This document shows positions 1 through 32,659 of a stretch of DNA of 32,659 nucleotides, in pieces. A program made the position numbers and the translations under genes. Every line of letters starts with the position of its first letter. The stretch's first letter is position 1. The notes under the pieces were generated by a model, which was not told the DNA's origin, ran no database searches, and saw nothing but the letters and a program-made list of their open reading frames with translations. Source of the DNA: a virus. The DNA lies in the IMG/VR virus record IMGVR_UViG_3300047317_000991, positions 1 through 32,659 of that record; one strand, given 5' to 3'.

Positions 1-267
1 ACCACCTCAAAGCAAGGCTGTTCGTCAGCGCATGTTGAGCACTTCTATCTGAACGTTTCACGCTTGGACCACAAGGCCGACACAGCGTGATGCGCGGCCT
101 CGGCGGAGCGTCACAATCACTACGTCAAACCTGCCACAGGGCGGTCTACAATCGGCCTCGCGCCGACCAAATCGCTCCCGTTTGCCCTGGAACGATGGGT
201 GTACGCGCTCGAGCAGGCGCACTCGATGCCGCCGCTCTGCGACGTACACTCCAGCGCTGCTCGATCA
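1..267. other. Left-edge region without a supported gene
   Basis: This stretch lies downstream of the last leftward gene. Short open frames exist on both strands, but none has a ribosome-binding site, a recognisable protein or a gene-like fit to its neighbours. A weak inverted repeat (AGGCCG at 74-79, CGGCCT at 95-100) could fold but lacks a T-run, so I do not call it a terminator. The gene organisation suggests this is the 3' untranslated end of the late operon. Confidence 0.4.
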
Positions 268-345
268 CTAGACGAGGCCCAGGACTCTGAGCAGGATGAC
301 GATGATCAGTACGGTGATAATCAGCCCGCCGACGCCGTAGAGCAT
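268..345 (-). CDS. 25-aa single-pass membrane microprotein, lysis-cassette end
   Basis: The frame reads ATG to TAG and encodes 25 residues that are almost all one hydrophobic helix (GGLIITVLIIVILL) followed by an Arg and a short Leu/Val tail. Its ATG lies two bases after the TGA of the 50-aa membrane protein upstream, which suggests translational coupling. Two tiny membrane proteins after a peptidase gene is a common arrangement for a holin with an auxiliary or antiholin partner. That role is inferred from context. The coding call rests on hydrophobicity, spacing and lack of internal stops, and it could still be chance. Confidence 0.45.
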   Translation of the reverse strand: MLYGVGGLIITVLIIVILLRVLGLV

Positions 346-346
346 G

Positions 347-499
347 TCAGATCATCCGCGAGATGGCCAACCCGGCGAACATCCCGAACACGATCAAGGG
401 GTTGAGCGGCAGGACACCGACCAGCCCGATGACGGCCAGGATCAGGATGATGATCGCCAGGATCAGGCCGATCGTAATCGGCGGCATCGCAATGTTCAC
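347..499 (-). CDS. Holin-like small membrane protein, 50 aa
   Basis: The product has two hydrophobic segments, roughly residues 8-30 (rich in Ile, Leu, Val) and 33-47, separated by a short PLNP turn, and ends in SRMI. This is the size and topology of a small two-helix phage holin, which would permeabilise the inner membrane at the end of infection. The GTG start at 499 is preceded by AAGGGAG about eight bases upstream, a good Shine-Dalgarno; an in-frame ATG at 487 is the alternative. It follows a cysteine-peptidase-like gene that may be the endolysin and directly precedes a 25-aa membrane protein. No sequence family is recognised; function is inferred from topology and position. Confidence 0.6.
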   Translation of the reverse strand: MNIAMPPITIGLILAIIILILAVIGLVGVLPLNPLIVFGMFAGLAISRMI

Positions 500-513
500 A
501 GAAAAACTCCCTT

Positions 514-945
514 TCAGACCAAGTACACAACCGAAAAGCCGCCGAGGCGTTCAAAGTCTGAACGGCTCAGGATGTCCCACACGCCCATGTAGTTTGGGGC
601 CGAGTTCGCAATCCACAGGTTGGTGCCCTGCACACCCCTCAGGGCGACCCAATGGAACCAGGCAGTGCCGCTCATCATGCCCGTCGTCTGCTGGGCCAGG
701 GCATAGACGGCGTCGAAATCCAGCCACGCCTGCTGGCTGGCCTGACCGTACTCCGCGAGTACCTGCTGCAACGCCGCACCCGGACCGTCGACGTTCGTAA
801 GACCTACCCATGGATTGATCTGGTCGGTGTAGCCGATCTGCATGGTGGTGGTGTAGCGATCACTCGCAGCCTCCATGCCGGTCGCCACCTTCACCCAATC
901 CAAGCTGCAGCTGCTGCACGACCAATCGGTCAACTGCGGGGCCAT
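514..945 (-). CDS. C39-like (papain-fold) cysteine peptidase-like protein, candidate endolysin
   Basis: This 143-aa protein begins with a Cys-containing helix (DWSCSSCSLDWVKVATGM, about residues 7-24). It continues through an acidic middle to a WFHWVALRGV segment (about 96-105), then an Asn/Asp-containing strand-turn and a hydrophobic end. A Cys near the N-terminus, a later His in a beta strand and a following Asn/Asp is the order of catalytic residues in C39-like papain-fold peptidases, many of which cut peptide crosslinks in peptidoglycan. Two tiny membrane genes follow, so an endolysin role is the best guess; a virion-associated peptidase is possible. The ATG at 945 has no clear ribosome-binding site, and the frame stays open upstream to 1020 without any start codon. 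Confidence 0.5.
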   Translation of the reverse strand: MAPQLTDWSCSSCSLDWVKVATGMEAASDRYTTTMQIGYTDQINPWVGLTNVDGPGAALQQVLAEYGQASQQAWLDFDAVYALAQQTTGMMSGTAWFHWVALRGVQGTNLWIANSAPNYMGVWDILSRSDFERLGGFSVVYLV

Positions 946-995
946 CGGTGTGTAGGGATCCCATCGAACCGCCGGTGGTGCCGGCTCGATCCCCG

Positions 996-1178
996 CTAGA
1001 AAGCCAGTCGATTGACCCGATTATCTTCTTCGTAATACCAGTACTGGGCGTCGCGGGCGAGCGTGAGGCTCACCTTCCGACCGGGCTCGAGGATCACGTA
1101 CTGCTCATCGCTGCGTGCGGAATCGTTATTTTCGTCGATGGCAGCCTGAACACCTGGCCCGATGTTGTAGTCGGTCAT
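996..1178 (-). CDS. Hypothetical 60-aa protein upstream of the lysis genes
   Basis: This short acidic protein starts MTDYNIGPGVQAAI and ends in an aromatic stretch (AQYWYYEEDN). The ATG overlaps the TGA of the preceding gene (ATGA), the usual coupling signal in this operon. I recognise no family. It is too short for an enzyme and has no membrane segment. It may be a virion or lysis accessory protein, or the N-terminal part of the peptidase that follows in another frame; the two frames overlap by about 25 bases. Confidence 0.6.
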   Translation of the reverse strand: MTDYNIGPGVQAAIDENNDSARSDEQYVILEPGRKVSLTLARDAQYWYYEEDNRVNRLAF

Positions 1179-1570
1179 GTCTGAGTAGCCTCCAGAGCTT
1201 TCAGCACCTGGTCGTCTAAGACCCAACGGGCTTCCCCGTCGGTGTCGATCACGCGCTGCTTGACCTCGGCGGCGGCCTGCTCGGCCGTTTTGGCCGATCG
1301 CTCCAGGCCGGGCTGCATCGCCACCATGACGTGCAACGACTGGCCCAGCAACGCGTCGGCGCCACCACCTGGCGGCCAGTAACTCACCGAGCCACAGTTC
1401 TCGAACGGGCACGGCACCACCACCACGTTCTCGTTAGGGGAACCGTCAGGATTGGCAGCGTAGGTGACCGTGGTGGGATCGAGCGTGCCTTCGTGAGCGC
1501 CACCGGAGGCGTCGTCATGGACGTAGCTGTACGCAGCGGGATCGTCAAAGGAGGTGACTTTGACACTCAT
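1175..1570 (-). CDS. Hypothetical 131-aa late protein with a CPxxxCG motif
   Basis: The protein starts MSVKVTSFDD and has a central CPFENCGSVSYWPPGGGADA segment that looks like half of a metal-binding or disulphide-bonded turn. A C-terminal helical region rich in Ala, Glu and Lys follows. Its ATG shares a base with the stop of the tail-fibre gene (TGATG), so it is translationally coupled to it. Its place after the fibre suggests a minor virion, fibre-assembly or chaperone role, but I recognise no family. An ATG start further upstream in the same frame would extend into the fibre gene and is less likely. Confidence 0.6.
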   Translation of the reverse strand: MSVKVTSFDDPAAYSYVHDDASGGAHEGTLDPTTVTYAANPDGSPNENVVVVPCPFENCGSVSYWPPGGGADALLGQSLHVMVAMQPGLERSAKTAEQAAAEVKQRVIDTDGEARWVLDDQVLKALEATQT

Positions 1571-2655
1571 CAGGGGTTGGCCTCCACGGTGATAGTGTTG
1601 CCGACTGTTTGGTTGCCAAAGCTCGCCGCGCCCAATGCCGTCACCGCAGCAGCCACCTGATATCCAAAGGCGCTCGGTGCGGCAATCGAGGGTTGTCCGC
1701 AGTTGATCACGGTCCACGTCCCCACTTTGGTCACCGTCGGCACTACGGGTTTGAGCGCCCTCAAGGTCATCGGGAACCCGATGAACGCTCCCGCACTCTG
1801 GTAGGCATTGAACGAGATATCACCTGCGCCAGGTGATCCCATCACCTCGTAATACCTGAGACACCGCGCGAGGTCATCGGCCGGATGTAGGGGCGCGTAG
1901 TTGGCTGGCTGCGAGCCAACCACCAGCATGGCCTGGCCTGCGTACCACTGCGAGCACGTCGCCTGGAAATTCAGCTCCACGTTTAGCACCGTGGCGTCGT
2001 TCGGCACCAGCCCACTGACCGTGAGCGTTGCCGGCGCGGCGTTGCCAGGGTGAAAACTGCTGACCGCATTCAGTGGACCGGTGCCATCGGTGCTCAGAGA
2101 GATACGCACCGCATTCGCCGCGTTCGCCCACACCCGCATGGACAGCGACACCGTCTGTCCCCCCAGGTGCCCGACGTGATTGCCGTCACCGGCGAATTTC
2201 ACTTGCTGTAACAGGTACGACGCGGTCGAATGGGTGTACGAGCCCTGGACACAGGGAACGGTCGCGCCACCGCCTGCCCCGATCCCCGCGGATGCACAGG
2301 ACACCGAGATGGCCGATCCCCCGCCGAGGGCGATCTGCCAGCGGTCTGCCGTATACGCCGTGTTGGTGTTGAACGGGCCGTTGCCACGCTGGGCGACAGC
2401 CATGCCGCCATTCACCAGCAGATTGTTGCGCGCGACGTCCGCGCCCAGCATGGCGTTGGTGATCGAGCCGCCCGGAATCGCGGCGGCAGCGATTGCCCCA
2501 CCCTGGTGCGCCCCGCCGTGGTTGTGGCCGGTCACGTTGTTGAACAGCGCGTCCACCGTCCGCAGGGAATTCGCCAGCGACAGTGTTAAATAGTCCGCAT
2601 TGTCATCGGTATCGACCGCCGTCGCCAGATTCAGTTCAGTGGTTGATCCGCTCAT
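1570..2655 (-). CDS. Tail fibre / receptor-binding-type protein, 361 aa
   Basis: The N-terminal third contains a His/Gly-rich segment (VTGHNHGGAHQGG) and then NLLVNGGMAVAQRG with a following TADRW. These are typical of the carbohydrate-binding jelly-roll modules found in many phage tail fibres. The middle is beta-rich. A later DDLARCLRYYEV segment is also typical of such fibres, where it precedes the C-terminal receptor-binding domain. The likely role is host recognition at the distal tail. The ATG at 2655 has a strong Shine-Dalgarno (AAGGAGG) just upstream. The gene follows the 713-aa tail protein by nine bases and overlaps the next gene by one base. The family assignment rests on motif memory only; the receptor cannot be guessed. 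Confidence 0.75.
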   Translation of the reverse strand: MSGSTTELNLATAVDTDDNADYLTLSLANSLRTVDALFNNVTGHNHGGAHQGGAIAAAAIPGGSITNAMLGADVARNNLLVNGGMAVAQRGNGPFNTNTAYTADRWQIALGGGSAISVSCASAGIGAGGGATVPCVQGSYTHSTASYLLQQVKFAGDGNHVGHLGGQTVSLSMRVWANAANAVRISLSTDGTGPLNAVSSFHPGNAAPATLTVSGLVPNDATVLNVELNFQATCSQWYAGQAMLVVGSQPANYAPLHPADDLARCLRYYEVMGSPGAGDISFNAYQSAGAFIGFPMTLRALKPVVPTVTKVGTWTVINCGQPSIAAPSAFGYQVAAAVTALGAASFGNQTVGNTITVEANP

Positions 2656-2664
2656 GTCTCCTCC

Positions 2665-4806
2665 TTAAAGGAACCGCGTCTGTGCAATGGGAAAACCGCG
2701 CAGGTCGCCGACCCGGGTGCCGCGCGTACGGCCGATCAGGCCCAGGATCTCGATGATGCCGAACTGGGTCGCGTTGATGTCCAGCGCCCAGGCCTGGCCG
2801 CCGAATGCCGAGTGCGCCACCATGCGTTCGGTGTAGTCGAACAGCGCCACGTTGAGGATCGTCTCGTCGGGGAACTCGAGCGCGATCGTGGCCGGCGCCG
2901 CGGCGGCCTGCATGACCATGTCGCGGATGAAGCGGCCGCTCTGCCGAATGCTGGCCCCGTCACGCCGCGCGACGAAATCCTGAGCGGCCACCGAGAAGGT
3001 GAAGTCGCGGCGGAACTGCGGCACCAGCCGCTCGTGGAGCCCCACCCCCTGCAGCACCATGCTGCTGGCCGTGCTCGTCGAGCTCATCGTGATCTTGAGC
3101 TCGATGGCGTTGCCCGCGATCGATTGCCCGAGGTCCTGGCGCTGCCCGTTGAAGGTGAACGGCGTGTCCCATGCGATGAAGTCGCTGGTGGGGGGAGGCG
3201 TCGTCGGCGGCATGCCCGCGGAGCCGCGCAGACGGTAGCTCAGGTCGACCTCGGCGCCTTGAGGAAACCACGGGCCGAAGACGCTGGCGCCGACGAATTG
3301 CTTGTTGTCGGCCTGGAACATGGCGTGGTGCAAGGGAACGACGACGTAGCTCGGCCCCAGGGTAAACTCGGCGCCCGAGTCGGGCGTCAGCGGGAACGGC
3401 ACCAGTTTGATCCAGTCGTAGCCGCCGTCGGCGAAGCCGATGTAGAGCCGCGCGTCGGAGGGGATGTTGGAGACCCACAAGGCGGTGGCCTTGCGGCCGG
3501 TCCAGTGCGCGATACACCCATCCCACTGGTCGGCGAAACTGTAGCTGGTGCCCGTGTCGGTCTGGCCCGGCTCCCAGTTGCCGTAGGTCAGCAGGTAACT
3601 GGTGTTCTTGGAGACGTTGTAGATCACGCCGAACGCCATCTGGCTGTTCCAGCCCTCGAACGCCTGGACGGGGCCTTTGACCTCGCTGATGTTGCTGAGC
3701 GCGCGGCCCGGTCCTTCGGCAGTGAGGACAGCGCCACCCTGCATGTCTAATCGCCAGAAGGCATGATCGGTCCGAAACCACAGGCTGCCCTGCCACGCGG
3801 ACGCGGTGCGGGCGTTATCGACGTCGACGGTGCTCTGTAGGCCCGGGAACAGGTCGTTGTCGGAGCCGTCGCCATTGGTCGTGAACACGTCGCCGTTGGC
3901 CTTGAAGATGCACAACCTGTTCGTCGTCTGCCTGATCGCGGTGATCGGGATGGACGGGTTCCCGATCAGGATCGGCCCCGACCACGACCCGGCAATCTTG
4001 GGATCGTTGGTGCATTTGCGGATGACGCACGCGGCCGAGTCGGCGGCCCACAGCTCGTCGCCGACGATCTCGAGCAGGTTGGCCGAAAAGCCCGCGGGCA
4101 AGGCGCAGGTGGTGGTGACGCCGGCCGCGCGCTCCTGCAGCACGCCGTCGTTCCACGCCACGTACAAGGCGTCGACCGCTCCCGAGTACGCGCCTTTGAA
4201 ACGCTGCGCGTCGGTGGCGATCTGGCCGGCGCGGGTGATCACGGCCGCCTGGCCCGCATTGGTATCGTCGTTGCGGACGAGCACGTACGGGCCGGCCAGA
4301 ACGAACACGGCCAGCGTGCCCGAGGCGTTCAGGGCTTCGACGAAGCGGCGCACCGGACCGGTACTGGGCGGCACGATCGGATGCACCAGCGGTCCCTGGC
4401 CGAACAGCCCGCCGGTGACCCAGCAGTCCATGGCGTAGTGGTAGCGGTGGTCGGTATTCGAAGATTGCACGCTTTCGCCCATGCCGCCGGTCGGCTTGAA
4501 CATGAACGTGCGTTCCTTATAGATCGGCGCCGAGTCGTAGTCCTGCGCCGGGGGGAAGTAGGGATCGACCGGCTTCTGCTTCTTGCCCACCAGCAGGCCC
4601 GTCTGCCCGGGGATCAGCATCAGTCCCTGGCGGAAGATCTGCTGCGCGGTGGTCTGGCGCGTGTGGCCGATCAACTGCGGCCGCAGTTGGCCGATGGTTT
4701 TCGGCCGCAGGTCGCCGATGGTGTGCGGTCCCGTGATCGGCTGGTCCATCAGGCCCAGACGGAGATCCCATGGCCAGGGACGACGGCGCGACGACAGGGT
4801 GGGCAT
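2665..4806 (-). CDS. Large tail structural protein, 713 aa, possibly nozzle-like
   Basis: The N-terminal arm carries three short repeats (TIGDLRPK, TIGQLRPQ, LIGHTRQ; about residues 29-51). A long beta-rich body follows, with many strand-turn units ending in WxxD or WF (for example LWFRTDHAFWRLD) of the kind seen in beta-propeller tail proteins. The last 160 residues contain FTFSVAAQDFVARRDG and look like a separate tail-domain. In short-tailed phages a protein of this size beside the adaptor and fibres is often the nozzle, so that is my leading guess; a long-tail minor protein is the alternative. The ATG at 4806 follows the collagen-like gene by eight bases, with only a weak ribosome-binding site; another ATG lies at 4749. 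Confidence 0.55.
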   Translation of the reverse strand: MPTLSSRRRPWPWDLRLGLMDQPITGPHTIGDLRPKTIGQLRPQLIGHTRQTTAQQIFRQGLMLIPGQTGLLVGKKQKPVDPYFPPAQDYDSAPIYKERTFMFKPTGGMGESVQSSNTDHRYHYAMDCWVTGGLFGQGPLVHPIVPPSTGPVRRFVEALNASGTLAVFVLAGPYVLVRNDDTNAGQAAVITRAGQIATDAQRFKGAYSGAVDALYVAWNDGVLQERAAGVTTTCALPAGFSANLLEIVGDELWAADSAACVIRKCTNDPKIAGSWSGPILIGNPSIPITAIRQTTNRLCIFKANGDVFTTNGDGSDNDLFPGLQSTVDVDNARTASAWQGSLWFRTDHAFWRLDMQGGAVLTAEGPGRALSNISEVKGPVQAFEGWNSQMAFGVIYNVSKNTSYLLTYGNWEPGQTDTGTSYSFADQWDGCIAHWTGRKATALWVSNIPSDARLYIGFADGGYDWIKLVPFPLTPDSGAEFTLGPSYVVVPLHHAMFQADNKQFVGASVFGPWFPQGAEVDLSYRLRGSAGMPPTTPPPTSDFIAWDTPFTFNGQRQDLGQSIAGNAIELKITMSSTSTASSMVLQGVGLHERLVPQFRRDFTFSVAAQDFVARRDGASIRQSGRFIRDMVMQAAAAPATIALEFPDETILNVALFDYTERMVAHSAFGGQAWALDINATQFGIIEILGLIGRTRGTRVGDLRGFPIAQTRFL

Positions 4807-4814
4807 TTCTCAGA

Positions 4815-5546
4815 CTACGCCGTGGTGTTGTTGGTGATGATGCCCTGGCTCTGCAGAGCGACCAGCAGGTCGGTCAGCACCGTGCTGCGGATCATGCCGC
4901 GGCGTCCACTGATCGCCAGTGGTGTCGGTGTCCAGGCTGGCCCGACCGCCCCGGTGGCTCCCTGCGGACCCGTCGCACCCTGAGGCCCGGTGAGCCCGGT
5001 CGGACCGGCAACGCCCGGATTGCCCTGCGGCCCGGTATTCCCCACCGTGCCTTGCGGGCCGGTCGGCCCTTGAGGCCCAGCGACCCCCTGGCTGCCAGTC
5101 GGGCCGGCGCTGCCGGTCGGCCCCTGCTGCCCGGTATTGCCCTGGGGTCCCTGCGGCCCGGTGGCGCCCGGCACTCCCTGTGGCCCCTGTGGACCGGTAG
5201 GCCCGAGCGGACCGGCTGGGCCGCCGAGGTTGCCCATGTATTGCCACACGGCCGCGTTGATGACGTTGGAGGTCAACAGCCAGTACTGGTCGTTCCACGC
5301 GTTCAACCACAGCGTGCCGACACTCAGGGTGTAGTCCTGGGGCAACGGATTGCGCGTGTCGACGACCCAGCCAGGACCGAGCGAGCCCTGTGGTCCTGGT
5401 TGGCCCTGAGGGCCGGCTGGTCCCGCCGGGCCAACCGGCCCCACCGCGCCGGGTTGCCCCTGCGGGCCTGGTGGTCCCTGCGACCACGACGGCGGCCCGG
5501 CGGGAACCCCGAGCACGCTGCCGTTGAGGACCGCGGGATCGATCAC
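4815..5546 (-). CDS. Collagen-like (Gly-X-Y) fibre protein, about 243 aa
   Basis: The protein has two Gly-X-Y blocks dominated by GPQ, GPT and GPA triplets. They flank a compact globular insert of about 50 residues with WVVDTRN, LSVGTLW and QYWLLTS segments. The C-terminus is a non-collagen domain ([20 protein letters not shown]) that could act as a trimerisation foldon. Collagen-like triple helices are frequent in phage fibres and whiskers. The GTG at 5546 overlaps the upstream stop by four bases (GTGA), the pattern used elsewhere in this operon; two in-frame GTGs further upstream (to 5576) are possible. Its role is probably a trimeric side or tail fibre between the connector and the large tail protein. 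Confidence 0.75.
4938..5222 (-). repeat. Collagen-like triplet repeat block 2 (coding)
   Basis: About 95 codons encode an almost uninterrupted Gly-X-Y series with GPQ, GPT, GAT and GNT triplets. The DNA is a 9-bp-flavoured GC-rich repeat and may expand or contract by slippage. It is the longer of two such blocks in the gene. Confidence 0.85.
5373..5477 (-). repeat. Collagen-like triplet repeat block 1 (coding)
   Basis: About 35 codons of Gly-X-Y triplets ([12 protein letters not shown]) lie near the N-terminus of the fibre protein, ahead of its globular insert. Confidence 0.8.
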
Positions 5547-6463
5547 CGATTGACCCACGTCCGACTGCCGCTCCACCGCAGGGTGCTCGGCCGCAAGCCG
5601 ATGCTCGAGCGGAAGCCGATCGTCGTCGGCCGACTGGGGCCGAACATCCGCGCCTGGTAGCTGAACTCGGCCGCGGCCATCACCTGGGTGGCCTGCGTAC
5701 CGCCCGCGGCAGCGGTCGCCAATCGCGCAGGAAAGCGGTGCCAGGCTTCGATGTGGCCGGCGGCCGCGGCATAGTCGAGGTCGACGTCGAGCACGTCGTC
5801 GTCAGCCGTCGGCCCGCTCGAGTCGAGACCGTTCACGCGCGACCAGGCCGGCCGCCACACGGTGAGCCACATCGACACGGGCGCCGCCCAGTAGGCGCTG
5901 CCCATCAGGATGATGTGCCCGCCCTGAGACACGGCTTCGAAGGGCGCGTCGGTCCATGGCTGCAGCCAGCCGTACTGGACGCGATCGATCTGCCACGGGT
6001 CGGTCAGCCACGGCAACTGGGCCGTCACGTCGATGCCGCCGTACTGGGCCATCGGCTGCACCTGGATCAGGTCGGGCAGGAAACAGCGCCGCAGTCCGGC
6101 CAGAACCGCCACGCGCAGCTCCTGCTCCGGGTTCAGGTGATGGAACTCGCACACCTCGCCGGGTGACGGGATCGTGCCCCACGGGTGGTCGGGATAGACA
6201 CGGCCCATCTCGGGGTCGTAGCTCGCCACTAGCCGCTGACGGTCGACGACGTCGAGCGTGATCGGCGTGCCGTCCCAGGTGACGCCGCGGCGCAGCAGCC
6301 ACAGGTTAGTGACCGAGTCGAGGTCGATCTGCGACTGCAGTTGGGGGAACGACGCGAACGTGAACTGCGCGGTGTTGGGGATCTGCCGATCCGTGAACGC
6401 GGACGAGTACGGCCCCAACCGCCGCGCGGTGTCCTGCTCGAGCTGTGCGAGCGTCGTGCTCAC
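5543..6463 (-). CDS. Probable head-tail connector/adaptor or tail structural protein, 306 aa
   Basis: The protein begins with a short helical segment (STTLAQLEQDTARRLGPY) of the sort seen in adaptor proteins that bind the portal ring. It continues as a Trp-rich mixed alpha/beta body (WGTIPSPGEV, WLQPWTDAPF, MWLTVWRPAW) and ends in a basic tail. The GTG start overlaps the preceding stop by four bases (GTGA). Position between the capsid block and the fibres favours a connector or tail-completion role. No family is recognised with confidence, so the functional name is inference from order. Confidence 0.5.
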   Translation of the reverse strand: MSTTLAQLEQDTARRLGPYSSAFTDRQIPNTAQFTFASFPQLQSQIDLDSVTNLWLLRRGVTWDGTPITLDVVDRQRLVASYDPEMGRVYPDHPWGTIPSPGEVCEFHHLNPEQELRVAVLAGLRRCFLPDLIQVQPMAQYGGIDVTAQLPWLTDPWQIDRVQYGWLQPWTDAPFEAVSQGGHIILMGSAYWAAPVSMWLTVWRPAWSRVNGLDSSGPTADDDVLDVDLDYAAAAGHIEAWHRFPARLATAAAGGTQATQVMAAAEFSYQARMFGPSRPTTIGFRSSIGLRPSTLRWSGSRTWVNR

Positions 6464-6696
6464 GTCTTCGCCCGTTTCTCCCTATCCGTCTCTGTCTCCG
6501 TCTGGGGCGCGGCCTGTGTCGCCGGCGGGGTCAGCCCCGTGGAATCGAGGATCTCGACCTTGCCGTCCACCCACAGACTTCTGACGTACTCGATGTCCTC
6601 GTCGCTGAAGTCGGTCTCGTGCTGCGGACCGTAGACGATGCCCTCCTGGCCGGGGCGCGGATCCGCAGCGGGTGCCAGGAAACGCACTCTCGCCAT
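6460..6696 (-). CDS. Small virion-associated-type protein, 78 aa, with a DGKV motif
   Basis: The product starts MARVRFLAPAADPRPGQEG, has a central FSDEDIEYVRSLWVDGKVEI segment and a charged Thr/Glu-rich tail. The (S/T)DE...DGKV segment is shared with the 94-aa and 137-aa proteins encoded just upstream, which suggests a small common module. The ATG shares a base with the upstream TAA. Function is unknown; its place between capsid and connector suggests a head-completion or minor head protein. Confidence 0.65.
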   Translation of the reverse strand: MARVRFLAPAADPRPGQEGIVYGPQHETDFSDEDIEYVRSLWVDGKVEILDSTGLTPPATQAAPQTETETDREKRAKT

Positions 6697-6980
6697 TACT
6701 TCTTCCCCTTTTTCGTGTCCTCGGGCTCGAGCGGCTTCGTGTCGCTACGCCCCGTGCGGTCGCCATACTCACCGGTGGACTCGACGTCCTCGCGACCGGT
6801 GCGTTCGCCGTAGTGGCCCGCCTCGGCGACTTTCGCATTCGCCGCTTCGTCGGTAAGCAGGCTGACCTTGCCGTCGGCTTTCCACGCGGCGGCCTGTTCG
6901 TCCGTCGTCTCGAACACGGTGCCGGGGGCGATCGGTCCCTCGGCATCCTCGAGTGGCGCCAGTGCGCGGACTGCGGTCAT
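6696..6980 (-). CDS. Small protein, 94 aa, with DGKV module and two YGxRTGR repeats
   Basis: The N-terminal half contains FETTDEQAAAWKADGKVSLL, which matches the module in its neighbours. The C-terminal half has two copies of a GHYGERTGRED / GEYGDRTGRSD unit and then a Lys-rich end. The start overlaps the upstream TGA (ATGA). The mixed acidic and basic tail suggests an extended, non-enzymatic protein. Its role is unknown, probably minor head or head-tail joining. Confidence 0.65.
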   Translation of the reverse strand: MTAVRALAPLEDAEGPIAPGTVFETTDEQAAAWKADGKVSLLTDEAANAKVAEAGHYGERTGREDVESTGEYGDRTGRSDTKPLEPEDTKKGKK

Positions 6981-7147
6981 GTGGTCTTCCCCCTGGGTTT
7001 TTTCGTCCCGGCAGCCTTTGCCGTCACTTTACGGCTGACCATCGGCGGAATGTACGGTGGCAGAGCCGTCGCGCCGGGTGGTGGTCCCAACGACGGCGAC
7101 AGCGGATTGGGCGTGAGCTTCGGTTTGGCAGTCTTGCGGACGGGCAT
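6977..7147 (-). CDS. Basic proline-rich 56-aa protein
   Basis: The product starts MPVRKTAKPKLTPNP, contains a Pro-rich middle (LPPYIPPM), and ends in a Lys/Arg-rich tail (GTKKPRGKTT). Both ends overlap neighbouring genes (TAATG at the start, ATGA at the stop), which supports it as a real gene. The high positive charge suggests nucleic-acid or capsid-interior binding, but this is inference. I recognise no family. Confidence 0.6.
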   Translation of the reverse strand: MPVRKTAKPKLTPNPLSPSLGPPPGATALPPYIPPMVSRKVTAKAAGTKKPRGKTT

Positions 7148-7314
7148 TACGTCTTCTTGCCCTTTCTGGCGGGAAGCTTGTTCTCTTTGACGCCTTTGAG
7201 TTTCTTCTGGGCGTCGGTGGCGTCGAAGCCCGGCACGCCACCGCCCGCGGCCAGCCCGAAGAACCTGGCTTGAGCTCGGCTCACCGGGCGTTTATAGGGT
7301 CGTCCGCCGGGCAT
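7147..7314 (-). CDS. Small basic 55-aa protein
   Basis: The product starts MPGGRPYKRPVSRAQARFFG. The SRAQARFFG segment, followed by a Lys-rich end, resembles short phage proteins of unknown function that sit in capsid operons. Its ATG lies three bases after the stop of the 137-aa gene and its TAA overlaps the next ATG. Very basic, no membrane segment. It could bind DNA inside the head; this is inferred from charge and location only. Confidence 0.6.
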   Translation of the reverse strand: MPGGRPYKRPVSRAQARFFGLAAGGGVPGFDATDAQKKLKGVKENKLPARKGKKT

Positions 7315-7317
7315 GGC

Positions 7318-7731
7318 TCAACTCGTGGTGAACGTCGCGTCCTGCGACAGGGTGACGGCCGTGCCGACCGTGACGGTGATGCGGTAGTGATAGAGCGTCG
7401 CGGTGGTCAGGCCGGTCAGGTTGGCCACGATGGCGCCCGAGCCCGAAGCAGGCGTTGCCGCCTGATTCGAGCCGTACGCCGTGGTCGTCCCGTAATTGAC
7501 CGCCATCGCGGTACACGGCTGATCCACCGTCCAGTTGACGGTGGCCGTCGTGGCCGCGATAGGCGTGACCGACTGGCCGCGCACCGTGGCGCCGGCGAGC
7601 GAGAGCTTGCCGTCGCGCAACATGGCGCGGACGGCATTCTCGTCGGTCACGGTGGCCTGGTCGCCCACCCCGTGGATCAGCGTGGGCGTGGTCGGGTCCT
7701 GGACGCTCGCCAGGAAGATGACGCTACTCAT
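7318..7731 (-). CDS. FN3-like small virion protein, 137 aa, candidate capsid decoration protein
   Basis: The first half holds a (T/S)DE...DGKL module (TDENAVRAMLRDGKLSLAG). The second half has the strand pattern of a fibronectin type III or Ig-like domain: VNWTVDQPCT, VNYGTTTAYG and a conserved LTGLTTATLYHYRITVTVG. Such domains are common on exposed phage surface proteins, where they bind sugars or cell surfaces. The gene directly follows the major capsid gene, where decoration proteins are often encoded. The ATG at 7731 has a GAAGGG Shine-Dalgarno. Decoration is inference; an FN3-like fold is well supported by pattern. Confidence 0.65.
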   Translation of the reverse strand: MSSVIFLASVQDPTTPTLIHGVGDQATVTDENAVRAMLRDGKLSLAGATVRGQSVTPIAATTATVNWTVDQPCTAMAVNYGTTTAYGSNQAATPASGSGAIVANLTGLTTATLYHYRITVTVGTAVTLSQDATFTTS

Positions 7732-7773
7732 GGGGATATCCCTTCGACGTCGTTCAACAAGATCCGGCTGGGA

Positions 7774-8781
7774 CTAACCTTCCCCACCCGTAGCAGCCTT
7801 CTGCTGCACCACCCCGAACGGGTACCGGGAGGCTTTGGTCGGCTGTTGGCGATTCACGGGATTTGGAACTGCCCATGCAAAACGCGCGATGACCCGGAGG
7901 GCCACCATGTCCTGCTGGAGCAGGTTGAACTGGATGACGGGCGGGCTGCCGTTGTCGGTGATGACGCCCGTGTCAAAAAGTTCCATCGATATGTCTTCGC
8001 GAATGGCGAGCATGCTCTGGTCCCACTGGCCCATGATCATCGAGTAGTTGGCCGCGCCCGTGACGTACCCGCTGAGGCCCGCGTTCGAGAAAATGATCGG
8101 CTCGCCGTACAGGCTGCCCGTGTCGGCTGACGCCGTCGGGGCCGTGTCGGGATACCACAGCAGCTCGTTGGTGGTGGCCCGCAAGCCGCGCAGTTTGCTC
8201 TTGACCTGGCGCCGCGCCCAGAACCCGGTGATGTCGAAGCCGTCGGATTCCACCGCGGCCATGGCCGCATTCACGTCGGCGAGGTAGTCGGGGGTGGTGG
8301 CGCCCGCGATGATCAGGTTGCCCGCGGCCGATGCCGAGGCGACGATCGAGGTCGGGAAGGTGGACGGCGCGTTGTTGCCGAAGAAGATCGCCTCGTCGAG
8401 CGCGACCCCGAACGCCTCGGTCACTTTCGGTTTGACCTGCGTCCAGAAGTCGTAATCGATGTCGTCCAGCAAGTTCTTGCTGATCGGGACGATGACCGCG
8501 ATCTCCTCTGCGTTGAGGTAAACATTGTCCCAAGCAACGGTAGTGGTCTGTTTCATGCCGATATCACGTGCATCTAACGATGCACCTGTCAGCCAGTATG
8601 CGACTGGCAACTGTGACATCACCGGGATTCTTTGCTGAGCCCTTTTCATGGTGACATGCGGCATAAGTCGCAGTGCCGCTGACTTTTGCTCGACCGATTG
8701 CACAATCTCTTTCTGAACGTCTTCCGGAATGAGCGCTCCTGCGCCCGGTGTCGCCCTTGTGGCTATCGAGTTGTACGGCAT
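7774..8781 (-). CDS. Major capsid protein, HK97-fold family, 335 aa
   Basis: The N-terminus (GALIPEDVQKEIVQSVEQKS, then MPHVTMK) and the LPVAYWLTG segment match the phage_capsid (HK97-like) family. So do the central EEIAVIVPISKNLLDD and the DEAIFFGN loop. Length fits a capsid without a long N-terminal protease-cleaved arm. It would form the icosahedral shell. It follows the scaffold-like gene, but a homing endonuclease in the opposite orientation separates the two. The first 85 or so codons use A/T-ending and rare codons (TTA, ATA, AGA, AGG), then the gene switches abruptly to the G/C-ending use of its neighbours near 8515. The start at 8781 has GAAAGAGG upstream. Confidence 0.92.
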   Translation of the reverse strand: MPYNSIATRATPGAGALIPEDVQKEIVQSVEQKSAALRLMPHVTMKRAQQRIPVMSQLPVAYWLTGASLDARDIGMKQTTTVAWDNVYLNAEEIAVIVPISKNLLDDIDYDFWTQVKPKVTEAFGVALDEAIFFGNNAPSTFPTSIVASASAAGNLIIAGATTPDYLADVNAAMAAVESDGFDITGFWARRQVKSKLRGLRATTNELLWYPDTAPTASADTGSLYGEPIIFSNAGLSGYVTGAANYSMIMGQWDQSMLAIREDISMELFDTGVITDNGSPPVIQFNLLQQDMVALRVIARFAWAVPNPVNRQQPTKASRYPFGVVQQKAATGGEG

Positions 8782-8829
8782 CTAACCAAGCCTCTTTCAA
8801 ATGCACCTAACGCTCATGGGAGCATCAGG

Positions 8830-8835
8830 TAGAAT
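8830..8835 (+). promoter_or_regulatory. Candidate -10 element for the HNH gene
   Basis: TAGAAT matches five of six bases of the bacterial -10 consensus and lies upstream of the rightward HNH gene, before the hairpin at 8847. I see no good -35 at the usual distance, so this is weak. Confidence 0.3.
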
Positions 8836-8846
8836 GGACAGCAAAA

Positions 8847-8877
8847 GCCCTCGCGCTGTTTGAGCACAGCCGAGGGC
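8847..8877. terminator. Hairpin between capsid and HNH genes, terminator-like leftward
   Basis: GCCCTCG, one unpaired C, GCTGT, a six-base loop, ACAGC and CGAGGGC form a 12-bp stem with a one-base bulge. On the minus strand it is followed by CTTTTGC, a short T-run, so it could terminate or attenuate late transcripts just ahead of the capsid gene. On the plus strand it lies in the leader of the HNH gene, before its GGGAG ribosome-binding site. Both uses are possible. Confidence 0.5.
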
Positions 8878-8901
8878 GCGACACCACGGGAGTAATCCGC
8901 G

Positions 8902-9564
8902 ATGCAGCATCAGTGTAACGGCGACGAAGAGTGGCGTTCTGTCTCTGGCTGGGACGGGATTTACGAGGTCAGTTGCTTCGGACGTATCCGACGCATTGCG
9001 CCCAGGCAGGACCAGGGCACGGTGCGCCTGGCCGGTCGCTCGGTTCGCAAGCGTAGCAACCTGAAACCAAAACCAGAACCGCGGGTACTGAAGCCCCACC
9101 TCCGTGGTATGTACCTGAGCGTCAGTTACTCGTTTGGTTCGGGCAGGCCAACGTGGGTACAGGTCCACGTAGAGGTAGCGAAGGCGTTTCTTGGCCCACG
9201 TCCCAGCCCTGGCCACACAGTGAATCATCTGAATCGTGACAAGTTGGACAACTGTGCTGAGAACCTGGGCTGGGCGACGCTGAGCGAGCAACAGATTCAT
9301 GCTCGCGAATCGCCACTGCATATCGGGCCGTACCGTCGATTGACCGGCGACCAGGCACGCGAAATCTACACGCAGCGCGGGATTTCCGGTCGCGAATACT
9401 CCCGTCGTCTCGGCATCAACGTCGCCACAATTTCGGGCATCCGCAACGGTCGGTTGTACCGATGGGCGCTCAGAGACTTGCTCGATGCGCCAGGGGAGGA
9501 ACGACCTGCTCACTGGTCGGCCTGTACGGTTGCCTGCGGTTGCCGCTGTCACTACGGCTCGTAA
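8902..9564 (+). CDS. HNH homing endonuclease with NUMOD4-like domain, 220 aa
   Basis: The N-terminus (EWRSVSGWDGIYEVSCFGRI) matches the NUMOD4 DNA-binding module. It is followed by an HNH nuclease core (VHVEVAKAFL, then TVNHLNRDKLDNCAENLGWA). A C-terminal helix-turn-helix (YSRRLGINVATISGIRNGR) would contact the target site. Free-standing HNH enzymes of this type cut phage genomes lacking the gene and spread by recombination repair. It is inserted between scaffold and capsid genes in the opposite orientation, so it must be expressed from its own signals. The ATG at 8902 has ACGGGAG about nine bases upstream. The adjacent first part of the capsid gene has atypical codon use, which may be a co-conversion tract. 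Confidence 0.88.
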   Translation: MQHQCNGDEEWRSVSGWDGIYEVSCFGRIRRIAPRQDQGTVRLAGRSVRKRSNLKPKPEPRVLKPHLRGMYLSVSYSFGSGRPTWVQVHVEVAKAFLGPRPSPGHTVNHLNRDKLDNCAENLGWATLSEQQIHARESPLHIGPYRRLTGDQAREIYTQRGISGREYSRRLGINVATISGIRNGRLYRWALRDLLDAPGEERPAHWSACTVACGCRCHYGS

Positions 9565-9574
9565 TTCCTTTCTT

Positions 9575-10309
9575 CTAGAGTGAGCGTCTGGAGCCCAGTT
9601 GGCCTCGAAGCAAGTTCGAGACGTTCTTGTCATTCGCCGAGGGAGCACCACTGCCGATGAACTCGGGCTCGCTCATGCCCCGGCGAAACTCGTTCAGGAC
9701 CTGTTTGCGGAAAGCGGGGTTGCGGCGCAGTTTGTCTTCCGCGTCTTTGGCGCCCTCGGCCTTCCAGTGTTTTTCCAGGGCTTTGAGCCCTTCTTCGACG
9801 ATGAGCTTGCGTCCCTCGAGACCGAGACCCGCGCCCTCGATGGCCATGATGCGGTTCCGCTCGGCCTGAGGTAAGGCCAGCACCACCGGGTCGACCGTGA
9901 AGCGGTCGTGGGTAGCGCCGATGTTGCCGAGGATCTCGCCGTTCTGCTGGTCGAGGTGAGCGATCTGCTCGGCCTTGCGCTCTTCCTCGGCAAAGGCCCA
10001 CGGGTCTTCGTCGCGGAGTTTGCGGCGTCGCTCGGCGGAAGCCTGGGTCGCGCGTTTGGCTTCGCGACGGTCCGTCTCAGCCTGGATCCGACGATCGAGC
10101 TCCTCCTGCGTCAGCGTGATCGCGCTGGACGTCTGTGGCGTAGGCTCGGGTTGCTCCTCGGGCTCGAGCTCCTGGCTCCCCCGTCCGTTGCGGAACAACC
10201 GCTGCAGGAAGGTGCGGGAAGCCGGTCGGCTCTGCTCGGAAGAAACCTCGCCTGCCTGAACATCCGCGGATGGCTCGACGGCCGAAGGCTCTGGTGCTGC
10301 TGGCTGCAT
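9575..10309 (-). CDS. Scaffold-like protein, 244 aa
   Basis: The protein is Ala/Glu/Pro-rich at the N-terminus. A charged alpha-helical region starts TLTQEELDRRIQAETDRREA, a pattern common in phage scaffolding proteins upstream of capsid genes. Further helices follow (LEKHWKAEGAKDAEDKL) and a Gly/Ser-rich basic end. It would guide procapsid assembly and leave before maturation. The ATG at 10309 has a GAGG about ten bases upstream. In most phages this gene directly precedes the capsid gene; here the HNH gene intervenes. An alternative is an internal virion protein. Confidence 0.65.
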   Translation of the reverse strand: MQPAAPEPSAVEPSADVQAGEVSSEQSRPASRTFLQRLFRNGRGSQELEPEEQPEPTPQTSSAITLTQEELDRRIQAETDRREAKRATQASAERRRKLRDEDPWAFAEEERKAEQIAHLDQQNGEILGNIGATHDRFTVDPVVLALPQAERNRIMAIEGAGLGLEGRKLIVEEGLKALEKHWKAEGAKDAEDKLRRNPAFRKQVLNEFRRGMSEPEFIGSGAPSANDKNVSNLLRGQLGSRRSL

Positions 10310-10321
10310 CGTAATCGATCC

Positions 10322-12310
10322 TCAGAAACTCGGTTGGTACGGGGGCATGACGGCTCCCTGCGCGAGGCCGCGAAAATCCTGTTGCGGCGCGGCCCCGTAG
10401 CCCTGTTGCAAACCGCCATAGAAGGGATGCTGCGGAATCTGGGGCTGCGGGGTCGGTTGCGGCGGGGGCTGATTCTGGTGGCTGACGGTGACCGTTCCAT
10501 CCGGGGCCACGGTCGTGGTCGGGGTGTAGTTGGTGCGGTTCAGTTGCTGGTTGATGTCCATGCCCTGGGGCATCTGGGCCATCTGGGGATTGGCCGTCTG
10601 CCCGGTGGACTGGCTCATGCCCTGGGCAGCAGTCGGCGAGATGTGGGCGAGGGCCTGATTGGTGACCTGCTGCGACAACTGGTTCAGGTCCGGCATCTGG
10701 TACGTGAGCGCGCTCGACCAGTCGATCCCCGTCGCCGGCTTGCCCGTCGTCCACGCGTCGGCGAGCTGGCCGAACGCTTTGCCAAAGCCCGGCCCAACCA
10801 TGTTCGGAAGTTGGGCCTTGTACGCCTCGACGGCATTCTGGCCGGCGCCCATGGCGGTGGCGTAGTTGGCGCGATTGGACTCTTCGGCCTTCTGTTGTTC
10901 GGTCGTCTGGGCCGTGCGCTGGGCCGCGTCAAGCACGGCTTTCTGCGGCTCGACGTTAGATGACCACCAACTATCGAACTGCTGCGCGGCCTGGTCGGCG
11001 GTAATCGCCCCCGACCGCTGCTTGTCTGCCAGGGCGTCGCGCTGCTGCTGCGCCGCGCTTTGCAGTTGGGCCACCCGTTGCGCCACCTCGGCCGTGGTGG
11101 TCGGCATGAAGTTCGGGTTGGTCTGGGTGCTGATCTGCCCGTTCTGCATCGTGGCGATGTTGGCCTGGGTGGACGGCGCGCTGATGACGGTCGGGTCCTG
11201 GGGCGTGAAGCGGGTCGGCGGCACGCTCGGGTCGACGATCCACTGACCGTTGCGGTACACCTCGCCCACGGTAAAACCACCCTGGACGTTCGAGCGCTTG
11301 TCGCCTTCGTTGGCCGCGCCAGGCAGAGCATTGGTGCCGATACCGGTGGTCCGCCAGGTCGTACCGTCATAGGTTTGCTCGACGTTGCGGCCATTCTCAA
11401 TGGACTGCCGTTTGTCGCCCACTTTGGCCGCGCCAGGCAGGGCCGACTCCCCGATGCCGGTGGTCGTCCATGCGCCATTCTGGAACGTCTGGGTGACGTT
11501 GCGGCCGTTCTCGACCACCTGCCGCTTCTGCCCTTCCGTACCCCCGCCGGGGATGGCCGAGTCGCCGACCGACGTGGTGCGCCAACTCGTGCCGTCGTAG
11601 GTTTGCTCGACGTAGCGGCCACCGTCGACCGAGGGCCGCTTGTCGCCCGCCTTCGGGGCGCCGGGGATGGCGTTGTCGCCCACCTTCGTGGTGACCCACT
11701 GCCCGTTCTGGTAGGCCTGGGTGACGTAGCGGCCGCTGTCGACGATGTCGCGCGTGGCGCCCTCGACCGCGGCGCCTGGCGTCGCGTTGCTGCCGACCGA
11801 GGTGGTGACCCACTGGCCGCCCGAGTACGTCTGCTCGACGTTGCGGCCGCCCTCCACCGCTGCGCGCTTGGCTCCCTCGGTCGGCTTCGCCTCGCCCGAC
11901 GGCAGGCCGGGCGCCTTCGTGTAGGTACCCGGTTTCTGGGTGGTCGGGTCGATGGCTTTGGGATCCCAGACGTACACCGAACCGTCCGCGCCCGTGACGT
12001 TGGGGTGGGTCTGATTGGCGGACGGCGTCTTCTCATTCAGCGTGGAGACATCGCCGGTCGAGGTCGCTTCCAGCACGGTGCCGTCCGCAAAGACATAGCG
12101 GTACGTCGGGTTCGGATTGGGGATGTCCTTCGGCTCACCGGGCAGCGCGCTGGGGTTCGGGATGGTTGGGTTGGTGTTGTAGGGCGTACCCAGCGGCGAC
12201 CCGTGCTTGTCCGTCAGGTGCGCGATGAGCGGACTGATCGGCGTTGTGTACGGGTCGAACGGATCAGACGGGCTGGAAGACGAAGTGGCGGGCTGGGCTG
12301 CTGGCGGCAT
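10322..12310 (-). CDS. 662-aa repeat protein, probable internal virion or structural protein
   Basis: The N-terminal 140 residues are Pro/Thr/Asn-rich and contain a YRYVFADGTV segment. Residues 146-335 are five tandem 38-aa units, each with (G)xKR, NGRxVxQTY, GxWxTTxVG and AIPGA; a sixth partial copy follows. Then comes a long Gln/Ala-rich helical region with probable coiled coil, and a Pro/Gln-rich tail. No enzyme motif is visible. It lies between the giant polyvalent protein and the scaffold, where short-tailed phages encode ejected or core proteins. The ATG at 12310 has TAAGGAG seven bases upstream and lies ten bases past the upstream stop. Role inferred from position and composition. Confidence 0.6.
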   Translation of the reverse strand: MPPAAQPATSSSSPSDPFDPYTTPISPLIAHLTDKHGSPLGTPYNTNPTIPNPSALPGEPKDIPNPNPTYRYVFADGTVLEATSTGDVSTLNEKTPSANQTHPNVTGADGSVYVWDPKAIDPTTQKPGTYTKAPGLPSGEAKPTEGAKRAAVEGGRNVEQTYSGGQWVTTSVGSNATPGAAVEGATRDIVDSGRYVTQAYQNGQWVTTKVGDNAIPGAPKAGDKRPSVDGGRYVEQTYDGTSWRTTSVGDSAIPGGGTEGQKRQVVENGRNVTQTFQNGAWTTTGIGESALPGAAKVGDKRQSIENGRNVEQTYDGTTWRTTGIGTNALPGAANEGDKRSNVQGGFTVGEVYRNGQWIVDPSVPPTRFTPQDPTVISAPSTQANIATMQNGQISTQTNPNFMPTTTAEVAQRVAQLQSAAQQQRDALADKQRSGAITADQAAQQFDSWWSSNVEPQKAVLDAAQRTAQTTEQQKAEESNRANYATAMGAGQNAVEAYKAQLPNMVGPGFGKAFGQLADAWTTGKPATGIDWSSALTYQMPDLNQLSQQVTNQALAHISPTAAQGMSQSTGQTANPQMAQMPQGMDINQQLNRTNYTPTTTVAPDGTVTVSHQNQPPPQPTPQPQIPQHPFYGGLQQGYGAAPQQDFRGLAQGAVMPPYQPSF
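11222..11875 (-). repeat. Tandem 114-bp coding repeat (38-aa unit), five copies plus a partial sixth
   Basis: The units start at GAKR, GATR, GDKR, GQKR, GDKR and GDKR, spaced 38 residues apart. The aligned consensus has NGRxVxQTYxxGxWxTT then VGxxAIPGA. Copies differ by substitutions, so they are diverged, but the DNA similarity could support recombination between units. Confidence 0.9.
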
Positions 12311-12319
12311 ACGGGCTCC

Positions 12320-15300
12320 TTAGGGGTTCATCCACGCTTGTGCGGCCGCTGACGCCGCGCCGCGCTGGGGTAGGGCCTGGGCCAGACGAGCACGACGTTC
12401 CTCGGACGGAATGGCGCGCAGGATCTCGCCTTCGGCGCGCTGGTGGCCCAGGTTGACTGCCTGTTCGATCATGGTCTGGCGCTGGGCCGGCGTGGCTCGC
12501 TGCCAGCCTGCCGTCTGAGCGGTGCGGTGGATGAAGTCGTCGACATAGCGATTAGCTGTCTCCTGTAACTGCGTCTCCTCGTCCAGTTGCAGGGGGATGC
12601 CTTGCACCGTGCTCGGCACCGGGGTGGGGGTGTACTGCACCCCGGCGTCGCGCAAGAGCTGGGTGGCCGACGGGGTGAGCGCTGCCTGACGCGCCTGCTG
12701 CAGCGACTCGCCGGTGTTGCCGCGCACGAAGCGGCCGACCACACTGCCCAGCACCGGGATGGTCGACGGCCCGGCGGCGGACTGGTTGGGGGTCTGGGCC
12801 GGGCCGTAGCCGGCGCTCTTGAGCGCCATGTCGGTAGCACTCAGCCCGGCAGTCGCGGTGCCGGCGCCGATATTGCGGATGGCGAAGTCGATCGCGGAGG
12901 GCCGCGCCGTCGAGCCGGGCGCCACCACGTCGGCGAGCCGCTGCGCGGCGGGAGTCAGCCACTTGGCCGTCGGGCTGGCGGCCACGTCGGCGCGGTTGGT
13001 GACGATGTCGCGGTTACGGTAAAAATCCTTGTTCAGCGCGAGCTGAGCAGCGGTCTGCACCCCCGGCAGGCTGAGAGCCATCTTCTGAGCAAAGTCGGCC
13101 GGGCCGGTGGCCTGCACCGGCAGAGCGCCGGCCAGCATCGAGCCTGCGGCGTCCTGCCAACTACCGGTGTCCTTGCCCATGGCGCGGTCGGTCGCCTCGC
13201 GCGCCATCGACACAAACGGGGACCAGTTGCGGGTGTTGATCCAGGCAAACTGCGGGTGGCGATCGCCTCGAGCGTCGACGGGCGCTTCGGTCGGCAGCAT
13301 GATCACGATGCCCTGGTCCTTGATGTATTTGGGCACGTCGGCGTAGTCCTTCGCGCGCTGCGGGTCGGCGTTGTTCCAGATCTCAGCCGCGACGGTGGGC
13401 ATGCCGATCAACGAGCCGGCCGTGAAGATCGCCGCGCGCGGGTTGGACCGGAACGTGCGCGCCACCTGGAGCGGCCCCTGCACGCCGACGTTCAGGAACG
13501 GGATCATCTGCGACAGCAGGCGCGTCGCCGTGCCGCCGCGGTTGAAGTCGATCGTCGCGTCGCGGCCGGCGACGATTGCCTGGACCGGGTTCATGCCGCG
13601 TTGCTCGGCCAGGCGCATGGCCGCCACGCGCGGGCCGTAGTCGACGCGGTTGACCAGATTCTCGACCGGCTTGAGCGTGATCAGGTCCCTGATCAGACTC
13701 CGCACGCCGGCGGGGGAATTGATCGGGATACCGCGCATCTGCTCGACCATTCTGGCCGCGTCCTGGCTGCTGCCGCTGAGCGCTCCGAACTGGCCGCCGC
13801 CACCCAGCAGCAACTGCTGGGTGCCCTCGCCAGCCTCAGCCAGCGTTTTGCCCTGCAGCATCCCCTGGAAGACGTCCCCGTACCCCTTGGCCAGTTCGCT
13901 CAGCACGCGCGGCAGGGCTTGCGGGCCGCCCTCGAGCGCGGTCTGGCGGAAGATGTACTGCGGGATGGTGAAACTCGCGTGCCCGGCGACAAACGCGGGG
14001 TTGCGGCTGGCGGCGACGTTGCGGAACACGTTGGCCCAGGCGGTCATGAACTTCGGCAGCGAGGTCTGGTGGGCGCCCTCGATTGCCTGCCCCAGGGCCT
14101 TGTTGTCGGTGACGAAGCGTTGCTTCTGGCCATTGATGAAGCCCTGCACGGTCGCCTGGTCGCTGGTCGGGTGGAAGTCGCCTGTCACGGGGCGGAGCTG
14201 CGGGCTGGGACTGGCCTGGTCCAGTTTGACCGCGGCGTTGAAGGCGTCGTTCTTCATCGCCATTTTCTCGACCTGGTGGGTGTAGGCGACCATCGAGGCC
14301 AGCGGGTCCTCCCGCGCGGCTACCGTGCCGGCCTGGGTGTAGGCGTGGACGTCGCGCGAGCCGAGGCCGATCCCCGTACCGCTCGCCTGACCGCCACCAC
14401 TCGCGTTGTCCATGTGCTGCAGGATGCGGGTCTTGACCCAGTCGGGGTACTTGCTGGCCATCTCGTCGGCCTGGTCGGCACTGAGTACGCCCGAGTCGAC
14501 CAGCCGCTGGCGCAGGGTGCGGCCGTACTCCGAGACCTGATCGGCAGCGGCTTGCACCCTGGCGAAGCGCTCGGGGCCGAGCTCCTGCTGGATCTGCTGG
14601 ATGGCCGCCTCGCTGTCGGCTTTGTTGACGCCGCCCGAGAACATGCGGTTGGCCGTGGCCTCGGCGCCGCTGCGGCTGGCACTGTCGAGCACGGCCTGCC
14701 GCGCGGTCTCGACCGCTGACTGGGCGCGCGTCAGGGTGCGCTGGGCGGAGGTGACGCTGCGCTGCGCGGCCGCCACCCTGGCGCCGTCTGGCAGGCTGTC
14801 GGCCTGCAAACGCTCGAGCGCTGCCTGGCGCCCGCGCAGGCTCGTCTGCGCGCTGTTGACTTTGTCAGTCAGGTTGGACGGCACCTGGGTATCGGCCAGG
14901 TTCCGCACGAGGTCCTGTCCGACTCCGTCGGCCACCTGGATGTTCGACCGGGCGGTGACGTAATTCCGCAGCGCCTGGTAGTCGTCGCCGACGGAGCGGA
15001 TGGCCGGCGCGAGGCCCTGCTGCAACCGCGTCTCGGCCGCCGGTCCCGGCTGCAGGCGGCTCAGTTCGTACATCATCTCGTCCGCGTTCAACGGGCGAGC
15101 CAGGGCTGTAGCGTAGGCCTGCTGGGCCTGGGCGATGTCGACCCCGCGATCGGTCAGCGCTCGCACGATCGCGGTACGGGCATCAGCCATGCGCTGAAGG
15201 ATCGAGTCGCCGCCCTTCGGCGCCGCGTACATGGCATTGATCCGATCGAGGGGCGTGCCGGTTGCAGCGGACGTCTCGCCAACCTGATGTGCGGCCTGGT

Positions 15301-18300
15301 TGGCCACGGCAGCCTCGGGCGGCATGGCGCTGTTGGATGGATGAGTAGCCTGGGCCGCGACCGGATCCACGGTGGTGAGTGGATGTACGCCAGCGGCCTG
15401 GGCGCTGTCTGCCGACGGGTAACGGCGTGCGTAGGCGAAGCGAGCGCCCGCGTCGGTGTAGCCGCCCGCGCCGCTGGCCGCCTCGACATCGAACCCGGCG
15501 TCCTGCGCCGCCTGGTACAGCGCGGTGCCGATGCCCTGCCGCTGATAGGCTGGATCGACCGCGACCTGCAGCAGCCCGGGCTGCCCACTCGGTTGATCGA
15601 TATGCAGCTCGAGCACGCCGACCGGCTCGCCCTGGGCATTGCGCGAGACCACGTACCGCGTACCGGTGTCGGCGACCTCGGGGCCGCCAGGGATACCCAG
15701 GTAGCCGCGCTCGATGCTGATGCCGGGCGGTCCCGTGCGCGTGCGCAGATTCTGGGCAAGCTGATCGACCGTCTGGGTCGGCACCACGTCATCCGCACGC
15801 GGCGCCGTCCGCAGGAAGTCCTCAAGACTCGGCGCCGCGGAAGCACTCGCTGCTGCTCCGGGCGATGCCGCTGGTTGGCCGAGCCCCAGCAACCCCGCGC
15901 CGCCTTCGAGGGTACGGCCGGCCAACTGGGCGGCCTGCTCCTCGAGCGGCTTGATCTTGTTGCCCAGGGCATCGACAGCATCGCCTGCGCCGCCCATCTC
16001 TGCGCCGCCGACGAGCATCGCCAGACTGCCGGCTCGATCTCGGTCCTCTGGAGTGAAGCGGTCGTCAGGAATCCAGGTGCCGTATTTGGCCAGCAGATCG
16101 CGCTGAATCGCCGTCGAGCTTTCCCCGCCAGCCACGGCGCGCACCACCTGCGCCAGCAGACTGGGATCATTCTGAATGTTGGCTTTGACCGCATCGCCCG
16201 CCGTGTTGATGGCGTTGGCGGCCAGGTTGCCCGCGCCGCTCACGATCGGGATGCCACTGGGGATCGGCCCCTCGGTGAGACCGGACGTCGACGGCTGAAG
16301 ACTTCTGTCCGCGGGCATCACGGTGGAGCGCGCGGGATTCGTCAGCGTGTCGCTGGGCGTGGGCTGCTGAGCGGCAGTCATGACACCACCCTGGCCCTGC
16401 ACCGAATCGATGAAGTCGCCGAAGGCACTCTTCAGGCGATCGACGGGGCTCTGCTGCGGGGCCAGATTGCCCGTGCCCAGGGGATTGGTCAGCGAGTCCG
16501 ACGGGGTCGGCGGATTGGCCGCGGGTCCCATGATCCCCATGGTGTCCGCCGCGGCACTGAGGCTGGAGGCTTGCTGCACCGCGCTGTCCAGACGATTGAC
16601 GTCCTGGTCGGCCGTCCCGAGCGACGACGGCACTGCCTGCTGCACGGCGGTGCCCACCGCGTTGAAGGCGCCGCCGATAGCATCCTTCGCGCGATCGAGA
16701 AAACTCCGCGGGTTGGAGCCCTGGTCGGCTGTGCTGGGCGCCGGCACCTGTGGGTTGTCGGCCAGCAGGCCGCCCTGGACGGGTCCCATCAACGCGGACA
16801 TCTGGGCCGGGGTCATCCACTCGCTGCCGCCCTTCAGGTCGAGGCCGCTGCGGCCGACGTGGAACGCGCCCGAGTTGGGGTCGTAGCCGTCGGCCGTGAA
16901 GTAGTGGTTCTGGGTACTGATGGTCACCGGGTTGCCGGTCTGGGCTTCGGCCGCCAGCCGCTGGATGTCGGGACCGACCATCGTTGTCGGCACGCCCATC
17001 TTGTCCATCAGCGCTTTTTCAGAGCCGAGGCCGGCCATGCCCTGGGCGACCGTCCAGCCCACGGTTTTTGCCAGGTCGGTCGCCTCGCGCAGGGTCGGGT
17101 TGCGCCCGAACATTTGGGCGAAGCGCACGGCCGCGGCCGGGCCGCATGCTGAATAGGCCTCATCGCTCGAGAGCTGGGCGTCCCCGAACTGGCTGACGGT
17201 ATTGATCGCGTTGCGGCCGGCAGTGCTCACGGCCGAGGCCGCGTTGCCGATCGCGCCGCCCACGCCTTCTAACGCCTGCTGCCCCGTGCTCCTGGCCGCG
17301 CCGAGGATGTTCTTTACGTAGGTCTGGGTCTCCTGGAATGGCGGCACCCCGCCGTACTTGTCGACGTTGCCCGGCCCGGCGTTGTAAGCCGCCAGGGTCT
17401 TCGACCAGTCGCCGCCGTACTTCTGGAGGTTCTGGGCGTCCATTCGGGCCGCTGCCTCCAAACTGGCGTACGGGTCGGAGGGGTCGAGGCCCACACCTGC
17501 TGCCGTGGCCGGCATGAACTGGGCGATGCCCTGGGCACCCGCGCCGCTCCTGGCTGCCGGATTGAAGCCGGACTCTTGCTGGATCTGGGCGACGAACACC
17601 TGCGGGTCGATGCCGTACTTCGAGGCCATCTGCTGTGCATAGGCCTGCAGACCCCCCGTCCCCGTCTGCGACCCCGACGTACTCAGTGCCGTCGCGGCCA
17701 CAGGCGGAGTCGGGGGAGGTGGAGTGAAGGTGCTGGCGAATTGCTGCACGTCGCCGCCGGCCTGGGCCACCGCGTTGATGGCATGACCGAAAATGTCCTG
17801 CCCGCCGCTGGCCACGCGCGACGTCAGGTCATTGGCAAAGGTCTGGACGTTGGCGCCGGCTGCCGCCGCGGCGTTCAGCGCACTCCCGAACCAGTCACCG
17901 GTGGACGCAGCCGGAGGGGCCTGCGGAGCCGGTGCTGGAGGGGGAGGAGGCGCCACCACTGGTTGGGGTGCCGGCGCAACCGGTGGTGGAGGTGGCCCCA
18001 CCACATCCGCTGGAGGAGGTTGGTCCGGCGGTGGCGGCGAGAGCTCGGGGGGAGCGATGGGGGCTGGGGAGGGCGGAGGAGGGACGGGAGCCTCGACCGG
18101 GGGTTCCGGAGGTGGAGCTTGCGATGGGGTAATATTCCCGGTGCCCAGCGGATTGGTCAGGCTATCGCTGGACGGTGGACGTTCCAGTGTGGCAATGCGT
18201 GAATTCGCCGCATTCTCGAAACTCAGGCCGTCGATCCGACGGCTGGCCTGCTGCTGAAACTGGTCGGCCTCGTACTGGCGGTACTGGTCTTCCGGGATGT

Positions 18301-18316
18301 CCGGCAAATCGGGCAT
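12320..18316 (-). CDS. Giant polyvalent protein, 1998 aa: transglycosylase, papain-like peptidase, GNAT-like and LPD38-like regions
   Basis: A Pro-rich linker (about residues 66-135) precedes a lytic transglycosylase domain at about 225-340 with catalytic Glu248 in QQESGFNP, plus AQGIAQFMP and AYNAGPGNV. A papain/C39-like region follows, with Cys391 in SACGPAAAVR and His471 in NHYFTADGYD. A GNAT-like acetyltransferase segment is at about 870-965 (VAVDPAYQRQGIGTALY). Residues about 1150-1220 look like a coiled coil. The C-terminal half, around DATIDFNRGG (1586) and IPFLNVGVQG, resembles the LPD38 domain of large polyvalent proteins. Such proteins are packaged in the virion and ejected with DNA, the hydrolases opening the cell wall and the enzymes acting in the host. 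The motif SLTNPLGTGN occurs at 52 and again near 608. Enzyme domains are clear; the overall role is inferred. Confidence 0.85.
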   Translation of the reverse strand: MPDLPDIPEDQYRQYEADQFQQQASRRIDGLSFENAANSRIATLERPPSSDSLTNPLGTGNITPSQAPPPEPPVEAPVPPPPSPAPIAPPELSPPPPDQPPPADVVGPPPPPVAPAPQPVVAPPPPPAPAPQAPPAASTGDWFGSALNAAAAAGANVQTFANDLTSRVASGGQDIFGHAINAVAQAGGDVQQFASTFTPPPPTPPVAATALSTSGSQTGTGGLQAYAQQMASKYGIDPQVFVAQIQQESGFNPAARSGAGAQGIAQFMPATAAGVGLDPSDPYASLEAAARMDAQNLQKYGGDWSKTLAAYNAGPGNVDKYGGVPPFQETQTYVKNILGAARSTGQQALEGVGGAIGNAASAVSTAGRNAINTVSQFGDAQLSSDEAYSACGPAAAVRFAQMFGRNPTLREATDLAKTVGWTVAQGMAGLGSEKALMDKMGVPTTMVGPDIQRLAAEAQTGNPVTISTQNHYFTADGYDPNSGAFHVGRSGLDLKGGSEWMTPAQMSALMGPVQGGLLADNPQVPAPSTADQGSNPRSFLDRAKDAIGGAFNAVGTAVQQAVPSSLGTADQDVNRLDSAVQQASSLSAAADTMGIMGPAANPPTPSDSLTNPLGTGNLAPQQSPVDRLKSAFGDFIDSVQGQGGVMTAAQQPTPSDTLTNPARSTVMPADRSLQPSTSGLTEGPIPSGIPIVSGAGNLAANAINTAGDAVKANIQNDPSLLAQVVRAVAGGESSTAIQRDLLAKYGTWIPDDRFTPEDRDRAGSLAMLVGGAEMGGAGDAVDALGNKIKPLEEQAAQLAGRTLEGGAGLLGLGQPAASPGAAASASAAPSLEDFLRTAPRADDVVPTQTVDQLAQNLRTRTGPPGISIERGYLGIPGGPEVADTGTRYVVSRNAQGEPVGVLELHIDQPSGQPGLLQVAVDPAYQRQGIGTALYQAAQDAGFDVEAASGAGGYTDAGARFAYARRYPSADSAQAAGVHPLTTVDPVAAQATHPSNSAMPPEAAVANQAAHQVGETSAATGTPLDRINAMYAAPKGGDSILQRMADARTAIVRALTDRGVDIAQAQQAYATALARPLNADEMMYELSRLQPGPAAETRLQQGLAPAIRSVGDDYQALRNYVTARSNIQVADGVGQDLVRNLADTQVPSNLTDKVNSAQTSLRGRQAALERLQADSLPDGARVAAAQRSVTSAQRTLTRAQSAVETARQAVLDSASRSGAEATANRMFSGGVNKADSEAAIQQIQQELGPERFARVQAAADQVSEYGRTLRQRLVDSGVLSADQADEMASKYPDWVKTRILQHMDNASGGGQASGTGIGLGSRDVHAYTQAGTVAAREDPLASMVAYTHQVEKMAMKNDAFNAAVKLDQASPSPQLRPVTGDFHPTSDQATVQGFINGQKQRFVTDNKALGQAIEGAHQTSLPKFMTAWANVFRNVAASRNPAFVAGHASFTIPQYIFRQTALEGGPQALPRVLSELAKGYGDVFQGMLQGKTLAEAGEGTQQLLLGGGGQFGALSGSSQDAARMVEQMRGIPINSPAGVRSLIRDLITLKPVENLVNRVDYGPRVAAMRLAEQRGMNPVQAIVAGRDATIDFNRGGTATRLLSQMIPFLNVGVQGPLQVARTFRSNPRAAIFTAGSLIGMPTVAAEIWNNADPQRAKDYADVPKYIKDQGIVIMLPTEAPVDARGDRHPQFAWINTRNWSPFVSMAREATDRAMGKDTGSWQDAAGSMLAGALPVQATGPADFAQKMALSLPGVQTAAQLALNKDFYRNRDIVTNRADVAASPTAKWLTPAAQRLADVVAPGSTARPSAIDFAIRNIGAGTATAGLSATDMALKSAGYGPAQTPNQSAAGPSTIPVLGSVVGRFVRGNTGESLQQARQAALTPSATQLLRDAGVQYTPTPVPSTVQGIPLQLDEETQLQETANRYVDDFIHRTAQTAGWQRATPAQRQTMIEQAVNLGHQRAEGEILRAIPSEERRARLAQALPQRGAASAAAQAWMNP

Positions 18317-18322
18317 GCTGGC

Positions 18323-20101
18323 CTACTGGAGCTTGAAGGATCCCGCGCCGATGCCCGTCTGCGGGGCGTACTTGGGCAGACTCTGGTTGAACAGCGCCTG
18401 CGCGTCGTCCTTGGTATACCCCTGGGATTCCCACTGCCCCAATAGAAGTTGCTGTTGCGAAGGCGTTAAATTATTCCAGGTGCCCGGCGCCATCTGGTTG
18501 GGCGCCACCAGCGTGTTCAGGGCGGCCTGACCGGAGGGATCGGTGGGCTGGCCGCCGGTGGCGCTGCCGAGGAAGTTGCTCATGTTGACCGCGGTCGGCT
18601 GCACTCCCGTGGTGGCCCCGCCACCGGGGATGTACTGGCCGGCGGCGGCGGCGACGAGGTCTTTCATTCCGCCGGGGGTCGCTCCGAGCACCTTCTGGTA
18701 CTGCGCGTAATCGGCCGGTCCGCGGAGTCCGGCCATCATCGTCAGGTAGTTCTGGGCCGCAGTTTGCTGCGCCTGCCACGCGGCCAGGGTCTGCACCGGT
18801 TGTCCGCCGGGTTGTCCCGTGGCGGCCGTCGTCGGCGACGTCGGGGCTGACGGAGTCGTCGTTGCTGCGGCAGGAGTCGTCGTGGAAGGCATGCCGTACG
18901 CGACGTTGCCGCTCTGGGCATAGCCCTGAGCCCACTCTGCCTGTGCGGTTTGCGCTGCCTGGGCGGCACTCATGCCGGTGCCTTGCAACTGGGCAATCCG
19001 CGCGGTGGTGTACTGGTCCTGGCTCGAGGTGCCACCCGCCGCGGGCGTTGCGGCTTGAGCCGCCGGGGCGGTGAAACTGATCCCGCTCGGCATGCCGTAG
19101 GCGACGTTGCCGCTCTGGGCAAAGCCCTGCGCCCATTCGGCTTGCGCGGTCTGGGTGGCTTGCTGGGCGCTCTGGCCGTTTTGCTGCAGTTGCGCCACGC
19201 GCGCGGTCATCCACTGCGCGGAGGTAGGCGCCTGCCAGGCCGCGCCGGTCGCTGCGGCCGCTGCCGGAGTAGAGGTCAGACCGGACGGCATGCCGTACGC
19301 GACATTGCCGGACTGAGCGTAGCCCTGCGCCCATTCGGATTGAGCGGTCTGCTGAGCCTGCTGCTGGCTCATGCCGTTCTGCTGCAACTGGGCCGTGCGC
19401 GCGGTCATGTATGACGCCTGCGTCAGTGCCGCCGGAGCGGCTCCTCCTCCACCTGTTGCTGGTGTCGTTGCGGCCGTCGTCCCGCCGACAGTGGCCGGCT
19501 GGGTGATGGGTGGCACGGGCGAATACGTCGGCGGGGTGTACCAGCCGGTGAGCTCGGCCGTCTTGGCGGCCTGGTCGTAGGCCTGTTGCTGGGACGCCAG
19601 CGTCTGCTGGCCCTGTTGCGGCACGCCCCACACCCCGAACTGCTGGGCGTAGTTCGTCATCGTCGTCGCCTGCTGCTGGGCGATGTCGGCGAGCTGCTTG
19701 ATGGCGGCCTGCGTCGGCATGCCGTTGTAGGTACCGGTGGCCCCGGCGACCGACAGGTCGTTGGCGATCGACTGGGCGGCTTTCTGGTACGCCTCCTGGT
19801 CGGTGTCCAGTTTGAGCTTGGCGTCGTAGTACACCTGCAGCGCGTTCGCCTGCAGGTTGTTGAGGATGGCCTGGTTGACCGCGGGGTTGGTGCCCACGGG
19901 ACCGTTCGGATTCGAGGGCGTGCTCGGATTCGAGGGAGAACTGGGAGCGCTGGGAGTGCCGCCGACGAGGGTGGCGCTACCGGTGGGGGTATTGCCGCCC
20001 TGTTTGGCGTTGTCGACGGCGGCGGCCGCGTCGCTAGCGTTGACCGTGATGGTGCCCTTGCCGCCGTCGGGACCGGTGATGGGAACGGTAAACGTCGCCA
20101 T
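18323..20101 (-). CDS. 592-aa repeat protein, probable virion internal protein
   Basis: Residues about 1-60 include a strand-rich start (TFTVPITGPDGGKGTITV) and a Pro/Ser linker. A helical Gln-rich region follows. Three repeats at about 231-274, 297-340 and 364-406 each read TARxAQLQ, AQTAQxEWAQG and SGNVAYGMPS. The C-terminal part contains a helix-loop segment (TPSQQQLLLGQWESQGYTKD) that could be an EF-hand-like or other small fold. No enzyme motif is seen. It lies just upstream of the giant polyvalent protein, so an ejected or core protein is likely. The ATG has a strong TAAGGAGG ribosome-binding site. Confidence 0.6.
   Translation of the reverse strand: MATFTVPITGPDGGKGTITVNASDAAAAVDNAKQGGNTPTGSATLVGGTPSAPSSPSNPSTPSNPNGPVGTNPAVNQAILNNLQANALQVYYDAKLKLDTDQEAYQKAAQSIANDLSVAGATGTYNGMPTQAAIKQLADIAQQQATTMTNYAQQFGVWGVPQQGQQTLASQQQAYDQAAKTAELTGWYTPPTYSPVPPITQPATVGGTTAATTPATGGGGAAPAALTQASYMTARTAQLQQNGMSQQQAQQTAQSEWAQGYAQSGNVAYGMPSGLTSTPAAAAATGAAWQAPTSAQWMTARVAQLQQNGQSAQQATQTAQAEWAQGFAQSGNVAYGMPSGISFTAPAAQAATPAAGGTSSQDQYTTARIAQLQGTGMSAAQAAQTAQAEWAQGYAQSGNVAYGMPSTTTPAAATTTPSAPTSPTTAATGQPGGQPVQTLAAWQAQQTAAQNYLTMMAGLRGPADYAQYQKVLGATPGGMKDLVAAAAGQYIPGGGATTGVQPTAVNMSNFLGSATGGQPTDPSGQAALNTLVAPNQMAPGTWNNLTPSQQQLLLGQWESQGYTKDDAQALFNQSLPKYAPQTGIGAGSFKLQ
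18884..19411 (-). repeat. Three long imperfect coding repeats in the 592-aa protein
   Basis: Each copy is about 43 residues (129 bp) and ends in SGNVAYGMPS. Spacers of 20-25 residues are Ala/Thr/Pro-rich. Matching DNA blocks such as gacgttgccgctctgggc recur, so homologous recombination between copies is possible. Confidence 0.85.
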
Positions 20102-20110
20102 GGCTCCTCC

Positions 20111-20539
20111 TTACCCGCCGAACGGGACCACGGGCGTGATGTTGGGATTCGGCGCGGTCAGCATGCCGCGGGGCACGGCCGGCACCGGCACGCCGCTGGG
20201 CGCCTGGGGCGGGGTCATCTCGGTGACCGGCCCGCTCGGCATACCGGGCGGGGTCGGCAGCCGGAGCTGCGGGTACGCCTTGAGCACGGTCTTGTAGACC
20301 TGGGTGAACCCCTGCGGCCCGAGGCGCTGCATCTCCTGCTGGCGGCCCTGCAGGTTCGGCGTGCCGTCGGGGTTAAATAACTGTGCCCGGTAATATTCCA
20401 ACTTTTGTGTCTCACTCAACTGAGCCGCAAAGGGGGCTGTTCCCTGGGGTGCCATAGCTGCTGCGATACGTGCTGACTCTTGATCAATCCAGACAGCGAG
20501 GTCTGTAGCCACAGAATCGAGCAGGCCGGGCTCGGGCAT
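20111..20539 (-). CDS. Hypothetical 142-aa late protein next to the portal
   Basis: The first half is alpha-helical (DSVATDLAVWIDQESARIAA). The second half is Gln-rich and then Pro-rich (LPTPPGMPSG). I recognise no family. It lies in the head operon between the portal and the 592-aa protein, but a homing endonuclease separates it from the portal. The first 57 or so codons use A/T-ending codons, including TTA-TTT, and the remainder is G/C3-rich, the same switch as in the capsid gene. The ATG at 20539 is chosen because the frame to the left lacks a good start; further upstream it would overlap the HNH promoter. Confidence 0.55.
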   Translation of the reverse strand: MPEPGLLDSVATDLAVWIDQESARIAAAMAPQGTAPFAAQLSETQKLEYYRAQLFNPDGTPNLQGRQQEMQRLGPQGFTQVYKTVLKAYPQLRLPTPPGMPSGPVTEMTPPQAPSGVPVPAVPRGMLTAPNPNITPVVPFGG

Positions 20540-20564
20540 CAGTCGGCCAGACTCCGTTCGCGGG

Positions 20565-20570
20565 TATACT
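20565..20570 (+). promoter_or_regulatory. Candidate -10 element placing the HNH start near the transcription start
   Basis: TATACT matches five of six -10 consensus bases. The predicted start site falls close to the GTG at 20578, so the HNH mRNA could be leaderless. No good -35 is visible. Confidence 0.35.
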
Positions 20571-20577
20571 TTCGGAT

Positions 20578-21324
20578 GTGGAGAGACGTACTTTCGACAG
20601 ACAACCCAACGGTTGGCTGTATGCGGCAACGGGAAAAGTCACCAGGGTCTGTCCTGAGTGCGGTGAGTCCTTTGAACGCCATCCGTCTGTTGCGGCGACG
20701 CAGCGCTATTGCAGCGTGGCGTGTCGAGATGCAGTTGGTCATACCGAGATCGAGTGCCGTGAATGTGGAACAACGTTCACGTTGCGCAAAAGCCTGGCGA
20801 CCAAGCGTCAGTTCTGTGGTCGTCGATGCGCCAATGCAACTCGGATGCGCATCCAGAATGACCCGGGCACATTCTGGGATCACGTCCGGACTGGCTTCCC
20901 GGACCAATGCTGGCCGTGGACGGGCGCAACGCACAATGGCTACGGATACTACTCGCGTGAGAAAAAGACCCAGACAGCGCATCGTATTGCATGGGAATTG
21001 ACGCATCAGCAGCAGATCCCGGATGGACTCGTGATTCGGCATCGGTGCGACAACCCGCCCTGCTGCAACCCCAGTCATTTGATCGTCGGGACCCGCCACG
21101 ACAACTCGAGAGACATGGCTGAACGGCAACGCAGTGGAGCAATTGGTCGCATGCCACGTGGCTCCGCGCACCCCCTCGCCATCCTGAACGAAGAACAGGT
21201 GCGCATGATTCGGGTGGCCGCAGCGAGTGGCGAATCGTATGCCAGTCTTGGGCGACGCTTCGGGATCAACCCTGTCGGGATTCGGCATATCGTCGTGCGC
21301 AAGACCTGGAAACATGTCGATTAA
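20578..21324 (+). CDS. HNH endonuclease with paired zinc ribbons, 248 aa
   Basis: The N-terminus has two Cys4-type fingers: CPECGESF with CSVAC, and CRECGTTF with CGRRC. Next is an HNH_3-type nuclease core: CWPWTGATHNGYGYY, HRCDNPPCCNPSHLIVGT and then HDNSRDM. A C-terminal helix-turn-helix (YASLGRRFGINPVGIRHI) would help target binding. It is probably a selfish homing endonuclease. It runs against the late operon between portal and the 142-aa gene, and its TAA overlaps the portal's TAA in a TTAA, so it fits exactly at the portal end. The GTG at 20578 is preceded closely by a -10-like TATACT and has no clear ribosome-binding site. Confidence 0.88.
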   Translation: MERRTFDRQPNGWLYAATGKVTRVCPECGESFERHPSVAATQRYCSVACRDAVGHTEIECRECGTTFTLRKSLATKRQFCGRRCANATRMRIQNDPGTFWDHVRTGFPDQCWPWTGATHNGYGYYSREKKTQTAHRIAWELTHQQQIPDGLVIRHRCDNPPCCNPSHLIVGTRHDNSRDMAERQRSGAIGRMPRGSAHPLAILNEEQVRMIRVAAASGESYASLGRRFGINPVGIRHIVVRKTWKHVD

Positions 21325-23381
21325 CGCCCCGGGCCTATCGGCAGCATGTTGGGCGGCGGGTTGGGCACGACGACGTTGCCGGCCGGCGCGCCGCCGGGAG
21401 GCATGGCCAGCCCTGGTTGACCGCCGGGAGGAGGTGGCGCGAGAGGCAGGCCCGCTCCGGGCGACGGCACCGGGTTCGGGGGCATGCCGCCGGGCATCGG
21501 TCCCGACGGCGGGGTACCGGGCGTGCCGGGCACGTTGGTGACCGCGCCGGTCTGCAGCCCGGCCATCTCGGCCGGGCTGGGGTTGCCCGCGGCGTTGACG
21601 CGTTTGGCCTGGATGGTGCCCAGTTTCTGGAAGACGGCGTCCTTCAACTGCTGCTGGATCTCGGGGCTCTGCTTGAGATCGTGCAGCAGCCAGGAGCGTT
21701 CGACCTCGTCGGGGTTGCCGCCGGCCTCGGTGACCGCGTCCTCGTAGGTGATCAACTTGAGCTGCATCTTCTCGCCGATGCTGCGGATCTGGATGATCTC
21801 GTTCGAGGGGGTGGACGGGCTCAACCGCACGGTGTAGCGGTGGATGCCCTCGAGGTCGGCGGGGTCCATGCGCAGCCAGGAGCCCTTGGTCTGGCCGGCG
21901 CCTCGTCCACCCGTCTTGCCGGGCTGTTCGCCCCAGGCATAGACCGACTCGGCGATCCTGTTCTCGATCAGCCACGACTCGAAGCCGGTTCTCTCGGCGA
22001 GCGCCACTTCCGCGTTGCTGACGATGGGATTGAAGGCGAGCCCGGCGAGGTAGGCGGCCTGGTTGAGGGCGTACCCCGACTGGTCGGCGCCCACCGCGCC
22101 CGAGAACGCGGCCGGCATAGCCCGTTCGACCAACTGCTGCACGTTGGTCAGCAGCTTCGAGGCGTCCTGGCCGGACTGGGGCTGGTCGACGGGGGTGACG
22201 TCGAAGGGGTAGAGCTTGCCCGGCTCGAGGCGGTCCTGGACGGCCTGCTCCTGACCGCTGGCCCCGTACGGCAGCCCCGGGATCTGGTTCGGGTTGGTGG
22301 TCTGCTTCCAGGCCGGGAAGCCGGTCAGGTACGCCGAGTTGCCCTGCATCGTCAGCAGGGAGTCGATCAGTCTGAAGAGCTGCAGGTAGCCGTACAGGAC
22401 GCTGAGGCCGGCGTGCTCCGGGAGTCTCGATGCCGTGGTGATGCCGAGCGCGTGGAAGTAGGGACCTCTGAGGGTGTGCAAATGCGGGTCGCCGTAACTG
22501 TGCTGGGTGACCTTACACAGGGTGGACTGGTCGTTGCCCTTCGCGATCTGGTTAGGTCCCGACAGGCACACCACCTGCACGTGCTCGTCCCAGGCCTCGA
22601 TGCATTTCAAGGTGGTGGAGCCGGCCGTCTTCATGATGTGGCTCCACTCGGGGCGCGCGAGCTGGGCCGCCTGGGGATCGAAGCTCCTGTCCTTTGAGGG
22701 AGCACGGACGTTGCCACTGGAGTCGAGCTCGGCGCCGAAACGCTCGAGGGCTTCGAGGTAGGGCACGTCCTTGATCTCCACCACCGACGTGTAGCCGTTC
22801 TCGTTGCGCGTGTAATAGAAGGATTCGGGCGGGACGTCGGTGGTGGCGATGGGGTACGGCAGGCCGAGTTTGAGATTTTCGGTGTGCTTGTCGTAGGCCA
22901 GGTCCTGGGCGTGCTGGTCGAGGCCGTCCTGCTCGAGCTCTTTCTGATAACTCTCGGAGTCGAGGGCGTACGTGCTCCACGCCGCGGCGCTTCTTTCCAG
23001 GGTTTTTAAGATGCCTTCCCCTTTAACGGCGAGGCTCCACATGAAGAGGCGGGAGAGCTGCCGCCGTGCTTCCTGTTCCTGTCGCTGCCAGCTCGCCTCG
23101 AAGAAGCGCTCTCGTCGCGTCGAGTTCTCCTGGTAGACGTCGCCGAAGCCGACGGGTCGGAAGCCTACCGTCGGGGCGTTGACGCTCAGGGCGGCGGCCA
23201 CGTTCTGGGCGATGTGCAACGCCAGTGGGGCTCTGACCTCCACCGCTGTCTTGCGGTACGCCTCGGGGATCTCGATCGGGAAATTCGAAAACAGGGTGGC
23301 GTCGATGTCGCGATAGAGAACGTCGCGATCGTGGAAGTCGCGCTGCAACTGGTCGGCGAGCTCGCACGTGAGTTGCTGCAT
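21321..23381 (-). CDS. Portal protein, about 686 aa
   Basis: A long protein, upstream of the head genes and downstream of the large terminase, with a portal-like body: a helical N-terminal region and a YRKTAVEVRAPLALHIAQNV segment. The middle contains PPESFYYTRNENGYTSVVEI and LSVLYGYLQLFRLIDSLLTM, typical of the wing and stem parts of dodecameric portals. After about residue 600 the tail is Pro/Gly-rich (GMPPNPVPSP and related), presumably flexible. It would form the DNA channel at the capsid vertex. The ATG at 23381 has GGAAGAG just upstream and is preferred; a TTG at 23447 would add 22 residues but lacks a ribosome-binding site. Family assignment is by position and residue patterns. Confidence 0.75.
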   Translation of the reverse strand: MQQLTCELADQLQRDFHDRDVLYRDIDATLFSNFPIEIPEAYRKTAVEVRAPLALHIAQNVAAALSVNAPTVGFRPVGFGDVYQENSTRRERFFEASWQRQEQEARRQLSRLFMWSLAVKGEGILKTLERSAAAWSTYALDSESYQKELEQDGLDQHAQDLAYDKHTENLKLGLPYPIATTDVPPESFYYTRNENGYTSVVEIKDVPYLEALERFGAELDSSGNVRAPSKDRSFDPQAAQLARPEWSHIMKTAGSTTLKCIEAWDEHVQVVCLSGPNQIAKGNDQSTLCKVTQHSYGDPHLHTLRGPYFHALGITTASRLPEHAGLSVLYGYLQLFRLIDSLLTMQGNSAYLTGFPAWKQTTNPNQIPGLPYGASGQEQAVQDRLEPGKLYPFDVTPVDQPQSGQDASKLLTNVQQLVERAMPAAFSGAVGADQSGYALNQAAYLAGLAFNPIVSNAEVALAERTGFESWLIENRIAESVYAWGEQPGKTGGRGAGQTKGSWLRMDPADLEGIHRYTVRLSPSTPSNEIIQIRSIGEKMQLKLITYEDAVTEAGGNPDEVERSWLLHDLKQSPEIQQQLKDAVFQKLGTIQAKRVNAAGNPSPAEMAGLQTGAVTNVPGTPGTPPSGPMPGGMPPNPVPSPGAGLPLAPPPPGGQPGLAMPPGGAPAGNVVVPNPPPNMLPIGPGR

Positions 23382-23459
23382 GGTCTCTTCCGCGGACGCG
23401 GACTTACCCCACCCCGCCGGACCGGACGAACGGGTGAGTGTAGCCAAGATACGCAGAGT

Positions 23460-24050
23460 TTACGGCGGCGACTGCTCGAGCGTATCTACGCGTTCTTGCA
23501 AGGAGTGAATGAGCTCTTCGTGACGAGACAGAGCGAGTTCGTGGGTACTCACCGCGGCATACAGCAGGACCATGCCGCGTTTGACCTGCGACCACAGGTC
23601 GCGTTCGCTGCTGGTCAGCGCGGCCAGGTCAGTCGCGTCGATGACGTCGTTGGCGATCTTGAGCTGGCGTTCGGCGCGATCCTTGTGCAATTCGGCTTTC
23701 GTAATGTGCTCGTTGGCGTGCAGGACGCGGTAGCCGACACCGCGCAACGTGGCGACCTCGCGTTTCGCGTCGCTTTTGCGTAACTCGCGGAGCGCGCGGG
23801 ACATGCTGGCGTAGAGCAACGGTTTGGCCGAGGTGTCCATCTCGAGCAACGCCAGCAGATCGGCGTACGGAATGACTTCGCCTGGCGCAACCGCGAGCAG
23901 GTATTCGTACAGGACGCGCCAGAAGGCACGTCCATCGGCACGTCTGGGAACAAACCGTTCGCGCTCCGGTTCTGGGATCGGAGAAGAGCCTTGCTCAGCC
24001 TCGCCACGCCCCGCCAAGCCACGCCTAGCCGTGTTCTGGGACCGAGTCAC
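23460..24050 (-). CDS. Winged-helix-like plus coiled-coil protein, about 196 aa
   Basis: The recognisable part begins near RAFWRVLYEYLLAVAPGE. It contains a winged-helix pattern (IPYADLLALLEMD, MSRALRELRKS, then the wing ATLRGVGYRVL) like the DNA-binding domain of OmpR-type response regulators. A long charged helix, likely coiled coil, follows (HKDRAERQLKIANDVI and HEELIHSLQERVDTLEQ). It probably binds DNA. The start is uncertain: no ATG or GTG exists after the repeat array, so I chose the GTG at 24050, which keeps block A of the array inside the coding sequence; an ATG at 24146 would include more array. The gene lies between the RAMP-like gene and the portal. Confidence 0.6.
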   Translation of the reverse strand: MTRSQNTARRGLAGRGEAEQGSSPIPEPERERFVPRRADGRAFWRVLYEYLLAVAPGEVIPYADLLALLEMDTSAKPLLYASMSRALRELRKSDAKREVATLRGVGYRVLHANEHITKAELHKDRAERQLKIANDVIDATDLAALTSSERDLWSQVKRGMVLLYAAVSTHELALSRHEELIHSLQERVDTLEQSPP

Positions 24051-24238
24051 GAAAACCCTGCCTTGCCTCGCCTGGCCGGGCCAAGCCACGCCACGCTCCG
24101 CCCAGCCTGGCCTCGCCCGGGCCGAGGCCCGCCCGAGCGTGTCCATGAAAACCCTGCCTTGCTACGCCTAGCCCAGCCGTGCCATGCCCTGCCGAGCCCC
24201 GCCAGGCCATGCCTTGCCAAGCCCGGCCCAGCCGTGCT
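23996..24238. repeat. GGCNN pentamer repeat array in three blocks
   Basis: On the plus strand the units are NNGCC. Block A (23996-24030) has seven perfect 5-bp units. Block B (24058-24117) has twelve, then degrades. Block C (24154-24238) has seventeen in strict 5-bp phase, ending on the first base of the RAMP-like gene's stop triplet. Blocks B and C each begin at a 16-bp exact repeat gaaaaccctgccttgc (24051-24066 and 24147-24162), and a degenerate form precedes block A. A second short repeat, GTTCTGGGAYCG, occurs at 24033-24044 and 23969-23980. Because the unit is five bases long, all three minus frames and some plus frames stay open across it. Confidence 0.9.
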
Positions 24239-24825
24239 CATGCCTGCTTGACTAGGGCCGTGAAGCGGCCGTAGCCATTGACACGATTGTCGCCCAGGCC
24301 TTCCGAGATCCCGGCACGCTGAACGATGGTGACGAATTTGGCGTAGTCCAGCACTTCGGTGATCAACTCGAACTGAGCGCGCACCTGCCATTGAGGGAAC
24401 TGCGGGCGGGTGCCCTGGACCTTGCCGCGATTGATCCCCACCATGGTGGTGAAGGCGAACTGGGGGAGTTTGAACAACTGCTCGATATCGGTCGGTCCGT
24501 CGTAGAGCAGCGGCACCTCGAGCTCGAACGGGATAATCGCCCGCAGAATCTTCTTGCCTTCGCGCGTCGCCCCGCCCGCGTCGCGAAAACAGCGCCGCAA
24601 GTTTGCCGTCGGCATGACCGGCTGTCCCGCATGCCCGTTGCGGCCGATGTACAACCCGCCAAACCACTGCAGCTTCGCTTTCTCGCGGCGATCGTCTTCG
24701 GTCATCTCGGACGCCTTGGCATTGATCGCCGCGATCGCCTTCGTAAAGGCATTGTCCGGATCCGCCAACTGCACGTTGTGCATCAGCAACGGCGTCGTCC
24801 CCGTCAACGTAATGTCTATACGCAC
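24238..24825 (-). CDS. Stand-alone RAMP-fold-like protein, 195 aa
   Basis: The protein starts with a strand (RIDITLTGTTPLLMHN) and ends SEGLGDNRVNGYGRFTALVKQA. The glycine-rich loop GLGDNRVNGYG fits the RAMP consensus GhGxxxxxGhG exactly, with Arg in the x-block and an aromatic-hydrophobic strand after it. The rest (LQWFGGLY, FELEVPLLYDGPTD, RPQFPQWQVRAQFEL) is compatible with a ferredoxin-like fold of the Cas5/Cas6/Cas7 type. RAMP proteins usually bind or process RNA. I recall similar conserved phage proteins of unknown function. There is no CRISPR-like neighbour, so an RNA-binding role is inference. The GTG start at 24825 is the only reasonable one. The gene sits between the large terminase and the array. 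Confidence 0.7.
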   Translation of the reverse strand: MRIDITLTGTTPLLMHNVQLADPDNAFTKAIAAINAKASEMTEDDRREKAKLQWFGGLYIGRNGHAGQPVMPTANLRRCFRDAGGATREGKKILRAIIPFELEVPLLYDGPTDIEQLFKLPQFAFTTMVGINRGKVQGTRPQFPQWQVRAQFELITEVLDYAKFVTIVQRAGISEGLGDNRVNGYGRFTALVKQA

Positions 24826-24832
24826 ATTCCGA

Positions 24833-24859
24833 TGCTACACGCCATCTATGCGTGTAGCA
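24833..24859. other. Perfect 10-bp hairpin between terminase and RAMP-like gene
   Basis: TGCTACACGC, a seven-base loop and GCGTGTAGCA pair perfectly. It lies between the terminase TAG (24861-24863) and the GTG of the next gene. There is no T-run after it on either strand, so it is more likely an mRNA processing or stability element than an intrinsic terminator. Confidence 0.6.
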
Positions 24860-24860
24860 A

Positions 24861-26207
24861 CTAGCCGAATCGGAGAGGCCGGGGGGTCGTAGGGCGCGGG
24901 GGCTGGGCTTCGTAGGCGAGGCCGTAGCGCAGGGCATCGACGCTGTGGTCTTCGGTTTTGGTACTGCCGAGGGTATCGGCGAGGTCTTCGCCGTCGAGCG
25001 GATCGACGACCATGCTGGGCAACGTCCGCACCAGATTGGGAGCAGCTCCCGAGAGGATCTGCAGACGTGGCGGCCCGTCGTCGTGAGCCAGCGCTCGTCG
25101 GGTGAGTGCCCAGCCCGGAATCCTGGAGTTCATGCCCGGAAAGAGGGGCCGCACGCCACACGTCCAGTACACCGCGGCGATCGAGGGCCGCTGTGCTTCC
25201 GTTCGAGGATTGAACATGGCGGGGTCCAGAATATTCTGGACGATCCGCTCGTCGCCGCTGGCTTCGAGGATCTTGTACGCCTGCACCTCGTCTCGGAACC
25301 CGCTGCCGTACAGTTCGCGGTAGACGTAGATGCGCTTATCTTCCGGACAACGGGTGAACCAGAGACACGTGAACGGGGCACTGAAGCCGTAGTCCGTGGA
25401 GGTCCACCTCGGCCACTCGTCGGGGATCTCGAATCTGGGACAGATGTGCAGCGAAGGATCCCACTCGACGAAGAATTGCCCCTGGGGCGCCACCCACTGC
25501 CCCAGTCGCAACCGCTGGTACAGAAACCCCGTGAGGCTATCCAGGGTGGCGATGTACTCCTTGCCGAAGTCGGTCCACTCTCCCTGCTGATAGAGCATCG
25601 GGTTGTCTTCGTGGGTGCTTTCGAGCAGCTCGCACTCGCCCGCATTACAGCGTTGTTTCAACCAGTGATCGGGAGAGCTCGGGTTGCAATCAGCCACGAT
25701 TTGCCGATAACTCAGCACTCCATTTCGGAGCCCGCGGAGGAGCATCGCCCAGTCGTCTTCACCTAATTCCGTGGCTTCCTGGACGTACACGACGTCGAAT
25801 TCCGTGGACCCGATTTTCTCCGGATCGTCCAGTCCAGCGACCATAATTCGTGCCCCGGACGGGTACCGATATTCCTGATCTCCCTCGTGAAATCGCACCT
25901 GATTCGGCCTGGGCAACACCTTGTTTTCGAGGGTCGCCATGGCACTCTGGGTCAGGCTTTTCCGTGTCTTCCGGACGATAGCCGCACGGATCGGCTTCTG
26001 CATCGCAATCAGGTTCAATTTCTCTAAACAGGCCCGGCTTTTTCCCGTCCCGGCAGGCCCCGATAAAAGCACTTCTCGACGCCGACTTCGGAACAATTCC
26101 AGAGCCGCCCCGTGGGGTTGATAGGGCGCCTCATCCGGTGACGCTTCCGTGCCCCACTCCACCGTCGCCGGCCGTCCTACCTGGCTCAGCTTGTTACTCG
26201 GCGGCAT
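24861..26207 (-). CDS. Terminase large subunit, 448 aa
   Basis: The ATPase domain has Walker A GPAGTGKS at residues 50-57 and a Walker B-like FDVVYVQEATE at 137-147 (catalytic Glu144). The nuclease domain shows the expected acidic residues in order: Asp272 in TSTDYGF, Asp328 in ILDPAMF, and Asp424 in HSVDALRYGL. The length is typical. The enzyme translocates DNA into the procapsid and cuts concatemers. The ATG at 26207 overlaps the preceding 70-aa gene by 14 bases. The genomic neighbours (small terminase upstream, portal downstream) agree, although two extra genes intervene before the portal. Confidence 0.95.
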   Translation of the reverse strand: MPPSNKLSQVGRPATVEWGTEASPDEAPYQPHGAALELFRSRRREVLLSGPAGTGKSRACLEKLNLIAMQKPIRAAIVRKTRKSLTQSAMATLENKVLPRPNQVRFHEGDQEYRYPSGARIMVAGLDDPEKIGSTEFDVVYVQEATELGEDDWAMLLRGLRNGVLSYRQIVADCNPSSPDHWLKQRCNAGECELLESTHEDNPMLYQQGEWTDFGKEYIATLDSLTGFLYQRLRLGQWVAPQGQFFVEWDPSLHICPRFEIPDEWPRWTSTDYGFSAPFTCLWFTRCPEDKRIYVYRELYGSGFRDEVQAYKILEASGDERIVQNILDPAMFNPRTEAQRPSIAAVYWTCGVRPLFPGMNSRIPGWALTRRALAHDDGPPRLQILSGAAPNLVRTLPSMVVDPLDGEDLADTLGSTKTEDHSVDALRYGLAYEAQPPRPTTPRPLRFG

Positions 26208-26406
26208 CTTTCACCACCGTCTCCACCTCAGCCCGATGCGCCAGCAGCTCCAGACCCCGCCAGTCCTCGAGCAGGTGCAACCCCCAGTAGTGCTCGACTC
26301 GATTCGACGACATCGCCAACTGCGCACCCACATCGTGCAACAGCACCAGCAACGCTCTCAACGCCGGCATGCTACCCGAAAACTCAACCGTGAAACACTT
26401 TGACAC
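26194..26406 (-). CDS. Hypothetical 70-aa protein overlapping the terminase start
   Basis: Residues 12-60 are alpha-helical and hydrophobic-amphipathic (MPALRALLVLLHDVG, HYWGLHLLEDW). No family is recognised. The GTG at 26406 begins 13 bases after the HNH stop and the end overlaps the large terminase start by 14 bases, so operon membership supports it. An ATG at 26370 would shorten it to 58 residues. Confidence 0.5.
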   Translation of the reverse strand: MSKCFTVEFSGSMPALRALLVLLHDVGAQLAMSSNRVEHYWGLHLLEDWRGLELLAHRAEVETVVKDAAE

Positions 26407-26419
26407 GGCGTTTCACGGA

Positions 26420-26887
26420 TCACCACCCCATGTGAACGACGATGCGCTCATAGAGCCAGACACGATCAGGCGACACGGGCCGTCCAAGATGTCGATCGGG
26501 GAGGTCGTACACCACGCTCTCACACCGCCGGCGAAACTCTTCCAGCGACCACCGACCCTTCAGCCGATTGCACTGCCGACAACACGGACGAAGATTCTCC
26601 GCCTCGTCGCTCCCTCCAGACACGCGCGGAACCACATGGTCCTGCCCGATCCCCGTGGTCGGCTCAACCACTCCACCGCACAGATAACACCCGTGCTCTC
26701 CGTGAAACATCGCCGGCTTGCAGTGAAACATTTCCGGACTCACAATGCTGTGCTGAGTCGTGCGCTGATACCGCGTCCGGTCCTGCGATCTCCGCCCCTC
26801 GTCCTGCGCCCGGCATCGAGCGCACACCACACCGTAGTGCCACTGCTTGCACGTAGAACAGAGATTCTGAATTCTGTTTTCGCTCAT
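26420..26887 (-). CDS. HNH nuclease-like protein beside the terminase, 155 aa
   Basis: A Cys-rich N-terminal part (CSTCKQW, CARC) precedes a classical HNH core: CYLCGG, GIGQDHVVPRVSGGSDEAEN and LRPCCRQCNRLKGRWS. The conserved DHV and N residues of the nuclease are present, with two CxxC pairs for structural zinc. HNH proteins encoded next to the terminase are known to take part in genome packaging in HK97-like phages, so it may be functional rather than selfish. It runs in the operon direction, unlike the other two HNH genes. Confidence 0.85.
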   Translation of the reverse strand: MSENRIQNLCSTCKQWHYGVVCARCRAQDEGRRSQDRTRYQRTTQHSIVSPEMFHCKPAMFHGEHGCYLCGGVVEPTTGIGQDHVVPRVSGGSDEAENLRPCCRQCNRLKGRWSLEEFRRRCESVVYDLPDRHLGRPVSPDRVWLYERIVVHMGW

Positions 26888-27033
26888 CTCGGGATGTACC
26901 GTTCTGGGGGTATAGGATTCCGGGCTCGCGAACGGATCGGGGCACGTGGGGGAGTGGCCCTCGTCCTGGTGAGCGTGACCGCCCGCGGGGCCGTGGGCAG
27001 GCAGGGTACGTGTGAGCGACCGTTACAAACAGA

Positions 27034-27065
27034 CCACCTACGGTTGCTTGCACAAACGTAGGTGG
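27034..27065. terminator. 9-bp stem-loop downstream of the small terminase gene
   Basis: CCACCTACG and CGTAGGTGG pair around a 14-base loop. On the minus strand it follows the small-terminase stop and is followed by TCTGTTTGTAAC, a weak T-rich tail, so it could be a leaky terminator. The rest of the 200-base gap between that stop and the HNH start holds no gene I can support. Confidence 0.45.
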
Positions 27066-27087
27066 CAACAACAGTTAGAGTGGTTTG

Positions 27088-27579
27088 TTAGAGCACGGAT
27101 GCAGGGTCAACGCCAGCGATTGACTTGATAATCTGGTTGACTGCTACGTCGACCTTTTCTCTGTACAGGTCAGGTTTCCGGGCTCTGAGTAAGAGCATGA
27201 GTAACTGGTCTGAGTACTCGATTTTAGAGTCGGTACCGACTGGTTCACCATGCCAGTAAGAGGTACGTGTATAGGGGCTACCTTCGGTAGCACGTCGCCA
27301 TGCTTCACGTTCTAAGCGTTCGGTAGCAGCCTCACCGGCGAGCTTTACTGCAGCAGCGAATTCAAGGTCATTCTCTAACCACGTGTAATAGGTCTGTCGC
27401 ATGACGCCAGCGACGACACATGCACTCGAAATGTTTGCCCACGCTACGTAATCTTTCAGAAACGCGTGCTTGGCTCGTCCAGCCTGCGCAGGGGTTAAGT
27501 TCTGGCCTGAGGGACGGATACCGAGGCCGACACTGGTAGAGCGGACGGGTTCCGTGGTGCGAGTAAGGTCTACAGTCAT
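27088..27579 (-). CDS. Terminase small subunit-like protein, 163 aa
   Basis: The segment AKHAFLKDYVAWANISSACVVAGVMRQTYYTWL is an N-terminal helix-turn-helix of the kind that recognises packaging sites in small terminases of the phBC6A51 type. A helical middle (EAATERLEREAWRRAT) and a C-terminal ARKPDLYREK segment also fit. It would form a ring that binds the packaging start site and recruits the large subunit. Codon use is unlike its neighbours, with many A/T-ending codons and several TTA codons, suggesting a separate origin. It is the first gene of the leftward operon, facing the rightward operon across a palindrome-bearing promoter region. Confidence 0.75.
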   Translation of the reverse strand: MTVDLTRTTEPVRSTSVGLGIRPSGQNLTPAQAGRAKHAFLKDYVAWANISSACVVAGVMRQTYYTWLENDLEFAAAVKLAGEAATERLEREAWRRATEGSPYTRTSYWHGEPVGTDSKIEYSDQLLMLLLRARKPDLYREKVDVAVNQIIKSIAGVDPASVL

Positions 27580-27615
27580 GGGCGCTTAAAGGATAGAAGC
27601 ATTCCAAGCTGGCGC

Positions 27616-27630
27616 ACGTCAACGTGACGT
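27616..27630. promoter_or_regulatory. Candidate operator: ACGTCA-ACG-TGACGT palindrome
   Basis: A 6-bp perfect inverted repeat with a 3-bp spacer lies in the divergent intergenic region, about 40 bases upstream of the small-terminase start. It would suit a dimeric regulator of the leftward late operon. Confidence 0.45.
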
Positions 27631-27666
27631 CCTGGAGGCTGTAATCGTCCCGTAATCTGAGAACCC

Positions 27667-27695
27667 TTGCAGACTCTATAGCGATCCGCTATATT
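27667..27695 (+). promoter_or_regulatory. Rightward promoter of the early-type operon
   Basis: TTGCAG and TATATT are spaced by 17 bases. The -10 matches five of six consensus bases and the -35 only three. The predicted transcription start is about at the ATG of the 108-aa gene (27702), so that mRNA would be leaderless or nearly so. Confidence 0.5.
27677..27693. promoter_or_regulatory. Operator-like palindrome TATAGCGATCCGCTATA
   Basis: A perfect 7-bp inverted repeat with an ATC spacer overlaps the -10 of the rightward promoter. The TATA at each end also reads as a -10 on the opposite strand. It has the geometry of a repressor site. The HTH protein at 29886-30203 is a possible binder, by location only. 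Confidence 0.6.
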
Positions 27696-27701
27696 GCTTG
27701 C

Positions 27702-28028
27702 ATGGCATCCAACACATGGCGCGTCGCGCTGAGCGACGCCAACGATCCCGGTTCGGATCGTGTTCTGGTAATGACGGAAGATGAAGTACGCGATGCGTAC
27801 CCGCAGTTCGCAGGCCGGCCGACGCAGTTCGTAGACCGGGACGGCATCCGGGTTTCGGTCGAGGCACGGTCAACGGACCGCATGAGCATGACCCTGGACT
27901 ACCTGCTCGAAATGCTGGACTCCCTCGCCCACGACGTGGAGAACGGCTGGCCCGCCGATGAGGTGCTCGCGCACATTGACATGATCCGCGCCGAACTGCG
28001 GAGGAACGCACGCCATGACCGGCCGTGA
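27702..28028 (+). CDS. Hypothetical 108-aa protein, first gene of the rightward operon
   Basis: The protein begins MASNTWRVALSDANDPGSDR, is acidic, and ends with a helical region (DYLLEMLDSLAHDVENGW) and a basic tail. No family is recognised. Its start lies six bases beyond a -10 element, so translation may be leaderless. It overlaps the next gene by 14 bases. Early position suggests a regulatory or host-takeover role. Confidence 0.6.
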   Translation: MASNTWRVALSDANDPGSDRVLVMTEDEVRDAYPQFAGRPTQFVDRDGIRVSVEARSTDRMSMTLDYLLEMLDSLAHDVENGWPADEVLAHIDMIRAELRRNARHDRP

Positions 28029-28854
28029 GTTTTCCGAACTCGATACGTTCGTCATGAAGCAGACGCAGCTTCTGCCGGGCAAGGACGGCTACCGGCAGTT
28101 CGGTTTTTTCGAGCTCTTGACGCCAGATGGCTACAACCCAAAGACAAAGAAGGGCCGGGCGCGTGGGTATTCCACCGCCATCCTCCACTTCGCGCCAGCT
28201 GGGCTGTCAGGCTATGACGTCTGTCAGTACGCAACCGACGGGTGCCGGGCCTCGTGTCTCAACACCGCCGGCCATGGTGGCATCAAGCTGGACGAAAACG
28301 GTTTGAACGATATCCAACGGGCTCGCATTGCTCGCACACGCATGTATTTTCTGAACCGGTTTTTGTTCAACCAGCTTCTGGTTCGGTCGATTCAAACCCA
28401 CATCCGGCGAGCGCTTCGGAATGGGCTCATACCGGTAGTGCGCCTCAACGGCACCTCCGATCTTCCGTGGGAACGGATCCGTCTCAACGATGGCCGGACG
28501 GTTCTCGAGACCTTCCCAGAGATCCAGTTTTACGACTACACGAAGCACCCGGCACGTGCGATCGCGAACGTCCAGGGGCAGCACCCGGCCAACTATTCAC
28601 TGACGTTCTCGCGTGCAGAGAGCAACCACGACGACGTTGACCGGGTGTTGGCTGCCGGTGCGAATGTGGCGGCCGTGTTCGGAGTCAAGCCCCACCAATT
28701 ACCGGCTGCGTATGCCGGGCGACCGGTCGTCGACGGCGACAACGATGACCTGCGTTTCTTAGATCCTACCGGCGTTTTCGTTGGGCTGTCGGCTAAAGGG
28801 CGCGGCAAGAAAGATACGTCTGGTTTCGTTATCCGATTGGCCCGGGCCGCTTAG
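28015..28854 (+). CDS. DUF7227/GP88-like conserved phage protein, 279 aa
   Basis: A Cys-rich segment (DVCQYATDGCRASCLNTAGH) is followed by a helix (RARIARTRMYFLNRF). Then come NGTSDLPWERIR, FYDYTKHP, YSLTFSRAESN, VVDGDNDDLRFLDPTG and GLSAKGRGKKDTSGFV. These match, from memory, a large phage family known as DUF7227, related to the GP88 family. Its function is unknown; the clustered cysteines may bind a metal, and a role in nucleic-acid metabolism is plausible. Only the family likeness is well supported. It overlaps the 108-aa gene by 14 bases. Confidence 0.8.
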   Translation: MTGREFSELDTFVMKQTQLLPGKDGYRQFGFFELLTPDGYNPKTKKGRARGYSTAILHFAPAGLSGYDVCQYATDGCRASCLNTAGHGGIKLDENGLNDIQRARIARTRMYFLNRFLFNQLLVRSIQTHIRRALRNGLIPVVRLNGTSDLPWERIRLNDGRTVLETFPEIQFYDYTKHPARAIANVQGQHPANYSLTFSRAESNHDDVDRVLAAGANVAAVFGVKPHQLPAAYAGRPVVDGDNDDLRFLDPTGVFVGLSAKGRGKKDTSGFVIRLARAA

Positions 28855-28860
28855 GCCCGG
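28842..28860. other. GC hairpin at the end of the DUF7227-like gene
   Basis: CCGGGCC and GGCCCGG pair across a five-base loop that contains part of the TAG stop. No T-run follows, so it is probably an intercistronic structure rather than a terminator. The next gene starts 32 bases further on. Confidence 0.4.
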
Positions 28861-28875
28861 AGCATTCACTCTCGA

Positions 28876-28889
28876 AAAGGATTGGCACC
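28876..28889 (+). promoter_or_regulatory. Repeated translation leader AAAGGATTGGCACC, copy 1
   Basis: An identical 14-bp sequence lies at 29480-29493. Each copy provides the AAAGGA ribosome-binding site of the gene after it, and both are followed by a short C-rich spacer to ATG. The exact repeat beyond the ribosome-binding site suggests shared origin or shared regulation. Confidence 0.6.
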
Positions 28890-28891
28890 CC

Positions 28892-29107
28892 ATGGAACAC
28901 TACGCAACGATTCTCAACGGCCCGGAAACGCTCGCGGCCGACATTCTCACGAACACCACTCGCGACCGGTTCGTGGTGCGCTACATCGACCAGGAAACCC
29001 GGCGCGATGCCGGTATCCCGGCCATTTTCGGCACGTACTACACCCACCAGATTGATGACGCTATGCGCCATGCCAACGCGTGGGTTACTCAGACTCCCGT
29101 CTCATGA
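28892..29107 (+). CDS. Hypothetical 71-aa protein
   Basis: The product starts MEHYATILNGPETLAADI and includes FVVRYIDQETRRDAG and a helical end (DDAMRHANAWV). It looks like a compact alpha/beta protein of unknown family. Its start has an AAAGGA ribosome-binding site, and its stop overlaps the next ATG (ATGA). Confidence 0.6.
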   Translation: MEHYATILNGPETLAADILTNTTRDRFVVRYIDQETRRDAGIPAIFGTYYTHQIDDAMRHANAWVTQTPVS

Positions 29108-29235
29108 ACTGGGACGAGCTGGTCTACCGCGTCACTCTCCTGGCCGTCATCCTCGCGCTCGTGTGGCTGTTCGTCGCACCCATGCCCGGCCACGAGCCAC
29201 TCATCAACTTCACCCACCGGGCGCTCGTTTCATGA
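29104..29235 (+). CDS. Single-pass membrane protein, 43 aa
   Basis: The sequence MNWDELVYRVTLLAVIL then ALVWLFVAP gives one hydrophobic helix at about residues 9-26, flanked by an acidic N-terminus. It overlaps both neighbours by four bases (ATGA at each junction), strong evidence that it is real. Possibly an early membrane protein; function unknown. Confidence 0.6.
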   Translation: MNWDELVYRVTLLAVILALVWLFVAPMPGHEPLINFTHRALVS

Positions 29236-29474
29236 CCACCTGTACACACCCGGCGAATGCCCACATGGTCATGCCCGCAGACTGGACGGCTAGCCCACGC
29301 TTCTCCTGCCAGTACGTCACCGGGCATGACGTCGGCACCGGCCGACCACTCCACGATTGCCCGTGCGATACGGACCACTTCACCACCCCTCGGCCAGTGC
29401 CGGACGCGGTGGTCCTCGAACGCAACCGCGAGCTCCAGCGCCGCCTCGCGCTGGGGCGACGCCCCGCAAAGTGA
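29232..29474 (+). CDS. Cys-containing 80-aa protein
   Basis: The product starts MTTCTHPANAHMVMPADW and contains RFSCQYVTGHDVG and LHDCPCDTDHFTT, so four Cys and several His could hold a zinc ion. A helical basic end follows (LERNRELQRRLALGRR). No family recognised. It starts on the ATGA overlap of the membrane-protein gene. Confidence 0.55.
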   Translation: MTTCTHPANAHMVMPADWTASPRFSCQYVTGHDVGTGRPLHDCPCDTDHFTTPRPVPDAVVLERNRELQRRLALGRRPAK

Positions 29475-29479
29475 ACCCC

Positions 29480-29493
29480 AAAGGATTGGCACC
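29480..29493 (+). promoter_or_regulatory. Repeated translation leader AAAGGATTGGCACC, copy 2
   Basis: Identical to the copy at 28876-28889. It supplies the AAAGGA site of the 66-aa gene at 29498. Confidence 0.6.
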
Positions 29494-29497
29494 ACCC

Positions 29498-29698
29498 ATG
29501 ACTCACCTTGATATGGACGACCGTACCCTCCTCGGCCGGGCTCAACCCCCGGCCATTCCGGAGGCCGTCGTTTCCTCGCCCGGATCCACCACCTTCGGCC
29601 GCATTAACCGGCTGTTGGCCACGCTCATCTTTGGCGCGGTCATGTTCCTCGCCGGCGTCGTCTGCACCACCACCGTGCTGCCCGGTGGTGTGGCATGA
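29498..29698 (+). CDS. Small membrane protein, 66 aa
   Basis: An N-terminal charged/Pro-rich half (MTHLDMDDRTLLGRAQPPAI) precedes a hydrophobic segment at about residues 40-57 (LLATLIFGAVMFLAGVV). One membrane helix is likely, with a short C-terminal tail. Translation starts from the repeated leader. Function unknown. Confidence 0.55.
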   Translation: MTHLDMDDRTLLGRAQPPAIPEAVVSSPGSTTFGRINRLLATLIFGAVMFLAGVVCTTTVLPGGVA

Positions 29699-29889
29699 CT
29701 ACCTTCGAATTGCCCGCCTACATCGATCCGGCCGTGCTCGTGCCGGGCGCGCGCGTGGTCTGCATGCTCGACGGGACCGAGACCGTGCTCACCGTCATCC
29801 GCGTCGAGCCGGCACTGATGTGCTCTCGCCCGGACGGTACCGGCGTCATGGTGCTGGCTCATACCGTCATACCCGTCGACGACGTATGA
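29695..29889 (+). CDS. Hypothetical 64-aa protein
   Basis: The product starts MTTFELPAYIDPAVLVPGAR and is a small beta-rich protein with VVCMLDGTETVLTVIRVEP. Both ends overlap neighbouring genes by four bases. No family recognised. Confidence 0.55.
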   Translation: MTTFELPAYIDPAVLVPGARVVCMLDGTETVLTVIRVEPALMCSRPDGTGVMVLAHTVIPVDDV

Positions 29890-30203
29890 CCTACGTCACC
29901 GAGCGTCACCCTTCGGGGTGGCGCGTCCTGGACGACACCGGTTCTGTCGTCAAACAGTTTGGCCCCGGCGCGTCCGGGGCTTCGGCCGCCGCTCAGTACG
30001 TGGCCACGCTCCACACCCGGCAAGTGCCCGCGTTCGATCTCCGGAGCTGGCGCCGTAGTCACGGGCTCACTCTCAAACAGTTGGCCGGCGTCCTCGGGGT
30101 GTACTGGATCACGGTCCAGCGCTGGGAAACCGGCGCGCAAGCGATCCCGCCCTATCTGCATCTTGCGCTCGAGCGCCTCGAGCAGAAAGTGTCCGACTCA
30201 TGA
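29886..30203 (+). CDS. HTH (XRE-like) DNA-binding protein, 105 aa
   Basis: The first half (MTYVTERHPSGWRVLDDTGS) looks like a small domain of unknown fold. The second half is a helix-turn-helix (WRRSHGLTLKQLAGVLGVYW, then VQRWETGAQAIPPYL), as in Cro/C1-type regulators. It probably controls phage transcription, perhaps at the palindromes near 27616-27693; that link is inference. Four-base overlaps tie it to both neighbours. Confidence 0.7.
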   Translation: MTYVTERHPSGWRVLDDTGSVVKQFGPGASGASAAAQYVATLHTRQVPAFDLRSWRRSHGLTLKQLAGVLGVYWITVQRWETGAQAIPPYLHLALERLEQKVSDS

Positions 30204-30376
30204 CCTACGCCACCATCAACGACGCCTACACCGCGTTCAGCGACCTCTTCGGTAGCGACCATCCCAACTGGTCGCGCGACCAGTTGCAGGACTGGATCCA
30301 CGAACACAACCTGCGCTACGAAGACCTGACCGATGACCTGCTCGGCGAGGCCTACGACCAGGCTATTCGCTCCTGA
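30200..30376 (+). CDS. Hypothetical 58-aa acidic protein, last gene of the rightward operon
   Basis: The product begins MTYATINDAYTAFSDLFG and is helical and acidic (RYEDLTDDLLGEAYDQ). No family recognised. It starts on the stop overlap of the HTH gene and is followed by a strong hairpin. Confidence 0.55.
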   Translation: MTYATINDAYTAFSDLFGSDHPNWSRDQLQDWIHEHNLRYEDLTDDLLGEAYDQAIRS

Positions 30377-30410
30377 TACACTGGCCACAGGCCCCTTTCC
30401 TTTTACCGCG

Positions 30411-30445
30411 GCAACGCCCTCGGGTCAGTCCACCGAGGGCGTTGC
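30411..30445. terminator. 13-bp perfect hairpin between convergent operons
   Basis: GCAACGCCCTCGG and CCGAGGGCGTTGC pair around a nine-base loop. It lies just past the last rightward gene and overlaps the end of the leftward 65-aa gene. T-runs are poor on both sides (TGTGTT rightward), so it may be a bidirectional terminator of moderate strength. Its core CCCTCG/CGAGGG resembles the hairpin at 8847-8877. Confidence 0.7.
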
Positions 30446-30622
30446 TGTGTTCCAGTACTCCCGCAGTTTGGCGGACCGCTGACTGGTGATCTGTACCCGC
30501 TCGAACCACAACTGCCGCGCCGCTGTCTGATCGCCTCGCTCGAGCGCCTGCCTGGCCGCGTGCTCGAGAAAAATCATCTTCTTCGCCAGCTCGCGAAGCT
30601 GCACGATCGCGTAGTCGGTCAT
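30425..30622 (-). CDS. Hypothetical 65-aa helical protein
   Basis: From an ATG with GGAGG five bases upstream the product is MTDYAIVQLRELAKKMIFLE and continues as a charged helix (AARQALERGDQTAARQLWFE). It resembles small phage proteins of helical-hairpin type, with no known function. The ATG overlaps the stop of the membrane microprotein upstream (ATGA). The strong ribosome-binding site argues for this start rather than a longer one. Confidence 0.6.
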   Translation of the reverse strand: MTDYAIVQLRELAKKMIFLEHAARQALERGDQTAARQLWFERVQITSQRSAKLREYWNTATPSVD

Positions 30623-30714
30623 CGCATCCTCCGCAACCAGCGCGACAGCACCGCGGCCAGTACCAGGCTCGCCACCAGCCAGCCCCCCAGAAACCACACG
30701 AGTAGCTCAGGCAC
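30619..30714 (-). CDS. 31-aa single-pass membrane microprotein
   Basis: The product is one helix (LLVWFLGGWLVASLVLAAVL) with an Arg-rich C-terminus (SRWLRRMR). It starts with GTG inside the end of the nuclease gene and overlaps the next ATG. Its role is unknown; the positive tail suggests a membrane anchor. Small size limits confidence. Confidence 0.45.
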   Translation of the reverse strand: MPELLVWFLGGWLVASLVLAAVLSRWLRRMR

Positions 30715-31444
30715 GCCGCCGGATCCTCCGCTGCGTCTGCGGCTCGCACTCATGCCCGTGCTCCCACTTTGCCCCACACTCCGGACAATTCGGGTGGTCG
30801 CCAGAGCACACGTAGCGGTTCTGGGCCACGTCCACCGAAATACGCTGCATGCGGGTCCACAGCCCGTTGATCTGCTCGAGCCACTCCAGCGGCGTCCACT
30901 CCCGTCGGAAGCGGCTGAGCGTGCCCCTGACGCGATCCAGGACGATGTACTCGAAAGCGGCCGCGTACTCGGGCTCGTCGTTCCACCGCGCCCACGTGTA
31001 CAGGATCGGCTGCCACTGCTCGCGCTGCGCTCGCTCCTGCGACCACGCCCCGCGCGTGGTCTTGAAGTCGTAGATGACGCCGTCGGCACCCCACAGGTCG
31101 ATGGCGCCCACGATCGGGGCGCCGAGCTCGTTCTCGGTGTCGATGCTGAACCCGCGTTCGGGGATGCCCTCGAGTTTGAGGGCGAACGTTTGCTCGAGCA
31201 GGTCGAGGCCCACCGCGGTCAGCCCACGGTTTCCCGTGGGGTAGCCCTTCCACATGTCGCGGAAGGCGCGTACCCCGTCCTGGCCCTGGTAGTGCGCTTC
31301 CAGCCCGTGGTGGACCGCAGAGCCGAACGCCATCGCTTCGGTCACCTCGGTCGCTTCGCCGTCCACGTAGTGGGCTTTGAAGAGCATCGGACACTGCTCG
31401 AAGAGCATGAAACGGGTGGCGCTCCAGTGCGGCATCTGGCTCAT
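30707..31444 (-). CDS. PD-(D/E)XK nuclease, RecB/Cas4-like, about 245 aa
   Basis: Motifs appear in order: an N-terminal SATRFMLFEQCPMLFK helix, FGSAVHHGLEA (motif with His), GAIDLWG (first Asp), VIYDFKTTRG (the D/E-X-K core, FKTT), and then REQWQPILYTWA (QxxxY). The C-terminal part has three Cys (CSGDHPNCPECG) and a further Cys in GHEC that may bind zinc. It probably acts as an exonuclease or recombination nuclease in phage DNA processing. The ATG at 31444 overlaps the methyltransferase-like stop by four bases (ATGA) and is preferred over a GTG six bases upstream. Confidence 0.85.
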   Translation of the reverse strand: MSQMPHWSATRFMLFEQCPMLFKAHYVDGEATEVTEAMAFGSAVHHGLEAHYQGQDGVRAFRDMWKGYPTGNRGLTAVGLDLLEQTFALKLEGIPERGFSIDTENELGAPIVGAIDLWGADGVIYDFKTTRGAWSQERAQREQWQPILYTWARWNDEPEYAAAFEYIVLDRVRGTLSRFRREWTPLEWLEQINGLWTRMQRISVDVAQNRYVCSGDHPNCPECGAKWEHGHECEPQTQRRIRRRA

Positions 31445-31980
31445 CCCCACTGCTCCGCCATCGCGCGCGCGACCGGTTCCAGTGTGCGACTGCGCACTTT
31501 CCAGCGCTCCGGCCCGGGTGCGGCGTAATGCACCCGAGGTTCACGCCCGGTGCTTACCACCGTGGCCATCAACGGCGGCACATTCTTCAGCCACAGTAAC
31601 GTCGTTTTCTTCTCACCCTTACCAAACATCCACGGTTGGATCACCTGCGACTCGCGATACCAGAACCGGTTGAGTCCTCGAGGATTCTCGATCACGATCC
31701 GCGGCACTGGCGCACGCCAGAGATCGTCGACGAACTCAACCGCGGCGTGTCGCGCGTCTGAGTCGCGATACCAGCGATCACCTGCTCGACACAGAGCCGT
31801 ACACGGCGGGTGCGCCACCATCAGATCCCAGCCGTCGTCCAGGACCTCGAGTACGTCGCCCTGCAGATGCTTGCCGGGGCGCTCTGTGGGGAGCAGGTCG
31901 CACGACCACGCGTCGTGCCCCATGCGCGCGAACGCGTCGCGGACGATGCCACTGAACTCGCACGCCACCAGCACCCTCAC
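31441..31980 (-). CDS. Short C5-cytosine-methyltransferase-like protein, 179 aa
   Basis: The first strand-loop (VLVACEFSGIVRDAF) resembles the SAM-binding motif I of Dcm-type enzymes. SCDLLP follows (motif II), then the catalytic-type AHPPCTALC (PC motif) and RIVIENPRGLN in place of the usual ENV motif. It lacks the large target-recognition domain of classical enzymes, so it may be a minimal enzyme or a related fold with another function. The GTG at 31980 overlaps the upstream TGA (GTGA), a better start than the longer in-frame ones. It could protect phage DNA from restriction. Confidence 0.75.
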   Translation of the reverse strand: MRVLVACEFSGIVRDAFARMGHDAWSCDLLPTERPGKHLQGDVLEVLDDGWDLMVAHPPCTALCRAGDRWYRDSDARHAAVEFVDDLWRAPVPRIVIENPRGLNRFWYRESQVIQPWMFGKGEKKTTLLWLKNVPPLMATVVSTGREPRVHYAAPGPERWKVRSRTLEPVARAMAEQWG

Positions 31981-32186
31981 CGGCCGCGTTTCGCCAGCGT
32001 GGCCAGCCGCGCATAGCCCGTCGGCGCCTCCCTGGCCCGTATCGAGTGCCACTGCCCCCACGGGTCGCGGACGTTCAGCCACCCCTGCTCGCGCCCCCAA
32101 ATCACCCTCGGGGGAAAAAATCCGGAATCCCGGTATATATACCCCGGATTTGGGATTTTCCCTTTAGGACTAAACTCACCAGTCAT
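31977..32186 (-). CDS. Hypothetical 69-aa protein with an AT-rich palindrome in its coding sequence
   Basis: The product begins MTGEFSPKGKIPNPGYIYRD and continues VIWGREQGWLNVRDPWGQWH with a basic end (LATLAKRGR). The WLNVRDPWGQWHSI part resembles a small beta-barrel or nucleic-acid-binding strand pattern, but I recognise no family. Its ATG overlaps the end of the RepA-like gene, with GAGG upstream, and its stop overlaps the methyltransferase start. A palindrome is embedded at 32132-32143. Confidence 0.5.
   Translation of the reverse strand: MTGEFSPKGKIPNPGYIYRDSGFFPPRVIWGREQGWLNVRDPWGQWHSIRAREAPTGYARLATLAKRGR
32132..32143. promoter_or_regulatory. Palindrome GGTATATATACC
   Basis: A perfect 12-bp palindrome lies in a locally AT-rich patch of an otherwise GC-rich region. 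It contains TATATA on both strands and is flanked by near-inverted AATCCCGG and CCGGATT. It could be an internal promoter or a protein-binding site, or just a coding coincidence. Confidence 0.4.
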
Positions 32187-32659
32187 TTCTGGTGTCCTCG
32201 GCCGCCTTCTGGGCATAGCGGCGCGGTCGTCCGAACTGCTCCACGAGCCCCTCGCCGATCAGGTCGCGCAGCACCGCGCGCAGCTCGAGCTCGCGCACGC
32301 CCAGCTCTTTCCGCAGCTCCAGAAATTCGGGCGCGTCCTCGTGATTGGTGGGTAGCGACGCCAGGATCTCGATACGCAACCCCTCGCGCCGCACGGTCCC
32401 GACGTCGCCCACCGCGCGGAACGTCGACCGCTCGCCGTCCTCGCCTGGCACGAACTCGACCAGCAGTTTGTCCGGCGTCTCTTCGAAGCGCGAGATGCCG
32501 TCAAGCATGCGCTGGCGCTCCTTGCCGGTCTGGTCGCCCGTCAGCCGCTGCAGGTGGAGCACGATGTCCACCGCACCAGCAAACGCCGAGCTGCCTCGAC
32601 CACTGTCGCCCACCTCGCCGCCAGACTTGCGGTCGTGGCGGCTGGTGACAATGGCCAGC
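32176..32659 (-). CDS. RepA-like ATPase/helicase-loader, C-terminal part, cut by the window edge
   Basis: The visible frame runs through the window end with no start needed. HDRKSGGEVGDSGRGSSAF then AGAVDIVLHL is the conserved end of a RecA-like RepA/AAA_25 ATPase core. After it comes a variable linker and a winged-helix-like C-terminus (LRKELGVRELELRAVLRDLI, then GEGLVEQFGRPRRYAQ). It would act in DNA replication as a helicase or helicase-loader. The N-terminal half lies outside the window. The end overlaps the next gene by 11 bases. Confidence 0.8.
   Translation of the reverse strand, partial: LAIVTSRHDRKSGGEVGDSGRGSSAFAGAVDIVLHLQRLTGDQTGKERQRMLDGISRFEETPDKLLVEFVPGEDGERSTFRAVGDVGTVRREGLRIEILASLPTNHEDAPEFLELRKELGVRELELRAVLRDLIGEGLVEQFGRPRRYAQKAAEDTRNDW

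Follow-up and report, generated by a model that had tools for sequence, protein, structure and literature searches.

What does a phage do with a protein of 1998 amino acids in which predicted cell-wall enzymes share one chain with an acetyltransferase-like segment? The protein (P0001) is encoded on the minus strand at 12320..18316 of the window, by which we mean the whole 32,659-nucleotide stretch analysed, and its source is an uncultivated phage from soil that probably has a short tail. The coordinates, the length and the ATG start given in the earlier note are exact, and the strand was absent from it. The open reading frame is not an assembly artefact, because another contig (L002) carries a copy that is 96% identical. 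With moderate confidence, we read the product as a modular ejection protein of the polyvalent type, one that would breach the cell wall and carry an accessory GNAT domain acting in the cytosol, likely on a host protein.

A Pfam search places at least two distinct enzymatic or effector domains (SLT, C39-like, GNAT, LPD38) in the one long chain. Three of the four regions named in the earlier note exceed the Pfam cut-offs: SLT (PF01464, residues 226-330, E 1.3e-23), Acetyltransf_1 (PF00583, residues 885-944, E 3.1e-9, 37.6 bits against a cut-off of 20.7) and LPD38 (PF18857, residues 1656-1844, 12785..13351 on the minus strand, E 1.2e-6, 29.1 bits against a cut-off of 27), the last scoring higher, up to 77 bits, in relatives. 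As sequence matches, these three are well above chance. The fourth, papain-like, is by itself sub-threshold (Peptidase_C39_2, PF13529, residues 385-486, E 0.0015, 19.6 bits, under the cut-off of 24) and draws its support from conservation, relatives and fold. A search of the protein for membrane segments gave only one weak hydrophobic stretch (1628-1646).

The SLT lytic transglycosylase domain (17327..17641, minus strand) bears the motifs QESGFNP, GIAQFMP and AYNAG, and the column of its catalytic Glu248 is identical in 30 of 30 aligned sequences. In fold comparisons its model matches the Slt family with Z up to 16.8 and T7 gp16 of the virion core with Z 14.3 (9jyy_I) and 13.1 (7eyb_I). The protein also matches phrog_342, “internal virion protein with endolysin domain” (E 1e-26); this match stops at residue 403, and none of the 40 best isolate-phage matches listed runs past that point.

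In the papain/C39-like cysteine hydrolase domain (residues 375-530; 16727..17194, minus strand), Cys391 and His471 are kept in all 34 aligned sequences and His486 in 32 of them, and each of six relatives whose N-terminal parts were scanned gave the same sub-threshold C39 match. The model has a weak papain-fold match to phytochelatin synthase Alr0975 (2bu3; Foldseek E 2-3e-3, TM-score by target ~0.5); the VIA-align matches of the two-domain model were filled by SLT chains and speak to the SLT part. In C39 peptidases the catalytic Asp sits roughly at His+16 to +18, and NlpC/P60 enzymes use a Cys-His-His triad. No Asp was found at the C39 spacing in this domain; with His486, at His+15, the set of residues resembles the NlpC/P60 triad.

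The gene lies in a structural region that is entirely on the minus strand across the genes discussed here. Upstream of it are P0003 (18323..20101; 592 aa, low complexity) and a putative portal (21321..23447), the latter called from position, size and co-conservation only, a search for a family match having found none. Downstream are P0002 (10322..12310; 662 aa, with repeats of ~38 aa), a scaffold assigned by position (9575..10309) and the major capsid protein (7774..8781; phrog_10, E 2e-44). P0003 and P0002 are co-conserved, possibly as second and third ejection proteins. The order putative portal, P0003, 1998-aa protein, P0002, scaffold, capsid is common to L004, L022 and L050. The terminase large subunit (24861..26207, minus strand; phrog_2, E 1e-32) and the small subunit (27088..27579, minus strand; phrog_4044, E 2.5e-22) were recognised as well. 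Naming the host from similarity was given up, as MAG matches (Chloroflexota, Acidobacteria) conflict with the likeness of capsid and terminase to those of actinobacterial phages.

A first set of relatives had been fished partly with C39 peptides, and the survey was therefore redone with the putative portal as a neutral bait. The putative portal has 94 relatives in viral contigs, and 36 complete homologues of the 1998-aa protein, with chains of ~1490 to 2600 aa, were found downstream of a putative portal gene. In 32 of them the peptide-cleaving slot holds a C39-like domain; three have M23 there and one has NlpC/P60. C39 as the constant hub of the family had therefore to be rejected. The replacements are above curated cut-offs, both Peptidase_M23 (L069, L075 and L094; E ~1e-19 to 1e-20) and NlpC/P60 (L050, E 4e-19, and L112). 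Because such enzymes fill the same slot in relatives, the C39-like domain is itself most likely a peptidoglycan peptidase. The glycan-cleaving slot of the family holds SLT, GH73 (L032, E 7e-15) or a tail-lysozyme-like domain, and the middle is taken in some relatives by a 550-aa module whose sole link is to DUF7178, a search for PDB relatives having found none. Residues 655-802 (15911..16354, minus strand) share 81% identity with part of L014, a relative whose chain is different elsewhere. The family, then, is a mosaic with exchangeable slots. Between the window and L002, dS is 0.02 in the GNAT part and 0.15-0.35 in its flanks, but the tracts at 14.06-14.28 kb and 11.2-11.9 kb are equally similar; the GNAT patch is therefore one piece of the general mosaic, and a recent GNAT-specific transfer between the two genes was rejected.

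The earlier note had proposed that the cell-wall hydrolase domains open a path for DNA. This proposal is well supported by inference from the likeness of the SLT domain to T7 gp16 and phrog_342, from the M23 and NlpC/P60 domains that the papain-like slot accepts, and from the place of the gene between the putative portal and scaffold/capsid. By homology and slot substitution, the predicted SLT would cut glycan strands on entry and the papain-fold hydrolase the peptide stems of peptidoglycan, and the two cuts together would make a local opening for DNA and protein. The C-terminal region, of LPD38 type, probably helps to package the chain or to translocate it. The GNAT cassette would be an optional addition to the variable central part; as acetyl-CoA is located in the cytosol, it could work only there, and would most likely acetylate a host protein early in infection.

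More tentatively, we speculate that the middle is a slot reserved for effectors that can be swapped: phages whose portals are near-identical would exchange the pair of entry enzymes and the cargo, which is the GNAT in some and the 550-aa module or unassigned segments in others; the GNAT version would acetylate a host protein in the first minutes after entry, and the repeated peptides in the linkers may mark processing or docking sites. The chain would then be a delivery vehicle, its cargo selected separately from the cell-wall cutters; as a joint reading, this is possible rather than probable.

The GNAT cassette (residues 836-965; 15422..15811, minus strand) is recognised by Pfam, motif A and fold. 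Its homology, which the earlier note had treated as open to refutation, stands: the Pfam score is above its cut-off, and motif A, QRQGIG (residues 925-930; 15527..15544, minus strand), agrees with the Q/RxxGxG/A consensus of the acetyl-CoA pyrophosphate loop. The best 50 PDB fold matches of the model are all GNAT-type acetyltransferases, although the best Z is only ~7. The model is good over the core alone (model residues ~58-120), and the C-terminal part has pLDDT <50 and no clear beta5-alpha4, which may mean that the cassette is degenerate or inactive. Only two of the 36 portal-bait relatives bear a GNAT; since most do without it, the core function does not depend on it. To call it unusual, as the earlier note did, is only partly right: a minority of the family has the cassette, but both GNATs and LPD38 had been described from polyvalent proteins of phages in 2017 by Iyer et al. 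(PMC5512222). The unreliable half of the fold, the rarity and the strong mosaicism of the gene would all suit an ejection protein that opens the wall while its GNAT is a dead, structural or decaying insert spread by recombination. Against this, dN/dS is 0.23-0.43 between five lineages, the cassette being under purifying selection; the acetyl-CoA loop is retained among GNAT-bearing relatives as QRQGI[GA] (QRRGIA in L053); and six lineages in all have the domain, joined to hydrolases and C-termini that vary among them. We regard a dead insert as rather unlikely, though it is the strongest of the competing explanations.

A working GNAT could instead have its role in the cell that makes the phage, with phage or host proteins as targets while late genes are expressed or particles assembled, and not on entry. 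It is coded in a structural, presumably late-expressed region, and the producing cell also has acetyl-CoA; yet every GNAT-bearing chain of the family is fused to entry enzymes, a fusion that a late enzyme does not need and for which delivery is the simpler reason, and we consider late action improbable. As to the substrate, the aminoglycoside-like target suggested in the earlier note finds no support, the sequence and fold matches being scattered among GNATs of the aminoglycoside, spermidine, histone and RimI kinds; with tRNA acetyltransferases also among them, naming a substrate by fold or sequence was abandoned. Among 50,697 isolate-phage records the GNAT has no match at E 0.01, and its alignment with Mycobacterium phage Alice gp113, one of the RimI-like GNATs that Iyer et al. 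describe in polyvalent proteins, is weak (hhalign probability 38%, E 3.4e-4, 68 columns). A host protein is plausible as the target by analogy with Rac (LUZ19 gp28), a GNAT-like protein of a phiKMV-like phage that acts on host RNA polymerase (PMC7552054).

The C39-like domain might instead be a self-processing protease that cuts at linkers such as SD[ST]LTNPLGTGN and frees the GNAT and other effectors, in the manner of the zincin MPTase, to which Iyer et al. gave a processing role in polyvalent proteins, which they argue require processing (PMC5512222). The motif occurs in two to four copies, all outside recognised domains, in the window's protein, L022, L014 and L036. In the window (minus strand) these are PPSSDSLTNPLGTGN (residues 47-61; 18134..18178), PTPSDSLTNPLGTGN (residues 603-617; 16466..16510) and PTPSDTLTNP (residues 652-661; 16334..16363). 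L036 has one more copy in another protein of virion type, and copies vary in synonymous codons, which also favours a processing site. The motif is missing, however, in most relatives with a C39-like domain, and peptidoglycan enzymes occupy the same slot elsewhere, so self-processing seems doubtful to us. That the protein is the tail tape measure of a long-tailed phage we consider highly improbable, since, although SLT and peptidase domains are frequent in tape measure proteins and the best isolate-phage SLT matches include that of SPbeta YomI (57% over 113 aa), the gene is not behind tail genes, the ORFs examined yielded no recognisable tail tube, sheath or tail chaperone, and the chains of the relatives found by their portal have the range of lengths given above.

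Seen as an ejection protein with interchangeable slots for glycan cutting, peptide cutting and cargo, the family offers a concrete and testable picture. A cell-wall role can be assigned to the C39-like domain from its replacements, the natural swaps (SLT/GH73, C39-like/NlpC/M23, GNAT/other) serve as ready-made controls, and comparing GNAT-bearing with GNAT-free relatives could reveal the role of the acetyltransferase. Were it delivered and active, this enzyme would act as an effector of the phage, modifying the host ahead of all phage gene expression.

Phage proteins built from several parts have precedents; an earlier description of these interchangeable parts was not found in the literature, and for ejection proteins joining a GNAT to a transglycosylase nothing closer was found than the polyvalent proteins (PMC5512222). 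With these the window's protein shares a very long multidomain chain in the phage structural region and the combination of a lysozyme-like enzyme, LPD38 and GNAT. It differs in that Pfam reports no zincin MPTase, ART or N4-like RNA polymerase, in its C39-like hydrolase slot and in a GNAT with only the weak phage similarity described above. T7 gp16 likewise has an SLT domain within a very large internal virion protein, which ours putatively is, but the detected similarity is confined to the SLT region, to which our protein adds peptidase, GNAT and LPD38, and the gp16 gene follows the tail tube genes, whereas ours lies between putative portal and scaffold. Rac is likened by role: unlike our chain, it is a solo protein made after infection, without fused cell-wall enzymes, and it provides the precedent for a GNAT-like phage protein that acts on the host.

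The ORF of 1998 amino acids lies on the minus strand of the 32,659-base virus record, from 18316 to 12320, and Pfam places in it an SLT domain (residues 226-330, E 1.3e-23), a GNAT domain (885-944, E 3.1e-9), an LPD38 domain (1656-1844, E 1.2e-6) and, below threshold, a C39-like peptidase (385-486, E 0.0015). The earlier note had listed transglycosylase, papain-like, GNAT-like and LPD38-like regions in this chain, leaving the strand unstated; the Pfam matches bear out the list, and the observation of such a multidomain protein is confirmed as a whole. Profiles recognise the small and large terminase subunits, the major capsid protein, a tail fibre, a DNA methyltransferase and an exonuclease in the window, and the related loci L004, L022 and L050 keep the order putative portal, 144-aa protein, 592-aa protein, main gene, 662-aa protein, putative scaffold and capsid protein. 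The putative portal, a 708-aa gene (21321-23447) for which a search for family matches found none, is so named from position, size and co-conservation only. Because the chain's gene stands among head genes, and none of the ORFs examined in the window could be recognised as a tail tube, sheath or tail chaperone, its position fits an internal virion protein and does not fit a tape measure protein; we infer that the phage is short-tailed.

The 662-aa neighbour gene contains a 114-base tandem repeat (11597-11859) coding for ~38-aa repeats, and a 25-base tandem repeat (GCCAAGCCCAGCCAGGCCATGCCCT, 2.5 copies, 24166-24228) stands in the interval that separates the terminase gene from the putative portal gene. 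Gaps of ~0.8 kb with no convincing ORF occur amid the structural genes at 8797-9570 and 20546-21320, the second of which aligns poorly to L002, the contig with a 96%-identical copy of the protein, though the adjoining genes align well.

The wall-opening role in cell entry proposed in the earlier note is well supported, by inference from homology and from the exchange of domains between relatives. The SLT part belongs with the endolysin, lytic tail and 'internal virion protein with endolysin domain' families of PHROGs, and in a structure model of the SLT and C39 parts (mean pLDDT 76) it matches Slt enzymes and T7 gp16 of the virion core; the C39 part weakly matches the phytochelatin synthase Alr0975, a papain-fold enzyme. 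The upstream, glycan-cleaving slot holds SLT in the window, a GH73 glucosaminidase in L032 (E 7e-15) and, with weak profile support, a tail-lysozyme-like domain in L023 and L024. In the C39-like domain, Cys391 and His471 are conserved in 34 of 34 aligned rows and His486 in 32, in a set partly collected with C39 peptides as bait. For that reason a second survey used the putative portal as bait and gave 80 loci, 36 of them encoding the long chain in full (1,300 aa or more); in these 36 the second slot holds a C39-like domain (32 of 36), Peptidase_M23 (L069, L075, L094) or NlpC/P60 (L112); NlpC/P60 also fills it in L050, found via GNAT. M23 and NlpC/P60 are well-known peptidases of peptidoglycan, and because they replace the C39-like domain in these relatives, that domain most likely cuts the stem peptides of peptidoglycan. 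We call it papain-like and withhold a C39 assignment, since two features speak against membership, a score below the Pfam cut-off and a misplaced third catalytic residue; its Cys-His-His pattern is nearer to NlpC/P60.

In L140:12346-17997 the usual order is reversed, with the C39-like domain ahead of GH73. Two Chloroflexota MAG contigs encode short proteins, one of 628 aa with a GH73-like and a C39-like part (L055:9029-10912) and one of 266 aa with a C39-like part (L057:9662-10459), which may be related to the entry enzymes and come from cells or prophages.

A scan of IMG/VR for relatives of the protein found 47 loci, and their all-against-all comparison gives a mosaic in which a conserved N-terminal block precedes segments in shuffled order and the C-terminus comes in three types. 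Of these, B and C are homologues of each other (hhalign E 3e-27); type A, the one with LPD38, has only about the last 95 residues in common with type B (E 1.6e-6). In L065 (5820-11114 and 11114-12184) and L106 (5467-9642 and 9829-11007) the long chain is broken into two ORFs inside the C-terminal region, by a frameshift, a sequencing error or a true split. Of 817 isolate-phage records, the 40 listed as best match solely around the SLT part, none spanning more than 9% of the protein, and the GNAT part had no match in 50,697 records; the lineage therefore appears to be without a cultivated member in the collection searched.

A linker peptide, P[TS]xSD[ST]LTNPLGTGN, occurs in three copies in the window's chain, at interdomain residues 47-61, 603-617 and 652-661 (18134-18178, 16466-16510 and 16334-16363, minus strand), and in two to four copies in L022, L014 and L036. 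L005 and L006 have one copy each, and a further virion-type protein of L036 (L036:3828-5747) also has one; the peptide is missing from most relatives. The first two copies in the window have twelve residues in common (SDSLTNPLGTGN) and differ in synonymous codons, so conservation appears to act on the peptide and not on the DNA. The peptide may mark where the chain is processed or docks.

The GNAT cassette is found in six lineages of the family (the window with L002, L068, L050, L022, L032 and L061), and also within an unrelated chain in L053. Chains carrying it differ in hydrolases and C-termini: the window and L050 are 71-73% identical in the GNAT and only ~25-27% in the C-terminal region, where L050 is 59% identical to L024, itself without GNAT. 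Likewise, the last 1,200 residues of L061 match L044, L018, L029 and L048 at 48-64%, and the GNAT site holds other material in these four, several with a 550-aa DUF7178-related module. The cassette is absent from L064, L065 and L067, whose putative portals are 98-99% identical to that of the window, and present in 2 of the 36 portal-bait chains. To judge from these sequences, it is an optional module, repeatedly gained or lost. The 550-aa module, partly DUF7178, lies in the variable middle of the GNAT-free L048, L029, L005, L009, L036, L023, L045 and L044, and a search for a PDB relative found none.

Purifying selection acts on the GNAT, with dN/dS of 0.23-0.43 between lineages, dS being close to saturation in some pairs, and its motif A, QRQGIG (925-930), reads QRQGI[GA] in family members. 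The core strands and motif-A helix of its model are confident and the last 35 residues poor; in VIA-align all of the top 50 matches are GNAT-type acetyltransferases, with modest Z of up to 7.2 over ~80-100 residues. The model shows no clear beta5-alpha4 part of the standard kind, and for this reason the GNAT is a candidate enzyme. A role as an acetyltransferase effector is plausible; the aminoglycoside-type target once suggested for it found no support.

We propose that the 1998-residue chain would be packaged in the virion and then ejected, that its SLT and C39-like domains would both cleave peptidoglycan, and that the GNAT would be delivered into the cytosol, the compartment of acetyl-CoA, and would acetylate a host protein. 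There are two precedents. GNAT-bearing polyvalent proteins were predicted by Iyer et al. (PMC5512222), one of whose examples, Alice gp113, matches this GNAT only weakly. Rac of phiKMV-like phages is GNAT-like, and residues of its acetyl-CoA pocket are required to cleave the alpha subunit of host RNA polymerase (PMC7552054); unlike the fused and putatively ejected chain described here, Rac is neither fused nor ejected. The 1998-residue multidomain chain with its GNAT is a variation on a kind already known.
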